Shown piece by piece: positions 1 to 64,000 of a stretch of 64,000 nucleotides of DNA. Each line of letters starts with the position of its first letter. Within the stretch, counting starts at the first letter, position 1. The position numbers were made by a program, and so were the translations under genes. The stretch is taken from assembly GCA_025358025.1 (NCBI GenBank), contig JANYKW010000099.1, positions 186,001-250,000 of the forward strand. Reading direction: 5' to 3'. Origin of the DNA: Bacteroidia bacterium. Lineage in GTDB: Bacteria > Bacteroidota > Bacteroidia > Bacteroidales > Prolixibacteraceae. A model generated the notes under the pieces. The model was not told the DNA's origin, did no database searches, and saw only the letters and a program-made list of their open reading frames with translations.

Positions 1-634
1 GAGATATGTTGGCCCAATCGGGGTTGTCCTTTTCTTCTTTCCAATCCTTTATTTCATAAAGTTCGCCTGATTTGAGGCTGTACTCCAGATGAAATATTTT
101 CTTCCTGACCTTCTCCTTTTCTTTGTCATTTCCGGCCTTGGTCTCCTTTTTCAGCTGTGTGCCACTTTTGGCAACAACAGTCGAATCTTTCGCGGATGAA
201 GCAACGTCTTGTTTTTTCTTTTCCTCGTCCTGACTACTGGTCACATCAAACTGAAAAACACTTTCGTCCTTCTTAAATTTGGGTTTGATCGGAGGCAGAT
301 GTTGCCAGTCATAAGGATCCCTGGTAATTTTTGTCAGCATGGCAGCCATCTTATGGTTATCAAACAGAAATACTTTGGTGCGCTTATCAAGATCAACCAA
401 ATACCAGGTCACTCCTTCCGAAGTGGTATCGGCATACCAGAACTGATCTCCGGTTTTCAGCCACTTAGGTGTTACAGAAGTACTAAATACCATCTTTTTT
501 ATCTTGTTTGGCGAAAACCTTTCTGCCAAACGATAGTCAGCATTTTCAACTGGTTTATTTTGAGCAGATAGCTCTGGACCAACCAGTACAAAGATAAAAG
601 CAACAAACAAAGGGAACAGATTTTTTCTGGTCAT
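1..634 (-). CDS. S9 family (dipeptidyl-peptidase IV-like) peptidase, N-terminal part, cut by window edge
   Basis: Translating the minus strand from the ATG at 632-634 gives 211 codons without a stop, running off the left edge. Residues 1-25 are a signal peptide ending in LSAQ, so the enzyme should be exported to the periplasm. The mature part reads like the N-terminal beta-propeller region of Bacteroidota DPP IV-type S9 peptidases: a segment with YADTTSEGVTWYLVDLD and then DPYDWQHLPPIKP. A Lys/Glu/Ser-rich stretch (about residues 135-170) interrupts the propeller. The alpha/beta-hydrolase catalytic domain lies outside the window, so activity cannot be judged. I infer the family from the N-terminal pattern only. 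Confidence 0.7.
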   Translation of the reverse strand, partial: MTRKNLFPLFVAFIFVLVGPELSAQNKPVENADYRLAERFSPNKIKKMVFSTSVTPKWLKTGDQFWYADTTSEGVTWYLVDLDKRTKVFLFDNHKMAAMLTKITRDPYDWQHLPPIKPKFKKDESVFQFDVTSSQDEEKKKQDVASSAKDSTVVAKSGTQLKKETKAGNDKEKEKVRKKIFHLEYSLKSGELYEIKDWKEEKDNPDWANIS

Positions 635-693
635 GATTTTTTTCAAAATGTTTATTTATGAATCCTTTGGCAATAGTTTGGAATTGCCCTGGA

Positions 694-1017
694 TTAAAGA
701 TTCTTAACAAATTCCAAAATTTCCTTATCTGAAATGTTAGCTTGTTCGGATTTGTCGTAAATTGTTATCAGATAAATCGTTGTATTGATAATCTGTAGAT
801 GGGTAATAATCCTTGCCCCTCCAGATTTTCCTTTCCCTTTACTTTCAATTGCTAACCTAATTTTAAAGCATTCATTTCCAATTTGAATACCTTGTTTGGG
901 ATCATTTGAAAGTGAATCAAATAATGCCTCCAGGTCTTGTTTTAAAGACGGGTATTTTTTTAAGAGATGTTTGGCTTGCTTTTTAAATTTCGAGGTAACA
1001 ACGACCTTAAAGTTCAT
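694..1017 (-). CDS. RelE/ParE-family toxin
   Basis: A 107-residue basic protein with the shape of a type II toxin of the RelE/ParE superfamily. It has an N-terminal helix rich in Lys (FKKQAKHLLKKYPSLKQDL) and a central strand with FKIRLAIESKGKGKSGGARI, followed by strands ending in YLITIYDKSEQ. Members of the RelE branch cleave mRNA on the ribosome; ParE members poison gyrase. I cannot tell the two apart here. Its ATG overlaps the end of the upstream small gene by 11 bases, which is typical of a translationally coupled toxin-antitoxin pair. No catalytic assignment is attempted. Confidence 0.75.
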   Translation of the reverse strand: MNFKVVVTSKFKKQAKHLLKKYPSLKQDLEALFDSLSNDPKQGIQIGNECFKIRLAIESKGKGKSGGARIITHLQIINTTIYLITIYDKSEQANISDKEILEFVKNL

Positions 1018-1228
1018 TGAGGAAGTCTTTTGAAGATTGCAGTTTTACTTTCCCTTCTTTGGCTAATTTTACCTCCTCAACAGAATCTTTTAGGTCACCA
1101 AAGAAGGCTTTCTTATCACGCAATCTTTCTAGTTCTTTCAGCTCCTTTTGAATTTTAAGCCAATCATTCATCGGTAATTGCACTGCGCTTTTGTGGCCTT
1201 TATGGTCCGTAATATATTGTAGTACCAT
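1007..1228 (-). CDS. Antitoxin of the RelE/ParE-type pair
   Basis: A 73-residue protein immediately upstream of and overlapping the toxin. I chose the ATG at 1226-1228 because MVLQYITDHKGHKSAVQLP looks like the usual beginning of small antitoxins of this type. A longer frame back to 1282 would add 18 residues of unlikely, Cys-rich sequence. The N-terminal 25 residues would form the DNA-binding part. The C-terminal half (ELERLRDKKAFFGDLKDSVE onward) is charged and helical and ends in LNEL, as expected for the segment that wraps the toxin. Such antitoxins normally repress their own promoter. The family is inferred from size, order and overlap. Confidence 0.7.
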   Translation of the reverse strand: MVLQYITDHKGHKSAVQLPMNDWLKIQKELKELERLRDKKAFFGDLKDSVEEVKLAKEGKVKLQSSKDFLNEL

Positions 1229-1404
1229 GGTAATTGACTTTAAATAACTTTCACAACAAAGATAAAAATTTTGTTGAAGCAATCCAGGATTTCAAATACT
1301 GGAGATAAATATTGCAATCCAATAACTGACCTAAATAAAATTAAGGAATCAATTTCTGTTTGGTAGGGGTCTCTCCTTTGCAGAAGGGGAAAAGAAGTGT
1401 GATT

Positions 1405-2823
1405 TTATTTTGAAACGAATTCATGGATTTTTTTTGCAGCATCCCTGCCTGAACGGATGGCATGAACAACAAGACTGGCACCGCGGGTAGCATCTCCGGC
1501 AACAAATACTTTATCGACGCTTGTAGCAAAGTTTTTTGCATTGACATTCCCCCGGGCATCGTAATCCACTTTCAGGTTGTCAAGAAGTCCCTCATGAACA
1601 GGCGAGACAAATCCGAGTGACAACATGACCAGATCTGCTTCTATGATCTCTTCCGTACCCGGAATCTCCCGCATGGTCATCAGACCCTTGTTTTTTGTCC
1701 ATTCCACTTTAACCACCTCTACCGCTTTTAATACACCATTTTCACCGATAAAGCGACGGGTATTCAAAGACCAGCGTCTTTCGCATCCTTCGAGATGTGA
1801 ACTTGAAGTACGCAGTGTATTGGGCCAGAAAGGCCAAGGGTTGTCCCCGGTTCTTTTCTCAGAAGGTTTATCCAGTATCTCTATTTGTGTAACAGACGAA
1901 GCTTTTTGACGAATGGCTGTTCCAACACAGTCTGAGCCGGTGTCTCCTCCTCCGATTACAAGAACCTTCTTGTCTTTGGCATGAATTCGGATAGAATCCG
2001 GGATATTCTCGCCTTTGACTACTTTATTTTGTTGTACGAGGAAATCCATGGCAAAATAGACACCGGTCAATTCACGTCCGGGTGTTGTTTTCAGATCGCG
2101 GGGTTGCATTGCACCGCAGGCGATACAGACGGCATCAAAATCAGACAGAAGTTTCTGTTCTGATATATGCTCTCCAACTTTGATATTGGTTTTGAAAATG
2201 ACCCCTTCTTTTGCGAAAATATCTACCCTGCGATCTATGACTCCTTTGTTTAGTTTAAAATCAGGAATACCATAGCGGAGTAAACCTCCGATTTCGTTGT
2301 CCTGCTCAAATACTGTAACAGTATGACCTGTTTGATTCAGTAAGTCTGCCACAGACAATCCGGCCGGACCGGAACCTACCACAGCAATTTCTTTACCGGT
2401 TCTTTTTTGAGGAATGTTTGGATGAACCAGGTTCAGATCAAATGCGTGCTCAACAACTGAACATTCATTTTCACGAATGGTAACCGATTCATCGTGTATT
2501 GCCAGAACGCATGACTTTTCGCATGGAGCAGGACAGACTCTTCCTGTAAACTCCGGAAAGCTGTTGGTCTTGGTAAGAATACTGTAGGCTTCTTCCCACT
2601 TTCCGAGGTACACCGCGTCCTGCCATTCCGGGATGTTGCTTCCGACAGGACAAGCCCAGTGGCAAAAAGGTACTCCACAATCCATGCACCTCGATGCCTG
2701 GTCGATTCGATCCTGTTCATTCAATGTTTGCTCTACTTCCCCAAAATCACCTATGCGATCATTGATGGGCCTATACCCGCCAATCTTTCTTTCTATCTCG
2801 ATAAAACCTTTTGGATTTCCCAT
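1405..2823 (-). CDS. gltD: Glutamate synthase small subunit (NADPH-dependent)
   Basis: 472 residues, the normal length for GltD. It takes electrons from NADPH through FAD to the Fe-S clusters that feed the large subunit, which makes glutamate from glutamine and 2-oxoglutarate in the cytosol. The N-terminal domain has Cys46, Cys49, Cys54 and Cys58 (RCMDCGVPFCHWACP) and a second group in GRVCPAPCEKSC, the ligands of the two low-potential clusters. FAD binding is at VVGSGPAGL (about residue 150) and NADPH binding at VIGGGDTGSD (about residue 290). The C-terminus holds the second FAD motif (VFVAGDATRGASLV). It is the second gene after gltB, 146 bases downstream on the same strand. Confidence 0.97.
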   Translation of the reverse strand: MGNPKGFIEIERKIGGYRPINDRIGDFGEVEQTLNEQDRIDQASRCMDCGVPFCHWACPVGSNIPEWQDAVYLGKWEEAYSILTKTNSFPEFTGRVCPAPCEKSCVLAIHDESVTIRENECSVVEHAFDLNLVHPNIPQKRTGKEIAVVGSGPAGLSVADLLNQTGHTVTVFEQDNEIGGLLRYGIPDFKLNKGVIDRRVDIFAKEGVIFKTNIKVGEHISEQKLLSDFDAVCIACGAMQPRDLKTTPGRELTGVYFAMDFLVQQNKVVKGENIPDSIRIHAKDKKVLVIGGGDTGSDCVGTAIRQKASSVTQIEILDKPSEKRTGDNPWPFWPNTLRTSSSHLEGCERRWSLNTRRFIGENGVLKAVEVVKVEWTKNKGLMTMREIPGTEEIIEADLVMLSLGFVSPVHEGLLDNLKVDYDARGNVNAKNFATSVDKVFVAGDATRGASLVVHAIRSGRDAAKKIHEFVSK

Positions 2824-2856
2824 TTTACTTGCAATTTATTCTCTTATTTCAAAAAA

Positions 2857-2955
2857 GCTATTAGCTGTTAGCTGTTAGCATTTAGCTTTTTAAATATTTC
2901 TAAGTACTTAAAAAATAAATATATAGACTTTTACTAATAGCTAACAGCTAATAGC
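2857..2955. repeat. 16-bp perfect inverted repeat between gltB and gltD
   Basis: GCTATTAGCTGTTAGC at 2857-2872 is the exact reverse complement of GCTAACAGCTAATAGC at 2940-2955, separated by 67 AT-rich bases. Both arms are extended by further imperfect TAGCTGT-type units. In the gltB-gltD transcript the arms could pair and close a large loop. They look like a short-period repeat present in both orientations rather than a classical terminator, because no T-run follows. Confidence 0.75.
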
Positions 2956-2969
2956 CAACAGCCTTCCCC

Positions 2970-5900
2970 TTAATTCCTGATATTCGGAGCATCTTCTGCC
3001 ATTTCCAGTTTCCGCTTTACCTCTTTCAGTTTTGCTTCATTTAATACTTTTTTGTATTCCAGCGGAATAATCTTAACGAATTTTGGAAGAAACTCCTCCC
3101 AATTTGTCAATATTTTTTCGGCCAGAAGACTTTGCGTATAGAGCAAATGTTTTTGAATCAGCTCCTGAAGCTCCTGGATATCAGCCTTGTCCTCAACAGG
3201 ACCTAGTTCAACCAGGCCCGTATTGCAATAATAATCGAAATCACCATTTTCATCCAAAACATAGGCAATTCCACCACTCATACCCGCTGCAAAATTGCGT
3301 CCCGTAGTACCCAGGACAACTGTTCTGCCTCCGGTCATGTATTCGCAGCAGTGGTCGCCGGTGCCTTCCACAACAGCTTTTGCCCCTGAATTTCTGACGC
3401 AAAAACGTTCTCCTGCAACGCCCTTGATATATACCTCACCGCTCGTTGCACCATACAAGGTTGTGTTTCCGACGATGATGTTTTTATGAGGTTCAAAAGT
3501 TGAACCAACAGGAGGTACAACGATAATTTTACCTCCCGATAAACCTTTACCGAGGTAGTCGTTTGAATCACCTTCCAGTCGGAAAGAGACTCCTTTTACA
3601 AGAAAGCCGCCAAAACTTTGTCCGGCTGAACCTTTAAAAGTGCAGTTGATGGTATCTTTTGGTAATCCTGCTTCTCCATACCTTTTGGAAATTACGCCCG
3701 AGAGCATTGCTCCCGTGGTCCGCATGACATTGTTGATGTTGTGGCCAATCCAAACTTTTTCACCGCTTTTAATTGCTTTGTTTGCCTCACGAATCAGGGT
3801 GCGATCCAGCACATCATCAAGATCTTTGGTGTTGGGATGGGTGTTCCGGATCGGATAAGTCTTGGCTTCTTCGGGCAGATACAGAAATTTGGAGAAATTG
3901 ACATTCTTCATTTTCCAGTTTGTCACATCCGGATTGACTTCCAGCAAGTCGGCACGGCCGACCAGTTCATCAAAAGTGCGTACACCAATTTCTGCCATAT
4001 ATTCACGGATTTCCCTGGCAATAAAATGGAAATAATTGATGACATATTGTGAACGGCCGAGGAATCTTTTGCGCAGATTTTTGTTTTGTGTGGCTATTCC
4101 TGCAGGACAAGTATTCAGGTGGCACTTGCGCATCATGATGCATCCCAGGGATATGAGAGCTCCGGTAGAGAAGCCAAATTCTTCGGCTCCCAGCAAGCCC
4201 ATGATAACTACATCCCGGCCGGTTTTAAGCTGTCCGTCTACCTGCAATTTAACCCTGCCGCGCAGATTATTCATTACCAATGTCTGTTGTGTTTCGGCAA
4301 TGCCAAATTCAGCAGGTAAGCCTGCATGTTTGATTGAACTTGCCGGTGAAGCGCCTGTTCCACCTTCGCAACCACTAAGGATGATGATGTCTGCGAATCC
4401 TTTGGCAACGCCCGCAGCGATTGTACCTACACCTGTTTCAGAAACAAGTTTGACGGACACTTTGGCTTGGGGGTTGACATTTTTTAAATCAAATATCAAC
4501 TGGGCCAAATCCTCGATAGAATAGATATCATGGTGAGGTGGCGGAGAAATCAGTGTAATGCCGGGAGTTGAATTACGGGTTTTGGCGATGATTTTATTCA
4601 CCTTAAACCCGGGTAGCTGTCCGCCTTCTCCGGGTTTCGCACCCTGGGCGATTTTAATCTGCAGCTCCTCGGCATTCATCAGGTAATTGTTGGTTACGCC
4701 AAAACGTCCGGAGGCAATCTGTTTGATTTTTGAGTTTTTCTCTGAACCAAAACGTTCCGGATCTTCACCTCCTTCACCGGTGTTGCTGCGTCCACCGATT
4801 TCGTTCATGGCAACGGCCAGTGCTTCGTGGGCTTCTTTTGATATGGAACCATACGACATGGCACCGGTAACAAACCGTTTAAGAATAGCTTCTTCAGATT
4901 CAACCTCTTCCATTGGAATGGGATTACATTTCCATTGCAATGCACCCCTGACAAAAGCAGGTTTTCTGTTTTGCTGATCTACCAGACTGCTGAATTTTTT
5001 AAAGACATCATAGCTGTCTGTTTTTGTGGCCCACTGCAGCAATGCAATAGATTCAGGATTCCATGCGTGGTGCTCTCCGTCATTCCTGTAATGATATTCG
5101 CCGTTGCTTTCGAAAATTGTTTTTTTCTGTTCATTGTTGTAAGCCTCCTTGTGGAACATCACTGCTTCTGCGAATAGTTCCACGGAACCTACCCCGCTGA
5201 TACGGGATGAAGTGCCTTTGAAATATTCATCGATCAGGGCATCGCTGACTCCTACTGCTTCAAAAAGCTGGGAACCATGGTAGGAACGAAGTGTGGATAT
5301 GCCCATTTTGGAAAGAACTTTCAACAGACCTTTGTCGACTGCTTTGATATAGTTTTTACGAGCTTCGGCGTATGGAAGTTTGATCTCACCACCTTTTACA
5401 AGATGACTGATAGCGGCAAAGGCAAGATACGGATTGACGGCACTTGCTCCGTAACCCAATAACAGTGCGAAATGCATCACTTCACGCGGTTCAGCACTCT
5501 CTACCAGAATACCAATCTGCATCCGTTTTTTTGTCTTGATCAAATGGTGGTGAACAGCCGCGACGGAAAGCAGAGAAGGAATTGGAACCATATCTTCCGA
5601 GATCGTCCGGTCGGTGAGAATGATAAAATTTTTCTTTTCATCTACCGCCTTTTCGGCACTTTCCAACATTTTTATGAAGGCATTTTTGAATCCTTCCACT
5701 CCCTCACTGAGCGGGAAAACCATCGGGATGGTGGCATGGGTGAACTCCTCGCGCTTCATATCCTTGATCTTACCCAGGTCGGTATTGGTGATGATCGGGC
5801 TGTCAAACTTGATCAGTTTACAGTGGTTGGGTGTTTCATCCAGAATATTGCTGCTCAATGAACCGATATAGTTGGTCAGTGACATGACCAATCCTTCCCT

Positions 5901-7487
5901 GATCGGATCGATTGGCGGATTGGTTACCTGGGCGAACAACTGCCGGAAGTAGCTGTAAAAACGTTTGGGTTTATCAGAGAAAACTGCCAGGGGTGTGTCG
6001 TTTCCCATCGAACTTGTAGGTTCGTTGGCAGTTTCAGCCATCTCCTTAATTAAGACCTGCATGTCCTCTTTGCTGTACCCGAAAACTTTGCTGTAGATCC
6101 CAAACTGGTTGCCCATATTGGAGGGGACACGCTGCTTGACCACAATGTCTTCAAGCATTAATCTATTCTCCTTTAGCCAGTTGATGTATGGGTTTCTCCT
6201 GCTTAGATCTGCTTTTACCTCCTTGTCGGGGATCAGTATTCCCAACTGGGTATCTACCAGGAGCAATTTCCCCGGACGAAGCCGCCCTTTCTCTTTGATC
6301 TCTTCCGGACTAAAAACCTGAACCCCAACTTCAGAGCCCATTACGATCAGGTCGTTTTTGGTAATCACATACCTGGAAGGTCTCAGACCGTTGCGGTCGA
6401 GCGTGCCTCCAATATATCTCCCATCGGAAAAAACCATGGAGGCTGGCCCATCCCAGGGTTCCATCAAAGTAGAGTGGTATTCATAGAAGGCTTTCAGACT
6501 TTCCGGTATTGGATTCTTTTCATTGAATGATTCCGGAATCATCATGCACAAAGAGTGTGGCATGCTCCGACCCGACATATTCAGGAATTCAAGTGTATTG
6601 TCGAAGGAGGCAGAGTCTGATTTGCCTGGTTCTATAATTGGATATAGTTTGTCAATTTCATCACCAAACAACGCTGATTCCAGCAGTGATTCGCGGGCAT
6701 GCATCCACTGACGGTTTCCCTTGATGGTATTGATCTCTCCGTTGTGCGCAATCATGCGGAAAGGCTGAGCCAAATCCCACGTAGGAAAAGTATTCGTGCT
6801 GAAGCGTGAATGAACCAATGCAATGGCACTCTTCATTTCGGGATGAGTCAGATCCTTAAAATAATCTCTCAGCTGACTGGGTGTAAACATCCCTTTGTAG
6901 ATCATTATTTTACTTGAAAAACTAGGAAGGTAGAAGCTATTCTTTCCTGCAAGTTTTGATTGCCTTACAGTTCTTTCAGCCTGTTTTCTAGCCAGATATA
7001 GCTTTCTTTCCAGCACATCCTGCTCATAATTTCCCTTGACAAAAACCTGGCGGATCATCGGCTCTGTACTTCGGGCAATCTCTCCGATGACAGACCCATC
7101 AACAGGCACTTTACGCCAGGCAATCAAACTTAAACCTTCGGCTTCAATGTAACGGTTCAGTACTTCCACACAATAATCAGCTTCCTCTTCCACAACAGGA
7201 AGAAACACAAGTCCTGCCCCATAACGACCAGGTTCAGGAAGGGCAATACCCTGAGAAAGAAAGAAATCATGTGGCATTTGCAATAGAATGCCTGCCCCAT
7301 CTCCGGTTTTATTGTCGGAGCTTGTTGCCCCGCGATGGTCCATATTGAGTAAAACAGTTAAGCCACGCTGTACAATATCATGTGATTTAGCTCCTTTGAT
7401 GTGAGCAACGAATCCAATTCCGCAGGCATCATGTTCGTAAGCCGGATCATATAATCCTACAGGTATTGGGAATTTCTTGTGTTCCAT
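2970..7487 (-). CDS. gltB: Glutamate synthase large subunit
   Basis: 1505 residues, the full length of bacterial GltB. The short propeptide ends before Cys22 (EHDACGIGF). Once exposed, Cys22 is the N-terminal nucleophile of the class II glutaminase domain. The central and FMN-binding synthase domains follow, with the [3Fe-4S] ligands in GCIMMRKCHLNTCPAG, spaced C-x5-C-x4-C. The C-terminal beta-helix domain has the usual run of GG repeats (GLSGGKIIV, MTGGRTVVL, MSGGIAYVL). With GltD it makes glutamate from glutamine and 2-oxoglutarate. It is the first gene of the gltB-gltD unit, with a good promoter about 120 bases upstream. Nothing is missing or broken. Confidence 0.98.
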   Translation of the reverse strand: MEHKKFPIPVGLYDPAYEHDACGIGFVAHIKGAKSHDIVQRGLTVLLNMDHRGATSSDNKTGDGAGILLQMPHDFFLSQGIALPEPGRYGAGLVFLPVVEEEADYCVEVLNRYIEAEGLSLIAWRKVPVDGSVIGEIARSTEPMIRQVFVKGNYEQDVLERKLYLARKQAERTVRQSKLAGKNSFYLPSFSSKIMIYKGMFTPSQLRDYFKDLTHPEMKSAIALVHSRFSTNTFPTWDLAQPFRMIAHNGEINTIKGNRQWMHARESLLESALFGDEIDKLYPIIEPGKSDSASFDNTLEFLNMSGRSMPHSLCMMIPESFNEKNPIPESLKAFYEYHSTLMEPWDGPASMVFSDGRYIGGTLDRNGLRPSRYVITKNDLIVMGSEVGVQVFSPEEIKEKGRLRPGKLLLVDTQLGILIPDKEVKADLSRRNPYINWLKENRLMLEDIVVKQRVPSNMGNQFGIYSKVFGYSKEDMQVLIKEMAETANEPTSSMGNDTPLAVFSDKPKRFYSYFRQLFAQVTNPPIDPIREGLVMSLTNYIGSLSSNILDETPNHCKLIKFDSPIITNTDLGKIKDMKREEFTHATIPMVFPLSEGVEGFKNAFIKMLESAEKAVDEKKNFIILTDRTISEDMVPIPSLLSVAAVHHHLIKTKKRMQIGILVESAEPREVMHFALLLGYGASAVNPYLAFAAISHLVKGGEIKLPYAEARKNYIKAVDKGLLKVLSKMGISTLRSYHGSQLFEAVGVSDALIDEYFKGTSSRISGVGSVELFAEAVMFHKEAYNNEQKKTIFESNGEYHYRNDGEHHAWNPESIALLQWATKTDSYDVFKKFSSLVDQQNRKPAFVRGALQWKCNPIPMEEVESEEAILKRFVTGAMSYGSISKEAHEALAVAMNEIGGRSNTGEGGEDPERFGSEKNSKIKQIASGRFGVTNNYLMNAEELQIKIAQGAKPGEGGQLPGFKVNKIIAKTRNSTPGITLISPPPHHDIYSIEDLAQLIFDLKNVNPQAKVSVKLVSETGVGTIAAGVAKGFADIIILSGCEGGTGASPASSIKHAGLPAEFGIAETQQTLVMNNLRGRVKLQVDGQLKTGRDVVIMGLLGAEEFGFSTGALISLGCIMMRKCHLNTCPAGIATQNKNLRKRFLGRSQYVINYFHFIAREIREYMAEIGVRTFDELVGRADLLEVNPDVTNWKMKNVNFSKFLYLPEEAKTYPIRNTHPNTKDLDDVLDRTLIREANKAIKSGEKVWIGHNINNVMRTTGAMLSGVISKRYGEAGLPKDTINCTFKGSAGQSFGGFLVKGVSFRLEGDSNDYLGKGLSGGKIIVVPPVGSTFEPHKNIIVGNTTLYGATSGEVYIKGVAGERFCVRNSGAKAVVEGTGDHCCEYMTGGRTVVLGTTGRNFAAGMSGGIAYVLDENGDFDYYCNTGLVELGPVEDKADIQELQELIQKHLLYTQSLLAEKILTNWEEFLPKFVKIIPLEYKKVLNEAKLKEVKRKLEMAEDAPNIRN

Positions 7488-7806
7488 AACACTTTCAAAT
7501 TGAGTTGGTGTTTAAGAGTATGCTATAATTTTAAATCTCTCTTTATTTTAATAAAAAAATAATAAGATGTAAGAAAAATAGCAATAAAAATTGATATTCG
7601 AAAGCAAAAATAGCGTTTTATTTTATTTTTCCAAGTAAATACCCTATCATAGATAAGGATTATTATTGCAGGAAAATGAAATTCAGCTAAAATTTGCATT
7701 TAAGCTGTTGGATTTGAATTAATTAATATTCAGGTTAAAAGAATATTAAATTTTAATCTGATTCAGAGGAAAAGGCAAGGTGAAGAATTTCCTAAAAGGG
7801 ATCTCC
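7488..7806. other. AT-rich spacer between gltB and argH
   Basis: About 320 bases with no plausible gene. It holds the gltB promoter (7605-7634) and a roughly 110-base AT-rich gltB leader, in which I see no stable hairpin, riboswitch or leader peptide. No convincing terminator follows argH. Confidence 0.6.
7605..7634 (-). promoter_or_regulatory. Bacteroidota-type promoter of gltBD
   Basis: Read on the minus strand, TATTTTTG (7605-7612) matches the phylum -7 consensus TAnnTTTG exactly. A TTG (7632-7634) lies 19 bases upstream as the -33 element. The predicted start near 7599 leaves a leader of about 110 bases before the gltB ATG. Confidence 0.55.
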
Positions 7807-9141
7807 TCAGGCTTTCAGGAGTGCCTCAATGGCAAGTGAGGCCTTTTCGAAATTAAATTGAGAAACAATCTGTCTCATTTTGGCTTCAATCCGGTCAAGC
7901 GACAGGTTCCCAATACTGCCGATATGGGTATGGTGAATGGTTTTGTCCGGATTAAACTGATTGTTTTCAATGGATGCTCCTACTTCGCGATATGCATCCC
8001 TGAAAGGAAGGCCGGAAAGAACCAGACGGTTCACCTCTTCAACGCTATACAAAAAACGGTACTTGTCGTCTTGGAGAATATTTTCATTGATACGGATGTG
8101 CTCTAGAGCGAAAGCAGCAATATTGATGCATTCATTCAATTCCTGAAAAGCAGGAATAAAAATTTCCTTTGTCAGCTGCATGTCCCTGAAATATCCGCTG
8201 GGTAAATTGTTCGTAATGGTCAGCATCTCGGAAGGCAAGGATTGAAGCTTGTTGCAATGGGCACGCAAAAGTTCGAATACATCCGGATTTTTCTTGTGTG
8301 GCATGATACTGGAACCGGTTGTAAGTTCATCCGGCAGTTTGACGAAATTGAAATTCTGACTTGTGTAAAGACAAACGTCAAATGCCAGCCGGGACAGGGT
8401 AGATGCGATGGATGCCATTGCAAACAGGACAATCTTTTCCATTTTTCCGCGCCCCATTTGTGCGTATACAACGTTGATATTCATGGTTTCAAAACCAAGA
8501 AGATCGGTTGTCATCTGGCGATCGAGCGGAAATGAGGAGCCATAACCCGCCGCAGATCCCAACGGATTCTGGTCGGCAACACGGTAAGCTGCCTGGAGCA
8601 GTATCAGATCGTCAGTCAAACTTTCCGCATAGGCACTAAACCATAGTCCGAAGGAGGAGGGCATAGCAACCTGAAGGTGCGTGTATCCGGGCAGGAGCAC
8701 CTCTTTGTACCTGTTACTTTGCGAGATCAGTATTTCAAAGAGGTGGATGGAATTATCTGCAACGGTTTTTATGGCGTCTCTGGTGAATAGTTTTAAATCC
8801 AATAGAACCTGGTCATTCCGGGATCTTCCGCTGTGAATCTTTTTACCGGTTTCACCCAGTCGGGCAGTCAGCAGAAGTTCAATCTGAGAGTGAATATCTT
8901 CAACTCCCACTTCAATGGCAAATTTTCCGTCAGAAACTTCAAGGTAGATGCTTTTTAACTCTTTGGCAAGTGCTTCATATTCATTGATATCAAGTAAACC
9001 AATGTGCTGTAGCATTTTAATATGGGCCAGGGAGCCAATGATGTCAAATTCAGCAAGAAAAAAATCCATCTCACGATCTTTTCCTACTGTGAATGATTCG
9101 ATTAAATCATTGATTTTTGTCCCTTTCTCCCAAAGTTTCAT
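7807..9141 (-). CDS. argH: Argininosuccinate lyase
   Basis: 444 residues, normal for ArgH, of the fumarase/aspartase superfamily. It splits argininosuccinate into arginine and fumarate, the last step of arginine synthesis. The superfamily signature GSSIMPHKKNPDVFEL is intact, with the catalytic Ser at its start. HSGRSRNDQV (about residue 100) and YTHLQVAMP (about residue 150) are also present. The C-terminal helical region FLYSVEEVNRLVLSGLPFRDAY is typical of ArgH and separates it from PurB, which is also in this window. It follows the PerR-like gene by 73 bases on the same strand, so read-through from perR is possible. No other arg genes are nearby. Confidence 0.96.
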   Translation of the reverse strand: MKLWEKGTKINDLIESFTVGKDREMDFFLAEFDIIGSLAHIKMLQHIGLLDINEYEALAKELKSIYLEVSDGKFAIEVGVEDIHSQIELLLTARLGETGKKIHSGRSRNDQVLLDLKLFTRDAIKTVADNSIHLFEILISQSNRYKEVLLPGYTHLQVAMPSSFGLWFSAYAESLTDDLILLQAAYRVADQNPLGSAAGYGSSFPLDRQMTTDLLGFETMNINVVYAQMGRGKMEKIVLFAMASIASTLSRLAFDVCLYTSQNFNFVKLPDELTTGSSIMPHKKNPDVFELLRAHCNKLQSLPSEMLTITNNLPSGYFRDMQLTKEIFIPAFQELNECINIAAFALEHIRINENILQDDKYRFLYSVEEVNRLVLSGLPFRDAYREVGASIENNQFNPDKTIHHTHIGSIGNLSLDRIEAKMRQIVSQFNFEKASLAIEALLKA

Positions 9142-9214
9142 ATGTGCCAGTAAGTTTTTAGTTCCTAAAAGCAGGCAGCCGAACCGTAATCTCCAATTTT
9201 AGATTGATTTTAAT

Positions 9215-9634
9215 TTATGCCTCTATTTTATTGGCGCAAAAAGAGCAGACTCCCTTGAGGTAATAATGTTGTTCATCAATACGAAAACCTTCCAGCATTG
9301 GAACGGGCATTTCTTCTTTTTTGATGCGGAAATCGATGATACCAGTGCAGATTTTGCACTTAAAATGCCCATGTGCAGATGTATCTGCATCGTAGCGAAT
9401 TTCATTTCCTTCAATGTTAAGAGCTAGAGCCACATTGGATTCAACAAACAAATTCAATACATTGTATATTGTTGTTTTTGATAATCCGTTAATTTCATGA
9501 ATAAGATCACTGTATATCATATCCACGGTAGGATGATTCCGTTTTGAAACCAGATAATTCATTATTTTCACACGCTTCTGAAGAGGTCTTACGCCATTTT
9601 TTAACAGGTAAGCTGATATTTGTTGCTGGTCCAT
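9215..9634 (-). CDS. perR: PerR-like peroxide-sensing Fur-family repressor
   Basis: 139 residues from the ATG at 9632-9634. A longer frame to 9721 would run through the promoter. It has an N-terminal winged helix and a C-terminal dimer domain. Two CxxC pairs (FKCKICTG and VCSFCANK) supply the structural zinc site. The regulatory-metal ligands of Bacillus PerR have counterparts: His in NHPTVDMIY, Asp in RYDADTS, two His in AHGH, and Asp in IIDF. That set, and the divergent ahpC gene, favour a peroxide sensor over an iron-responsive Fur. In PerR, iron-catalysed oxidation of the His ligands releases DNA. The specificity is inference from residues and context. Confidence 0.85.
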   Translation of the reverse strand: MDQQQISAYLLKNGVRPLQKRVKIMNYLVSKRNHPTVDMIYSDLIHEINGLSKTTIYNVLNLFVESNVALALNIEGNEIRYDADTSAHGHFKCKICTGIIDFRIKKEEMPVPMLEGFRIDEQHYYLKGVCSFCANKIEA

Positions 9635-9656
9635 CTCTATTTTTTTGAATTGAATA

Positions 9657-9687
9657 CAAATATGAAAGATTTTTTTCAGAGAACAAA
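9657..9687 (-). promoter_or_regulatory. Promoter of the perR-like gene
   Basis: On the minus strand, CATATTTG (9657-9664, one mismatch to TAnnTTTG) lies 19 bases downstream of a TTTTTG element (TTTG at 9684-9687). It predicts a leader of only about 15-20 bases before the ATG at 9634, which supports that start. Confidence 0.5.
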
Positions 9688-9733
9688 AAGTCTGACTGTC
9701 TGTTTTACAGTTTAGTAACAATATAAATTATTT

Positions 9734-9757
9734 ACAAAATTCACGATATTATTTTGT
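9734..9757. promoter_or_regulatory. Candidate operator dyad between perR and ahpC
   Basis: ACAAAAT (9734-9740) and ATTTTGT (9751-9757) form a 7-bp inverted repeat with a 10-base spacer, just upstream of the ahpC promoter. It does not match the classical PerR box closely, so its role as the PerR site is a guess. Confidence 0.25.
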
Positions 9758-9773
9758 ACCTTGACACAAGATA

Positions 9774-9805
9774 TTTGCCCGACTTAATTTAATTGCATAA
9801 ATTTG
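9774..9805 (+). promoter_or_regulatory. Promoter of ahpC
   Basis: TTTG (9774-9777), 20 bases, then TAAATTTG (9798-9805) is an exact match to the Bacteroidota -33/-7 consensus. The predicted start near 9811 leaves about 30 bases before the ahpC ATG at 9843. Confidence 0.65.
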
Positions 9806-9842
9806 TAATCATTTCATTTATTAATATTTAAATAGTTTGGAT

Positions 9843-10475
9843 ATGTGTACATTAGTTGGAAAGAAAGCGCCTTCATTTAAGGCAAGTGCCGTATTAAATG
9901 GCAATGACATAGTGAGTGATTACTCTCTGGATCAGTTCATTGGAGAAAAATTTGTTCTTTTCTTTTTCTATCCTCTTGATTTTACTTTTGTTTGTCCTAC
10001 CGAGATTCTTGCCTTTCAGGAAAAACTTGCTGAATTTGAAAAACGGAACGTTGCTGTTGTTGGTTGTTCTGTGGATTCACAATTTTCTCATTGGGCATGG
10101 TTGAACACTGAAAAGAAAAATGGTGGCATCAAAGGTGTTAAATTCCCGTTGGTTGCTGACTTGTCTAAGACCATTGCTGAGAATTATGGTGTTCTGGCCG
10201 GTGAATACGAGGTAAATGACGAAGGTCAGTCATCCTTTGTTGGTGCACCAGTTGCTTACAGAGGTCTCTTTTTAATTGACAAAAAAGGAGTTGTCCGTCA
10301 CCAGCTGGTAAATGATCTTCCTTTGGGACGCAGCGTAGATGAAGCCATCCGGATGGTTGATGCGCTTGTTCATTTCGAAGAATACGGCGAAGTTTGTCCT
10401 GCTAACTGGAAAGTGGGTGACGAGGCAATGACAGCATCCGCTGAAGGCGTTGCCAGTTATCTCTCAAAACACTGA
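9843..10475 (+). CDS. ahpC: 2-Cys peroxiredoxin (AhpC type)
   Basis: 210 residues from the ATG at 9843; an in-frame TTG six bases earlier is less likely. It reduces hydrogen peroxide, organic peroxides and peroxynitrite in the cytosol. The peroxidatic Cys51 sits in DFTFVCPTE and the resolving Cys185 in GEVCPANW, so it is a typical 2-Cys enzyme. The C-terminal tail (EGVASYLSKH) carries the YL motif linked in peroxiredoxins to sensitivity to overoxidation. No ahpF follows, so the reductant must come from elsewhere, for example thioredoxin. It lies divergent from the PerR-like gene and 51 bases before superoxide reductase. Confidence 0.96.
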   Translation: MCTLVGKKAPSFKASAVLNGNDIVSDYSLDQFIGEKFVLFFFYPLDFTFVCPTEILAFQEKLAEFEKRNVAVVGCSVDSQFSHWAWLNTEKKNGGIKGVKFPLVADLSKTIAENYGVLAGEYEVNDEGQSSFVGAPVAYRGLFLIDKKGVVRHQLVNDLPLGRSVDEAIRMVDALVHFEEYGEVCPANWKVGDEAMTASAEGVASYLSKH

Positions 10476-10526
10476 AATCCTGTGTGATAATACGGATAAA
10501 TTACAAATTACAAATTACTGATTAAA

Positions 10527-10919
10527 ATGAAGATCAATCGTTATGAAGACATTTCCCAGATTGAAAGGGAAGCAAAACGCGATTACATCGACCGTCATTC
10601 TGCATTTGTGCATTGCAATGCTGCTGCAGTAAAGGGCGAAAAATTCAAGGTCAAAATCAAAGTTGGTGAAGAGTATAAACATCCTGATGATTTTGACCAC
10701 TACATCAGCTGGGTTCAACTTTGGGATGGCGAAAAGATGCTGGCTCAGACCACCCTTGTAGCCGGAACCATGGGTAGTGCTCCAAGTCAGGTGGAAGTGG
10801 ATTTTTACATCGTACCGGCTAAAAGCATGAAATTAATGGCTCTTGCATACTGTACCAAACATGGTTTATGGCAGAGTAACGAAGTGGAAGTATCAGTTCC
10901 TGACCGGGTGCCGATATGA
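10527..10919 (+). CDS. Superoxide reductase (neelaredoxin type)
   Basis: 130 residues, one domain, lacking the N-terminal desulforedoxin Cys motif, hence the one-iron neelaredoxin class. It reduces superoxide to peroxide without making oxygen; AhpC just upstream can then remove the peroxide. The Fe(His)4Cys centre is visible: His24, His52 (YKHPDD), His58 (FDHYISW), and Cys109 with His112 (YCTKHGLW). One oddity is the loop before the first His ligand, which reads DRHSA where most superoxide reductases have EKHVP. The usual Glu and Lys are replaced by Asp and Arg. The Lys helps attract superoxide in studied enzymes, and Arg could stand in for it. Confidence 0.92.
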   Translation: MKINRYEDISQIEREAKRDYIDRHSAFVHCNAAAVKGEKFKVKIKVGEEYKHPDDFDHYISWVQLWDGEKMLAQTTLVAGTMGSAPSQVEVDFYIVPAKSMKLMALAYCTKHGLWQSNEVEVSVPDRVPI

Positions 10920-11027
10920 TTATTTGCTTAAATTAACTTTGAGTAAATCCTCCATGTTTAATCGTGCAACAGGTAATGATTTTCGTTTTTTTAACTTCCG
11001 TTAAAAGTACTTAAGAGTTATTGGTTG

Positions 11028-11119
11028 TATGTTTGCAAAGTTGCTGAAAAGCAGTTTTTCATAGGATTAAGGTTAGTTAGGTTAAGTCAGAAGAGGGTGT
11101 CAATTGACGCCCTCTTTTT
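11028..11119 (+). ncRNA. Possible small stand-alone RNA with its own promoter and terminator
   Basis: Between superoxide reductase and the GroES-like gene there is an exact -7 element (TATGTTTG, 11028-11035), then about 55 bases without an ORF, then an intrinsic terminator (11092-11119). A start near 11041 would give a transcript of about 75-80 bases. Its middle holds the run CATAGGATTAAGGTTAGTTA, and its 5' part could fold through GCTGAAAAGC. No good -33 TTTG is seen: a GTTAAAA lies in roughly the right place. It could also be just the 3' end of the ahpC-superoxide reductase message. Confidence 0.35.
11092..11119 (+). terminator. Intrinsic terminator
   Basis: AGAGGGTGTC (11092-11101), loop AATT, GACGCCCTCT (11106-11115), then TTTT. 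It is a 10-bp stem with one G-U pair. It ends plus-strand transcription and its T-run touches the stop codon of the convergent GroES-like gene (11118). Confidence 0.85.
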
Positions 11120-11501
11120 ATTCAAATAATCCCTCATCCCTTACCAGCATTAGGATTGCAGAGTGGGAAAGGATAAGGTATTTAACATTTTTAAATTCGA
11201 TCTCCACCCCTGTTTTATTCAGATAGACAGCAAAATCACCTTCGTGTGCCTGCAGGGGTACATATTTTACCTCTTCTTTTACCTCTTTCCAGGGCTCATC
11301 ATCATCAGTCAGTGCCGGAATTGGGAAGCCCGGTCCTGTCTTAATTACATATCCCGATTGAACATTTTCCTTTTCCATCGCAGCAGGAGGAAGATAGAGG
11401 CCTGAACTTGTTTGTTGGTTTGGGTTTTTCGGCTTGACCAATACCCTGTCTCCAACAAGAATGATCTTTTCCAAGTCTTTTTCAGAGAGATTTAATGCCA
11501 T
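11118..11501 (-). CDS. GroES-family co-chaperonin-like protein
   Basis: 127 residues with a GroES beta-barrel pattern: ILVGDRVLVKPKNPNQQTSSGLYLPP at the start, then GYVIKTGPGFPIP and a C-terminal YLILSHSAILMLV. It is longer than true GroES (about 95 residues). It has no groEL next to it and has a conspicuous acidic insert (DDDEPWKEVKEEV). In Bacteroidota such solitary GroES-like proteins accompany a separate groES-groEL operon, and their partner is unknown to me. Conserved GroES mobile-loop residues (SGLYLPPAA) are partly kept. It stands alone on the minus strand, convergent with the superoxide reductase unit. Confidence 0.8.
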   Translation of the reverse strand: MALNLSEKDLEKIILVGDRVLVKPKNPNQQTSSGLYLPPAAMEKENVQSGYVIKTGPGFPIPALTDDDEPWKEVKEEVKYVPLQAHEGDFAVYLNKTGVEIEFKNVKYLILSHSAILMLVRDEGLFE

Positions 11502-11669
11502 GGAATGGTGCTTTTATACATAGTACAAATATCCTCAATTATTACCAAAAAAACGATTCTAAAGCGAACTATTTGTTGAAATAATGAGGCTCACAGCCTG
11601 GTAAAGGAGCAATTTGTTACCTTTGGTTGTCTTTTGAGTTTTAGTGAGAAATTTTTAAAATCTGAAAAA

Positions 11670-12869
11670 ATGGAATCTATCCGGGAGATTTACAAAATAG
11701 GATACGGACCCTCTTCCAGTCATACCATGGGACCAAAAAAAGCAGCTGAGATTTTTTTGCAAAAGAACCTTTTGGCAAAATCTTTTCGGGTCACACTCTA
11801 TGGCAGTCTGGCTGCAACTGGGAAAGGCCACCTGACCGACCTCGCAATTCTTAATACCCTGAAACCTCTTCATGTAGAGTTTGAATGGTTGCCTGCAGTA
11901 TTTCTGCCCCGCCACCCAAACGCGATGAAATTTGAGTCCCTGGATTCAGCAGGGAATATGATTGACCGGTGGATTGCCTATTCGGTAGGAGGTGGTTCTC
12001 TTGTTGATGACCTGACGGTTTCGGAGACAAATCTGGTCTATCCGGAATCGAATATGGAAGATATACTCAGCTGGTGTTATGAAAATGGAAAGAGTATTTG
12101 GGAATATGTCGGAGAACACGAAGATTCAGCTATCTGGGACTATCTTGCAGAAGTGTGGAAAGTAATGCAGGAAGCTATTAAAAGGGGCCTGGAGGCAGAA
12201 GGACCGCTTCCGGGTATTTTGAATTATCCCAGAAAAGCTTCATCCTATTACGAAAAAGCGCGTTATTTTGAACCGGATATTAAAAAGCGCGGAATGATAT
12301 ATGCCTATGCTTTGGCTGTTTCGGAAGAAAATGCCGCCGGGGGCTTGATTGTGACTGCTCCTACCTGTGGTGCATGCGGAGTGATTCCTTCCGTCCTCAA
12401 ATATGCAAGCAAGTTTTACAAAATGTCAGACAAAAAGATTTTGAAAGCATTGGCAACAGCCGGTATTTTTGGCAATATCGTAAAAGCAAATGCATCCATC
12501 TCCGGTGCGGATGTGGGCTGTCAGGGGGAAGTAGGCACGGCCTGCGCCATGGCCTCAGCTGCCGCTACCCAGATGAGTGGCGGAAGTATTTACCAGGTCG
12601 AATATGCTGCCGAAATGGGATTGGAACATCACCTGGGTCTGACGTGCGATCCTGTTGCAGGATTGGTTCAGGTTCCATGTATCGAACGCAATGCCTTTGC
12701 TGCTGCCCGTGCCATCAACCACAACAATTACGCCATGCTTTCTGATGGCCGTCACATGATTAGTTTTGACAAGATTGTTCAAACCATGGCACAGACAGGA
12801 CATGATCTTCCCTCCATTTACAAGGAGACCTCAGAGGGAGGTCTGGCTCATTTCCATTTATTAAAATAA
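11670..12869 (+). CDS. sdaA: L-serine dehydratase (Fe-S, single chain)
   Basis: 399 residues from the ATG at 11670. An earlier in-frame ATG at 11634 would sit at the predicted transcription start, because TACCTTTG at 11618-11625 matches the -7 consensus. It deaminates L-serine to pyruvate and ammonia using an oxygen-labile [4Fe-4S] cluster. The N-terminal beta domain has the family hallmark GPSSSHTMGP. The alpha domain has the Cys motifs TAPTCGACGV, GCQGEVGTACAM and LTCDPVAGLVQVPCIERN. Both domains are in one chain, as in the E. coli enzymes, rather than split as in Bacillus. The last codons lie inside the long terminator palindrome. Confidence 0.95.
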   Translation: MESIREIYKIGYGPSSSHTMGPKKAAEIFLQKNLLAKSFRVTLYGSLAATGKGHLTDLAILNTLKPLHVEFEWLPAVFLPRHPNAMKFESLDSAGNMIDRWIAYSVGGGSLVDDLTVSETNLVYPESNMEDILSWCYENGKSIWEYVGEHEDSAIWDYLAEVWKVMQEAIKRGLEAEGPLPGILNYPRKASSYYEKARYFEPDIKKRGMIYAYALAVSEENAAGGLIVTAPTCGACGVIPSVLKYASKFYKMSDKKILKALATAGIFGNIVKANASISGADVGCQGEVGTACAMASAAATQMSGGSIYQVEYAAEMGLEHHLGLTCDPVAGLVQVPCIERNAFAAARAINHNNYAMLSDGRHMISFDKIVQTMAQTGHDLPSIYKETSEGGLAHFHLLK

Positions 12870-12913
12870 GAAAAGGCGCTTTCGCGCCTCTTCTTATTTT
12901 AATAAATGGAAAT
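12850..12913. terminator. 64-bp palindromic bidirectional terminator between sdaA and htpG
   Basis: A near-perfect palindrome centred on 12881/12882: GGCGC-TTTC-GCGCC core, flanked by AATAAGAA/TTCTTATT and then TTTCCATTTATT/AATAAATGGAAA arms, with one mismatched pair. T-runs lie on both sides. It holds the last six codons and stop of sdaA (12867-12869) and ends one base before the htpG stop (12915-12917), so both genes end on one structure. Confidence 0.9.
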
Positions 12914-12914
12914 A

Positions 12915-14969
12915 TTACTTTATTAGTTCAATACTTCGCTTTACGAAATTAGCAAGTGCTTCTCCCTTAAGCATATTGCTTGCCAGAAGGGCCAGATCTA
13001 CCAGTTGATTTGCCAATGGATTGGAAGCCCCGAATTTCTCAAGTTTGTCACGCTTTTCAGCTTCAATTTTGGTTATATTCTCAACGGTCTCAGTCATCAG
13101 ATCTTTCTCCTCCTGAGGAACTTCCTCCTCTTTTTTGCCATCTTTGAGTTTATCCAGGTTGTTCTTTTGTTCGTTTAGGCTGAATAATTCGGTTCTGTAC
13201 TTCGCGAGTTCTTCCCCTAATTCGGTTTCCTTTTCATTTAGTACTTTGTTGACCAGTGGATGGGAGAGATTGACAACCAGATTGTAACTATCAGGCATTT
13301 CACCATAAAAGCTCATTCCTGCCTGCATTTTGGACATATCTTTCATGCGCCTCATGAATTCATTCTGGGTGATAACCATGGGGGAGCTGTTTTCTCCAAG
13401 ATTTTGAAAGTCGATGATAAATTGTCCGCGTTCTTTCGGGATGACTGATTGAAAAATCGGACTCATCTCATTTTTTTCAGCTGACGTAAGATCCGGATGT
13501 TCAAGATCTTCTTTTGCGATCAGTTTCTCCACAACATCAGCATCGACCCTTACAAAATGAGATTCCGGATATTTCTGCTCAAAATGGTTTAGAAGTGGTG
13601 TAGCGAGAACATCATCCATCAGTAAAACATCGTAACCCTTGTTTTTGGCTGCTTCAATGAAACTGAACTGAGCTTCAGTATTGGTTGCATACAGGTAAAC
13701 CAGTTTTTTGTTTTTATCTGTCTGGCCAGGTTCAATCAATGTTTTGTATTCATCCCAGGTAAAGAGTTTATGATCTGTATTGGTGAAGAAAAAGAATTTC
13801 AGTGCTTTTTCATAGAATTTCTCATCAGTCAGCATACCGTATTCGATAAACAGTTTCAGATCGTTCCATTTTTCTTCCAACTCTCCTCTTTTCTCCTTAA
13901 AAATATCCTGAAGACGATCAGCTACTTTTTTAGTTATGTGGCTGCTGATTTTTCTAACATTCGAGTCGTTTTGAAGATAGGAACGGGAAACATTTAGCGG
14001 AATATCCGGCGAGTCAAGAACTCCATGTAAAAGGGTCAGAAATTCAGGTACAATACCTTCAACGGAGTCTGTCACGAATACCTGGTTGGAGTATAGCTGG
14101 ATCTTATTTTTCTGAACTTCAAAATTGTTTTTCAATTTGGGGAAATAGAGTATTCCAGTCAGGTTAAAAGGATAATCTACATTCAGATGGATATTGAAAA
14201 GTGGTTCATCAGCCATAGGATACAGCTGGCTATAGAAATTATTGTAATCCTCCTCTTTCAGATCGACGGGCTTTTTTGTCCATGCAGGAGTCGTGTCGTT
14301 GATTTGATTGTCAGTATCTGTATCTTCATATTTGCCATCCTTCCATTCCTTCTTTTTCCCAAATACAACCGGAACCGGAAGGAATTTACAATATTTATTC
14401 AAAAGTTCAGAAATTCTGTTTTCCTCCAGAAACTCCAGAGAATCTGAGTTAAGATGCATGATGATATCTGTTCCCACACTTTCTTTCTCTGCCTCTTCCA
14501 TCATAAACTCCGGAGAACCATCGCAAACCCAGCGAACTGCCTTCGAATTTTTCTTGTAGGATTTGGTAATAATCTCTACCTCCTCAGAAACCATAAATGA
14601 GGAGTAAAAGCCCAGTCCAAAGTGGCCGATAATGGCATTCGCATCGTTTTTATACTTTTTCAGAAACTCGTCGGCTCCGGAAAAGGCGATCTGGTTGATG
14701 TACTTTTCGACCTCTTCTGCGGTCATCCCGATGCCGTTGTCCGACACTTTAAGTGTTTTTTGCGCTTTATCTACCGATATTTTGACTGTTAACCCGTCAA
14801 TTTGTTCGCTGTATTTGCCCGCGGAGGCCAGGGTTTTGAGTTTTTGGGTAGCATCTACGGCATTGGACACGATCTCACGAAGAAAAATATCGTGATCGGA
14901 ATAGAGAAATTTCTTGATAATTGGGAAGAGGTTCTCACTTGTAACCCCGATTTTTCCTTTCATATTCAA
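12915..14969 (-). CDS. htpG: Chaperone protein HtpG (Hsp90)
   Basis: 684 residues. It is the bacterial Hsp90, an ATP-driven dimeric chaperone of the cytosol. GHKL ATPase motifs are intact: REIVSNAVDA (about residue 35), VSDNGIGMT (about residue 76) and GHFGLGFYSSFM (about residue 115). The middle domain has the catalytic-loop sequence NVSRSYLQND. The C-terminal dimerisation part contains a charged insert (KLKDGKKEEEVPQEEKDL) before the final helices. It is somewhat longer than the E. coli protein (624), mainly in a lysine-rich linker. It is transcribed alone, and a 16-bp palindrome lies just upstream of its ATG. Confidence 0.97.
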   Translation of the reverse strand: MNMKGKIGVTSENLFPIIKKFLYSDHDIFLREIVSNAVDATQKLKTLASAGKYSEQIDGLTVKISVDKAQKTLKVSDNGIGMTAEEVEKYINQIAFSGADEFLKKYKNDANAIIGHFGLGFYSSFMVSEEVEIITKSYKKNSKAVRWVCDGSPEFMMEEAEKESVGTDIIMHLNSDSLEFLEENRISELLNKYCKFLPVPVVFGKKKEWKDGKYEDTDTDNQINDTTPAWTKKPVDLKEEDYNNFYSQLYPMADEPLFNIHLNVDYPFNLTGILYFPKLKNNFEVQKNKIQLYSNQVFVTDSVEGIVPEFLTLLHGVLDSPDIPLNVSRSYLQNDSNVRKISSHITKKVADRLQDIFKEKRGELEEKWNDLKLFIEYGMLTDEKFYEKALKFFFFTNTDHKLFTWDEYKTLIEPGQTDKNKKLVYLYATNTEAQFSFIEAAKNKGYDVLLMDDVLATPLLNHFEQKYPESHFVRVDADVVEKLIAKEDLEHPDLTSAEKNEMSPIFQSVIPKERGQFIIDFQNLGENSSPMVITQNEFMRRMKDMSKMQAGMSFYGEMPDSYNLVVNLSHPLVNKVLNEKETELGEELAKYRTELFSLNEQKNNLDKLKDGKKEEEVPQEEKDLMTETVENITKIEAEKRDKLEKFGASNPLANQLVDLALLASNMLKGEALANFVKRSIELIK

Positions 14970-14987
14970 TTCTATTTATAAGTTAAT

Positions 14988-15003
14988 GATATCATGTGAT
15001 ATC
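14988..15003. promoter_or_regulatory. Perfect 16-bp palindrome upstream of htpG
   Basis: GATATCA-TG-TGATATC is a 7-2-7 dyad starting 19 bases upstream of the htpG ATG. The nearest -7-like element on the minus strand (AACCTTTG, about 15013-15020) would place the start of transcription at or just before it, which is a repressor-operator position. It is not a CIRCE element, and I see no second copy. Confidence 0.35.
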
Positions 15004-15141
15004 AGGTTGGATCAAAGGTTATGCCAATAGATCGGGGCTGACTATATGGCAGATTTCAGACAAAAACAGGTCTCCATTTTTCAGCACGTACTGAAAATTT
15101 GACAAATGGTAGTCGATTGGGAAAAGTTGAGTGTCGAGCGT

Positions 15142-15263
15142 TGAGAGTGGTAAGTTAGGAGACATGAGAGATAAGACATGAGACATGAGATATAAGACGT
15201 CAAAAATAATAAGATGCTGAATTTAAAGTTCTTAATTTATCCTTTATCCTTTATCCTTTATCC
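15142..15263. repeat. Short-period repeats downstream of the tRNA pair
   Basis: Three blocks follow each other: GTTGAGTGTCGAGCGTTGAG at 15127-15146, imperfect GAGATAAGACAT/GAGACAT units at about 15160-15200, and four exact copies of the heptamer TTTATCC at 15236-15263 plus a decayed fifth. They fill the roughly 390-base spacer between htpG and tRNA-Trp, in which no gene is visible. Confidence 0.85.
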
Positions 15264-15358
15264 TTTTCCTCCACCAAAATCCCCAAAAGCTACAACAAAA
15301 CCCTATTTATAGAGGGTTAAAGTTGTTGAAGTTTTGGATATGAGGAGTGGGGAAAAAA

Positions 15359-15434
15359 TGGCACGGGAGGAGCGACTCGAACGCCCGACACCTGGTTTTG
15401 GAGACCAGTGCTCTACCGACTGAGCTACACCCGT
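15359..15434 (-). tRNA. tRNA-Trp (anticodon CCA)
   Basis: Read on the minus strand, the cloverleaf runs from ACGGGTG (5' acceptor, 15434) to CTCCCGT, discriminator G and an encoded CCA (15359-15361). It has TAGCTCAGTCGGTAGAGCA in the D arm, an anticodon stem-loop CTGGT-CTCCAAA-ACCAG and a GTTCGAGTC T loop. The acceptor stem has one U-U mismatch. It lies five bases after tRNA-Ser, so the two are co-transcribed. Confidence 0.95.
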
Positions 15435-15439
15435 ATTCG

Positions 15440-15524
15440 CGGAGAGAGAGGGATTCGAACCCCCGGTACCTCACGGTACAACGGTTTTCAAGACCGCCGC
15501 AATCGACCACTCTGCCATCTCTCC
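15440..15524 (-). tRNA. tRNA-Ser (anticodon UGA)
   Basis: An 85-base class II tRNA on the minus strand with acceptor GGAGAGA/TCTCTCC, anticodon arm GCGGT-CTTGAAA-ACCGT and a long variable arm (GTACCGTGAGGTAC) as expected for serine. The T loop is GTTCGAATC. CCA is not encoded, since the next bases are CGA. It is the first gene of the tRNA pair. Confidence 0.95.
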
Positions 15525-15537
15525 TGGTTTGCGTCTG

Positions 15538-15567
15538 CAAAAGTAACCCTTTTTTCCATTCGGCAAA
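15538..15567 (-). promoter_or_regulatory. Promoter of the tRNA-Ser/tRNA-Trp pair
   Basis: On the minus strand, TTTG (15564-15567), 18 bases, then TACTTTTG (15538-15545) matches the phylum consensus. The predicted start is about 8 bases before the mature tRNA-Ser 5' end. Confidence 0.65.
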
Positions 15568-15819
15568 AAATTATAAAAAAAAATAATCTGCAGTTTGAAG
15601 ATAAAATGTTGATGAAAATTTTGATATTTAGAAAATTGTGTTGAAATTAGTCCAAAGAAATCGTTTGAATCATTTTTATTTTGAAACTGGTCAAATGAAG
15701 GTTGCTTCAAAAGAAATTGTGTTAACAACACTTTTGTAAAAACAGGTGGGTTTAATTGTCCAAACATAAAATCTTTCGGAAAAATCTCGATTATTAACCC
15801 TTTATTATCCTTAAAAGTT

Positions 15820-16092
15820 ATGAACAAAGCGCAATTAATTGACGCCGTCGCTGCAGAAGCAGGAATGACCAAAGCAGATGCTAAAAAAGCAATCGAAGCT
15901 TTTGTTAAAACAACAACTGAAGCCTTAAAACAAGGCGATCGTCTGGCTCTTGTCGGATTTGGTTCTTTCTCAGTTTCTGATCGTCCTGCACGGACAGGTC
16001 GTAATCCACAAACTGGAGCAACCATTAAAATCGCCGGGAAAAAAGTAGTTAAGTTTAAAGCCGGCAGTGAGTTGACTGATGCTGTGCAGTAA
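15820..16092 (+). CDS. hup: HU-family DNA-binding protein
   Basis: 90 residues, the canonical HU length. It is a nucleoid protein that binds and bends DNA as a dimer. The helical N-terminus (MNKAQLIDAVAAEAGMTKAD) is typical, followed by the DNA-binding arm with VGFGSFSVSDRPARTGRNPQ and the arm-tip Pro in NPQTG. The C-terminus (VVKFKAGSELTDAVQ) closes the fold. It is transcribed alone and ends at a perfect 44-bp palindromic terminator shared with the convergent ABC exporter. The roughly 295 bases upstream, back to the tRNA promoter, contain no other gene. Confidence 0.97.
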   Translation: MNKAQLIDAVAAEAGMTKADAKKAIEAFVKTTTEALKQGDRLALVGFGSFSVSDRPARTGRNPQTGATIKIAGKKVVKFKAGSELTDAVQ

Positions 16093-16100
16093 CAATTACC

Positions 16101-16144
16101 ACCTAACAAAAAAAGGGAGCAGCTGCTCCCTTTTTTTGTTAGGT
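16101..16144. terminator. Perfect 44-bp palindromic bidirectional terminator
   Basis: Each 22-base half is the exact reverse complement of the other, centred on AGCAG|CTGCT. The GGGAGC/GCTCCC core is flanked by seven A on one side and seven T on the other, so it can stop transcription from both directions. It lies 9 bases after the HU stop and 5 bases before the end of the convergent ABC gene. Confidence 0.95.
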
Positions 16145-16148
16145 TTGA

Positions 16149-17969
16149 TTAAAGATTTTGCATGGAATGAAGTTTCTTGTAGATACCTTCTACGCTCAGC
16201 AATTGATCATGGGTGCCCCGCTCGACGATCTCTCCCTCATGGAAAACACAAATCTGGTCTGCTTTTTTGATAGTAGATAAGCGGTGGGCAATGACGATGG
16301 AGGTACGGTTCATCATCAGGTTCTCCAAAGCTTCCTGAACCAGTTTTTCAGATTCAGTATCCAACGCTGATGTTGCTTCGTCCAGGATCAATATTGGTGG
16401 ATTTTTCAATACGGCCCTGGCGATCGATATGCGCTGGCGCTGGCCTCCGGATAATTTTCCTCCCCTGTCTCCAATGTTTGTTTCGTATCCATCCGGAGAA
16501 GCGATAATAAAATCATGGGCATTGGCAACTTTGGCAGCTGCCATCACCTCTTCCAGGGTCGCTGTTTCAACTCCAAATGAGATGTTATTGAAAAAAGTGT
16601 CGTTAAAAAGTATGGGATCCTGGTTTACATTGCCCATTAAACCGCGCAGATCGGCTATTTTGTAATCCCTGATATCAGTTTCATCGACAAGTATACTTCC
16701 TGTGTTGATATCCCAGAAACGCGGCAGAAGATCTACAAAAGTTGATTTTCCGGATCCTGACTGTCCGACCAGGGCAATCGTTTTTCCTTTTTCAATTTTC
16801 AGGGAGACATTTTTTAAGACTTCATCATCAATGTATTTAAAACCAACATTTCTGTATTCGATAGTATATTTAAACTCCTTTACAGAAATTGCATCCTGTT
16901 TGTTGACGATATTATTTTCAGCAAGCAGTATCATGTCGATCCGTTCCATCGAAGCCAATCCTTTCTGAACTGAATAAAAGGCAGTTGAAAGGGATTTGGC
17001 TGGTTGAATGATGCTGTAGAAAAATCCAAGATAGGCAATAAAGCCTTGAGGTGTCAGGGAACTGGTATTGCTTAGAATTAACCTTCCTCCATACCACAAA
17101 ACAATGACGATTACGATGGTACCGAGCAGCTCACTGACAGGATGAGCCAGGTAGCGCCTCCACATCAGGCTGTTCATGATACGGTAATACTCCTGGTTTT
17201 GCCGGGCAAAGACCGTTTTCACCTTTTTTTCTGCATTGAATGCTTTGATAATCCGCAATCCTGAAAGAGATTCTTCGAGTGTGGAAAGCAACTCACCCAT
17301 CTTGTTCTGGCCTTGCATGGAAGGTTTTTTGAGGCTCTCACCAATTTTGGCGAGAAGGTATCCCACAACAGGGAGTAAAATCAAAACAAATAGTGTCAAC
17401 TCCCACGACATATAGATCATCGCAAAGAGGGAGATCAAAATGATCACCGGATCTTTAAACATCATCTCAATAGAATTGAAAATGGAGTTGTCTATCTCCT
17501 GCACATCTCCGGTGGCACGGGCTATGATGTCTCCTTTCCGCTCTTCCGAAAAAAAGCCCAATGGCAGAGAAAGAATTTTGTGGTAAATCTGGTTGCGGAT
17601 ATCGCATACTACCCCGTTGCGCAAGGGTACCATCACAAAGGAGGCGAGATAGGTAAATCCAACTTTTAGTATCACCATCAAAATGACGAATAATCCAAGG
17701 TACATCAGCGACTTCTCTTTGCCGCTGGTTTGTATCATTTCACTGATAAAATACAATAGATTGTCCTGTATACTCTTCATTGAAAAACTCCAGGTCTCCG
17801 GCTTGGCTACCACCTCTTGTGTTCCAAACAAAACGCCGAGTACAGGTGTCAGGGCAACAAACTGGAATGCGCCAAAAATGGCACCCAGGAGATTGAACAC
17901 AAAGTTCATAATAAGATAACCCTTGTAGGGTGGAAGAAAGCGGATCAATAATTTGTAAAGACCTTTCAC
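16149..17969 (-). CDS. ABC exporter, MsbA-like (fused membrane and ATPase domains)
   Basis: 606 residues, a half-transporter that works as a homodimer in the inner membrane. About six transmembrane helices occupy residues 15-310, starting PYKGYLIMNFVFNLLGAIFG. The nucleotide-binding domain then has Walker A GQSGSGKST (about residue 400), the signature LSGGQRQRISIARA and Walker B ILILDEATSALD, with the switch His in VIAHRLST. Length and order match lipid A/multidrug exporters of the MsbA group. The cargo cannot be named from sequence. It is transcribed alone between HU (convergent) and purB. Confidence 0.9.
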   Translation of the reverse strand: MKGLYKLLIRFLPPYKGYLIMNFVFNLLGAIFGAFQFVALTPVLGVLFGTQEVVAKPETWSFSMKSIQDNLLYFISEMIQTSGKEKSLMYLGLFVILMVILKVGFTYLASFVMVPLRNGVVCDIRNQIYHKILSLPLGFFSEERKGDIIARATGDVQEIDNSIFNSIEMMFKDPVIILISLFAMIYMSWELTLFVLILLPVVGYLLAKIGESLKKPSMQGQNKMGELLSTLEESLSGLRIIKAFNAEKKVKTVFARQNQEYYRIMNSLMWRRYLAHPVSELLGTIVIVIVLWYGGRLILSNTSSLTPQGFIAYLGFFYSIIQPAKSLSTAFYSVQKGLASMERIDMILLAENNIVNKQDAISVKEFKYTIEYRNVGFKYIDDEVLKNVSLKIEKGKTIALVGQSGSGKSTFVDLLPRFWDINTGSILVDETDIRDYKIADLRGLMGNVNQDPILFNDTFFNNISFGVETATLEEVMAAAKVANAHDFIIASPDGYETNIGDRGGKLSGGQRQRISIARAVLKNPPILILDEATSALDTESEKLVQEALENLMMNRTSIVIAHRLSTIKKADQICVFHEGEIVERGTHDQLLSVEGIYKKLHSMQNL

Positions 17970-18079
17970 ACTAAATCTTATAAGTTAATATTATGCTGAT
18001 GGTGAGTTTTTGGATTATCTCACAAATAAATTCAATCATTTATTCCCCCGGACAGGAGCAGACATTCCACTATACTGAT

Positions 18080-19432
18080 TTAATAATGAAATATTCCGGT
18101 ATAGTTTTGTGGTGTGATTTTTCTCAACTCGTCCTTGATTTCATTGGATACTGCTAGTTGATCAATAAACTCATGGAAGACGGATCGATCGATTTTTCGG
18201 TTGACCCTTGTCAGCTCTTTCAATGCTTCGAATGGGTTGGGATAACCTTCACGTCTCAAAATGGTCTGAATAGCTTCAGCCACGACACTCCAGTTGTCTT
18301 CGAGATCGCGGTTGATTATCTCTTCATTTAACAGCAATTTACAAAGTCCCTTCATGGTTGATTTGACCGATAACAAAGTATGTGCGAAGGGTACGCCGAC
18401 GTTACGCAGAACAGTAGAGTCTGTCAGGTCACGCTGAAGTCTGGAAATTGGCAATTTGGCAGACAGATGCTCAAAAAGTGCATTGGCAACTCCCAGATTT
18501 CCTTCGGAATTTTCAAAATCGATTGGATTTACCTTGTGCGGCATAGCAGAAGAACCAATCTCACCTTTTTTAATTTGTTGTTTGAAGTAGTTCATGGAGA
18601 CATAGCTCCAAAAGTCCCGGTCGAGGTCTAACAGAATGGTGTTGATCCTTTTCATGCAGTCAAATATTGCTGCATAATTGTCGTAATGGGCAATTTGTGT
18701 GGTTGTTTGTGACCTTTCCAGTTTCAGTGCATATTTTACAAAACGGTTGGAGAAACTGATCCAGTCGATAGATGGATAGGCCACATGATGCGCGTTGAAA
18801 TTGCCTGTTGCTCCACCAAATTTGGCATAGCAGGGGATTGCATTTAATTGCTGCAACTGGACTTCAAGTCTTTCGGCGAATACTTTAATTTCTTTCCCCA
18901 GAAGGGTAGGAGAGGCAGGCTGACCATGGGTTTTTGCCAGCATAGGAATACCTTTCCACTCACTGGAAAGTTCATTCAATTTTGCAAGCAGCTCGTGCAT
19001 GACAGGTAGATAAACTTCCTGAATGGCGTCCCGGATAGAGCAGGGAACCGCAGTATTATTGATATCCTGGGAGGTTAGGCCGAAATGGATAAATTCTTTG
19101 TGGGGAGCCAGTCCAAGCTGATCGAATTTTTCTTTTAAGAAATATTCTACGGCTTTTACATCGTGGTTTGTGACTTTTTCGATCTCTTTTATGCGACCTG
19201 CATCTTCCAGTGAAAACTGAAGGTACAAATTCCGTAGGTCGGTTAATGTCTGATCTGAAAGGGCAGTCAGCTGAGGAAGAGGAATCGCAGTCAGTGCAAT
19301 AAAATATTCAACTTCAACAAAAAGCCGGTATTTAATCAAGGCGAATTCCGAAAAATAATTTCCAAGCTCGGCTACTTTGTCGCGGTACCGTCCGTCGACA
19401 GGCGAGATGGCAGTTAACATCTGCAATTCCAT
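18080..19432 (-). CDS. purB: Adenylosuccinate lyase
   Basis: 450 residues. It makes AICAR and fumarate from SAICAR, and AMP and fumarate from adenylosuccinate, so it acts twice in purine synthesis. The start MELQMLTAISPVDGRYRDKV aligns with the E. coli protein. The superfamily signature is GSSAMPHKVNPIDFEN (about residue 295). The substrate-binding motifs TNHDVKAVEYF and FGLTSQDINNTA are present. Together these place it in the longer E. coli-like PurB class. A -7 element TACTTTTG (19458-19465 on the minus strand) lies about 25 bases upstream of the ATG. It is divergent from mqnA and has no pur neighbours. Confidence 0.97.
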   Translation of the reverse strand: MELQMLTAISPVDGRYRDKVAELGNYFSEFALIKYRLFVEVEYFIALTAIPLPQLTALSDQTLTDLRNLYLQFSLEDAGRIKEIEKVTNHDVKAVEYFLKEKFDQLGLAPHKEFIHFGLTSQDINNTAVPCSIRDAIQEVYLPVMHELLAKLNELSSEWKGIPMLAKTHGQPASPTLLGKEIKVFAERLEVQLQQLNAIPCYAKFGGATGNFNAHHVAYPSIDWISFSNRFVKYALKLERSQTTTQIAHYDNYAAIFDCMKRINTILLDLDRDFWSYVSMNYFKQQIKKGEIGSSAMPHKVNPIDFENSEGNLGVANALFEHLSAKLPISRLQRDLTDSTVLRNVGVPFAHTLLSVKSTMKGLCKLLLNEEIINRDLEDNWSVVAEAIQTILRREGYPNPFEALKELTRVNRKIDRSVFHEFIDQLAVSNEIKDELRKITPQNYTGIFHY

Positions 19433-19558
19433 CAGATAGCTTTTTACAATTAAAATGCAAAAGTAACAATTTCCGCGGTGTTACAGAAGTTCATTTAATA
19501 CCAACTTTTAGGGTATTCAAAGACAAACTTTCCTAAATTTGCCGAACAAAACGAAAAA

Positions 19559-20311
19559 ATGAATAAAATTAAGATATCTGCCATTACCTACCTGAATTCC
19601 AAGCCATTCCTTTATGGAATTACCCATTCATCGCTCATGGACTCAATCGAGCTGTCGCTTGATGTACCGTCAGTCTGTGCGGATAAGTTAAAAGCAGGAA
19701 CTGTTGATATCGGTCTCATCCCTGTTGCGGAGATGCCTAAGATTAAAGGTGCAACGATCGTGACTGATTATTGCATTTCCGCTTCGGGAAAAGTCAGAAC
19801 TGTCGTTTTGGCGAGCCAGGTTCCGTTGGGAGAAATTAAGACGATTGTGCTGGATTATCAATCCCGTACATCCGTACAGCTGGTAAGAATTCTGGCACGG
19901 GATTACTGGAAAATCCAGACTGAATGGAAGGATGGAACACCAAATTACATTCAGGAAGATATCAAAGGCAGTACTGCCGGTGTCATCATCGGGGATCGTG
20001 TTTTTGAAGCGGAGAAACGGTTTCCTTTTATCTATGATCTGGGTGAAGCGTGGAAGTCCCATACCGGGCTTGATTTTGTTTTTGCCTGTTGGGTAGCCAA
20101 CAAGCCCATTGAAACTTCCTTTGTTGAAAAATTCGCACAAGCACTCGGGGATGGAATAGTCCATATTCCTGAGGTAATTAATGAGTATCTGCAACTTTAT
20201 CCGGATTATCCCTTTGAAACGTATTTCAGGGAAAATATCTTTTACTATTTAGATGATTCAAAGCGAAAAGGGATGGAGTTGTTCCTGGAAGAGATAAAGG
20301 ATAAAGGATAA
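19559..20311 (+). CDS. mqnA: Chorismate dehydratase, futalosine menaquinone pathway
   Basis: 250 residues of the periplasmic-binding-protein fold that MqnA uses. It dehydrates chorismate to 3-enolpyruvyl-benzoate, the first step of futalosine-route menaquinone synthesis. Typical motifs are ISAITYLNSKPF at the start, VDIGLIPVAEM (about residue 50), DYQSRTSVQL and GDRVF. A -7 element TAAATTTG (19534-19541) lies 17 bases before the ATG. The last five residues (IKDKG) and the stop codon are encoded by the GATAAAG heptamer array that continues downstream, so the C-terminus seems to have been rewritten by the repeat. The other mqn genes are not here. Confidence 0.92.
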   Translation: MNKIKISAITYLNSKPFLYGITHSSLMDSIELSLDVPSVCADKLKAGTVDIGLIPVAEMPKIKGATIVTDYCISASGKVRTVVLASQVPLGEIKTIVLDYQSRTSVQLVRILARDYWKIQTEWKDGTPNYIQEDIKGSTAGVIIGDRVFEAEKRFPFIYDLGEAWKSHTGLDFVFACWVANKPIETSFVEKFAQALGDGIVHIPEVINEYLQLYPDYPFETYFRENIFYYLDDSKRKGMELFLEEIKDKG

Positions 20312-20335
20312 GAGGATAAAGGATAAAGGATAAAG
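20293..20335 (+). repeat. GATAAAG heptamer array at the 3' end of mqnA
   Basis: About six copies of GATAAAG, one interrupted, starting inside the coding sequence and supplying the mqnA stop codon. Between the array and crcB, 20371-20393 holds ACTCATAACTCATAACTCCTAAC, a second short repeat family. Confidence 0.9.
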
Positions 20336-20409
20336 TAAAAACGCCACAATCATGATCGCTGCTTCAGACTCATAACTCATAACTCCTAACTTTTTACCTA
20401 TCTTCGTGC

Positions 20410-20787
20410 ATGCTTAAAACATTGATTATTATTGGTTCCGGAAGTTTTTTGGGCGGTGTCGCCAGGTATCTCACCTCCAGGGTGGTGCAAAACAGTTTTG
20501 CATCGGCATTTCCTTATGGTACGATGGCAGTTAATTTGTTGGGTTGTTTGTTGATAGGTTTGATTTTTGGAATCTCTGAAAAAACAAATTTGATCAATGA
20601 TGAGTGGCGGATTTTTTTGACGGTGGGATTCTGCGGGGGATTTACAACGTTCTCCACTTTTGCCAATGAAAACATGACTTTGCTGAGAGACGGCAATTTT
20701 TTTTATTTCGCGCTATATACCGGATTGAGTGTTTTTTTGGGTTTAGTTGCAGTATTTTTTGGTAATGCCCTCACTAAATTATTTTAA
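20410..20787 (+). CDS. crcB: Fluoride ion channel FluC (CrcB)
   Basis: 125 residues with four predicted membrane helices, the standard size. It forms dual-topology dimers in the inner membrane that let toxic fluoride leave the cytosol. Family motifs are [11 protein letters not shown] near the start, [13 protein letters not shown] (the conserved Gly/Asn segment), and [13 protein letters not shown] with the Phe residues of the fluoride pathway. It is followed two bases later by a DUF190 gene. I looked for a crcB-type fluoride riboswitch in the 98 bases upstream and saw none; that stretch is repeats. TATCTTCG just before the ATG resembles a -7 element. Confidence 0.95.
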
Positions 20788-20789
20788 TC

Positions 20790-21161
20790 ATGGATGCCAA
20801 AACAGATGCCAGGATACTAAGGATTTTCGTTAGTTCGACCGACAAATTCAAAAATGGTTTACTTTATGAAACCCTTGTTTTTGCTGCGAAACGCTATGGT
20901 TTGTCCGGCGCTACCGTGCTGAAGGGAGTAATGGGCTTTGGATCAAGCAATGTAATAAGAAGCACGCGTTTTTGGGAGATAACGGAGAAGTTGCCCATCG
21001 TGGTCGAAATTGTTGATGAAGCGGAAAAAATTGAACTTTTCACAAAAAAAATACTCCCATGGTTTGATAAAATTAATACAGGTTGCCTGATCACCTCCGA
21101 GAAGGCTGATATCGTTCTCTTCAAGCAAGGGAAAAAGAAGGGAGGATTCCTCAGGTTCTAA
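20790..21161 (+). CDS. DUF190 family protein
   Basis: 123 residues, a small ferredoxin-like alpha/beta protein of the DUF190 family (PII-like fold). Recognisable parts are RILRIFVSSTDKFKNGLLYE, AAKRYGLSGATVLKGVMGFG and LPIVVEIVDEAEKIE. DUF190 genes often sit beside crcB, as here, two bases downstream, so the two are surely co-transcribed. The biochemical role is unknown; a regulatory or ligand-binding part in fluoride export is a reasonable guess from context only. Confidence 0.88.
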   Translation: MDAKTDARILRIFVSSTDKFKNGLLYETLVFAAKRYGLSGATVLKGVMGFGSSNVIRSTRFWEITEKLPIVVEIVDEAEKIELFTKKILPWFDKINTGCLITSEKADIVLFKQGKKKGGFLRF

Positions 21162-21264
21162 AAAGGATTTTAGAATGTTAAATATTGTTGTAAAGTTCTT
21201 GCAGGGATGGTATTTTAAAACCTCCAATTATTTTTTCCGTACAACATCCATAAAGTCAAAAGAC

Positions 21265-22416
21265 ATGATGAACAGAAAAATCTTTTTCCAAACGCTTGTT
21301 CTGCTATTTGGTCTTATGCTTTTAGTGAGCAGTTTTGTTTTTACGAAAGACCTTGGTTCGCTTCCTGCGGGAAACGATTCTCCGGTTAAACAATCTACAA
21401 TTTCAAAAATGAACTCATCCAGAGATAATAAAACAGGTAATCCATATTATTCGAGAACCGATCAGAAAAAGTTGAACATTCCTGATTCAGAATGGGAAAG
21501 GGTACTGCCCCACGATTTGTATGAGGTTGCCCGCAACAAAGCAACTGAGCGATCCTTCACAGGTAAATACTGGGATTTCACAGGCAAGGGTACCTATTAT
21601 TGTGCTGCATGCGGTTTTAGATTATTCCGTTCAGACGCCAAATTTGCCAGCGAGTGTGGTTGGCCCAGTTTTTTCGAACAGATTGATCCCAAAAGTGTGT
21701 TGTTTCATGAAGATCATAGTTTCGGGATGAACCGAACTGAGGCACTTTGCGGTCGTTGTGGCAGCCACCTTGGTCATCTTTTCAATGACGGACCTCAGCC
21801 TACCGGGAAGAGATATTGCATGAACTCAATTGCACTTGAATTTGAGACTGACGGATCTGTAGCGAATAGTTCAAAATCTGCAGAATTTGAGACTATTACC
21901 CTTGGGGGCGGGTGTTTTTGGTGCATTGAGGCAATCTACAAAGGTCTGAAAGGAGTTGAAAAGGTAACATCCGGTTATTCCGGGGGTAAATTGAGTAATC
22001 CTACTTACCGTGAGGTATGTAGCGGTGAAACTGGTCATGCGGAAGTGGTACAGCTAATTTTTGATCCGTTGCAGACAAGTTGCGAAGAGATACTGAAGGT
22101 CTTCTTTACAGTTCACGACCCTACAACTTTGAACCGTCAGGGTGCTGATGTGGGCAGCCAATACAGGTCTGTCATATTCTATCACAGCAAGGAGCAACAG
22201 GCAATAGCAATTGAACTGATTGATGCGCTCAACAAAGCCAAAGTTTTTGACAAACCTATCGTCACAGCGGTGGAAGCTGCACCAAAATTTTATGTCGCGG
22301 AAGATTATCACCAGGAGTATTACAGAATGCATAAGAATGAACCCTATTGCAAGGCTGTAATTCAACCGAAAATCGAAAAATTCGAAAAAGTGTTCAAGGA
22401 TAGAATCAGGAAATAA
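21265..22416 (+). CDS. msrBA: Exported peptide-methionine sulfoxide reductase, MsrB-MsrA fusion
   Basis: 383 residues from the ATG at 21265. The frame is open back to 21175, but only this start gives a clean signal or anchor segment (MMNRKIFFQTLVLLFGLMLL). The MsrB domain comes first (about residues 65-200), with two zinc CxxC pairs (YCAACGF, LCGRCGSH) and the catalytic Cys in RYCMNS. MsrA follows (about residues 215-375), with its catalytic GGCFWC motif. Together they repair both R and S epimers of methionine sulfoxide, here outside the cytosol. The B-then-A order is the reverse of the common MsrA-MsrB fusion. It ends 29 bases before a convergent gene. Confidence 0.93.
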   Translation: MMNRKIFFQTLVLLFGLMLLVSSFVFTKDLGSLPAGNDSPVKQSTISKMNSSRDNKTGNPYYSRTDQKKLNIPDSEWERVLPHDLYEVARNKATERSFTGKYWDFTGKGTYYCAACGFRLFRSDAKFASECGWPSFFEQIDPKSVLFHEDHSFGMNRTEALCGRCGSHLGHLFNDGPQPTGKRYCMNSIALEFETDGSVANSSKSAEFETITLGGGCFWCIEAIYKGLKGVEKVTSGYSGGKLSNPTYREVCSGETGHAEVVQLIFDPLQTSCEEILKVFFTVHDPTTLNRQGADVGSQYRSVIFYHSKEQQAIAIELIDALNKAKVFDKPIVTAVEAAPKFYVAEDYHQEYYRMHKNEPYCKAVIQPKIEKFEKVFKDRIRK

Positions 22417-22445
22417 TGGGCTGATTTGTTGATTAGCTAATTGGA

Positions 22446-23297
22446 TTATTCCAGGGGTCTGGCGATCATCACTCCCGTGGTCTTCTTGCTTTTGATAAGG
22501 TATTGGGTGAATGGTTCATTACTTACCACCACCTTCTGGATGGAAGATGAGGCATGCAGCATATAGACTCTTCCATCCTTTTTAAGCAAAATCCCAACGT
22601 GCGAGACATCGATTCCGGGGATGGAGGTGGTCAAAGTTACAATATCCCCGTCCCTGACCATTCCTTCAATACTTTCGAATTGGCTGACCGGAATAAAATA
22701 AATTTTCTGTGCCGAGACCTTCTCTTCGATGGCTTTTATTTGGGCAGTGGTAGCAGGATCATTGATCAGTTGCGGGTACTCCTGCGGGTGGGAACTCATG
22801 AAGTTAAGGGTTATCGGAAGTAATTTTCCGCCCATTTGAGCAGCCATTGACTGAACATGGCGACGATCTTCATTGTCCAGAATCCATTCGCTGAAATAGT
22901 GAAGCCGGCTTGCGTAACCATCCAATTTTCCTCCGCGGTAGCGAATACTTTCCAACGCTGAACAAAATGTCTCAATATTGGGTTTGTCACTCTTAACTGT
23001 TCGTGCAAGGGCAAGGCAATTCTCAGCAAAAGTAGTACAGTCGAGTTGATGAAGGTTGATGACCAGTTTTTCTTCTTTGGTTTTGTCAAGGGTTTTGGCA
23101 ACATAGGGAGTATTCAAAAAGTCGAGACCAATTTTTAGCATCAGATCACCCATTGGCAAGGATCTGTCCAAGGCGAACTTGTCAAGTTTCATCTGGATCA
23201 TTGCCTTATCCATGGATGAAATGACAATGTCAGATGCAATTAGTCTGCCACTTAAAGCGATTAAAATCAAGAATATAAAAGCTATTTTAGATTTCAT
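22446..23297 (-). CDS. DUF1460 family exported cysteine hydrolase (NlpC/P60-like fold)
   Basis: 283 residues from the ATG at 23295-23297, which begins a good signal peptide (MKSKIAFIFLILIALSGRLI). DUF1460 proteins are periplasmic, have a papain-like NlpC/P60 fold and are thought to act on peptidoglycan. The presumed nucleophile is the Cys in LHQLDCTTFAENCLAL. The presumed catalytic His is in IDVSHVGILLKKDGRVYMLH. It is monocistronic, with a roughly 170-base repeat-rich spacer upstream. The substrate is not visible from sequence. Confidence 0.87.
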   Translation of the reverse strand: MKSKIAFIFLILIALSGRLIASDIVISSMDKAMIQMKLDKFALDRSLPMGDLMLKIGLDFLNTPYVAKTLDKTKEEKLVINLHQLDCTTFAENCLALARTVKSDKPNIETFCSALESIRYRGGKLDGYASRLHYFSEWILDNEDRRHVQSMAAQMGGKLLPITLNFMSSHPQEYPQLINDPATTAQIKAIEEKVSAQKIYFIPVSQFESIEGMVRDGDIVTLTTSIPGIDVSHVGILLKKDGRVYMLHASSSIQKVVVSNEPFTQYLIKSKKTTGVMIARPLE

Positions 23298-23345
23298 AAT
23301 TGTGAATTTTCGATATAGAACATCCCAACTAAAAATAAAACAAAC

Positions 23346-23425
23346 AAACCCCACCTAACCACAAATTGCATAAATTGACACAAATAAACCCCGCCTTACG
23401 ACAAATTGCACAAATTGACACAAAT
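23346..23425. repeat. Two tandem copies of a 40-bp repeat
   Basis: Units at 23346-23385 and 23386-23425 both run from AAACCCC to TTGACACAAAT, differ at only a few positions, and have a period of exactly 40. They are followed by ACATCAACACATCAACC-type short repeats up to hisIE. A fragment with the same flavour (ACCACAGATTACACAAATCGC) recurs near 26384. Confidence 0.85.
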
Positions 23426-23471
23426 AAATCCTGACATCAACACATCAACCTATCTACTAATCAACGCATGA

Positions 23472-24071
23472 TCATTTGTGTCTGTTCTTCAGTTCTGTTG
23501 CCAGGTCTGAGATAGAGAATCCTTTGTGCGAAAGCAAAACCATCATGTGGTAAAGCAAATCGGAGGCTTCGTATAGGAGACGTTCGTCGTTGTTGGCCAT
23601 GGCTTCGATGACGGTTTCGACAGCTTCTTCACCCACTTTTTGGGCAATTTTGGCAGTGCCGGACTCAAAAAGCGAAGTGGTGTAGGATCCGGCGGGCATC
23701 TCCTTTTTGCGCCGGGCTATAAAATCCTGCAAAGTTTTGAGAAAGTAGAAATCGTCTGTCGGGTTGGACTCGTCCCAGCAGGTATCTGCTCCTGTATGGC
23801 ATACAGGACCTGTCGGAATTGCCTTTATCAAAAGGGTATCCTGATCGCAATCCTCCGTGATAGATACAACATGCAGGAAATTGCCTGACTCTTCGCCTTT
23901 GGTCCAAAGTCGCTTCCTTGTGCGGCTGAAGAAGGTAACTTGTCCGCACTGGACTGTTTTCTCGTATGCCTCCTGGTTCATAAAGCCCAGCATCAGGACT
24001 TTATTGGTATTTTGATCCTGAATAATTGCAGGGATGAGACCCGAGTGCTCTTTATTGAAGTTTATGGTCAT
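23472..24071 (-). CDS. hisIE: Bifunctional phosphoribosyl-AMP cyclohydrolase / phosphoribosyl-ATP pyrophosphatase
   Basis: 199 residues, the two-domain HisIE. The N-terminal cyclohydrolase (residues 1-105) has LMLGFMNQEAYEKT, FFSRTRKRLWTKGEESGN, and the zinc/metal region with DCDQDTLL and CHTGADTCW. The C-terminal pyrophosphatase (about residues 110-199) is the all-alpha MazG-like fold, with KIAQKVGEEAVETVIEA and DLLYHMMVLL. It carries out steps 2 and 3 of histidine synthesis. It is the last gene of the his operon, separated from hisF by 154 bases of short-period repeats (TTTGAAAA and GATGTGCCGATG blocks). Confidence 0.97.
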   Translation of the reverse strand: MTINFNKEHSGLIPAIIQDQNTNKVLMLGFMNQEAYEKTVQCGQVTFFSRTRKRLWTKGEESGNFLHVVSITEDCDQDTLLIKAIPTGPVCHTGADTCWDESNPTDDFYFLKTLQDFIARRKKEMPAGSYTTSLFESGTAKIAQKVGEEAVETVIEAMANNDERLLYEASDLLYHMMVLLSHKGFSISDLATELKNRHK

Positions 24072-24074
24072 ATT

Positions 24075-24215
24075 TTACAAATTTGAAAATTTGAAAATTG
24101 GTTGATTTGCCGATGAGCTATTTTGCGATGTGCCGATGTGATGATGGGTTGATGAAATGAAGATTAGATCCCTTATAACTCTCAACACTCAACACTTTGA
24201 CTCATAACACATAAC
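24075..24215. repeat. Mixed short-period repeats between hisF and hisIE
   Basis: TTTGAAAATTTGAAAATTGG, then imperfect GATGTGCCGATGTGATGATG units, then CTCAACACTCAACAC and CTCATAACACATAAC blocks, one after another. No gene, hairpin or promoter is evident in this 154-base gap. Confidence 0.8.
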
Positions 24216-24225
24216 TATTTTAGTA

Positions 24226-24978
24226 TTATCTGACATTGATCCCGGCATTGCGAAGATAATGCTTTAAATCCGGTATAGCGATTTCACCAAAATGGAAAAT
24301 GCTGGCTGCCAAACCGGCATCTGCTTTTCCGTTGATGAAAAGGTCGGCAAAATGTTCCATGGTTCCGGCTCCGCCGGAGGCAATTAATGGGATGGTGAGC
24401 ATTCCGGCAAGATGAGCCAGGGCCTCGTTGGCAAAACCATTTTTTGTGCCGTCGTGATTCATGGAGGTGAAAAGGATCTCTCCGGCACCCCTATTTTCGA
24501 CTTCTCTGGCCCAGGAGAAAAGCTCTTTCCCTGTGCGGATTCGTCCGCCATGCATGGTGGCTTCCCAGTGGTTATTCTCCTCACGGGCATCGATTGCCAC
24601 CACCACGAACTGGCTTCCAAAATACCGGACCAGGTCATCTATCAGCTGAGGATTTTTAATAGCAGATGAGTTAATGGAGATTTTGTCCGCACCTGCAGCA
24701 AGCAGTGCATCAGCATCCTTTAGTTCGCTGATACCTCCTCCTACAGTGAATGGGATGTTGAGGTTAAAAGCTATGCGCTTAACAAGTTCGACAAATGTCT
24801 TTCGTCCTTCGTGGGTTGCTGTGATATCGAGAAAGACTAATTCGTCTGCCCCCTGTTCGGAATAGCGCCTGCCCAATTCAACAGGATCGCCTACTTCGCG
24901 GATGTTGACAAAATTGACCCCTTTGACAGTCTGCCCGTTGCGGATATCCAGACAGGGAATAATGCGTTTGCTCAGCAT
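24226..24978 (-). CDS. hisF: Imidazole glycerol phosphate synthase, cyclase subunit
   Basis: 250 residues, a TIM barrel. With HisH it turns PRFAR plus ammonia into imidazole glycerol phosphate and AICAR. It starts [20 protein letters not shown], with the catalytic Asp in CLDI. The barrel-strand motifs [28 protein letters not shown] and LIASGGAGT are intact. The second catalytic Asp lies in [11 protein letters not shown]. It is 11 bases downstream of hisA, in the canonical order H-A-F. Confidence 0.98.
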
Positions 24979-24989
24979 GATTGAAATTT

Positions 24990-25727
24990 TTACAAGAAAT
25001 TGACAGTGTTTATTTTTCCTATCTCTTCCATTGAGATTTTTCCTTCGTAAATGGCTTTTCCTACTATGACAGCCGGAACGCCGATTTTTTCCAGATCAAG
25101 AATATCCTGAATCGAACTAACTCCACCGCTGGCAATAATATAAATACCCGGAATCTGCTGAAGCATCTCTTTATACATCTCAATGGAGGGACCGGTAAAC
25201 ATTCCATCACGGCTGATATCCGTGCTTATTACTTTGTCTATCCCTTTTTTCTGCCAACTAAGGATGAAAGCCAAGAGATCGAGACCACTATCTTCGGTCC
25301 AACCGCTTACAGCAATCTTTCCTTCAGATGCATCGGCTCCCAGGATGATCCTTTCTGATCCGTATGTTTCGATCCATTTGTGCAAAACCCCTGGTGATTT
25401 AACGGCCACACTTCCCCCGGTGATCATATCTGCTCCAGCTTCGAAAGCCGTTTCTACATCATTGTCACTCTTGAGTCCGCCGCCAAAATCTATCGTCAAA
25501 GTTGTGTGGAGGGCAATACGCTCAAGCACTTTATGGTTAATGATGTGATGTGCTTTGGCGCCATCCAGGTCTACCAGGTGTAAACGCTGCAGACCGTAGG
25601 CCTCAAACATTTTGGCCACTTCAAGGGGATCCTCGTTGTAAATGGTCTTCCTGCTATAGTCGCCCTGACTGAGTCGAACACATTTTCCGTCAATAATATC
25701 TATGGCAGGGATGATTTCAATACTCAT
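24990..25727 (-). CDS. hisA: ProFAR isomerase
   Basis: 245 residues, TIM barrel. It isomerises ProFAR to PRFAR in histidine synthesis. [24 protein letters not shown] holds the first catalytic Asp (in AIDI). FGGGLKSD and [19 protein letters not shown] hold the second catalytic Asp and phosphate site, and IIASGGVSS the second phosphate loop. Its start overlaps the hisH stop by 4 bases, indicating translational coupling. It shares the fold with the downstream hisF, from which it probably arose by ancient duplication. Confidence 0.98.
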
Positions 25728-26335
25728 TGGTTGATTTTAAGTTGAAGAAAGTTCTCCAGAATTTTTGATCCGGCAGTCCCGCTCTTTTCAGGATGAAACT
25801 GTACGGCATAGAAATTATCTTTTTGCAATGCGGCACTGAAAGGAGCAGGATAACTGCACGAAGCCGCTGTGTCGGCTCCGGAAGTTGCGTAAAAAGAATG
25901 AACAAAGTAAAAATACTCTCCTTCCGGGACATTGTCAAAAAGGTTTGTTTTTAAACCTGTAATGGTATTCCAACCCATATGTGGAATCTTCATGGAAGGA
26001 AGCTGATCGTGCTGCAAAACAAATTTCTTTACTGTCTCTTCAAAGATTCCGAGGCAAGCAACATCACCCTCTTCAGAGTGGCGGCACATCAGTTGCAGAC
26101 CAAGGCATATACCGAGAACAGGTTGTTTTAACTCTGTGATAAGTTGGTCGAGACGGTGAGAACGCAGATAATCCATGGTGGTAGATGCTTCACCAACACC
26201 TGGAAATATTACCCTGTCGGCTGATCTGATCTCATCATGATCGGCAGTGACAGAAGCTTCTGCCCCCAACCTTCTCAGTGCATAGTCAACAGATTGGATG
26301 TTTCCGGCATTGTACTTGATTATGGCGACTTTCAT
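25724..26335 (-). CDS. hisH: Imidazole glycerol phosphate synthase, glutaminase subunit
   Basis: 203 residues, class I glutamine amidotransferase that supplies ammonia to HisF. The catalytic triad is visible: nucleophilic Cys in GICLGLQLM (about residue 80), with His and Glu in VQFHPEKSGTAG near the C-terminus. MKVAIIKYNAGNIQSVDYAL is a normal start. It overlaps hisA by 4 bases downstream. The 233 bases between it and purU are filled by the GAGATAAGACAT repeat family. Confidence 0.97.
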   Translation of the reverse strand: MKVAIIKYNAGNIQSVDYALRRLGAEASVTADHDEIRSADRVIFPGVGEASTTMDYLRSHRLDQLITELKQPVLGICLGLQLMCRHSEEGDVACLGIFEETVKKFVLQHDQLPSMKIPHMGWNTITGLKTNLFDNVPEGEYFYFVHSFYATSGADTAASCSYPAPFSAALQKDNFYAVQFHPEKSGTAGSKILENFLQLKINQ

Positions 26336-26483
26336 ACGTAAAAATTTTGTTTTTAATAAGCAGTGGAATCAGATTATTATTGTTTAACCACAGATTACAC
26401 AAATCGCACAGATTTATTCGTATCAGAAAGGATATAAGGCTTGGTCATTGAATACATATGGATTTTATTCTAATCTCCCCACA

Positions 26484-26571
26484 TTCATCTCTCCTGTCTT
26501 ATCTCTCATGTCCTATCTCTCCTGTCTTATCTTTCCTGTCTTATCTCTCATGTCTAATTTCTCATGTCTTA
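26484..26571. repeat. GAGATAAGACATGA-family repeat between purU and hisH
   Basis: Read on the plus strand, roughly eight imperfect units of TCTCTCCTGTCTTA/TCTCTCATGTC follow one another. The same family occurs as its complement at 15160-15200. It ends inside or next to the purU stop (26569). Confidence 0.88.
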
Positions 26572-27441
26572 ATTAAATATAATGGTTCTATTGTTAAATA
26601 CCAGGATTTTTCGTTGCAGGTGTTTGTAAACAGCTTCGCTCAGGACAATTTTTTCAAGGTCGCGGCCTTTACGGACCAAACTCTCAATACTGTCTACATG
26701 AGAAATACTCACCACATCCTGTGCAATAATAGGGCCTGCATCCAGATCAGCGGTAACATAATGGCTGGTTGCACCAATAATTTTAACGCCGCGTTCATGG
26801 GCAGCATGGTAAGGTTTTGCCCCGGCAAATGCAGGTAAAAAGGAGTGGTGAATGTTGATAATCTTGTCAGGAAAATTGGATACAAATTTGTCGCTCAGTA
26901 CCTGCATATATCTGCCAAGTACGATCAGACCGATATTTTTTTCCTTAAGCAGGTCAATCTCTTTGGCTTCCTGCACTTCTTTGTTTGAACTATTTTTTTC
27001 AAAACAGCGAAATTCAATGCCAAATCGTTCAGCGACAGGTCTCAAATCATGATGATTACTGATTATCAATGGGATATCTACCAGCCATTCTCCTGAAAGG
27101 TGTCGGGAAAGGATATCAAAAAGACAGTGTGACATCTTTGAAACGAAGATAGCCATCCGGGGTCTTTCATCCGAAAAATGCAGGGTAAAATGCATGGAGA
27201 ATTTTTTGGCAATCAGAGTTTCGAAGTAATCGGCAATTTTTTCCTTTGGTATCGCAAACTGATCAAGTTCCCACTCTACCCGCATGAAAAATATGGACTC
27301 TGCACGATCTACATTTTGGTCAAGGTAGATGATATTGCCATCGTTTTTGTTCAGAAATTGTGTTACAGAAGCCAGAATGCCCTGTTGATCGGGACAGTGG
27401 ATCAGAAGGATTGCAGTCTCTTTGATTGTTGTGCGCATCAT
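26569..27441 (-). CDS. purU: Formyltetrahydrofolate deformylase
   Basis: 290 residues. It hydrolyses 10-formyl-THF to formate and THF, balancing the one-carbon pool and giving formate for purine synthesis. The N-terminal ACT domain (TAILLIHCPDQQGILASVTQ) is followed by a formyltransferase-like domain. Hallmarks include MAIFVSKMSHCL, GRYMQVLSD, HHSFLPAFAGAKPYHAA with catalytic His, and the final Asp in ITADLDAGPIIAQ-type context (TADLDAGPIIAQD). It sits between hisB and hisH, which is unusual; both flanks are repeat arrays. Histidine synthesis releases AICAR, whose formylation uses 10-formyl-THF, so a link is conceivable but unproven. Confidence 0.95.
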   Translation of the reverse strand: MMRTTIKETAILLIHCPDQQGILASVTQFLNKNDGNIIYLDQNVDRAESIFFMRVEWELDQFAIPKEKIADYFETLIAKKFSMHFTLHFSDERPRMAIFVSKMSHCLFDILSRHLSGEWLVDIPLIISNHHDLRPVAERFGIEFRCFEKNSSNKEVQEAKEIDLLKEKNIGLIVLGRYMQVLSDKFVSNFPDKIINIHHSFLPAFAGAKPYHAAHERGVKIIGATSHYVTADLDAGPIIAQDVVSISHVDSIESLVRKGRDLEKIVLSEAVYKHLQRKILVFNNRTIIFN

Positions 27442-27560
27442 TTATTTAAAAATTTCGATTTTTAATTTCGGTTAAATCCTTGTCCACAATCGATTGTACA
27501 AATTAAAAAAATATGAGTACCAAAACTAGCTGTCAGTATCAAATTCAGTCCGCTTATTTT

Positions 27561-27648
27561 TCTCTCCGTCCATCCTTCTCTCCGTCTTTCCATCCTTCCG
27601 TCCCTCCGTCCTTCCGTCTCTCCGTCTTTCCGTCCCTCCGTCTTCTTT
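27561..27648. repeat. CCGTCTTT-type repeat between hisB and purU
   Basis: An 88-base pyrimidine-rich block of imperfect 7-8 base units (TCTCTCCGTC, CATCCTTC, TTCCGTCC, CTCCGTCT). It directly abuts and slightly overlaps the hisB stop codon region at 27648. Confidence 0.88.
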
Positions 27649-28772
27649 CAGAGTGTGCCTTTTGAACTTGGAAGGGAATCCTGGAAAGGATCTTTTCTAA
27701 CTGCCATCTTGATGGAACGAGCAAATGCCTTGAAAATTCCTTCTATTTTATGGTGCTCATTGGTCCCTTCTGCCCAGATATTCAGATTGCAGCGGGCTGC
27801 GTCTGAAAAAGATTTAAAGAAATGGTGAAAAAGTTCGGTAGGCATATCGCCAACATATTCGCGCTGAAATTCGGCTTCCCAAACCAGCCAGGGACGGCCA
27901 CCGAAATCGAGCGCAACCTGTGCGAGGCAATCATCCATCGGCAAACAGAAGCCATACCGTTCGATACCACGTTTGTTGCCCAAGGCTTTCAGAATTACCT
28001 CGCCGAGTGCAATGGCAGTATCTTCGACAGTATGGTGCTCGTCAACTTCCAGATCACCGATCACCTGAACAGTAAGATCACATCCTGAATGCGTGGATAT
28101 TTGCTGCAGCATATGATCGAAAAAGTGAAGTCCGGTTGATATTCTGCCAATTCCCTTTCCTGACAGGTTGATTTCTACAAAGATGTTGGTCTCTTTGGTC
28201 TCTCTTTTTACTGATGCTTTGCGCTCAATTTCAGACAAGAAAATAAATATCTCCTCCCAACTGTCTGTAACCATTGCGCAAGAGGATGACAGGTTGCTGT
28301 CAATCAGATCATCTGCACGCGTTTCCGGTGCAAAATAGATGGCTTTGGATCCCAGGTTTTTTGCCATCTGTACATCAGTGAGCCGGTCTCCGATCACGAA
28401 AGAGTTCGCCAGGTCGAAAGATCCATCAAGGTATTCATGAAGCAGGCCAATTTCCGGTTTGCGTGTTGGTGAGGGATCTTCCGGATAAGAGCAATCTATA
28501 AATATACGTTTGAAAGTAATTCCTTCGTTTTCAAAGGCTTTCAGCATCTTTCCCTGAACCAGGTGGAAGTTCTCTTCCGGATAGTCATTCGTGCCCATCC
28601 CGTCCTGGTTGGAGACCATCACCAATTCGTAATCAAAATGGCTGCAGATTGCGTGCAGATGGCGAAAAACCCCGGGTAAAAACTCTAGTTTTTCAAGACT
28701 GTCAACCTGAAAATGGTCAGGTGGTTCGACGATCAGTGTACCGTCCCGGTCGATAAAAAGTACTTTTTTCAT
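27648..28772 (-). CDS. hisB: Bifunctional histidinol-phosphatase / imidazoleglycerol-phosphate dehydratase
   Basis: 374 residues with two domains. The N-terminal HAD phosphatase (about residues 1-165) has the nucleophile motif DRDGTLI, with a zinc-type Cys/His loop only partly evident. The C-terminal dehydratase (about residues 185-374) has the metal-binding motifs [15 protein letters not shown] and [16 protein letters not shown], and [20 protein letters not shown]. It carries out the dehydratase and phosphatase steps of histidine synthesis, as in E. coli. It is downstream of hisC by 213 bases, mostly heptamer repeats. Confidence 0.97.
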
Positions 28773-28857
28773 TCAGTTATGAGTTATAAATCTGTATTAT
28801 TTGAAGGGTTTGAAATGTTTGAAGGGTTAAAGGAAATCATGATCGTAGCATTCTTTT

Positions 28858-28943
28858 CTTTATCCTTTATCCTTTTTACTTTATCCTTTTTACTTTATCC
28901 TTTATCCTTTATCCTTTATCCTTTATCCTTTATCCTTTATCCT
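28858..28943. repeat. TTTATCC heptamer array between hisC and hisB
   Basis: About eleven copies of TTTATCC, two of them separated by TTTTTAC variants. It is the longest copy of the heptamer array in the window, preceded at 28799-28830 by TTTGAAGGG/TTTGAAATG units. It is the same unit as at 15236, 51709 and, inverted, 20293 and 49689. Confidence 0.92.
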
Positions 28944-28985
28944 GTCTTTACACCCATTTCCCAATTACAATTTATATCTTTATTT

Positions 28986-30041
28986 CTACTTATTTCTATT
29001 TAATTCCCCTATTTCTTTTAGCGCCTCCAGCAATATCCTATTCTCAGCCTCTGTTCCAACAGTAATCCGAAGTGCTTCCCCGCAAAGGGCTACCCTCGAA
29101 CGGTCGCGTACTATGATCTGTTTGTTTACCAGTGAATTATAAATATATTTTGCATCAGTTGTCGTAACAAGTATGAAGTTGGCATCACTGGGATATATTT
29201 TTAATATCAGGGGCAATCGTGCCAATTCCTTTTTAAGGATTTCTTTTTGCTGAAGGATGGTCTTTACCCAAAGTTCTTTTTCTTCAGATGACTGTAGTAC
29301 CTCCAGTGCTTTTTCCTGGGTAAGCAGATTGATATTGTAAGGGTATTTAATTTTACTGAGAACCGATATGATCTCGGGAGAAGCGAAGGCCATTCCAAGG
29401 CGGATTGCTGCCAGTCCCCATGCCTTCGAGAGTGTTTGGAGGATCACAAGATTGGAATATTGCTCCAGATTTCCCAGCAAGGATTTATCCGGGCAGAAAT
29501 CAATGTATGCTTCATCCAAAATAACCAGACCATTGAAATTGTTAATAATCCGGATTATTTCATCTTGCTGAAGGGCGTTCCCGGTAGGATTGTTGGGTGA
29601 ACAGAGGAAAATTAATTTGGTGGCGGAATCAGTGGCAGAAAGAATCTTTTCTGCATTCAGGCTGAAATCCTCTTGCAGCAAAACTTCCCTGAATTCGATG
29701 TTGTTGATGCCGGCAGCGACTTGATACATCCCGTAGGTGGGTGCGATGGCGACCACATTATCCTCTCCGGGTTCACAAAAAGCACGAAAGAGCAGGTCGA
29801 TTGGTTCATCGCTGCCATTACCCAGAAAAATGCAATTGGGAGCCTGTTTTTTCAGGATGCCGAGTTGATTTTTCAATACCACTTGTCGGGGATCGGGGTA
29901 CCGGTTCAAGGGTGAGTTGAATGGATTTTCGTTGGCATCCAGAAAAACAGATGCTTCCCCTGTAAACTCATCCCGTGCACTGGAATAAGGTTGGAGAGAA
30001 AGGATGTTGTTACGGGTAATATTTTGTAGACTAAAATTCAT
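28986..30041 (-). CDS. hisC: Histidinol-phosphate aminotransferase
   Basis: 351 residues, a class I/II PLP aminotransferase that converts imidazole-acetol phosphate to histidinol phosphate. The PLP lysine lies in [30 protein letters not shown] and [14 protein letters not shown] are the cofactor-binding segments, and the C-terminal Arg is in [28 protein letters not shown] is the PLP phosphate region. It lies 128 bases downstream of hisD on the same strand; the gap holds TTGGAAAATGTGAAAATTG-type repeats. Confidence 0.97.
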
Positions 30042-30168
30042 GCTGTATCATTAATTCAATTGGAAAATGTGAAAATTGTAAAATTAAGAACGTCATGGCA
30101 TTGATTTACTAATTTCTATGGTTAAATATTTATTTAAATCTTTCATCTGCTATTCTCTAATTTCCAAA

Positions 30169-31455
30169 TTATTTTTTTATCCGGATTGTTACCGCGTTTT
30201 TATGTGCGTGAAGCATTTCAGCTTCGGCCAACTTTTCAATAACAGGCCCGAGTTTGCACAAACCTTCTTTGGTGATCTCCTGGTATGTGATTTTCTTGCA
30301 AAAGCTGTCCAGGTTCAGTCCGCTGACAGATCGTGCCCAACCATTGGTAGGAAGAGTATGGTTCGTGCCTGAGGCGTAATCACCGGCACTTTCAGGGGTA
30401 TAATGGCCTATAAAGACAGACCCTGCATTGGTTACCTGCCCGGCAAGAATAGCAGCATCCGACGTTTGAAGAATCAAGTGCTCGGGGGCATACCTGTTGA
30501 TAAAGGCCATCACCTCCTCCTTTGAACGTAGCAGAATCATTCTGCTGTGACGCAGCGAAGCGGCTGCTATCTCCTTTCGGGGAAGTTGATCCAGCTGGGT
30601 GGATAGCTCTGCTGAAACTTTCTCCAGCAGCGATTCTTCTGTCGTGACAAACATTACCTGACTGTCGGGTCCGTGTTCGGCTTGTGAAAGCAGATCGGAA
30701 GCAACAAATGCCGGATTTGCGGAAGAATCTGCCACAACAGCCAGTTCTGACGGTCCGGCAGGCATATCAATTGAACAGATATTTAATGATATATATTGCT
30801 TTGCCGCTGTGACCCATGAGTTCCCTGGGCCAAAAATTTTGTGGACCCTGGTCACTGATTCAGTTCCGAAGGCCATGGCTCCGATGGCCTGTATGCCACC
30901 GATTTTGAAGACTTTGGAGACATTGCAGAGTCGAGCTGCAAAAAGAATGGCAGGGTGAATCTTTCCTGACGGATCAGGAGGAGAACAAAGAACAACCTCT
31001 TTGCAGCCAGCGATCATTGCCGGCACTGCCAGCATCAGAACGGTTGAAAAAAGTGGTGCTGAACCTCCGGGAATATAAAGTCCTACTTTTTCTATCGGCA
31101 GACTTTTCTGCCAGCAACTTACGCCGGGAGAGGTCTCAATGACCATTGTATGCGTTAGCTGTGACTCGTGGAATGCGCGGATATTCGATGCTGCGGTACG
31201 GATGGCATGAGCCAATGATGGATCTATTTCATTTTTTGCCTGCAATAGTTCTGCTTCAGTAACCTGAAGATTTTGAAAAAAGGCTTTGTCAAATTTTGCT
31301 GTAAATTCCCTGACAGCAGCATCGCCATGGGTTCGGATACGCTGCATGACCTCCTCTACAACCGGAAGTTTATCTGAATAGTCGGATGTTGCCCTGGCAA
31401 TCAGCTGGTCCCAGGTATCTTTCGGAGGAAAGCGATAGATTTGCATGATTAGCAT
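30169..31455 (-). CDS. hisD: Histidinol dehydrogenase
   Basis: 428 residues from the ATG at 31453-31455, whose A is shared with the hisG stop (TAATG). An alternative ATG nine bases in (31446, MQIYRFPPKDTW) looks more like family N-termini. It oxidises L-histidinol to L-histidine with two NAD+, using zinc. Signature segments are PGGSAPLFSTVLMLAVPA, KIFGPGNSWVTAAKQY, DMPAGPSELAVVAD, LLSQAEHGPDSQVM (base and metal residues) and FIGHYTPESAGDYASGTNHTLPT. All known catalytic segments are present. Confidence 0.97.
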   Translation of the reverse strand: MLIMQIYRFPPKDTWDQLIARATSDYSDKLPVVEEVMQRIRTHGDAAVREFTAKFDKAFFQNLQVTEAELLQAKNEIDPSLAHAIRTAASNIRAFHESQLTHTMVIETSPGVSCWQKSLPIEKVGLYIPGGSAPLFSTVLMLAVPAMIAGCKEVVLCSPPDPSGKIHPAILFAARLCNVSKVFKIGGIQAIGAMAFGTESVTRVHKIFGPGNSWVTAAKQYISLNICSIDMPAGPSELAVVADSSANPAFVASDLLSQAEHGPDSQVMFVTTEESLLEKVSAELSTQLDQLPRKEIAAASLRHSRMILLRSKEEVMAFINRYAPEHLILQTSDAAILAGQVTNAGSVFIGHYTPESAGDYASGTNHTLPTNGWARSVSGLNLDSFCKKITYQEITKEGLCKLGPVIEKLAEAEMLHAHKNAVTIRIKK

Positions 31456-32315
31456 TAAAAAATGATCTTCTCAATGGGTAAAACGAGAATACCTTCTGCT
31501 CCGTTTCTTTTCAGGTTGCCTATTACTTCCCAAAATTCGGATTCAGAAATTACAGAGTGCAAGGAACTCCAGCCTGGTTTAGCCAGGGGCATCAAGGTTG
31601 GCGAGGTCATCCCCGGAAGGACTTTGATGATCTGTTCCATTTTTTCGTTGGGAGCATTCAGAAGGATGTATTTTTTCCCTTTCCCGTTTTCTACAGATTC
31701 AATACGAAATATCAGTTCGTCCAGGATGGCCTGTTTCCCTTTTGAAAGCGCCGGATTAGCTATCAGTACGGCCTCAGACTTCATGACTACCTCTGCCTCT
31801 TTAAGCCTGTTGCTTACCAGGGTACTTCCTGAACTGACAATATCGAAGATGGCATCAGATAGTCCAATACCCGGAGCTATTTCAACCGAACCAGCAATAA
31901 AGTGGATGTCAGCCTGGATATTTTTTGTCTCCAGGTAATCTTTAAGAATGGCAGGGTAGGAGGTAGCAATTTTTTTCCCTTCAAACCAGCCAATGCCAGG
32001 ATAATTGACGTCCTTCGGGATGGCAAGCGAGAGGCGGCATTTGCTGAATCCGAGGTGTTTAATCACCTCAACCAATTTCTTTTGTTCATCCATTTCGTTT
32101 TTTCCGACGATACCAACATCTGCAACCCCGTCAGCAACACACTGCGGAATATCATCATCGCGCAGATAAAGTACCTCAAGCGGGAAATTTTTGGCCGATG
32201 AGATTAATCTTCTTTTCCCTTCGATCAGTTTAATTCCCGATTCATCCAGCAGCAGCAGGGATTCTTCGTTCAACCTTCCTTTGGTTTGAATAGCAATACG
32301 CAGTGGTGTATTCAT
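31455..32315 (-). CDS. hisG: ATP phosphoribosyltransferase (long form)
   Basis: 286 residues, the long HisG class with a C-terminal regulatory ACT-like domain, so it needs no HisZ. It joins ATP and PRPP in the first, histidine-inhibited step. NTPLRIAIQTKGRLNEESL begins the catalytic domain. DVGIVGKNEMDE and DAIFDIVSSGSTLVSNRL (PRPP-binding) follow. The C-terminal domain (about residues 210-286, KKYILLNAPNEKMEQIIKV) should bind histidine. It is the first structural gene of the his operon and is preceded by a His-codon leader peptide and a hairpin ending 16 bases before its ATG. Confidence 0.97.
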   Translation of the reverse strand: MNTPLRIAIQTKGRLNEESLLLLDESGIKLIEGKRRLISSAKNFPLEVLYLRDDDIPQCVADGVADVGIVGKNEMDEQKKLVEVIKHLGFSKCRLSLAIPKDVNYPGIGWFEGKKIATSYPAILKDYLETKNIQADIHFIAGSVEIAPGIGLSDAIFDIVSSGSTLVSNRLKEAEVVMKSEAVLIANPALSKGKQAILDELIFRIESVENGKGKKYILLNAPNEKMEQIIKVLPGMTSPTLMPLAKPGWSSLHSVISESEFWEVIGNLKRNGAEGILVLPIEKIIF

Positions 32316-32331
32316 ATTTTTTTAAATGAGA

Positions 32332-32416
32332 GCAGGCTTACCTTTTTAATGGTAAGCCTGCCAATGAACTGTTCTATATTTTTAGAATGATCAACTCCAG
32401 CTTACCTTATGGCAAG
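32332..32416 (-). promoter_or_regulatory. His-operon attenuator: four mutually exclusive RNA segments
   Basis: On the minus-strand RNA, segment A (CUUGCC, 32416-32411, inside the leader peptide) can pair with segment B (GGUAAGC, 32406-32400) across an AUAA loop. B can instead pair with segment C (GCUUACC within 32361-32351, 7-8 bp). C pairs perfectly over 11 bp with segment D (GGUAAGCCUGC, 32342-32332), the terminator-like hairpin. A:B plus C:D versus B:C is the classic attenuator arrangement. The U-run after D is weak (UCUCAUUU), so the C:D hairpin may instead block ribosome entry at hisG, 16 bases downstream. Confidence 0.75.
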
Positions 32417-32454
32417 AAATGGTGGTGTCCGAAATGAAAATTGATCATTGTCAT
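32407..32454 (-). CDS. Histidine-operon leader peptide (15 residues, four His)
   Basis: A tiny frame on the minus strand reads MTMINFHFGHHHFLP then TAA, with His at positions 7, 10, 11 and 12. A second in-frame ATG at codon 3 could also serve as start. A ribosome stalled on the HHH run for lack of charged tRNA-His would cover segment A and leave segment B free to pair with C. One that reaches the stop codon would cover B and let the C:D hairpin form. It lies 91 bases upstream of hisG and 66 bases after the NO reductase stop. No exact -33/-7 promoter is seen directly upstream (best -7: TAATATTG). Confidence 0.75.
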   Translation of the reverse strand: MTMINFHFGHHHFLP

Positions 32455-32520
32455 TTTATAATGTTTTTGCAATATTAAGCAAAAAATTGATAGTATAGAG
32501 GCTTAAATGTGAAATTTTGT

Positions 32521-34758
32521 TCACTTTTTCAGTGACCATCCGCCTTTGAGTCCAAATATGAACCAGGCCAGGCTGAGTGTTCCCAAGCCGAACAGGGAAT
32601 CGCCGATCATCCTGAGCCACTTGAAGGTGATGATATAGGGCTGCTGCATAAATTCTGCAGAACGGGCAAACCAAAGACCTTCTTTTACGCTGGCCAGTGT
32701 TTGGGCAAGTCCGACAGGCAATACACTTATAAGTACCATCGCAACCAGTCCTATGTTGATGCTCCAGAAGGCAAATTTCAACCATTTTTCATTCCAGACT
32801 GCATCTTTGTTCATGTCTCTGAGGACGAAAAGCATCAATCCTATTCCCAGCATTCCGTATACGCCAAACAGGGCGGTATGACCGTGAACGGCAGTTGTAT
32901 TGAGACCCTGCATATAATACAGCGCAATTGGAGGATTGATTAGGAATCCAAAAATTCCAGCACCTACCAGGTTCCAGAATGCTACAGCAATAAAACTGTT
33001 GATAGCCCAGCGGTATTTTTTGATCCACTCATTGCTGTTGTTTAGCTTGAGGTTGTCATAGGCCTCAAAGCCCATAAGTACCAGTGGCACAACTTCTAAC
33101 GCGCTGAATGTAGCACCAAGAGCCATGACAGCCGTTGGGGTGCCTGTAAAATACAGGTGATGGAAGGTGCCCAGTATACCTCCGGCCAAAAAGACAACCG
33201 TTGAGAAAAGTACAGCGGTAGTTGCCGTGGCTGCTTTGATTATTTGCATGCGGACAAAGAGAAATGCCGTTACGACAGCAGCAAATACTTCGAAAAATCC
33301 TTCTACCCAAAGGTGCACGACCCACCAGCGCCAGTATTCGGCAACTGCCAGGTTCGTATGTTGACCCCACATAAGTCCGGCGCCGTAGAATGAAGCAATG
33401 GCAATAGAGGATATTAAGAACAAAATCAGCAGGTTACGGCTCTCTGACTTCACCTTCAAGGCCGGCCAAATTGCTCTTCCCATCAAAAACAACCAGATGA
33501 AAAGTCCCAGGAACAAGAAGATTTGCCAGAAACGTCCGAGGTCTACATATTCATATCCCTGGTGACCAAACCAAAAATTCGTAATGTAACCAAGTTTTTG
33601 CATGACACCCATCCATTGACCAGCCAATGAACCCACGACGATAACCAAAAGAGCCAAAAACAGGAAGTTAACGCCCAGTTTTTGATATTTTGGTTCGACA
33701 CCAGAGATAGCAGGTGCATAATAGAGCCCGGTTGCCAACCAGGATGTGGCAATCCAGAAAATGGCTATTTGTATGTGCCAGGTTCGTGAAACGGAATAGG
33801 GCAGCCACTCTGCCAGTGGTATTCCAAAAAATGCCTGTCCTTCAACGGTATAATGTGCTGTGATGATACCTGCAATAACCTGAACCAAAAACAGGGCAGA
33901 TACGATCCAGAAATATTTAACGGTAGCTTTTTGGGAAGGAGTTTGCATGTAGTCGGCCAATGGAAATTTTACCGGAATTTCAGTAGCAGCCTCTTCTCTT
34001 CTGCGGGCATAATAAAATACCATCATTCCAATTCCGGCAAGCAGCATGATCACGCTGAATCCTGTCCACAACAGCAATGCTCCTGTCGGATGGTTACCAA
34101 CCAATTCTTCAGACGGCCAGTTGTTTGTATAAGAAATTTCCTGACCAACACGTTGCGTTACGCAGGCCCAGGCAGTCCAGAAAAAGAAAGCATTCAAGGG
34201 TTTCAATCTTTCCTGAGATTTGATGGCGTTGTCGGGAATGGCATAAGCCTCCCTCAGTTTGCGCATGGCAGGATCGTTTGTAAACAATCCGGAATAGAAA
34301 TTGCCGTTCGAAGCGATCGCCTCAGCCCTGTCCTTTGAAATGGTAATCGTTTTTGTTTGAGGGTCGAACGTATTTTTGCGAAGTTCCCGTTGCAGGGTAA
34401 TTTTTAATGCAGCCTTGTTTTCATCGGTTTGCTGGTCGTAAGATTTTCCGGTTGTTTTTAGTGCAAGATTGTTCAGGATAAAAATGGCCTCTTTGTGAAG
34501 CCAGTCAGCACTCCAGTCTGGCGCCTGGTATGCACCGTGTCCCCAAATCGTACCCATTTCATGTCCGCCCATGGATTGCCAAACATTCTGGCCATCCTGG
34601 ATATCCTGTCCGGTAAAAATTACGGTGCCGTCAGTTGTTACTACTTTTTCGGGAATTGGCGGAGCTTCCCGATATATTTCAATGCCGTAATAGATCAAAA
34701 CCGCAAAGGAGATGGTCATGACGGCGATAAAACCCAGCCATAGTTTTTTAGGTGTCAT
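32521..34758 (-). CDS. norZ: Quinol-dependent nitric oxide reductase (qNOR)
   Basis: 745 residues, a single-chain member of the haem-copper oxidase superfamily that reduces NO to N2O with quinol. The N-terminal part (residues 1-225) is the cytochrome-c-like extension without a CxxCH haem motif, which identifies qNOR rather than cNOR. GQNVWQSMGGHEMGTIWGHG is typical of it. About 13-14 membrane helices follow. Haem and FeB ligands lie in SRTWHIQIAIFWIATSWLA, RWWVVHLWVEGFFEVF (the His-Glu pair diagnostic of NOR), HHLYFTG and HGHTALFGVYG. It is 29 bases downstream of a hemerythrin gene in one unit. In an anaerobe it probably detoxifies NO. Confidence 0.95.
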   Translation of the reverse strand: MTPKKLWLGFIAVMTISFAVLIYYGIEIYREAPPIPEKVVTTDGTVIFTGQDIQDGQNVWQSMGGHEMGTIWGHGAYQAPDWSADWLHKEAIFILNNLALKTTGKSYDQQTDENKAALKITLQRELRKNTFDPQTKTITISKDRAEAIASNGNFYSGLFTNDPAMRKLREAYAIPDNAIKSQERLKPLNAFFFWTAWACVTQRVGQEISYTNNWPSEELVGNHPTGALLLWTGFSVIMLLAGIGMMVFYYARRREEAATEIPVKFPLADYMQTPSQKATVKYFWIVSALFLVQVIAGIITAHYTVEGQAFFGIPLAEWLPYSVSRTWHIQIAIFWIATSWLATGLYYAPAISGVEPKYQKLGVNFLFLALLVIVVGSLAGQWMGVMQKLGYITNFWFGHQGYEYVDLGRFWQIFLFLGLFIWLFLMGRAIWPALKVKSESRNLLILFLISSIAIASFYGAGLMWGQHTNLAVAEYWRWWVVHLWVEGFFEVFAAVVTAFLFVRMQIIKAATATTAVLFSTVVFLAGGILGTFHHLYFTGTPTAVMALGATFSALEVVPLVLMGFEAYDNLKLNNSNEWIKKYRWAINSFIAVAFWNLVGAGIFGFLINPPIALYYMQGLNTTAVHGHTALFGVYGMLGIGLMLFVLRDMNKDAVWNEKWLKFAFWSINIGLVAMVLISVLPVGLAQTLASVKEGLWFARSAEFMQQPYIITFKWLRMIGDSLFGLGTLSLAWFIFGLKGGWSLKK

Positions 34759-34787
34759 AATTTTTTTTTAAAATTAAAAGTTGAGGG

Positions 34788-35351
34788 TTAATTTGATTTA
34801 ATATATTGATTGGAAAGAATTTCAATGCGATGGATATATTCCTCTCCGGATATGCCATTTTCAGTACCGGCATCAATCGCCGTAAACTGATCCAGCAGGG
34901 ATTGTTGATTTTCTGAAGTGAAAACATTGTCGGCCATCCGGAAAAGTACATTGTTCTCTTTGGCAATGTGGTTTTTCAATAATTCTGCATATCCAAGCAT
35001 GTTGGAATAGATTAATCCCAGGGAATCCAATTGTCCGTTTTTGTATAGTTGGATGTTTTCAGCCATGTTCTTCACATATCCTCTGCCTTGTTCATGATCC
35101 ATCAGCATCACCGCCACCGGACCCTGTTGTGTTGAGAATCCCTTCTCGGCCATCAACGGAAAGAGTAGGTTTTCCTCTTTTGCATGATGAAGACCATCGG
35201 CAAATTGCCTGATGAGATTTACTACCTCCTCCAGGTGGGAAATATTTGGTTCAGGGAGTTTAACCATCATTTCCATCACATCAATCAGTTTTATAATGTG
35301 CTGGTGATCGTTCTCCAGGTTTTGGGTAGCTTTTTCCATTTTTACCTTCAT
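34788..35351 (-). CDS. Hemerythrin HHE-domain protein (probable NO or iron handling)
   Basis: 187 residues, an all-helical di-iron hemerythrin domain. The expected ligand set is visible: His16 and His18 (NDHQH), His55/His56 with Glu59/Glu60 (LHHAKEEN), His86-Glu87 (MDHEQGRGY) and His128 with Glu132 (NHIAKEN). An alternative ATG at codon 5 exists. It lacks the N-terminal ScdA/YtfE domain of Ric proteins. Its promoter carries a dyad overlapping the -33 box, and it is followed by the NO reductase. I infer NO sensing, scavenging or iron-centre repair from this context. Confidence 0.88.
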   Translation of the reverse strand: MKVKMEKATQNLENDHQHIIKLIDVMEMMVKLPEPNISHLEEVVNLIRQFADGLHHAKEENLLFPLMAEKGFSTQQGPVAVMLMDHEQGRGYVKNMAENIQLYKNGQLDSLGLIYSNMLGYAELLKNHIAKENNVLFRMADNVFTSENQQSLLDQFTAIDAGTENGISGEEYIHRIEILSNQYIKSN

Positions 35352-35383
35352 ATTATTCGTCCTTTATTAAAGATTTTTCACGA

Positions 35384-35417
35384 CAAATATATTAATTATT
35401 CAAATAAAAGACAAAAA
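35384..35417 (-). promoter_or_regulatory. Promoter of the hemerythrin-norZ unit
   Basis: On the minus strand, a TTTTTG element (35412-35417), 20 bases, then TATATTTG (35384-35391) exactly fits the Bacteroidota consensus. The predicted start near 35378 leaves about 27 bases before the ATG at 35351. Confidence 0.65.
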
Positions 35418-35426
35418 GGTCTTATA
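35405..35426. promoter_or_regulatory. Candidate operator for the Rrf2 regulator
   Basis: TAAAAGAC (35405-35412), six bases, GTCTTATA (35419-35426): 8-bp arms with one mismatch. It overlaps the -33 element of the hemerythrin-norZ promoter and lies upstream of the divergent Rrf2 gene's -7 box. A core of AAGA-N-TCTT type is reminiscent of NsrR sites, but binding is inferred from position only. Confidence 0.45.
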
Positions 35427-35452
35427 ATATTTAAAATTAATCTGATTTTTTT

Positions 35453-35460
35453 TACTTTTG
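35453..35460 (+). promoter_or_regulatory. -7 element of the Rrf2 regulator gene
   Basis: TACTTTTG is an exact TAnnTTTG match about 30 bases before the GTG start. No TTTG is present 19-21 bases upstream, only TTTA, so the promoter may be weak or need help. Confidence 0.45.
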
Positions 35461-35489
35461 AGCTACGATTAACGAATTGCCTGCCTGCC

Positions 35490-35942
35490 GTGTTTAAAAA
35501 AGAGACAGAATATGCTTTGAGAGGGATGGTATACATCCAGATGCAAAACCTGAAAGATCGCAGACCAGGCGTAGCTGAGATAGCTCATGAGATTGAAGCG
35601 CCCTATTTCTTCACTGCAAAGATCTTTCAACGTCTTGCAAAACAAGGATTTGTCAGGTCTTTAAAAGGAAAGGGAGGAGGATTTTTTCTGGATCCCGAGA
35701 AAAATGATTTGTCGTTGAAAGAGCTCATCATTGCCATAGAAGGGGCAGAGTTATTTGTCGGATGCGGATTTGGCCTGAAAAACTGTGACGAAGAGAATCC
35801 TTGTCCGCTACACCATCAATACGGAGCTATCCGGGATGAGATCAACAAATTGGTCACAGGAGAGACGATCCAGTCGTTGGCACAGAATACACTGGGTAAG
35901 ACGCTGGCTTTTTCGAGGGAGAGTCTCCCAACGAATGGGTGA
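35490..35942 (+). CDS. Rrf2-family Fe-S transcription regulator (NsrR-like)
   Basis: 150 residues from a GTG at 35490. The frame is open upstream, but that part covers the promoter and is not protein-like. The N-terminal winged helix has the family start FKKETEYALRGMVYIQMQ, and the wing is GKGGGFFLDPE. Three cysteines, Cys92, Cys99 and Cys105 (GCGFGLKNCDEENPCPLHH), are placed as the Fe-S ligands of Rrf2 regulators. Such clusters are nitrosylated in NsrR. It is divergent from the hemerythrin-NO reductase unit, whose promoter carries a dyad, so an NO-responsive repressor is the simplest reading. IscR- or RsrR-like roles are less likely. Confidence 0.85.
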   Translation: MFKKETEYALRGMVYIQMQNLKDRRPGVAEIAHEIEAPYFFTAKIFQRLAKQGFVRSLKGKGGGFFLDPEKNDLSLKELIIAIEGAELFVGCGFGLKNCDEENPCPLHHQYGAIRDEINKLVTGETIQSLAQNTLGKTLAFSRESLPTNG

Positions 35943-36017
35943 TAAAGGCACAAAAATTAATCTGGTTCCTCAAAATCTATAAGTTTGACAGTACTAAATA
36001 TCCAAAAGTAAACGAAG

Positions 36018-36353
36018 ATGGAAAAGGTGATTGCATGTTGTGGTTTAGACTGTGCTACTTGCGATGCAAGAATCGCTACGTTAGCTGATGACAATGAATT
36101 GCGTGCCCGCACGGCAGAGAAATGGAGCGTTCAATTCAATGCCGGCATTACAACGGAAATGATCAATTGCACAGGGTGCAGGGAAGCAGGTGTTAAATTT
36201 GGCCATTGTTCGCAGTGTGAGATCAGAAAATGTGCCGGCTCAAAGGGCTATCAAACCTGTGGCGAATGCGAAAAATTAGAGAATTGCCCAACAGTGCAGA
36301 TGGTACACCAATATGTACCTGATGCATTGGGAAATCTCCAATCATTGAATTAA
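36018..36353 (+). CDS. DUF3795 family Cys-rich protein
   Basis: 111 residues with 14 cysteines, starting MEKVIACCGLDCATCDARIA, the usual beginning of DUF3795 proteins. Later groups are INCTGCREAG, FGHCSQCEIRKCAG and YQTCGECEKLENC, which look like zinc or Fe-S knuckles. The function of the family is unknown to me. It lies 75 bases after the Rrf2 gene on the same strand and may share its transcript. An association with NO or metal stress is only contextual. Confidence 0.85.
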   Translation: MEKVIACCGLDCATCDARIATLADDNELRARTAEKWSVQFNAGITTEMINCTGCREAGVKFGHCSQCEIRKCAGSKGYQTCGECEKLENCPTVQMVHQYVPDALGNLQSLN

Positions 36354-36382
36354 TAGTCTCACTTACCCCTCAATCATATAAT

Positions 36383-36422
36383 CGGAGCAACAATACATAT
36401 TTGTGGTTGTATTGCTGCTCCG
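36383..36422. terminator. Hairpin between convergent DUF3795 and osmC genes
   Basis: CGGAGCAACAATAC and GTATTGCTGCTCCG form a 14-bp stem with one mismatch around a 12-base loop. T/A runs nearby are short. It sits 10 bases before the osmC stop, so it probably ends transcription from both sides. Confidence 0.65.
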
Positions 36423-36431
36423 AAAATGTTG

Positions 36432-36875
36432 TTAATTCAGTTGGATAAGATTGAACGTTAGCGGAGTGGGGAATGCCAGATTGTCGTTAATCGGACAGCG
36501 GTTTTTAATGGCCTTGATCCACTTCGCAGTCAATTCAGGCGACGCATCTGTGACTGGCGTGAAATTCACGTCTATCTGCTTGAAACCGGCACGCTCCTCT
36601 TCCGATTGGCCAAACAGACGTGCAGGATTTAGATTTCCGCTCACTGAAATGGTAAGTTTCTCCACTTTAATACCTAGTTCCTTAGCGGTTAGATGGGCAA
36701 CCACATTCATGCAACCTGCGTAGCTGGCTAAAAGAAATTCTACAGGATTGGCACCGAGATCATCACCGCCCAATGCAGGTGGTTCGTCGATTACCAGGGT
36801 GAACTGTCTTGCATTTGCATCAAAACGGGCTGCCGTCTGTGCTTCTCCTTCAACTTTAAAAAATAGATCTGCCAT
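36432..36875 (-). CDS. OsmC-family thiol peroxidase-like protein
   Basis: 147 residues of the OsmC/Ohr superfamily. These dimeric cytosolic enzymes reduce organic hydroperoxides, or handle sulfur in some branches, with two cysteines: here Cys55 (SYAGCMNVVAHL) and Cys127 (NRCPINDNL). GGDDLGANPVEFLLAS is the typical active-site helix. The subgroup with NRCPI-type second Cys is the YhfA-like OsmC type rather than Ohr. Upstream lie a promoter, a 19-residue leader peptide rich in Cys and an intrinsic terminator, so expression is probably set by attenuation sensing Cys supply. That would favour a sulfur-related role. Confidence 0.9.
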   Translation of the reverse strand: MADLFFKVEGEAQTAARFDANARQFTLVIDEPPALGGDDLGANPVEFLLASYAGCMNVVAHLTAKELGIKVEKLTISVSGNLNPARLFGQSEEERAGFKQIDVNFTPVTDASPELTAKWIKAIKNRCPINDNLAFPTPLTFNLIQLN

Positions 36876-36894
36876 GGTTTTTTGTTTTTGGTGT

Positions 36895-36927
36895 AAAAAA
36901 AAAGCCCCTCACATTTTGTGAAGAGCC
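36895..36927 (-). terminator. Intrinsic terminator in the osmC leader (attenuator)
   Basis: On the minus strand, GGCTCTTCAC (36927-36918), loop AAAAT, GTGAGGGGCT (36912-36903), then nine T. It is a 10-bp stem with three G-U pairs, 20 bases before the osmC ATG, between the leader peptide and the gene. Its 5' arm can alternatively pair with TGTGGAGGGC inside the leader peptide (36986-36977), also 10 bp, which would prevent termination. Confidence 0.85.
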
Positions 36928-36958
36928 ATATTGCTGTTTAAATTCTTTCAGGTAAAAT

Positions 36959-37018
36959 CTAACAATGCATTACGACGCCCTCCACATGTTGGACCAACAT
37001 ACAGCTGCACATACACAT
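36959..37018 (-). CDS. Cys-rich leader peptide upstream of osmC (19 residues)
   Basis: The minus-strand frame from the ATG at 37016-37018 reads MCMCSCMLVQHVEGVVMHC and stops at TAG (36961-36959). Cys is at positions 2, 4, 6 and 19. Codons 12-14 (GTG GAG GGC, Val-Glu-Gly) are the strand that can pair with the 5' arm of the downstream terminator. A ribosome stalled at the early Cys codons would leave them free (antitermination). One reading through would mask them (termination). It is preceded by an exact -7 element about 75 bases upstream. I do not recognise it as a named family. Confidence 0.7.
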   Translation of the reverse strand: MCMCSCMLVQHVEGVVMHC

Positions 37019-37090
37019 GCAAAGGGAGCTATTTGAATTTGTCAGAATCATATTTATCAGGAGGATAATTTTATTATTTATTATCCATTA

Positions 37091-37098
37091 CAAACCTA
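37091..37098 (-). promoter_or_regulatory. -7 element of the osmC leader transcript
   Basis: TAGGTTTG on the minus strand matches TAnnTTTG exactly. TTTA, not TTTG, lies 19 bases upstream as a weak -33. A start near 37085 gives a leader of about 65 bases before the small peptide. The rest of the spacer up to the HMA gene (37225) is AT-rich with no further feature apparent. Confidence 0.5.
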
Positions 37099-37225
37099 GA
37101 AAATATTTTTTATTTTTAAATGGTCTAATTACAATTATACCTATTGTTAACATAAAATTAACAAATCAGTAAGATAAAAGTAATCAGCCGGTTTTCGAGA
37201 AAATATCTAACTAACCGGTTAAACA

Positions 37226-37573
37226 TTAGCGATATTTACAACACCCGGGTAAACTGCTGTAGATTTTGGCGTCTGCCTTATATTTTTCGGTGTCATGACC
37301 GACGGCGGCAATTTTTTTCTGAATATCGTCGCTCTTTACTACTGCAGGGTTATAAACGAGGGTAAGCATTTTGGTGCTTTTATCCCAGTCGGCTTTGGAA
37401 ACCCCTTCAACTTTAGCGGCTGTTTCGATTCGATCTTTGCACATTCCGCAGTTTCCGGAGACTTTGATTGATTCTGTTTTGGCTACAGTGGTTTTTGAAC
37501 TGGTCTGGCCATAGGAATTTGTAAACACAACCAGAGCCATGATGGCGACAACAACGAATTTTAATGTTTTCAT
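37226..37573 (-). CDS. Secreted heavy-metal-associated (HMA) domain protein
   Basis: 115 residues. A signal peptide covers residues 1-22 (MKTLKFVVVAIMALVVFTNS). One HMA fold follows, with the metal motif SGNCGMCKDRIE (Cys42, Cys45), as in CopZ/MerP. The tail ends LPGCCKYR, giving an extra Cys pair that could be a second metal site. It probably binds Cu(I) or a similar metal in the periplasm. It follows the HYC_CC_PP gene by 84 bases on the same strand. No P-type ATPase or CusA efflux gene is in the window, so its partner is unknown. Confidence 0.88.
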   Translation of the reverse strand: MKTLKFVVVAIMALVVFTNSYGQTSSKTTVAKTESIKVSGNCGMCKDRIETAAKVEGVSKADWDKSTKMLTLVYNPAVVKSDDIQKKIAAVGHDTEKYKADAKIYSSLPGCCKYR

Positions 37574-37657
37574 TTTTTGATTTTTTAAATATTATTGAAC
37601 AAAGTAATTTAATAGAGCGTCACAAGATGTAACTGCCTGGCTAAACTATCAGCAAAA

Positions 37658-38074
37658 TCAAATGGTGAAAACACAAATAAAGCTCTGATCAACAGAGTTG
37701 TAGAAATTGAGAACTGGCGGACCTACCATGGAGTGATAGGTCATTGATATGAGGTCTGCGGGAATGCAGATTTTTATGAAAGAGACAGAAATAGATGCCA
37801 CTTCGGATGGAAGATCCTTTACCTCCTTTGACGATGGGAAGTAGTTGCTGTCTGACATGCAGGATGCAATCCTGTTTTTGCAGCAATTTGTATCAATCTC
37901 TCCATTTGGGGATGATGGAGATGTGTGATCTTCCATGCCGCAGGTGGCTTTTTCACCCGTAACAGAATACTTTACTGCGGCCAGTTCTCCACAACAGATA
38001 TGTGAAGCTACCGTCAGATGTAATCCGGAAAGAAGAATCAGCAAGGCAGATAATATGGAGAAAAGTTTCTTCAT
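37658..38074 (-). CDS. HYC_CC_PP family exported protein
   Basis: 138 residues with a signal peptide (MKKLFSILSALLILLSGLHL). The residues that name the Bacteroidota HYC_CC_PP family appear in order: His25-Ile-Cys27 (SHICCGEL), a double Cys (Cys64-Cys65, TNCCKNRI) and Pro-Pro (GPPVLN). Cys45 in CGMEDH and Cys72 add further metal-like ligands. The family is often found beside heavy-metal genes. Here it precedes a secreted HMA protein by 84 bases, so the two probably bind or relay the same metal. The function is unproven. Confidence 0.75.
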   Translation of the reverse strand: MKKLFSILSALLILLSGLHLTVASHICCGELAAVKYSVTGEKATCGMEDHTSPSSPNGEIDTNCCKNRIASCMSDSNYFPSSKEVKDLPSEVASISVSFIKICIPADLISMTYHSMVGPPVLNFYNSVDQSFICVFTI

Positions 38075-38154
38075 CAGCTATTTAAACGTAATCCGCGGTC
38101 TATTTGTTGCAAATAAACAAATAAATTTTGAAAAGTGACTTTAGCCACTTCCCT

Positions 38155-39303
38155 TTACTCAAACATCCCTTTTACCCGTTCGAAGAAATTCCTCTCCTTT
38201 GACTCTTCGGGAACTTGAAAATTAGGAAGTTGCTGTAGTTTTTCCAGTTGTTTTTTTTCATCTGCGGTGAGCTTTTGTGGTATCCATGCATGGATTTTAA
38301 CCAGCAGGTCCCCCTTGCCATAGCCATTGACATCCGGGATTCCTTTTCCGCGGAGGCGCAGAATTTTCTCAGGTTGGGTACCGGACTCAATCTTAACTTT
38401 TACTTTCCCGTCGATGGTCGGAATCTCAGCTGTCAAACCCAGTGCCAAATCAGGAAATGAGAGGAACAAGTTGTAAATCAGGTCATTTTCATCGCGAATC
38501 AATTCAGGATGGTCTTCTTCAGCGATTAAAACCAGCAGATCGCCGGGTATGCCACCACGCCGGGCAGCATTTCCTTTGCCTCCTACCGAAAGTTGCATGC
38601 CTTCGCCTACGCCGGCAGGAATCTTGATGGTAACAACTTCTTCACCCTGCACCAGTCCTTCACCATAGCATTTTTCACATTTCTGCGTAATAATCTTTCC
38701 TTCACCATTACAGGTAGGGCAGGTCGATGATTGCTGAATCTGTCCGAAGATGGAGTTGCTGATGCGTGTTACCTGTCCAGTTCCTTTGCAGGTCGAACAG
38801 TTTGTGTGGCCACTGCTGCCTTTGGCTCCGCTGCCATGGCACGAATCGCAGGAGACATATTTCTTTACTTTCAATTTTTTCTCGCAACCGTTGGCGATCT
38901 CACTGAGGTTGAGGGAAACTTTTATCCGGAGATTAGATCCCCGATTGACACGCTGTCCGCGGGAACCTCCTCCGAAGCCACCAAATCCGCTAAAACCACC
39001 ACCACCACCAAAAATATCTCCAAAAGCTGAGAAAATATCATCCATCGACATGTTATGTCCGCTAAAACCTCCCTGGTTACCCATTCCGGCATGGCCATAC
39101 TGATCATATCTTTGTTTCTTCTCAGGATTGCTGAGTATCTCGTATGCCTCTGCAGCTTCCTTGAATTTTTCTTCAGAAGCCTTGTCTCCCGGGTTTTTAT
39201 CTGGATGGTACTGAATTGCCTTTTGACGATAGGCTTTCTTAATCTCCTCAGAAGTGGCATTTTTGGAGACCCCAAGGACTTCGTAATAATCTCTTTTTGA
39301 CAT
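38155..39303 (-). CDS. dnaJ: Chaperone protein DnaJ
   Basis: 382 residues. J domain at 1-70 with HPDKNPGD (HPD at residues 33-35). A Gly/Phe-rich linker follows, with [15 protein letters not shown]. The zinc domain has four CxxCxGxG repeats ([32 protein letters not shown]), then the substrate-binding C-terminal domains. It stimulates DnaK's ATPase and delivers unfolded clients. It is 32 bases downstream of grpE in one unit; dnaK is not here. No CIRCE-type inverted repeat is seen upstream of grpE. Confidence 0.98.
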
Positions 39304-39335
39304 TTTTGATTTTTTAGCGACACGAAGTCGAATAC

Positions 39336-39944
39336 TTATTCGCCTATAACAACTTTTGAATAACGGATTACTTTATCATGCAACATATAACCCTTTTGAA
39401 CCACCTCTACGATCTTTCCTTTTAATTCTTCGGATGGAGCGGGAATTTTTGTTATGGCTTCATGATGATCTGTATCCAGATCCAAGCCTTTGGCTTCAAT
39501 TTCTACAACGCCATTTTGTTTGGTAAATTCTTTGAATTTATTGTATATCAGGATGATTCCTTCTTTCGTTGTTTCGAGGTTGTCTGATGTTTCAATGGAC
39601 TTCAATGCCCGCTCCAGATCATCAATGACAGGCAAAAAGTTGACGATAACTGATTCTGATGCATTTTTCAGCAGGTCCATCTTCTCTTTCAGCGTGCGTT
39701 TGCGATAGTTGTCAAATTCTGCCGAGAGGCGAAGATATTTGTCGTTGGATGCTGCCAGACCGGCTGTAAGCTCAACTACTTTTTCTTCCAGTTCAGTCTC
39801 CCTGCCTGCAATTTCCAAAGCCTGAATTTCGATCTCGTGTTCTGCAGAAGTCCCCTTTTTTTTTGGAGTGCCTGCATTTAAATCATTTGAATTCAATGGT
39901 TCTTTGCTATATTTTTTATGCTCTTTTTTTTTCTGCGTCATCAT
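39336..39944 (-). CDS. grpE: Nucleotide exchange factor GrpE
   Basis: 202 residues. The first 50 are charged and probably disordered ([29 protein letters not shown]). A long coiled-coil helix follows, containing [27 protein letters not shown]. The C-terminal beta-wing domain has [21 protein letters not shown] and [20 protein letters not shown], the GrpE signature. It releases ADP from DnaK. It is the first gene of the grpE-dnaJ pair, with a spacer of about 107 bases to murA. Confidence 0.97.
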
Positions 39945-40051
39945 CTTAATGCAATTTTCAATTCTATTATAAACACTTCAAATAGCTTGCCAATTGCCCT
40001 GATTCGGACATTTTGACACATTCAAAAGCTCTCAACTGACAGCTCAACTTC

Positions 40052-41356
40052 TTATTCTCTTCTGATTTTCGCTCCTATCGCATTCAATCTGCTGTCGATA
40101 TTTTCATATCCGCGGTCAATCTGATCAATGTTATCGATGGTAGAGGTGCCATTGGCTGAAAGGGCTGCAATAAGCAATGCCACACCTGCACGTATATCCG
40201 GGGAGGTCATTCTTGTAGCGCGGAGCGGGTGCGACCGGTCCAAACCTATGACAGTAGCTCTGTGCGGATCGCAAAGGATAATTTTAGATCCCATATCGAT
40301 TAGTCTGTCAACAAAGAAAAGTCGGCTTTCAAACATTTTTTGGTGGATCAGCACGCTGCCTCTGGCTTGGGTGGCAATGACCAGAAATATGCTTAATAAG
40401 TCGGGAGTCAATCCTGGCCATGGGGCATCAGAAATCGTCATGATGGAACCATCAATGAATGATTCTATTTCGTAATGATCCTGAACAGGAATCCGGATAT
40501 CATCCCCCATCCTGATCAGTTTGATCCCCATCTTACTGAAGGAATCCGGGATAATTCCCAGGTAATCGTAAGCGACATTCCTGATAGTAAGATCAGATGA
40601 TGTCATTGCGGCAAGGCCTATGAAACTGCCCACCTCAATCATGTCGGGGAGCAAGCGGTGTTCACAACCAGTTAATGAAGTCACTCCGTAAATATGCAGC
40701 AGATTGGATCCGATGCCCTCCATCCTGGCACCCATCCGTATCAACATGTGGCACAATTGCTGTATATATGGTTCGCAGGCTGCATTGTAAATGGTGGTGG
40801 TTCCTTCTGCCAATACTGCCGCCATAATCAGGTTGGCAGTTCCGGTCACAGAGGCCTCCTCAAGCAAGATATAACAGCCTTTTAATTTTTTGGCTTCGAC
40901 ACGAAAAAGAGCTTTGTCGGGGTCAAAAATAAACCGGGCACCCAATGATTCAAAGCCCCGGAAATGCGTATCCAGTCTGCGCCTCCCGATTTTGTCGCCA
41001 CCTGGCTGGGGAATTGTTCCTTTACCGAACCGCGCCAACATCGGACCAATGATCATGATTGATCCCCTTAGCGCAGAAGCTTGCTGAAAAAACAGGGGAG
41101 AGGTGAGAAAATCAACATCTACCTGATCGGCACAAAAGGAATAAATCCCTTTTTCAAGTCTTACGACCTTGACACCCATATTTTTCAGAATATCGATCAG
41201 CTTGATGACATCACTGATTTCCGGGATATTGGAAAGTGTTACTGTGCCTTGTGTAAGCAGTGTGGCACAAATCACCTGCAGGGCTTCATTCTTGGCTCCT
41301 TGAGGCGTTAATGCTCCGGCCAGGGAATTTCCTCCTTCAATGATAAATCTTGCCAT
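40052..41356 (-). CDS. murA: UDP-N-acetylglucosamine 1-carboxyvinyltransferase
   Basis: 434 residues. It transfers enolpyruvate from PEP to UDP-GlcNAc, the first committed step of peptidoglycan synthesis in the cytosol. GAKNEALQVICATLL holds the Lys of the active site (Lys22). The loop that in E. coli carries Cys115 reads PQPGGDKIGRRRLD here, with Asp121 in place of Cys. Cys-to-Asp MurAs are active but not alkylated by fosfomycin, so this enzyme should be naturally resistant. DIRAGVALLIAALSANGTSTI is typical of the C-terminus. It is 15 bases downstream of the DUF4290 gene. Confidence 0.96.
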   Translation of the reverse strand: MARFIIEGGNSLAGALTPQGAKNEALQVICATLLTQGTVTLSNIPEISDVIKLIDILKNMGVKVVRLEKGIYSFCADQVDVDFLTSPLFFQQASALRGSIMIIGPMLARFGKGTIPQPGGDKIGRRRLDTHFRGFESLGARFIFDPDKALFRVEAKKLKGCYILLEEASVTGTANLIMAAVLAEGTTTIYNAACEPYIQQLCHMLIRMGARMEGIGSNLLHIYGVTSLTGCEHRLLPDMIEVGSFIGLAAMTSSDLTIRNVAYDYLGIIPDSFSKMGIKLIRMGDDIRIPVQDHYEIESFIDGSIMTISDAPWPGLTPDLLSIFLVIATQARGSVLIHQKMFESRLFFVDRLIDMGSKIILCDPHRATVIGLDRSHPLRATRMTSPDIRAGVALLIAALSANGTSTIDNIDQIDRGYENIDSRLNAIGAKIRRE

Positions 41357-41371
41357 GGCAAAAGGAGCGGT

Positions 41372-41986
41372 CTATTTGTGTTTGCGGTTCTGTCCGGTAC
41401 CAACCTTGGATTTCTTCTTCTGAATCTTGATAATGTCTGTAACTTCTTGTAAATGAAGATCTTCGCGGGCTTTTAGCCTGCCTCTGGAAATTAGCTTCAG
41501 GTCATCAAAAATCTTTTCATCTTCTACCATATCCTTGTTCCAGGTTAGGTAAGATTTTTTCATCTGGTTGGCCAGTAATTCGGTATTCAGATCTTTGGAT
41601 GGATTTTCTTCATCCATTTTGGAAATATTGTCGATCAGTTGTTCCATGATTTTTCCATAGTGACGGAATTTGATATCCGATTGATTGTATGGAATGTATT
41701 TTGGCTTCTCTGTAAATGTTTCAGGCACAGGAGGAGCATATGGATAATCGATATCAAGTTTAAAATCAGACATGATCGCGATATGGTCCCAAAGTTTATG
41801 TTTGAAGTCATTGATGTCGCGCAGATACGGATACATCATTCCCATGATATCTATAATGGATTTTACAGCCAGATTGCGCTCGTCGCGATCTTCGATGGTG
41901 AGAACATGTTCGACCATTTTGTGAAGTGCCCTTCCATATTCAGGAAGCTTCATCTTGGTGCGCTGGGTATTATAATCTTTGAACAT
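41372..41986 (-). CDS. DUF4290 family protein
   Basis: 204 residues, conserved in Bacteroidota and of unknown function. It is mostly helical and charged, with YNTQRTKMKLPEYGRALHKM at the start and NPSKDLNTELLANQMKKSYL in the middle. The C-terminus is a basic tail (KIQKKKSKVGTGQNRKHK). No enzyme motif or membrane segment is visible. Its stop is 15 bases before murA, so the two form one transcript, which hints at a link to cell-wall synthesis or growth, though this is only positional. Confidence 0.85.
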   Translation of the reverse strand: MFKDYNTQRTKMKLPEYGRALHKMVEHVLTIEDRDERNLAVKSIIDIMGMMYPYLRDINDFKHKLWDHIAIMSDFKLDIDYPYAPPVPETFTEKPKYIPYNQSDIKFRHYGKIMEQLIDNISKMDEENPSKDLNTELLANQMKKSYLTWNKDMVEDEKIFDDLKLISRGRLKAREDLHLQEVTDIIKIQKKKSKVGTGQNRKHK

Positions 41987-42073
41987 CGTGAATTTCAGTT
42001 AAGTGCTCTTAAAAAGCAATTTTAATCTATCGTGCAAAGTTACACATTTAGCATCTTAATGCAACAGTAAAAA

Positions 42074-44401
42074 TCAGATTTGATCTGTTACGATTTTTAA
42101 TTTGGCAAACTTGAGCAACAGTTGTTTCTCTCCGGCATTCGAGAAGAAGACTTTTGCCTTTTTCTCCGGCATCACACCCTCAAGGTCCACAATTTTTCCC
42201 CTGCCAAAACGTTGATGTTCTACATACATTCCCACTTGAAGCGAGTTGGGATCGTTGGCTTCAAAGGGTTCTGCAGGTGCAGCATCACGGCCTCTACTGT
42301 AATTGGAACCCAGTGTTGCCGGGGATCCCTGCCTGGTGAAAGTACTACTTTGGTTTGATAAATTTGAATTTTGGCTGAAGCTGCCAACCGCTGGTGAAGA
42401 GTCCCCGGAGATGTTGTGCTGGAAGAAACGGCTGTTTTGTATATCCAGATACTGGGGATCGATTTCCCCGATGAACCGGCTTGGATGACAGAATTCTGTC
42501 TTTCCCCATTTGAACCGTTGCTGTGCAAAGGAGAGGACGGCATGGTGTTTGGAACGTGTGATAGCCACATAAAAGAGTCTTCGCTCTTCCTCAAGTTCAG
42601 GCAATGTCATTGTGCCGGAAAAGCCCGAGGGGAAAAGATTCTCTTCGAGTCCGACAATAAATACATTGTTAAACTCCAGTCCTTTGGATGAGTGAACGGT
42701 CATCAGGGTAACCTTGTCAAAATCTTCGGATTTCTCATTGTCCTGATCGGTCAGGAGGGATACCTCTTCCAGAAAATTGGCCAGCAGGGAAGAATGTCCC
42801 TCCTCCACAGCACTGATGGTAAATTGCTGTATGGCGTTAAGCAGCTCCTGCGTGTTTTCATATCTGCTGATATTTTCCGGTGTTTTATCCTGGTACAAAT
42901 CGGAGAGAATGCCTGTATCTGAGGCAATTTTCTGGGCCATGAGGTAGGCTTCCATCGAAAAGGAAAGTTCTGAAAAGGATTCCATCATGGAAACAAAATC
43001 GGTAACTTTCCTGGCAGTACCGGTATTAAGACCAGCTTGATGAAGTATTTTAGGATCGGAAGCGACTGCAAACATGCTGGTGTTGTTGTGCGAAGCATAC
43101 TCTTCCAGTTTCCCTATGGTAGTAGCCCCGATCCCTCTTGCCGGATAGTTGATCACCCTTTTGAATGATTCATCATCTTTTTGGTTGATCACAAGACGGT
43201 AATAGGCCAGCAGATCCTTGATCTCTTTGCGCTGGTAAAAGGAGAGTCCTCCAAAAATTTTATAAGGGATGTTTCGTTTGCGGAGTACCTCTTCGAAAAC
43301 CCTCGATTGGGCATTGGTACGATACAAAATGGCGAAATCGGCATAATTGTAGTGTTCCGACATCCGTTTCTGAAATATTTCATTGACTACCAGAAATCCC
43401 TCTTCCTGATCATTGAGTGCATTAAGAACTTTTATTTTGGTTCCTGTTACATTTTCACTGAAGACTGTTTTCTGTAACTGATTTTTATTTTTTGCTATTA
43501 CACTGTTTGCAGCGTTGACAATGGTCTGGGTGGAGCGATAATTTTGTTCAAGCTTGTAAACTTTGAAATCGGGATAATCGTTTTTGAAATTGAGAATATT
43601 TTCAATTCTGGCTCCGCGGAAGGAGTAAATGCTTTGTGCGTCATCCCCGACAACACTGATGTTGTGATGCAATTCTGCCAGTTTCTTGACAATCAGGTAC
43701 TGTGAAAAATTGGTGTCCTGGTACTCGTCTACCAGAATGTAGTGGAATCGTTGCTGGTATTTCAGCAAGGTATCCGGATATTTTTTGAAAAGTATATTGG
43801 TCATTAGCAACAGATCGTCAAAGTCCATGGCTCCTGCATTTTTACACCGCCTGGCATATTCTTCATAAATTTCACCGGCACGTGGTATCCGGGCAGCATG
43901 ATCAGATTCACGAACAGCATCGTTCTGTTTGTATCCGGATGGCAGAACCAGGTTATTTTTGGCTGCCGATATACGGCCCATGATGAGCGATGGTTTGTAG
44001 GTGTTCTCCTCCAGTGCCAGGCTCTTTATAATGGTTCTAAGCAGACTCTTCGAGTCCTGGGTATCATAAATGGTAAAAGTGGATGGAAAATCCAGGAGGG
44101 AAGCCTCTGCACGCAAAATCCGGGAAAAGATGGAATGGAATGTGCCCATCCACAGATACCTGGAAACCTGGGGGCCAACCACGCCTGCAATTCTTTCCTT
44201 CATTTCCCTTGCGGCCTTGTTGGTGAAAGTAAGTGCAAGAATGGAAGAGGGAGGTACTCCGTTTTGAAGTAAATAGGCAATACGATAGGTCAGTACCCGG
44301 GTTTTTCCTGAACCGGCACCGGCAATGATCAGTGAGGGTCCCTGAAAATTCATTACTGCCTGTTGCTGGGCCTCGTTAAGATTATCAAGATAATTAGCCA
44401 A
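42074..44401 (-). CDS. pcrA: UvrD/PcrA-type ATP-dependent DNA helicase
   Basis: 775 residues if it starts at the TTG at 44399-44401, giving MANYLDNLNEAQQQAV. The frame stays open to another TTG at 44434, but that codon lies inside a -7 promoter element. It is a superfamily 1A 3'-5' helicase: Q motif LNEAQQQAV, Walker A IIAGAGSGKTR, Walker B YILVDEYQDTN, motif III VVGDDAQSIYSFRGA, motif IV QNYRSTQ, and motif VI ERRLFYVAITRSK. The C-terminal region, after a Ser/Gln-rich linker, has the GMYVEHQRFGRGKIVDLEG Tudor-like domain that binds RNA polymerase in PcrA. Confidence 0.93.
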   Translation of the reverse strand: MANYLDNLNEAQQQAVMNFQGPSLIIAGAGSGKTRVLTYRIAYLLQNGVPPSSILALTFTNKAAREMKERIAGVVGPQVSRYLWMGTFHSIFSRILRAEASLLDFPSTFTIYDTQDSKSLLRTIIKSLALEENTYKPSLIMGRISAAKNNLVLPSGYKQNDAVRESDHAARIPRAGEIYEEYARRCKNAGAMDFDDLLLMTNILFKKYPDTLLKYQQRFHYILVDEYQDTNFSQYLIVKKLAELHHNISVVGDDAQSIYSFRGARIENILNFKNDYPDFKVYKLEQNYRSTQTIVNAANSVIAKNKNQLQKTVFSENVTGTKIKVLNALNDQEEGFLVVNEIFQKRMSEHYNYADFAILYRTNAQSRVFEEVLRKRNIPYKIFGGLSFYQRKEIKDLLAYYRLVINQKDDESFKRVINYPARGIGATTIGKLEEYASHNNTSMFAVASDPKILHQAGLNTGTARKVTDFVSMMESFSELSFSMEAYLMAQKIASDTGILSDLYQDKTPENISRYENTQELLNAIQQFTISAVEEGHSSLLANFLEEVSLLTDQDNEKSEDFDKVTLMTVHSSKGLEFNNVFIVGLEENLFPSGFSGTMTLPELEEERRLFYVAITRSKHHAVLSFAQQRFKWGKTEFCHPSRFIGEIDPQYLDIQNSRFFQHNISGDSSPAVGSFSQNSNLSNQSSTFTRQGSPATLGSNYSRGRDAAPAEPFEANDPNSLQVGMYVEHQRFGRGKIVDLEGVMPEKKAKVFFSNAGEKQLLLKFAKLKIVTDQI

Positions 44402-44431
44402 AATTGAACTTTTTATGTAGTTGGGGTGTCG

Positions 44432-44439
44432 CAAAGATA
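44432..44439 (-). promoter_or_regulatory. -7 element of the pcrA-like gene
   Basis: TATCTTTG on the minus strand, an exact TAnnTTTG. A GTTAAAA lies 16 bases upstream where TTTG would be expected. Its place about 30 bases before the TTG at 44401 argues for that start codon. Confidence 0.5.
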
Positions 44440-44521
44440 AGCCCCTTGGGTGATCTTTTAACAGAAATGCTGAAAATTATTCCTTGTCAACAGGTGTTAC
44501 AAAAAACGATTGTATTATTTC

Positions 44522-44551
44522 TTTGTCAGGCCGGATAGTTGTTTAAATTTG
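44522..44551 (+). promoter_or_regulatory. Promoter of the T9SS-type surface protein gene
   Basis: TTTG (44522-44525), 18 bases, TAAATTTG (44544-44551). The predicted start near 44558 is about 24 bases before the ATG at 44582, which supports that start over the earlier in-frame ATG at 44510. Confidence 0.6.
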
Positions 44552-44581
44552 TATGATGATTGTTCATCAATCTTTACTGCT

Positions 44582-45886
44582 ATGTACAGACCGCAATTTA
44601 CTTTTGTAGCATTTTTGTTCCTGATAATGTTTTTAACCTTACCGGGAAAGCTGAAGGCACAATCGCTCAATGCTGATAATTCCCCTCATAAAGAGAACAC
44701 AGCCTATCCAACTTATCCTGTCAATGATCCTATTTATTTTTTTTGTACCCGGGAGGGTGTTAATATAGCTAACCTGACTGCCAGGTCCGCCGGCTCTTCC
44801 GTTACTTTTCTTTGGGAAAAATTTGATCAGGTTGCAGTGAAATTTGTGAATCTCTCCAATGAAACCGGGACCACCTCCAACATCAAAACCCTTGCTGACG
44901 GCTGTTACCGGGTTTCCTTTTCGGAAAATGGCACCAATTATCAATTCCGGGCCTGGGTGCTGAATGGCTGGAGCCGTCCAGTCGCATCATTCACCCAAAC
45001 CATTTGCACGGCATTCAGATTATCATCATCAGTTACAGGTGCCAATTACCAGTATTACGATCTGTCCACCGGGAAACCGGTTCCATTGAGTTCCAATTAC
45101 CAATTTCGCTGGTATACGGGAACACAATTGATATCATCAATTCAAAATCCAACCATATCAACCCCTCCAGCGGGTAACATGGTTTACAGGATCGAAATAA
45201 CAGACCGCGCCGGATGCATGAATAGTTCGGATATAGATTATATTTCTCCGCTGCCGGTGGCTAAATTTTCGTGGAGTACACCCCAGCAAAATGATCCTCA
45301 ATATGTTTATCCTCAGGCTCCTGCCGATATTGATTTCAAAAATCTGAGTGAAAATTCCGATGCTGATAAGTACGAGTGGTATCTCTTCAAAGACAAGGCA
45401 ATCCTGGAATCTATGGGAGGTGGAACGGCTGTCATTGACTCATTTCAGGAGGTTCTGTACGATGTTAATCCCTTATATACTTATGAGCTATCCGGAAAAT
45501 ATAAAGTAAAGCTTGTAGCCGGCAAAACAGTTCAGGCACTCACCTGCCGGGATACCTTCTATCTGGCTGATTATATAATTGTTGATACTTCACTCGTTAA
45601 AGTTGCACCAGTTTTTACCCCCAACGGGGATGGTGTTAATGACCTGCTCATCATAAAAACCAGATCCCTGCAATCACTTGATTTCACTGTATTGAATCGT
45701 TGGGGTAAGGTTGTACATCATTTTTCTTCCAATAATTACATTCCTGCTGAGTCGGAAATCGCAGCATGGGACGGCAAAAAAGGTGGCAGTCTTTGTCCGC
45801 CTGGTGTATATTTCTGGGTAGTTGACGCCCAGGGAAGAGATGGAGAACGACGGCGGGAGAAGGGGTTTGTGCAGATGATCTGGTAA
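44582..45886 (+). CDS. Secreted surface protein with type B T9SS C-terminal domain
   Basis: 434 residues from the ATG at 44582. Signal peptide MYRPQFTFVAFLFLIMFLTL ending near KAQS. The middle has Ig/PKD-like strands, with FSWSTPQQNDP and YELSGKYKVKLVAG resembling PKD repeats. The C-terminal ~90 residues are the gliding-motility-associated (CHU_C, type B) sorting domain: APVFTPNGDGVNDLLIIK, then LNRWGKVVHH, WDGKKGG, CPPGVYFWVV and a final FVQMIW. Export through the type IX system is expected. No catalytic domain is evident, so it is probably an adhesin or structural protein. Confidence 0.9.
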   Translation: MYRPQFTFVAFLFLIMFLTLPGKLKAQSLNADNSPHKENTAYPTYPVNDPIYFFCTREGVNIANLTARSAGSSVTFLWEKFDQVAVKFVNLSNETGTTSNIKTLADGCYRVSFSENGTNYQFRAWVLNGWSRPVASFTQTICTAFRLSSSVTGANYQYYDLSTGKPVPLSSNYQFRWYTGTQLISSIQNPTISTPPAGNMVYRIEITDRAGCMNSSDIDYISPLPVAKFSWSTPQQNDPQYVYPQAPADIDFKNLSENSDADKYEWYLFKDKAILESMGGGTAVIDSFQEVLYDVNPLYTYELSGKYKVKLVAGKTVQALTCRDTFYLADYIIVDTSLVKVAPVFTPNGDGVNDLLIIKTRSLQSLDFTVLNRWGKVVHHFSSNNYIPAESEIAAWDGKKGGSLCPPGVYFWVVDAQGRDGERRREKGFVQMIW

Positions 45887-45887
45887 A

Positions 45888-45926
45888 AATTGGGGAATTG
45901 GAAAATATGGAAATTGGGAAATGTGG
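45888..45926. repeat. Short TTGGGGAATTGGAAAAT-type repeat
   Basis: Imperfect GGAAATT/GGGAAAT units fill the gap between the T9SS-type protein and the DUF493 gene, one of many unrelated low-complexity spacers in the window. Confidence 0.6.
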
Positions 45927-45928
45927 AT

Positions 45929-46201
45929 ATGATGGATGAAGCGTTGGAAAAGGCAAAGAGCATTCTTTGGGCACAGCAGAAATGGCCCGGGATCTATTTC
46001 TTTAAATTTATTGTACCGAATGACAAAGTGAAACTGGAATTGGTGAAAAAGCTTTTTCAGTCGGAAGATCATATTACCTATCGTACCTCCAAAGACATCC
46101 GTTTTATCGCAATTTCGTGCAAGCAGGAGATGAAAAATCCAGACGAGGTACTTGCGATTTATCAAAAGGCTGGAGAAATTGCGGGAGTAATTTCGCTGTA
46201 A
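45929..46201 (+). CDS. DUF493 family small protein (YbeD-like)
   Basis: 90 residues from the ATG at 45929 (a second ATG follows at once). Fold expected to be ferredoxin-like, as in the E. coli YbeD family. Visible pattern: GIYFFKFIVPNDKVKLELVK, then YRTSKDIRFIAISCKQEMKN and DEVLAIYQKAGEIAGVISL. The family may have an ACT-like regulatory role, but the function is not established. It lies 42 bases after the surface protein and 47 bases before the S37 peptidase, all on the plus strand. A frame back to 45890 is just repeat sequence. Confidence 0.8.
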   Translation: MMDEALEKAKSILWAQQKWPGIYFFKFIVPNDKVKLELVKKLFQSEDHITYRTSKDIRFIAISCKQEMKNPDEVLAIYQKAGEIAGVISL

Positions 46202-46248
46202 TCTGTGATGGGAAAGGGTTAATCACAAAATCAAAATCTTAAAATCTT

Positions 46249-47559
46249 ATGTATCAATCAAAATTCAGGAAAAACCTGAGGCGTTTAGTTATTATATCCC
46301 TGTTTTTTCTTTTTGTTCTTCCATCGCTTGTTGCCCAATCCCTACTGGAGCGGATTCAGTCACTTCCCGATATCATCTCGGTTGAGAAAATGGAGCAGAA
46401 TCCGTTTTTCAGCGAGGCATATGTGGTAAATGTAAAGCAGCCGGTCGATCACAGGCATCCTGAAAAGGGAACGTTTCCTCAAAGGGTCATGCTGTCTCAT
46501 CTCGCGTACGATCGTCCGGTTGTTTTCGTTACAGAAGGTTATGGAGGCGAATATGCCATGGGAGCCAGGCATCTCGAAGAATTGTGTCCACTCCTGCAGG
46601 CCAACCAACTCTTGGTGGAACACCGCTATTTTGGCAAGTCCCGTCCCGATTCAATCAAATGGGCAGACCTGACAGTCGAAAATGCCGCTGCCGACCAGCA
46701 CCATCTTGTCGGACTGTTTAAAAAGATTTACAGCCAGAAATGGGTGAGTACCGGTATCAGCAAGGGGGGAGAAACGGCGCTATACCACCGGATGCTTTAT
46801 CCGGACGATGTGGATGTATCGGTACCCTTTGTGGCTCCGCTGAACTTTTCTGTTGAGGAGCAGCGACATTCCCGTTTTATTGAAAAGAAGGTAGGTAAAA
46901 GGCAGGAGCGCAAAATGGTAAAGGAATTTCAGTTGGATGTTCTACAACGAAAGGATCGCCTGATGCCCATGTTTGAACAGCTTTGCAAGGAGAAGAACTA
47001 CCATTTTAAGGTGCCTGAGCGAGAAATATTTGATTATTCCGTATTGGAGTATTCTTTTTCATTCTGGCAGTGGGGACATTCCGTCAAAGAGATCCCGGCA
47101 CGCAGCGCCACAGACAAAGAGGTCTTTGATTATTTTCAGAAAATTAGTTCAAGCGATTATTTTGACATTGAAACCGGCAAGGCAAATGCCCCCTTTTTCG
47201 TCCAGGCTCACATGCAGCTTGGTTATTATGCATACGATACCAAGCCATTCAAAAGGGTGATCGAGACCAAAAATATGCATGGTTACATCGAAAGATTGTT
47301 CCTCAACCAGGACCAGATTTTTCCCTACAACCCTGAAATGAGCCTGGAGACAGACCGTTTTATTAAAACCACTGCAAGCAAAGTGCTCTTAATATATGGA
47401 GGAATTGATCCCTGGTCGGCTTCAGCCGCAAATAGAGGGAATAATCCCAATGTGGTCGTTTTGTTTCAGCCGCGTGGCAGTCACCGCAGCCGCATCTCCA
47501 ACATGCCTGCACCGTTGAAGCAAAAGGCGATTGACACGCTCAATGAGTGGATGAGATGA
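46249..47559 (+). CDS. Secreted S37 family (PS-10) prolyl tripeptidyl-type peptidase
   Basis: 436 residues with a signal peptide (LVIISLFFLFVLPSLVAQ). It is a serine peptidase of the alpha/beta-hydrolase clan. The nucleophile is Ser171 in STGISKGGETALYH. The charge relay continues with Asp in IYGGIDPWSA and His in QPRGSHRSRI near the C-terminus. VEHRYFGKSRPD is the strand and loop also seen in the S28/S37 group. Family members cut Pro-containing tripeptides from peptide N-termini. Ends 8 bases before convergent ovoA. With the partial S9 peptidase at the left edge it suggests extracellular peptide use. Confidence 0.88.
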   Translation: MYQSKFRKNLRRLVIISLFFLFVLPSLVAQSLLERIQSLPDIISVEKMEQNPFFSEAYVVNVKQPVDHRHPEKGTFPQRVMLSHLAYDRPVVFVTEGYGGEYAMGARHLEELCPLLQANQLLVEHRYFGKSRPDSIKWADLTVENAAADQHHLVGLFKKIYSQKWVSTGISKGGETALYHRMLYPDDVDVSVPFVAPLNFSVEEQRHSRFIEKKVGKRQERKMVKEFQLDVLQRKDRLMPMFEQLCKEKNYHFKVPEREIFDYSVLEYSFSFWQWGHSVKEIPARSATDKEVFDYFQKISSSDYFDIETGKANAPFFVQAHMQLGYYAYDTKPFKRVIETKNMHGYIERLFLNQDQIFPYNPEMSLETDRFIKTTASKVLLIYGGIDPWSASAANRGNNPNVVVLFQPRGSHRSRISNMPAPLKQKAIDTLNEWMR

Positions 47560-47567
47560 TCAGCTAA

Positions 47568-49676
47568 TCATTTCTTTCTCCAAACACTCACTTCTATATT
47601 CTTCAGAATGGATTTGCGCTGGTTGATCCTGAAAACAGAAAGCAGCACGGTGGATTGATCCGTGCGGATAAAGTTCTCTTTCAGTAGCTCTGCCAGGGAG
47701 TCAACTCCTCTGACAGGTTCTGCAGAACTGCGGAAACCACCCAGCCAGTTTTCGGGTTTGGTGAATTTCTCGTCCCAGTCGTAGGAAGTAGCTATTACCA
47801 ACAGACCGTTTTCGTTAATTCTGAGGTGAAGCTGTGCGAGCAATTCTTTTGGCTGGTAGATTCTGTCGAGGACATCGTTCAGCAGGATAAGGTCATAACC
47901 GCTGAATACATTTTTCATGTTGGCAAAATCTGCTTGCAGAAACTTTACCTTTTTTACAAGAGGTGTCAAATTAAAATCTTCGAGTGTCACCTGACGATAA
48001 TCACCTATTTCACCCTCTTCGGGAAAGATGTAATTAAATCTTCCCTGTTCCTGGAGCTGTGTAGCATTCCGGATCATTCTGGCCGACAGATCCACTCCTG
48101 TAACCTGGTTGAATGTACGGGCCAGCTCCCAGGTTGTCCTGCCTGTTTTGCAGCCCATGTCAAGGGCACAACGCTGATTTCCCGACGAAGAGATCTTTAG
48201 GCAGAAATCTGCCAGGCTCTTTTGAAAATTCGGAGCCGTTAGCGGAGCAGCTCCATAATGTGTTTCGCAATACAGAACTACCTCAGGATCTGTTTCGTAC
48301 GTGTCTTCATAAATTTTGACCTCCTGGTTTGAAGAAACATATCTGAAGCCTGCATGCTGGTAAAAATGACGTCTGAAAGCAAATCTGGAATCACGGATCG
48401 CTTCGTTGCCAGTCGAGATCCATGATCCGCCTTTGATTATGTTGTGACGTGTGTCAAAAGTGGGAGTCGAGAAATCATCGTAGGACGGGTGGATTTTAAA
48501 TCCTTTGTATCCGGAAATAGGGGTTTCAGTCCACTGCCAAACATTCCCGATCAAATCGTAAAATTCACCAAAAGCAAAGCGATCGACAGGACAGGGACTT
48601 TGGAAGTGCTCAAGATTGATATTGCCCGGAGCAGTTTCCCATTCGGGAAGATCAGGAATTTTTGCCCGATCATGCAGGATATACCACTCTTCTTCTGTCA
48701 TCAACCGGATGGGTAATCCTGTTTTTTCTTTTTTCCAGTTGCAAAAGGCCTTAGCCTCCAGGTAATTTACCTCTACTGGCCAGTTCCAGGGCATTTCTAT
48801 CTCCTCGAATACCAATCTTAGCTGATACTCGTGGTCATTTTTTCTCCAGAACAGTGGATACTCCGCCTGGGTATAAGATTTCCATCTCCAGCCCTCTTCA
48901 GTCCAGAATCGTTCGGTCTGATAGCCCCCGTTGAGAATGAATTCGAGGTATTCTCCATTGGAGCACAGGAAGGATGATGCTTCAAACGGTGCAACCTCCG
49001 CATGATGAGATCCATATTCATTGTCCCAGCCAAAGAGGGAATCGTCGAATGACTTACCCAGTTGAATGGTTTCTGCTTTTACTGCCAACAAGCTGTTTTC
49101 CGGAGCCGCGCCATTGCTCAAACAGGTATTCCAGCCCGGAATGGGTTGGAGAAATTCCAGCGGAAGCTGGCGGATCAGGACCGAAGAGGTTTCAATATGA
49201 ATGCGCGAATGTTCGATTCCCATCAGGATGATCCAGAAGGGGTCTTCCCAGCGTATCGGCAGTTGTATTGGCAGTGTTTCAATCTGGGCGACTACCGTGG
49301 CATAAACTTTCCTCCTGTAATCCTTCACTTCATCCACGGATGGCCATTTGTAATTACTTTGACTGAGATCGTCCCATGACATTTCATCTACCCCAATGGC
49401 GAAGATGGATTCAAATTTCGGATTGATTCGGGTCTCCAGAATCTTAGAAATCACCAGTTTGTTGATATAAAAGGCTGCTGTATGGCCAAAATAAAAAACC
49501 AGGGGATGCCTGAGCGGATCTGCAGTCCGGTACAATCCTGCAGGATTTGCAAAAACCTCAAAAAGATGTTCATCCAGGCTGAAGGTTTTCTTGAAATAGG
49601 TAAGTATTTCGGCTCTTTTCTGTTCGGGATTGCCAGTATGAAGGTTTATGCTGCTGGTGATAAAATGGGGATCCAT
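47568..49676 (-). CDS. ovoA: 5-histidylcysteine sulfoxide synthase / mercaptohistidine methyltransferase
   Basis: 702 residues, the full three-domain OvoA. The N-terminal DinB-like domain has the iron ligands His65 (FGHTAAFY) and the HX3HXE motif His156-His160-Glu162 (EHSRIHIE). The middle FGE-sulfatase domain (about residues 200-460) has LMTEEEWYIL, GNVWQWTETP and GGSWISTGNEA. The C-terminal SAM methyltransferase has LDMGCKTGRTTWELA and LLNDVLDRIY. It joins Cys to His with oxygen and N-methylates the product, the key steps to ovothiol. The C-S lyase OvoB is not adjacent. Its upstream spacer is a GATAAAG array. Confidence 0.93.
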   Translation of the reverse strand: MDPHFITSSINLHTGNPEQKRAEILTYFKKTFSLDEHLFEVFANPAGLYRTADPLRHPLVFYFGHTAAFYINKLVISKILETRINPKFESIFAIGVDEMSWDDLSQSNYKWPSVDEVKDYRRKVYATVVAQIETLPIQLPIRWEDPFWIILMGIEHSRIHIETSSVLIRQLPLEFLQPIPGWNTCLSNGAAPENSLLAVKAETIQLGKSFDDSLFGWDNEYGSHHAEVAPFEASSFLCSNGEYLEFILNGGYQTERFWTEEGWRWKSYTQAEYPLFWRKNDHEYQLRLVFEEIEMPWNWPVEVNYLEAKAFCNWKKEKTGLPIRLMTEEEWYILHDRAKIPDLPEWETAPGNINLEHFQSPCPVDRFAFGEFYDLIGNVWQWTETPISGYKGFKIHPSYDDFSTPTFDTRHNIIKGGSWISTGNEAIRDSRFAFRRHFYQHAGFRYVSSNQEVKIYEDTYETDPEVVLYCETHYGAAPLTAPNFQKSLADFCLKISSSGNQRCALDMGCKTGRTTWELARTFNQVTGVDLSARMIRNATQLQEQGRFNYIFPEEGEIGDYRQVTLEDFNLTPLVKKVKFLQADFANMKNVFSGYDLILLNDVLDRIYQPKELLAQLHLRINENGLLVIATSYDWDEKFTKPENWLGGFRSSAEPVRGVDSLAELLKENFIRTDQSTVLLSVFRINQRKSILKNIEVSVWRKK

Positions 49677-49688
49677 ATCATTGGGAAT

Positions 49689-49763
49689 TAAAAGGATAAA
49701 GGATAAAGGATAAGGGATAAAAGGATAAAGGATAAAGGATAAAAGGATAAAGGATAAAAGATA
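49689..49763. repeat. GATAAAG heptamer array upstream of ovoA
   Basis: About ten copies of AAGGATA/AAAGGATA with 7- and 8-base periods mixed, filling nearly the whole 92-base gap between the ovoA start and the next gene's stop. On the plus strand it has the same orientation as the copy after mqnA. Confidence 0.92.
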
Positions 49764-49768
49764 ATAGA

Positions 49769-50302
49769 TTAAAGGAATTTTCCAACCTCCTTCTTCAGAT
49801 CTGACAATGCAAGTGCCACCGGAGCAGGATTTTCATCGTGGTAATTGTTGAAGATCTTTTTGCTAAGCTCGTATCCGGCAACTTGTTGATCCAGCTCTTC
49901 AGCAGAGCGGTTTATCACTGCCACCAGTTTCTCTTTGGCTCCGCGGATTGTTTCCCAAAGGATTGGTGAAATATAAATTTGCTGAGACAGATTGTGCTCA
50001 TATTCCTGCCTGATGGTGACCAATAAAACCTGGTGGTACTGGGCAACAGTTAAATCTTGTGGTGAATGCCTTACAAGCATTGATTCAGGAGAGATCCTTT
50101 CCAGGAAAAAAGTCAGTCGTTCATAAGCCTGCAATTTTACAGGGGTCATCTCTTTGGCATGAATGACCCTGAATTCAAACTCCCTGCGGCGCCTGTCATT
50201 TTCAAGCATATCATGGAATAAAAAATAAGCAGTAACAAAAACGATCAGTGCCGGAAGCACAATCTTCAGAATTTCCCAAAATCCGTTGATATCATTTCCC
50301 AT
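49769..50302 (-). CDS. Membrane-anchored Bacteroidota hypothetical protein (DUF7935-like)
   Basis: 177 residues. One membrane helix near the N-terminus (IVLPALIVFVTAYFLFHDML, about residues 14-33), followed by a basic RRRREFEFRV and a soluble helical domain. The segment KLQAYERLTFFLERISPESM and the later LSQQIYISPILWETIRGAKE are characteristic of a conserved Bacteroidota family whose function I do not know. I place it near DUF7935 with modest certainty. It may be read with the small membrane protein gene upstream, 80 bases away, and with ovoA downstream. Confidence 0.65.
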   Translation of the reverse strand: MGNDINGFWEILKIVLPALIVFVTAYFLFHDMLENDRRRREFEFRVIHAKEMTPVKLQAYERLTFFLERISPESMLVRHSPQDLTVAQYHQVLLVTIRQEYEHNLSQQIYISPILWETIRGAKEKLVAVINRSAEELDQQVAGYELSKKIFNNYHDENPAPVALALSDLKKEVGKFL

Positions 50303-50382
50303 AAATAGTTATTTAAATTTTGTTAATCGACAATATTTCTTTTAAAATATTCCCTTCTCTTCATGTAAAGTACGGTGAACAT

Positions 50383-50775
50383 TTATTTTGGTTTCTGAAT
50401 CAGGCTGTAGTACTGAAAGAACTGTACGGAGAAGAAGAGGATCGTCAGGACCGCTAAAAGGAGATATCTCTTTTTCCTGAAATAGAAAAACAACAAGGAG
50501 GCCAGTGCCAGGGCTGCTCCGGCGACATTCAACCAGCCTGATGTAATCAGTAATCCTGCTGTTTCCCGCAAGGAACTGTTTTCGGTAAAATGAGCCGGAT
50601 TGATCCGGAACAGGTTGAAATAAAGGGAGGTAATTCCAATGGCTGTTAAGAAACCCCAGCCCAAATAGGTAAATAGGGCCTTTTTATCTGCAAATCCGAT
50701 GACAACCAATGCAATACCGATAAATATTCCCCACAAGGGTATTAGCATCGGAATATAGAGATCATGAGTTTGCAT
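50383..50775 (-). CDS. Small membrane protein, unknown function
   Basis: 130 residues with four likely membrane helices: MLIPLWGIFIGIALVVIGFA, TYLGWGFLTAIGITSLYFNL, GWLNVAGAALALASLLFFYF and LLLAVLTILFFSVQFFQYYS. A soluble loop of about 20 residues (FRINPAHFTENSSLRETA) lies between helices 2 and 3. I do not recognise the family. It is followed on the same strand by the single-helix DUF7935-like gene. No motif suggests a transporter or enzyme. Confidence 0.6.
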   Translation of the reverse strand: MQTHDLYIPMLIPLWGIFIGIALVVIGFADKKALFTYLGWGFLTAIGITSLYFNLFRINPAHFTENSSLRETAGLLITSGWLNVAGAALALASLLFFYFRKKRYLLLAVLTILFFSVQFFQYYSLIQKPK

Positions 50776-51022
50776 GGCATGAATTGATTTAATTGTATCC
50801 TGATTTTTAAAGATGCAAATTAGTAAAATATCCTTGAAGAAGGTGTGGAAAGTTTTAGGTAAATGAAGTTTACAGAATTAAATGCAAACGATGACTCCTT
50901 AATTCGTTATTTTTGCCCAAAATAAATGAAATACCCATAAGCAAATTTTCATCCCAACCGAAAATAAATAGGTTGGTATTCCATGATCCCATTAAAAAAC
51001 AAATTACATACGCAAGTAACCG

Positions 51023-51622
51023 ATGATAAAAGAACAACAGTTGTCTGTAGATCCCAGGGCGAAAGGACTTATTTTTGATATCGACGGCACTATCTCTGAT
51101 ACCATGCCTATCCATCTTGTTGCTTACCAGGAGACTGCAGCTGAATATGGTTTTGAGGTCACGTCAGATTTATTCTACAGCATGAGCGGCATTCCTGCAC
51201 TTCAGACGAGCATGTTACTCAAGGCGAAATTTGAAAAAGACTTTGATCCGCAGGAATTTGCCGACAGAAAAGAGTTCTATTTTCTGAAAAGCATCCATCT
51301 TGCTGAACCGATAATTCCGGTGATAAAAATTATCAGGGAAAACGCGGGCAAACTTCCGATGGCTTGTGGTACAGGTGGAACCAGGTTCTATGCCAATAAA
51401 ACACTCGAACTTGCCGGTGTGAGGGAATATTTCGAACACATCGTCACCGCTGATGATGTTGAAAATCACAAACCACATCCTGATACTTTCCTTAAAGCAG
51501 CAGAACTGTTAGGCGTACCACCGGAATCCTGCCAGGTTTTTGAAGACAGTCCGCTGGGTCTGCAAGCCGCCTTATCGGCAGGTATGATCGCAACGGATAT
51601 AACGCCTTTTTGCCAAGGCTAA
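51023..51622 (+). CDS. HAD-superfamily phosphatase, beta-phosphoglucomutase-like
   Basis: 199 residues, HAD subfamily IA. Motif I GLIFDIDGTISD has the nucleophile Asp19 and acid/base Asp21. Motif II is ACGTGGTRF (Thr in place of the usual Ser). Motif III Lys is in VENHKPHPDTF, and motif IV is VFEDSPLGLQAAL. The C1 helical cap lies at about residues 30-95. It probably dephosphorylates a small sugar phosphate or isomerises one; substrates cannot be read from sequence. The 247 bases upstream hold only AT-rich sequence and a small CCAACC/GGTTGG hairpin (about 50975). Confidence 0.88.
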   Translation: MIKEQQLSVDPRAKGLIFDIDGTISDTMPIHLVAYQETAAEYGFEVTSDLFYSMSGIPALQTSMLLKAKFEKDFDPQEFADRKEFYFLKSIHLAEPIIPVIKIIRENAGKLPMACGTGGTRFYANKTLELAGVREYFEHIVTADDVENHKPHPDTFLKAAELLGVPPESCQVFEDSPLGLQAALSAGMIATDITPFCQG

Positions 51623-51708
51623 AGTATAGAACGCTTCAATCAATCATTCACCATCATTCGTCAGTATTCATTTTCTAATATTATCATGAGGGGGGGTACG
51701 GGGCTCAC

Positions 51709-51735
51709 TTTATCCTTTATCCTTTATCCTTATCT
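51709..51735. repeat. TTTATCC heptamer array upstream of uvrB
   Basis: Three copies of TTTATCC and a decayed fourth, ending 17 bases before the uvrB ATG. It falls inside the apparent 5' extension of the uvrB frame, which is why that extension should not be read as protein. Confidence 0.85.
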
Positions 51736-51751
51736 TAATGGAATTAAAAGT

Positions 51752-53779
51752 ATGGATTTTAAGTTAACTGCAGATTTCATTCCTACAGGGGATCAACCTC
51801 AGGCGATAGCACAGCTAAGTGAAGGGATTTTTTCCGGTATTCCATACCAGACACTGCTGGGAGTGACGGGGTCAGGAAAGACCTTTACCATGGCAAATGT
51901 CATTGAGAAGGTTCAGAAACCGACCTTGATTTTAAGTCACAACAAAACGCTGGCTGCCCAGCTTTATGGTGAGATGAAACAGTTTTTTCCGGAGAATGCC
52001 GTTCAGTATTTCGTCTCCTACTACGATTATTATCAGCCGGAAGCGTATATGCCGGTCACGGATACCTTCATTGAAAAGGATCTTGCTATCAACAAGGAGA
52101 TTGAAAAATTGAGGCTTGCTGCAACCTCTGCCTTGTTATCCGGAAGAAGGGATGTAGTTGTAGTCTCTTCTGTATCTTGTATTTATGGGATTGGTAACCC
52201 GGAGGATTTTCATGCCAATGTTACACACATCAAAGTTGGAGATCAGCTGGGCCGAAATGTCATGCTCAGAAAGTTGGTCGATGCCATGTATTCGCGCACC
52301 GATGCAGACTTTCAACGCGGTAATTTCAGGGTAAAAGGGGATACTGTCGATATTTTTCCCGCCTACGCGGATGATGCAGTCCGGATTCAGTTTTATGGAG
52401 ATGATATTGATGAGATCTCTACCTTTAACCCTGATAGCGGTGCATTTCTTCAGCTCCATGGGCAATATTCTATTTATCCTGCCAATATCTTCGTCACAAC
52501 CAAGGACAGGACCAAGGCAGCTATTCGTCAGATTCAGGATGACCTGATCGGACAGGTTGATTTTTTTAAAAATATAGGCAAGACTCCGGAGGCTAAGCGG
52601 ATTGAAGATCGTGTCAATTATGATCTGGAGATGATTCGGGAGCTTGGCTATTGCCCGGGAATTGAGAATTACTCCCGGTATTTTGATGGAAGGGCTCCGG
52701 GAACAAGGCCCTTTTGCCTGCTGGATTTTTTCCCTGATGATTTTCTGATGATCATCGATGAAAGTCATGTTACCATGCCTCAGATACGTGCCATGTATGG
52801 AGGCGACCGTTCCCGGAAAACAACTCTGGTAGACTATGGCTTCAGGTTACCGGCTGCCATCGACAACCGTCCTTTGAAATTTGATGAATTTGAAGCAATT
52901 GCCAAACAGCTGATATATGTCAGTGCCACTCCTGCAGATTATGAACTGCAGAAAAGTGAAGGAGTCATCGTTGAGCAAATCATCCGGCCAACCGGTTTAC
53001 TTGATCCTATCATCGAAATAAGGCCTGCACACAACCAGATTGATGACCTCATCCACGAAATTCACTTGCGGATTGAAAAAAACGAACGGATTCTGGTAAC
53101 GACGCTGACCAAAAGAATGGCAGAAGAGCTTTCCAAATATTTCGACCGTATCAACATCAAATGCCGGTACATACACTCTGATGTAGATACGATGGAAAGG
53201 GTGGAGATCATGGAAGAGCTTCGGAAAGGCAGCTTCGATGTATTGGTTGGTATCAACCTCTTGCGGGAGGGACTTGATTTACCGGAAGTTTCACTGGTGG
53301 CTATTTTGGATGCTGACAAGGAAGGATTCCTCCGTTCGGAGCGTTCACTTACCCAGACTGCAGGACGGGCAGCCCGAAATCTGAATGGCAGGGTATTGAT
53401 GTATGCCGATAAAATTACTGATTCGATGCAAAGAACCATTGATTCATCCAATTACCGCAGAAACAAGCAACACGAATACAATCTGGCCAATGGGATCACT
53501 CCTGCTGCCATAATCAAACCCACACGGGAAATCATTGGCATGGAATATCGGCTGACCAAAGGAGTGGGGGCGAAGCCCTATATTCCGCCTGAAACCATCG
53601 ATTATGCAGCTGATCCGGTTTTGGCATACCTCAAGCCGGAAGCACTGGAGAAGGCGATCCTGAAAACCAAAAAAGAGATGGAAAAAGCGGCAAGGGAGCT
53701 CGACTTTATCGAAGCTGCCAGATTAAGGGATGAGATGTTCGCTATGCAGAAACTGATGAAGGAGCGGGAAAATGGATAA
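51752..53779 (+). CDS. uvrB: Excinuclease ABC subunit B
   Basis: 675 residues from the ATG at 51752 (MDFKLTADFIPTGDQPQAI). The frame is open to 51686, but that part is repeat sequence. It loads on damaged DNA with UvrA and positions UvrC in nucleotide excision repair. Walker A is GVTGSGKTFT. The beta-hairpin YYDYYQPEAYMP (damage insertion), Walker B-like LMIIDESHVT and the helicase motif QTAGRAARN are present. The C-terminal UVR domain (FIEAARLRDEMFAMQKLM) contacts UvrC. It overlaps the next gene by 8 bases. Confidence 0.98.
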   Translation: MDFKLTADFIPTGDQPQAIAQLSEGIFSGIPYQTLLGVTGSGKTFTMANVIEKVQKPTLILSHNKTLAAQLYGEMKQFFPENAVQYFVSYYDYYQPEAYMPVTDTFIEKDLAINKEIEKLRLAATSALLSGRRDVVVVSSVSCIYGIGNPEDFHANVTHIKVGDQLGRNVMLRKLVDAMYSRTDADFQRGNFRVKGDTVDIFPAYADDAVRIQFYGDDIDEISTFNPDSGAFLQLHGQYSIYPANIFVTTKDRTKAAIRQIQDDLIGQVDFFKNIGKTPEAKRIEDRVNYDLEMIRELGYCPGIENYSRYFDGRAPGTRPFCLLDFFPDDFLMIIDESHVTMPQIRAMYGGDRSRKTTLVDYGFRLPAAIDNRPLKFDEFEAIAKQLIYVSATPADYELQKSEGVIVEQIIRPTGLLDPIIEIRPAHNQIDDLIHEIHLRIEKNERILVTTLTKRMAEELSKYFDRINIKCRYIHSDVDTMERVEIMEELRKGSFDVLVGINLLREGLDLPEVSLVAILDADKEGFLRSERSLTQTAGRAARNLNGRVLMYADKITDSMQRTIDSSNYRRNKQHEYNLANGITPAAIIKPTREIIGMEYRLTKGVGAKPYIPPETIDYAADPVLAYLKPEALEKAILKTKKEMEKAARELDFIEAARLRDEMFAMQKLMKERENG

Positions 53780-54266
53780 ACAAATTACTTTGGCCTTGCT
53801 GGAGATGATCCGGCGAAACAGGGGGGACCAGAAAAGGATTGAACATTCTCTCAAAGTACATGGATATGCCCGGCTACTGGGCAGAATGGAGGATTTAAGT
53901 ATCGAAAAGCAGTTTGTGCTGGATTTGACAGCCATTCTTCATGATATCGGAATTTCTGTTGCAGAAGCTAAATACGGCTATTCCAACGGACAGTTGCAGG
54001 AACTTGAAGGGCCTCCTGTTGTCCGGGAGATTATGGAGCGTTTGCAGGTGAATCCTGCTATTGTCGAAAGGGTTTGCTTTATTGTCAGCAAACACCACTC
54101 CTTTTCAGCTATTGACGGGATCGATTTTCAACTTTTGGTTGAAGCCGATTTTTTGGTGAATGCAGTTGAAGAGTTTGTCTCTCCCGAAGGCGTTGAAAAG
54201 TTTATTTCGCTAAACTTCAAAACGGATAGTGGGAGAAGAATTATCAGGGAGTTGTTTCCATCTTAG
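53772..54266 (+). CDS. HD-domain phosphohydrolase
   Basis: 164 residues, small HD-superfamily protein. The metal ligands are visible as an upstream His (IEHSLKVHGYARLL), the His-Asp pair in TAILHDIGIS, and a later ISKHHSFSAIDG with the following Asp (VEADFLVNA). Such domains hydrolyse phosphate esters of nucleotides; the substrate is unknown. Its start overlaps the uvrB stop region by 8 bases, so it is translated from the uvrB message. The stop codon TAG lies inside the palindromic terminator shared with rpoD. Confidence 0.85.
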   Translation: MDKQITLALLEMIRRNRGDQKRIEHSLKVHGYARLLGRMEDLSIEKQFVLDLTAILHDIGISVAEAKYGYSNGQLQELEGPPVVREIMERLQVNPAIVERVCFIVSKHHSFSAIDGIDFQLLVEADFLVNAVEEFVSPEGVEKFISLNFKTDSGRRIIRELFPS

Positions 54267-54323
54267 GATAAAGCATAAAAAAACCGGTCTGATCAGTCCG
54301 GTTTTTTTATGCTTTATCCTAAG
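54262..54323. terminator. 62-bp palindromic bidirectional terminator holding both stop codons
   Basis: Centred on GATC (54291-54294). CCGG(T/A)CTGATCAG core, A7/T7 runs, then outer arms AGGATAAAGCAT and ATGCTTTATCCT; one mismatched pair. It contains the stop of the HD gene (54264-54266) and of rpoD (54314-54316). The outer arms include AGGATAAAG, the same unit as the heptamer arrays. Confidence 0.93.
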
Positions 54324-55174
54324 TATGTTTTTAGCAGTTTGCTGCGTGAAGTATGCCTCAGCCTGCGGATTGCTTTTTCCTTGATTTGTCGAACCCTTTC
54401 GCGGGTCAGGCCAAAGTGCTCTCCGATCTCTTCAAGTGTCATTTCGGTGCTTGCAATTCCGAAGAACATGCGGATGATATCTGCTTCTCTCTCCGTAAGG
54501 GTTGCCAGCGAACGCTCAATTTCCCTGGAAAGTGATTCGTCAATCAAAGCACGGTCTGCACTGGGAGAGTCGTTGTTAATCAAAACATCGAGCAGACTGT
54601 TGTCTTCACCGTCTACGAAAGGAGCATCAACTGATACGTGCCTTCCGGATACGCGCAGGGTGTCCGCGACTTTCTCCGCGGGAAGTTCCAGCTGATCTGC
54701 CAGTTCTTCGGGTGAGGGTCTGCGTTCGTGTTCCTGTTCAAACTTGGAGTAGGCCTTGTTGATCTTGTTCAACGAACCAACCTGGTTTAGCGGAAGACGG
54801 ACGATACGCGACTGCTCAGCCAATGCCTGCAAGATGGATTGACGAATCCACCACACAGCATAGGAGATGAACTTGAATCCCCTGGTTTCGTCAAATTTCT
54901 CAGCAGCTTTGATCAAACCCAAATTACCTTCATTGATCAGGTCGGGAAGACTCAGTCCTTGGTTCTGGTACTGTTTGGCAACAGAAACCACAAACCGGAG
55001 GTTGGCTCTTGTTAGTTTTTCAAGCGCCGCCTGATCTCCTTTCTTGATCCGCTGCGCCAACTCAACTTCTTCTTCAACTGAAATAAGTTCTTCTTTTCCA
55101 ATTTCCTGAAGATATTTATCAAGAGAAGCGCTTTCGCGGTTTGTTATTGACTTGGTAATTTTTAGTTGTCTCAT
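54314..55174 (-). CDS. rpoD: Primary sigma factor (Bacteroidota SigA/RpoD type)
   Basis: 286 residues, the short form of housekeeping sigma found in Bacteroidota, lacking the long region 1.1. Region 1.2 is [16 protein letters not shown]. Region 2 has [30 protein letters not shown] and [15 protein letters not shown]. Region 3 is [20 protein letters not shown]. Region 4.2 is [27 protein letters not shown]. It directs RNA polymerase to the TTTG/TAnnTTTG promoters seen throughout the window, including its own. It ends in the palindrome shared with the HD gene. Confidence 0.97.
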
Positions 55175-55194
55175 GCTCTGGGGTTAAAAGTCTG

Positions 55195-55224
55195 CAAAGA
55201 TACGAATAAAGTTGTTTTCAACAA
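55195..55224 (-). promoter_or_regulatory. Promoter of rpoD
   Basis: On the minus strand TTG (55222-55224), 19 bases, then TATCTTTG (55195-55202), an exact -7. The predicted start near 55189 leaves a leader of about 15 bases. Sigma would thus drive its own gene. Confidence 0.6.
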
Positions 55225-55252
55225 TGTTAAATCTATTGCTACAATATACAAA

Positions 55253-56713
55253 TTATTCGTTTAAATTAAAAACATAATAAGTCCATTTTCCATCCGGGTA
55301 AATACCCTCGATCAGAACCGGTTTTTTGTCGTTGGTTTGTGAGATGATCCGTTTGATATCTTCTACGCTTCCAACAGAGATTTTGTTAACATCCGTGATG
55401 ATAAATCCGGGCCGGACTCCTGCATTTTTCAATTTTCCACTTGTAATTTTTAGTACCTGAACTCCTTGTTTGATATTCAGACGCTCCATGTCTTTGTCTG
55501 ATATATCTCCAAATTCGGCCCCGAGTATTGAAATGGCCTCCTTCACGACGGCTGTATTCCCTTTTGCATTTCTCAAGGTGACATTGAATAGTTTTTCCGC
55601 TCCTTCCCTCCAGACTACAACAGCTACCTGATCGCCGGGCCTGTGCTTTCCAATCTGTTCCTGAAGTTCAGCAACCGAATTTACTTTTGTCGAATTAATT
55701 GACATAATAACATCCCCTTTTTTCAAACCAGATTGACGTGCAGCCCCGACTTCGGAAGTTTCATCAACATAAATTCCATCCATCCTGTCAAGCTTGAGCT
55801 TTTTGGCAAGCTCATCATCAATATTTTTAATTGTTACTCCAAGCAAAGCCCGTTGTACTTCTCCGAATTTTCTAATGTCTTCAACTACTTTATGAACGAT
55901 AGAAGCAGGTATGGCGAAGGAGTAGCCGGTATATGAGCCGGTTCTGGAGGCAATTGCGGTATTGATACCGACCAGCTCACCACGGCTGTTGACCAGAGCT
56001 CCTCCGCTGTTACCAGGATTGACAGCAGCGTCTGTTTGAATGAAAGATTCCATGGGCATCTGGCCACTCATGATTCCGATGCTTCTGGATTTGGCACTCA
56101 CAATCCCTGCTGTTACCGTTGAAGTAAGATTGAACGGATTACCAACTGCAAGCACCCACTCTCCCAACCTGAGAGATTCTGAATCACCCCATGGCAATAC
56201 GGTCAGATTTTTCGCATCAATTTTGATAAGCGCAATATCTGTATTCGGATCACGCCCGATTACTTTTGCAGAATACTTGTGGTTGTTGTTGAGAATGACC
56301 TCGATGTCGACTGCCGACTCTACCACGTGGTTGTTGGTTACGATATAGCCATCTTCACTGATGATAACACCGGATCCGGCAGCCATACTGTATTGCTGTT
56401 CCTGATTGCCATTCCCTCTTGGTCCGAAAAAGAATTCGAACAACTGGTTGTTGTTGTCATAGTATTCGTTCTTGCTTTTTATTGTGATGTGTACAACCGC
56501 TGACACACTTTTTTCGGCAGCCAATGTCAAATCAGGTAATTGGACCTGAGGTAAGACAGCAGGCTGAGAATAGCTTGAAAGCTGAATGGGCTTTTGCTCA
56601 TCAACTACTGCTTTTTTATCAACCGAATTAAAATGTGAATACAAAGAGAGAGCCAAAACTGCTCCAAAAAATGCAAATGCAAAGTATGTTGCTCCTTTTC
56701 TAATTGCGTCCAT
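55253..56713 (-). CDS. htrA: Periplasmic serine protease HtrA/DegP family
   Basis: 486 residues. An N-terminal membrane segment (FAFAFFGAVLALSLYSHF) is a signal or anchor. The trypsin-like domain has His129 (TNNHVVES), Asp159 (NTDIALIKID) and Ser236 (GNSGGALV). Two PDZ domains follow (about residues 285-375 and 390-480), with the first carboxylate loop at ALLGVTIKN. It degrades or refolds misfolded envelope proteins. The roughly 310-base spacer upstream shows no other gene. GTTAAAGTTTG near 56830 on the minus strand could be part of its promoter. Confidence 0.95.
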   Translation of the reverse strand: MDAIRKGATYFAFAFFGAVLALSLYSHFNSVDKKAVVDEQKPIQLSSYSQPAVLPQVQLPDLTLAAEKSVSAVVHITIKSKNEYYDNNNQLFEFFFGPRGNGNQEQQYSMAAGSGVIISEDGYIVTNNHVVESAVDIEVILNNNHKYSAKVIGRDPNTDIALIKIDAKNLTVLPWGDSESLRLGEWVLAVGNPFNLTSTVTAGIVSAKSRSIGIMSGQMPMESFIQTDAAVNPGNSGGALVNSRGELVGINTAIASRTGSYTGYSFAIPASIVHKVVEDIRKFGEVQRALLGVTIKNIDDELAKKLKLDRMDGIYVDETSEVGAARQSGLKKGDVIMSINSTKVNSVAELQEQIGKHRPGDQVAVVVWREGAEKLFNVTLRNAKGNTAVVKEAISILGAEFGDISDKDMERLNIKQGVQVLKITSGKLKNAGVRPGFIITDVNKISVGSVEDIKRIISQTNDKKPVLIEGIYPDGKWTYYVFNLNE

Positions 56714-57024
56714 AAATAATTACTTTTTAAATTTTAACTGGATACATATTTCAAATTATATACCATTTTATGGGTAGCTATATGCTATTAGACGTGAAAA
56801 TGGTTGAAAAGTAATCATGATTAACAAACTTTAACTAGGATCCCTGACGCAAATACAGATTAGAAGAATTAAAATCCTCCCTGCCAAAGATTACACAAAT
56901 TTAAAAAGGCAATTGTTTGAGATGTTAAACTACATGTATGCCAAGTGCATAACCTCAGTCGCAGTTTTTTCATTCCAATTTTTTTTTGTGGTTGGTCAGA
57001 AGCTGCCTGCAGGGAGACAATTTG
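56714..57024. other. Spacer between the LOG gene and htrA
   Basis: 311 bases without a gene. It contains the htrA upstream region and AT-rich sequence. The LOG gene is followed by TCCCTGCAGGCAGC, which is partly palindromic but has no T-run, so I do not call a terminator. A short ACCA..TTACACAAATT fragment resembles the 40-bp repeat family. Confidence 0.5.
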
Positions 57025-57623
57025 TCAGTTTTTGCTTTCGTTCTCTTTGTCCGGCACATTGAACCACTTAGCCAAAGGTTCGGATGGCGTGTATTGTTGA
57101 AGATAGGTAATAGCTTCTCGCGAATTGGAGGCCACGTAATACATGGACCGGTAGCTTTCTTTGGCAAAAGTTTCGTTGTAGGCCTTCTCAAATTGCTCGA
57201 ACAGTGAATTGTAGTACCCGTTGGTGTTGATAAAAACGACTGCTTTATTGTGGTAATTCAATTGTTTCAGGGTAATTACTTCCAGGATTTCCTCCAGGGT
57301 TCCAAAACCCCCGGGTAGTGCAACGAAAAAATTGGAACGTTTGCGCATCAGGTATTTTCGCTCACGCATATTGGGGGTGATGATCTGTTCATGATCGTTG
57401 GGATTGGAAAGACGGTGGGCATGAATCAGTTCCGGTATGATTCCTACCGTTTTCGCACCGTTTTCCCTTGCAGCCTCGGCACATGCACGCATCAAACCGA
57501 CATTGGCTCCACCATATATAAGATTCCAGCCGGATGCAGCAATCAACCTGCCAAGATTTCTGGCTTCTTCAAAATAAGTTTCCGGGATGGCATTGCTTGA
57601 AGATGAAAAGACGCATACATTCA

Positions 57624-57624
<1 letters not shown>
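57025..57624 (-). CDS. LOG-family protein (cytokinin riboside monophosphate phosphoribohydrolase-like)
   Basis: 199 residues. The Rossmann-like LOG fold with NLIYGGANVGLMRACAEAA, the catalytic Arg/Glu helix RERKYLMRKRSNFFVALPGGFGTLEE and KQLNYHNKAVVFINT. PGGxGTxxE is the defining motif. These enzymes remove ribose 5-phosphate from nucleoside monophosphates such as AMP derivatives; the bacterial role is mostly unclear. It was once called lysine decarboxylase, which is wrong. Its ATG shares a base with the gyrB stop (TGATG), so it is translated with gyrB. Confidence 0.9.
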
Positions 57625-59591
<1,967 letters not shown>

Positions 59592-59711
59592 CTAATCTGA
59601 TATTTTGATGGATCCAATTTTAAATAGTTGACCTTTAAGATATTACAAATATAATCCCGGGGTTTGAAATCCATCGGATAATGAATGTTTTTTTTACTGA
59701 TTCAAAGTAGG

Positions 59712-59742
59712 CAAAGGTAGCTATTTTTCACCAAACAGGCAA
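59712..59742 (-). promoter_or_regulatory. Candidate promoter upstream of gyrB
   Basis: On the minus strand TTG (59740-59742), 20 bases, TACCTTTG (59712-59719), giving a roughly 115-base leader. A second exact -7 (TATATTTG, 59646-59653) lies closer to gyrB but lacks a -33. One or both may serve the gyrB-LOG unit. Confidence 0.45.
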
Positions 59743-59750
59743 GGATTTTT

Positions 59751-61532
59751 TCAGAAAGAGAAGCTTGCACCCAGTTTAAAACGGATACCCTGCACGGTAT
59801 ACCCATACCATGGCTCATCCTTTCTGTTGAGGAGATTTTCAATCTTGCCAAATAATTCCAGATTCTTGATAAATAGATATTTAGCTCCTATATTCATTTC
59901 AACCATGGCATCCGACTGAAGATAAATTGGTGGTGGTCCCATCGAGGAAGAAACGGGTGACACATAGTATTGTAACATGATTGTCCTTGGGCCGGTGAGG
60001 AATAATTCTGCCATGGCGCTGAACTTGTCTGTGACCTTGAATCTGGAAACCGCATGCAGGGTAAAATCGGGCATATAGGGTGCCTTTTCCAGTGACGTGA
60101 CATCGTAACTGTAAAAATGACCGGATAGCAGCAACAAGAGACCAGAGGTTGTATAGGTGAGCTCTCCGGAAAAATCGAGCGTTTTAAGTTCATCGTATAC
60201 TACCTCGAAAGCATTGTTATAGGTCAGGTCGGAAGGGGAAGGTGAAGAATTCCCGGATCTGTTTTCCACACGGGTAACATAGAAGTACTGATCTTCTGTT
60301 TTGCCATAATTAAATCCAAGGTCGAATGCAAAAGGAACGGCAATTTTCCCCTTCAGACCTCCTGAAAAAATACCCAGGTGACTGGTAGGATTCAGCTCCA
60401 AAGTAGGATTAATCCACCTGTTCTCCGCTGCAATTTTTGAGTAGTTGTTGTTCTGCATGTACCCAACCATCCCTGCATACAATGTTAGTTTGTTATCTTC
60501 CGTGTGAAATGAGGCATATAATTTAGGGTAAGGTTTGAAAATCGATTCGTCAGAATTGCCAAAAAAAGAAAAAATATTCAGACCCCCTTCCAATGTAAAC
60601 TTTTCGTTCTCAAACAACAGGGTTGGCGAAATTTGAAGCAAGTTTCTGGATGATGAATGCAAAACCATGAAGTCAGGATAGCCAGTAACGTTATCTGTCT
60701 CAAAATGATCGAAATTTGCCTTTAATTTTCCACTGAAAGTGCCAAAATTGTAGTCGAAATCGCTTCTTATTCTGATTGCTTTCTCAACCTGGTCTGTCGA
60801 GGTATTGAAGTATCCCAGATTGATTCCGGTGTTGAATTTGAGTATTGAAGAAGAAGAAGCATTATTTTTTACTGTAAAATCAAAATATCCCAGCTGGTGT
60901 AGCTGGTCCTGGTTGAAATATTTAACAAAATTATTGCTCATGATATTTTCGGGAATAGCAACCGGATAACCGTAAAACCGGTTCATATCGCGTTGGTAAG
61001 ATAATTCGGAACTGATGGTTACTCCTTCAAATATGTAGCTTCCAAAAATAAGCGCCCTGTTGTAGCTGAAGGGTGCCTCGTTTTTGCTACCGCCCTTTAA
61101 CTGCACTGTTCCCTGAGAAGAGAGATGGTTCAGCTGAAAACCCAGGGTGCCGTTTGGAGAATTGGGGTTGTTCAGATAAAAATCCAGAAATGGTGTCGTG
61201 TAACTGCCAAACCCTCCGCTGATTTTCCCGATTCCCGGATAGGTGATCTCCCGTTTAAACTGGTTGTATGCCCTCACCTCTGATGATTGAAAACCTGTTG
61301 TAATGGGATGACTGTTAATATTGTAGTTCAGATCCGGCCTGAACTTTGTCGTATCGCTGATCTCAGGCAGCAAATTGATCTTCTCTGCACTGGAGACCGA
61401 TGGCCTGTATGCCTTGACGACTTCGACTTCCTGATTCATTTTGCTGGTGTCCTTCTGGGCTTGTAAAGCGCTGAAGCATCCTTGTATGACAAGAAAGAGG
61501 AGAGCAAGCGGGGTTATATATCGTTGAGTCAT
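59751..61532 (-). CDS. Outer-membrane beta-barrel protein (TonB-receptor-like, plug missing)
   Basis: 593 residues with a signal peptide (ALLFLVIQGCFSALQAQ). After a short periplasmic segment (VEVVKAYRPSVSSAEKINLL) the whole protein is alternating beta-strands, consistent with a barrel of about 20 strands that ends in the aromatic terminus GIRFKLGASFSF. The TonB plug domain is absent, and the C-terminal half resembles TonB-dependent receptor barrels (KYLFIKNLELFGKIENLLNR). It follows the TPR protein by 18 bases, so the two form an operon. I infer an outer-membrane partner of a periplasmic TPR protein; its substrate is unknown. Confidence 0.8.
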   Translation of the reverse strand: MTQRYITPLALLFLVIQGCFSALQAQKDTSKMNQEVEVVKAYRPSVSSAEKINLLPEISDTTKFRPDLNYNINSHPITTGFQSSEVRAYNQFKREITYPGIGKISGGFGSYTTPFLDFYLNNPNSPNGTLGFQLNHLSSQGTVQLKGGSKNEAPFSYNRALIFGSYIFEGVTISSELSYQRDMNRFYGYPVAIPENIMSNNFVKYFNQDQLHQLGYFDFTVKNNASSSSILKFNTGINLGYFNTSTDQVEKAIRIRSDFDYNFGTFSGKLKANFDHFETDNVTGYPDFMVLHSSSRNLLQISPTLLFENEKFTLEGGLNIFSFFGNSDESIFKPYPKLYASFHTEDNKLTLYAGMVGYMQNNNYSKIAAENRWINPTLELNPTSHLGIFSGGLKGKIAVPFAFDLGFNYGKTEDQYFYVTRVENRSGNSSPSPSDLTYNNAFEVVYDELKTLDFSGELTYTTSGLLLLLSGHFYSYDVTSLEKAPYMPDFTLHAVSRFKVTDKFSAMAELFLTGPRTIMLQYYVSPVSSSMGPPPIYLQSDAMVEMNIGAKYLFIKNLELFGKIENLLNRKDEPWYGYTVQGIRFKLGASFSF

Positions 61533-61550
61533 ATGCTGGGCTTAAAACAG

Positions 61551-64000
61551 TTATTTTTTTTGTTCCAGTATTTTAAGGTAAGCAGAAGCTTCATCAACAA
61601 TGCCATCCTCCTTTGTTTCGTAATTTTCAATTACACTCTTCAGGGTGTTGGTCGCCTGAAACAGATCGTTCATCCGCTCATAAACGTGGGCCAGGAGTAT
61701 AAAACTTTTGCCAAGCCAGTATTTCTGCGGACTATTTTTGGATATAAAATCCATCACCTCATTCTCTGCATCTTTTAACCGGTTGTTGTCCGCGTAATAT
61801 TTGCAAACACTGTATTTTGCCTCAGCTCCCTCCCGGGATTTCGGATCTGCTGAAAGTTTTCTCCACAAAGGCAGTGCTTTCAATGGATCCTTCAACGCCT
61901 CATATGCTTTGGCCGACTTGTAGGAGCTCTCCCGATCCAGTTCAGGAGATGTTTTACCATTGCTGCGAATTTTCCAGCCTGACTTTACGACTTCTTCCCA
62001 GTGTTCCAGTTCATACTGGCAACGCATCATACCGGTAGAACCGGCAAGAACATTGGCTGGCGTACCGGCTTTGGATTCCAAACGTCGAAAATAACCCAAC
62101 GCTTTTTCAAACTCTTTTGCATCGAAAGCCAGACCGGCTGCCTTGGAAAGAGCACTTTCCGTGAAAAGGTTGTCAGGTTCTGCCAAAACAGCATCATAGT
62201 CCAGCAAGGCTGCACTGCCTTCGCCGGCATTATAAGCACATTCTGCCCTGTAAAAACGTGCATTGACCGTGAAATTTCCCTGGGGGAAGTTGTTGAGGTA
62301 CCTGGTGAGCTGTTCTCCGGCATTTGAAGATTGTGTCATGTAAAGCTTTTCTGCCGCAAAATAGGTGAGCGAATCCTGTTCATTTTGGGATGGGGTAGCA
62401 CCCTTGCCCAATTTTTTGGTATACGCGATGTAATCTTCCACCTGGTTGTTCTCCATGTAGTTATTCTTTATCCCGGTGAGAGCTCCCCTGGCTTCAGGTG
62501 TATCGGGATAGCGGTCGATCACCTCTTTATAATAGGTTATTGAAGTTTCGTACTGATTCTGGTTGTATGCAATCAAACCAAGCTGGACCAGTGCTTTAGG
62601 TATCAAAGGGCTCTCAGGGTACTTGGCTATCAGATCTTTGTAACCTGATTTGGCATTTTCAAAGTCGGATAATTTTTCATAAGCCTTTCCGGTTTCGAAA
62701 AGCGCATCATCAAAGTAGGCTGATTCAGGGTACTTGGATAAAAGCTCCCCGAGCTCGGAAATCTTGGTCTGATGGTTCTGCATCAGTCCATGTGTGAATG
62801 CCATCTGGAACAACGAATAATCTGCGTTGGCAGAATTAAGGCTCCTGGATTTTTGATAATAATTCAGTGCCTCATCGAAATTTCTGCTGGCATACTGACA
62901 GTCGCCAAGCCGGTTATATGCATCTGCAGACAGCTTCCCGTCAGATGATTTTGAGAGCTCAATATACTTGTTAAAACTGGATGCTGCCTGCACAAGTTCT
63001 TGTTTATTAAATAATTGATACCCTATATTGTAGAATGATAGCGCATACTCCTCTAATTTCTGACTTCCCGGCAGGGACTGAAACTTTTTGTATTCTGCAA
63101 ATGCTTCATCAGGTTTGCCAAGTCTGGAGAGCGTTTCGGCCCTCCAATATTGGGCCCGGGCTTTCAAAATGGCGTTTGAAGATCCAATCTCCAGGGAGAG
63201 ATCAAAGAGCCGGAGGGCTCCGGCAAAATTAATATCACGGAAAACCTCCATCCCTCGATAGAGCGATACCCGCTGGTAGGCTTTCCGGATGGAGGGGGTC
63301 TTCACCTTGATGCGATCCATCGAAGCAAGTGCATCCTTGTAATTGTGTGTTGTCATGAAAACATTAACAAGGTAGTTATATGCCAGATCATTTTCTTTGG
63401 CGTCGGGATATTCTGCGATGTACTTGTCAAAGGCCCTGATGGATTCGTTGAAGGGCGAATAATCGAGCTCGTAAGTTGCTTTGGCATACTGAAACAGCGC
63501 ATCCTTTCTGATTTGAGGATTAAAATTCATCTCTGAGGCGTGCTGAAATGCCAGCAATCCCTTCTGCTTTTCCCCTTTTTTCATATAAAGCGCTCCCAAT
63601 TGATAGTAAGTTCCCTGAGAGATCGCGTCTTTTTTCTGAATGGATTTTTCGTACCAGAAGATGGCCTGGTCTGAGCGTCCGGCTTTCTCCTGGCAAAAAC
63701 CTGCAACATAACAGTCTTCCCTGCTAACCTCCTTATTTTTGAAGTATTTATCAATCAATTCAGTAGCAGAATTGTATTGAGCCAGCTGGTAATATGAAGT
63801 AACCAGGATCCTGGCTAACTCGAATTTTCGTTCATCTGGTGCCTTTGCCAGCAACGGAACCCCCAACTGCAATACTTCATCATACAGACCTTTGGCAAAA
63901 GTGATCTGAACCTGGTAAAATGGAATTATTTTAAAGTAGGCAGGACTGTTTTCCAGTTTTTTAAATTCAGTAAGTGCCTCATCGTAATTGCCTTCCAGGT
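61551..64000 (-). CDS. Large tetratricopeptide-repeat protein, cut by right window edge
   Basis: The frame is open from the stop at 61551-61553 to the end of the window, at least 815 residues, and continues beyond it (the visible N-side reads LEGNYDEALTEFKKLENSPA). Nearly all of it is TPR/Sel1-like helix pairs, e.g. AIFWYEKSIQKKDAISQGTY, AFAEYKKFQSLPGSQ, ALNYYQKSRSLNSANADY, YPESPLIPKALVQLGLIAYN and YPDTPEARGALTG. Large TPR proteins of this kind in Bacteroidota are usually exported scaffolds. The start is outside the window, so a signal peptide cannot be checked. It is followed 18 bases later by the beta-barrel gene. Confidence 0.9.
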   Translation of the reverse strand, partial: LEGNYDEALTEFKKLENSPAYFKIIPFYQVQITFAKGLYDEVLQLGVPLLAKAPDERKFELARILVTSYYQLAQYNSATELIDKYFKNKEVSREDCYVAGFCQEKAGRSDQAIFWYEKSIQKKDAISQGTYYQLGALYMKKGEKQKGLLAFQHASEMNFNPQIRKDALFQYAKATYELDYSPFNESIRAFDKYIAEYPDAKENDLAYNYLVNVFMTTHNYKDALASMDRIKVKTPSIRKAYQRVSLYRGMEVFRDINFAGALRLFDLSLEIGSSNAILKARAQYWRAETLSRLGKPDEAFAEYKKFQSLPGSQKLEEYALSFYNIGYQLFNKQELVQAASSFNKYIELSKSSDGKLSADAYNRLGDCQYASRNFDEALNYYQKSRSLNSANADYSLFQMAFTHGLMQNHQTKISELGELLSKYPESAYFDDALFETGKAYEKLSDFENAKSGYKDLIAKYPESPLIPKALVQLGLIAYNQNQYETSITYYKEVIDRYPDTPEARGALTGIKNNYMENNQVEDYIAYTKKLGKGATPSQNEQDSLTYFAAEKLYMTQSSNAGEQLTRYLNNFPQGNFTVNARFYRAECAYNAGEGSAALLDYDAVLAEPDNLFTESALSKAAGLAFDAKEFEKALGYFRRLESKAGTPANVLAGSTGMMRCQYELEHWEEVVKSGWKIRSNGKTSPELDRESSYKSAKAYEALKDPLKALPLWRKLSADPKSREGAEAKYSVCKYYADNNRLKDAENEVMDFISKNSPQKYWLGKSFILLAHVYERMNDLFQATNTLKSVIENYETKEDGIVDEASAYLKILEQKK

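Follow-up and report, generated by a model that had tools for sequence, protein, structure and literature searches.

The stretch of DNA analysed here, 64,000 nucleotides long and referred to below as the window, carries on its minus strand an osmC gene whose ATG start codon lies at 36875. Its product belongs to the OsmC superfamily, passing PF02566 with 61.0 bits against a cut-off of 27.5, and scores 73.6 bits against NF041052, the model for OsmC-related (seleno)proteins, which is under the curated cut-off of 95. Proteins of the OsmC family are best known for peroxide defence. Upstream of the gene lie a short reading frame with clustered Cys codons, an intrinsic terminator and RNA strands that can pair in alternative ways. 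The features are as follows:

36432..36875, minus strand: osmC, 147 aa, the putative regulated gene (PF02566, E 1.6e-16)
36895..36927, minus strand: intrinsic terminator, hairpin with T run
36904..36913, minus strand: region 4, 3' arm of the terminator (3:4 helix 100% paired, n = 18)
36917..36926, minus strand: region 3, 5' arm of the terminator and partner in the antiterminator, GCTCTTCACA (helix pairing)
36977..36989, minus strand: region 2, antiterminator strand ACATGTGGAGGGC, within the codons for HVEG (2:3 helix 98.8% paired, n = 18)
36959..37051, minus strand: leader ORF, 30 codons plus stop, MILTNSNSSLCMCMCSCMLVQHVEGVVMHC (start ATG unchanged in 18 aligned leaders)
37001..37021, minus strand: Cys codon cluster CMCMCSC, candidate stall codons (TGT/TGC variation, Cys mostly kept in relatives)
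37015..37026, minus strand: region 1, protector strand CCCTTTGCATGT (12-bp 1:2 stem in the lowest-energy fold)
37091..37098, minus strand: promoter-like TAGGTTTG (TAnnTTTG upstream in 12 of 18 leaders)

A preliminary description of this site had read the Cys frame as 19 codons, from the ATG at 37018 to the stop codon at 36961-36959 and encoding MCMCSCMLVQHVEGVVMHC. This frame is present, but the start codon that relatives keep is the in-phase upstream ATG at 37051. Because this ATG, and not that at 37018, is invariant in an alignment of 18 leaders that includes the window's own, we take the leader to be 30 codons long, with the cluster CMCMCSC. By raw count, the 64-kb window contains eight short ORFs with at least three Cys in eight residues; a T6 run lies within 110 nt of two of them, one of which is the osmC leader. 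The promoter-like site ahead of the leader has the form TAnnTTTG, which we take to be the Bacteroidota -7 type promoter consensus, and a scan with the sigma-70 consensus gave no signal (11 promoter-like sites against 11.3 expected). Just behind the promoter-like site, an inverted repeat of constant length, CCTAY-N7-RTAGG, is found upstream of osmC in eight of 18 cases, its place in the window being taken by GGATAAT...ATTATCC at 37063-37086; this upstream inverted repeat may be an operator or a 5' hairpin.

The strong intrinsic terminator previously noted between the Cys frame and osmC is indeed present, as hairpin GGCTCTTCACAAAATGTGAGGGGCT at 36927-36903 with a T run that reaches 36895. Its 5' arm can also take part in an antiterminator, in which TGTGGAGGGC (36986-36977) pairs with GCTCTTCACA (36926-36917) over 10 pairs. 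The preliminary description had proposed a helix of this length, correctly, but had placed the partner strand one base off, so that GGCTCTTCAC as written gives nine pairs; it was right that the sensing strand lies inside the coding part, since TGTGGAGGGC comprises the V-E-G codons plus one base. Its picture of two strands was nonetheless incomplete, having overlooked the protector strand of region 1: CCCTTTGCATGT (37026-37015) pairs over 12 bp with ACATGTGGAGGG (36989-36978) to give a protector hairpin, and the lowest-energy fold of the whole window leader consists of this 1:2 stem and the terminator. Region 1 of the window is shifted relative to the relatives, where CACTTTCC acts as the protector strand. 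An Rfam search of window positions 34000-40000 gave no match up to E 1, and a T-box, riboswitch or other Rfam element at the leader was ruled out for want of a match there; among 14 related loci at Rfam gathering scores, the one match was a SAM riboswitch in L266.

Beside osmC, at 32521-35942, the window encodes a NorB-type nitric oxide reductase (by sequence reading), a hemerythrin-like protein weakly like YtfE/DnrN and an Rrf2-type regulator, possibly a nitric-oxide-response cluster. The idea that osmC is a nitric-oxide responder, suggested by these neighbours, was rejected because the leader accompanies osmC where the neighbours differ.

We searched 140 Prolixibacteraceae genomes for OsmC and examined the loci of 30 of the best matches, finding a Cys leader with terminator in 19 of the 30. 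Within this set the leader-bearing loci were exactly those with an OsmC identity of at least 68%, and the other 11 (identity at most 64%, one of them frameshifted) had no Cys leader. The terminator ends 17-23 nt before the osmC start in all 19, and leader and terminator remain with osmC in these relatives while the upstream genes vary, some of them lying on the opposite strand. In a second set of relatives, which overlaps the first and includes the genera Sunxiuqinia, Draconibacterium, Maribellus and Mariniphaga, 59 of 80 osmC loci were examined and 20 of the 59 had the same type of leader; one more, L052, had an unrelated Cys leader with terminator, and L049 (67% OsmC identity) and L107 (frameshifted) had no leader. 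Together these give 21 distinct osmC leaders, all of one family, each with three to six Cys and a terminator, the sequences compared being kin and the counts those of non-independent events. A strand of the GTGGAGGG type is present in all 21 and exact in 15, the six others having GTGGAAGG (three leaders), GTGGAGGT, GTGGAGGA or GTGGGGGG. At the positions of the cluster, Cys is mostly kept in the relatives and its codon alternates between TGT and TGC. The comparison in related Bacteroidota that the preliminary description had called for thus bears it out as regards the small frame, the Cys codons and the pairing, all kept in close relatives. The compensatory pairing that it had also looked to was borne out in part: the helices are 98.6-100% paired (n = 18), but double changes are sparse.

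To see which other genes carry such leaders, we searched the 140 family genomes with R1, a model of the osmC leader that responds to Cys-leader sequence as such but is blind to the downstream gene. Nine of ten R1 places (L131-L140) had a Cys leader, that of L138 being judged from 11 residues, and the tenth, L136, had two Cys only. By sequence reading, eight of the nine precede cysteine-synthase-type genes and one a hemA-type gene. Of the next 59 places by E-value we examined 58, all but G039:C55, and a leader ORF with at least three Cys was present in 52. The gene behind it was cysK-like in 33 cases, DUF2061-like in 17 and of the NAD_binding_7 (siroheme) type in one, and the remaining leader stood at a contig end; genes were sorted by sequence pattern, with a Pfam check on one DUF2061, the NAD_binding_7 and two PALP-fold genes. 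The presence of such leaders ahead of cysteine-biosynthesis genes lends support to the Cys reading of the osmC leader. In an order-level R1 search, three of 28 new loci (L141-L168) were examined: L142 is the L052 osmC with the Cys leader noted above, and L143 has neither a branched-chain amino acid (BCAA) leader nor a Cys leader. In L141 of the same order, a gene that reads as ilvD-type stands behind an Ile/Leu/Val-codon leader and terminator, an ordinary BCAA-type attenuator.

The genes around osmC in some relatives point the same way. An osmC-type cassette lies upstream of cysteine-synthase-type genes in L122 and L131, and in L037, L040, L041 and L048 a cysteine-synthase-type gene follows osmC at about 10-12 nt, with a sulfite-reductase-type gene next in L041. 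L110 and L038 have a second Cys attenuator behind osmC, ahead of a PALP-type gene and a Cys/Met-metabolism PLP gene (Pfam on L038). PLP and ThiF-type genes follow osmC in L031, L033-L036 and L044 (Pfam on one of each); in L036 the order is ThiS-type, Cys_Met_Meta_PP-type and ThiF-type, and a ThiS-type start similar to that of L036 is found in the gaps of L031, L033 and L044. No such osmC partner was found in L032, L039, L042, L043, L045, L046, L047, L050 or the window. The target genes of the leaders thus belong to cysteine and sulfur metabolism, in the case of osmC only via operon partners in some relatives. From these neighbours and the switch itself we infer that OsmC serves cysteine synthesis. 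At L110 (722-940), osmC is shortened to 72 codons after an intact leader, followed by the second Cys attenuator and transsulfuration-type genes.

We used the frequency of pairing in aligned leaders, and its response to sliding and shuffling, as a measure of how far the three helices are conserved. Across 18 osmC leaders, 98.8% of cells in the 2:3 helix were paired, compared with 43-59% when slid, and G-C is replaced by A-U in the three leaders that have GAA as the Glu codon. None of 500 shuffles matched the cells with double changes (three) or the covariation score; the single pair with double changes was matched by 220 of 500 shuffles, and a slide of +2 gave an equal covariation score of 0.102. 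The 1:2 helix was 98.6% paired with double changes in two pairs, and the 3:4 terminator helix 100% paired with double changes in one, the number of double-change pairs for these two helices combined being matched by 2 of 500 shuffles. For 26 cysK leaders the 2:3 helix was 98.4% paired (35-70% when slid) with G-C to A-U replacement in four, one double-change pair matched by 262 of 500 shuffles, and a covariation score of 0.088, slides of -1 and -2 scoring 0.140 and 0.089. Covariation within leader classes is thin.

Swapping arms between classes is a stronger test of the pairing than covariation within a class. In 79 distinct Cys leaders, the leader's own 2:3 helix averaged -13.1 kcal/mol compared with -9.7 kcal/mol for swapped arms (mean z -3.2), and 67 of the 79 beat their shuffles at p<=0.05, the 12 that did not including the osmC leader L002. 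The leaders have three terminator types, each of which binds a region 2 of its own type best, with type-by-type 2:3 means of -13.2, -11.6 and -11.6 for own arms and -6.9 to -10.5 for foreign ones. Additionally, the cysK region 2 (of the GGGGAAGG type) is read in all three frames (33, 5 and 3 of 41 leaders), so that it is RNA, and not peptide, that is under selection there.

Another line of evidence is the spacing of the leaders, which we judged against the size of the ribosome footprint. Region 2 follows the last Cys codon at a median distance of 14 nt in osmC leaders (range 14-18, n = 21), 13 nt in cysK leaders (9-18, n = 41) and 14 nt in DUF2061 leaders (11-21, n = 17). Region 2 lies 15 nt (range 12-27), 12 nt and 10 nt before the stop codon in the three classes respectively, and the stop codon 31, 28 and 31 nt before region 3. 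With this spacing, a ribosome at the Cys cluster would leave region 2 more or less exposed, and one that has reached the stop codon would cover or shield it.

Folding models gave results that depend on how the ribosome is treated. One model permits pairing only ahead of the ribosome, on the assumption that the RNA on its two sides stays apart. A stalled ribosome then lets 2:3 form in 21 of 21 osmC leaders; the value of zero for 2:3 with the ribosome at the stop codon arises because the same assumption forces it. Without a ribosome, before region 4 has been made, 2:3 exceeds 0.5 in 13 of the 21 osmC leaders, so that a protector role of 1:2 is weakly supported. When the footprint was masked and the RNA folded at equilibrium, the finished terminator won in almost every state of the relatives, and placing a ribosome at the stop codon did not hide region 2 (2:3 mean 0.78 before region 4). 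The window's copy, with pairing across the ribosome allowed, switches at two of three modelled stall positions: the terminator has a value of 0.06 when the A site is two codons short of the last Cys codon and 0.23 when it is one codon short, and at the last Cys codon it has 0.86, the antiterminator not being favoured.

In the window's own genome, covariance models R2 (built from cysK leaders) and R3 (from DUF2061 leaders), neither of which contains an osmC leader, both give the window site as their best match, with E 1.8e-4 and 9.4e-4. Neither model finds a second Cys leader in that genome, the next matches (E 0.04 and 0.008) covering the terminator end only, and eight close cysK genes of the window's genus have no Cys leader in the 260 nt upstream. 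Five of these eight (L230-L232, L234 and L236), that of the window's genome included, have instead an upstream palindrome, TACC-N8-GGTA, which looks like a DNA operator replacing the attenuator. The same palindrome occurs upstream of osmC without the family leader in 2 of 11 and 5 of 35 cases and in 0 of 19 with it, the bearers being L004, L005, L049 and L056 (L005 and L056 probably from the same genome) and, from Chlorobiaceae, L063, L068 and L071. The 64-kb window has two copies of it.

Searches of the wider phylum (395 genomes) gave 55 new loci (L242-L296), of which 51 were examined. A Cys ORF with at least three Cys in eight residues is present in nine of the 51, corresponding to eight distinct sites (L247 being the same as L288), and the other 42 have no such ORF; those of L248 and L287 are doubtful. 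By sequence reading, candidate Cys leaders precede rhodanese-type genes (L247, L268, L272), MetY-type genes (L266, L280) and a cobA-type gene (L243), and this handful of sites suggests that the leader may have spread beyond the family. L266 (1501-1767) has two sulfur sensors in tandem ahead of its MetY-type gene, first a Cys leader with terminator and then a SAM-I riboswitch (RF00162, 87.9 bits, 1656-1767).

We conclude that the osmC leader is, with high probability, a classical ribosome-mediated transcription attenuator of the trp/his type that reads charged Cys-tRNA. The case is one of sequence comparison, namely the conserved leader, the three alternative helices, their spacing and the company of Cys-pathway genes, and we infer from it the translation of the leader, stalling, dependence on Cys, read-through and the role of 1:2. 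RNA polymerase would transcribe the leader with a ribosome following. If Cys-tRNA is scarce, the ribosome would halt at the Cys cluster with its leading edge about at the start of region 2, so that region 2 could pair with region 3 before region 4 exists; with 2:3 formed, the terminator would be blocked and osmC transcribed. If Cys-tRNA is ample, the ribosome would reach the stop codon, 12-27 nt beyond region 2 in osmC leaders, and with region 2 under or behind it 3:4 would form and transcription end. In an untranslated leader, the 1:2 hairpin probably occupies region 2.

A Cys-rich chain might alternatively stall the ribosome by itself, as a nascent arrest peptide or a redox or metal sensor that responds to a ligand, an oxidant or a metal and not to Cys-tRNA. 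The strong conservation of Met in CMCCCM-like clusters would fit such a chain, as would the tie of the OsmC family to peroxide defence. Since the cysK leaders use region 2 in three frames and the residues flanking the cluster vary between classes, however, little is common to the peptides beyond Cys and Met, and the genes in their company are those of cysteine biosynthesis, so that we consider this explanation improbable. That the hairpin merely terminates an upstream transcript or a small RNA, with the short ORF incidental, would account for a strong intrinsic terminator ahead of osmC, but not for leader and terminator staying with osmC in 19 relatives whose upstream genes differ, nor for conserved pairing outside the terminator; we give it hardly any credence.

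Control might also be Rho-dependent or coupled to translation, as with the poly-Cys leaders of Actinobacteria, and not act on the intrinsic terminator at all. Cys leaders of that type are described in the available text of PMC1262725, and translation attenuation in M. smegmatis is mentioned in that of PMC13236596. Against this, a conserved intrinsic terminator and competing helices lie between leader and osmC, whereas the actinobacterial cases, as far as the available text of PMC1262725 describes them, have their Cys runs close to the stop codon and lack a conserved terminator hairpin, which makes such control of osmC very improbable.

Our preferred reading, an attenuator of the trp/his type, shares with the trp and his systems a leader ORF with regulatory codons, the 1:2, 2:3 and 3:4 helices and regulated genes that belong to the sensed amino acid's pathway; it differs from them in that Cys is sensed, the host belongs to Bacteroidota and the target is osmC. 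In E. coli trpL, region 2 comes after the leader stop codon, whereas in osmC leaders the ORF encloses it completely, with 12-27 nt left to the stop. Canestrari reportedly described, in 2020, leader ORFs of the poly-Cys type that stand ahead of cys operons in Actinobacteria. As in the osmC leader, these leaders have Cys codons in a short ORF before cysteine genes, but their Cys runs lie near the stop and no conserved terminator hairpin was found, whereas the osmC leader has an intrinsic terminator and competing helices (PMC1262725, available text); by the marks of that type, a Cys run near the stop and no intrinsic terminator, the osmC leader does not belong to it. Stalling on a uORF likewise toggles antiterminator and terminator in the BCAA-type ilvB1 attenuator of Mycobacterium tuberculosis, with a different amino acid, phylum and gene (PMC13236596, available text). 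Within the phylum, leader-peptide attenuation, with peptides before amino-acid operons, is known from Flavobacterium psychrophilum, in an account whose available text names neither a cysteine leader nor osmC (PMC9723704). The available text of the open PMC literature, including PMC9723704, PMC7366714, PMC1262725, PMC13236596, PMC4833913 and PMC2965389, has no description of Cys attenuators in Bacteroidota. The preliminary claim that the control is undescribed therefore stands within that literature only, in which neither the osmC target nor Cys specificity with an intrinsic terminator was found. Thus, the kind of attenuator is known, and its specificity, the group in which it occurs and its target are new as far as the literature was searched.

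Very probably the osmC switch does not stand alone in this bacterial group but belongs to a set of such switches ahead of sulfur genes. Preservation of the antiterminator strand in three frames is a clear sign of selection on RNA and not on peptide. We see about an even chance that Bacteroidota have a cysteine regulon of intrinsic-terminator Cys attenuators that have spread to sulfate assimilation, siroheme, transsulfuration and rhodanese genes, and that OsmC, so far filed as a peroxide-stress enzyme, has in this family a dedicated role in making cysteine or in handling sulfur, switched on at a shortage of Cys-tRNA. The attenuator reading accounts for cysteine control in Bacteroidota without calling on a regulator protein, and the link it draws between an OsmC protein and cysteine supply is a testable lead for a family associated with peroxide defence.
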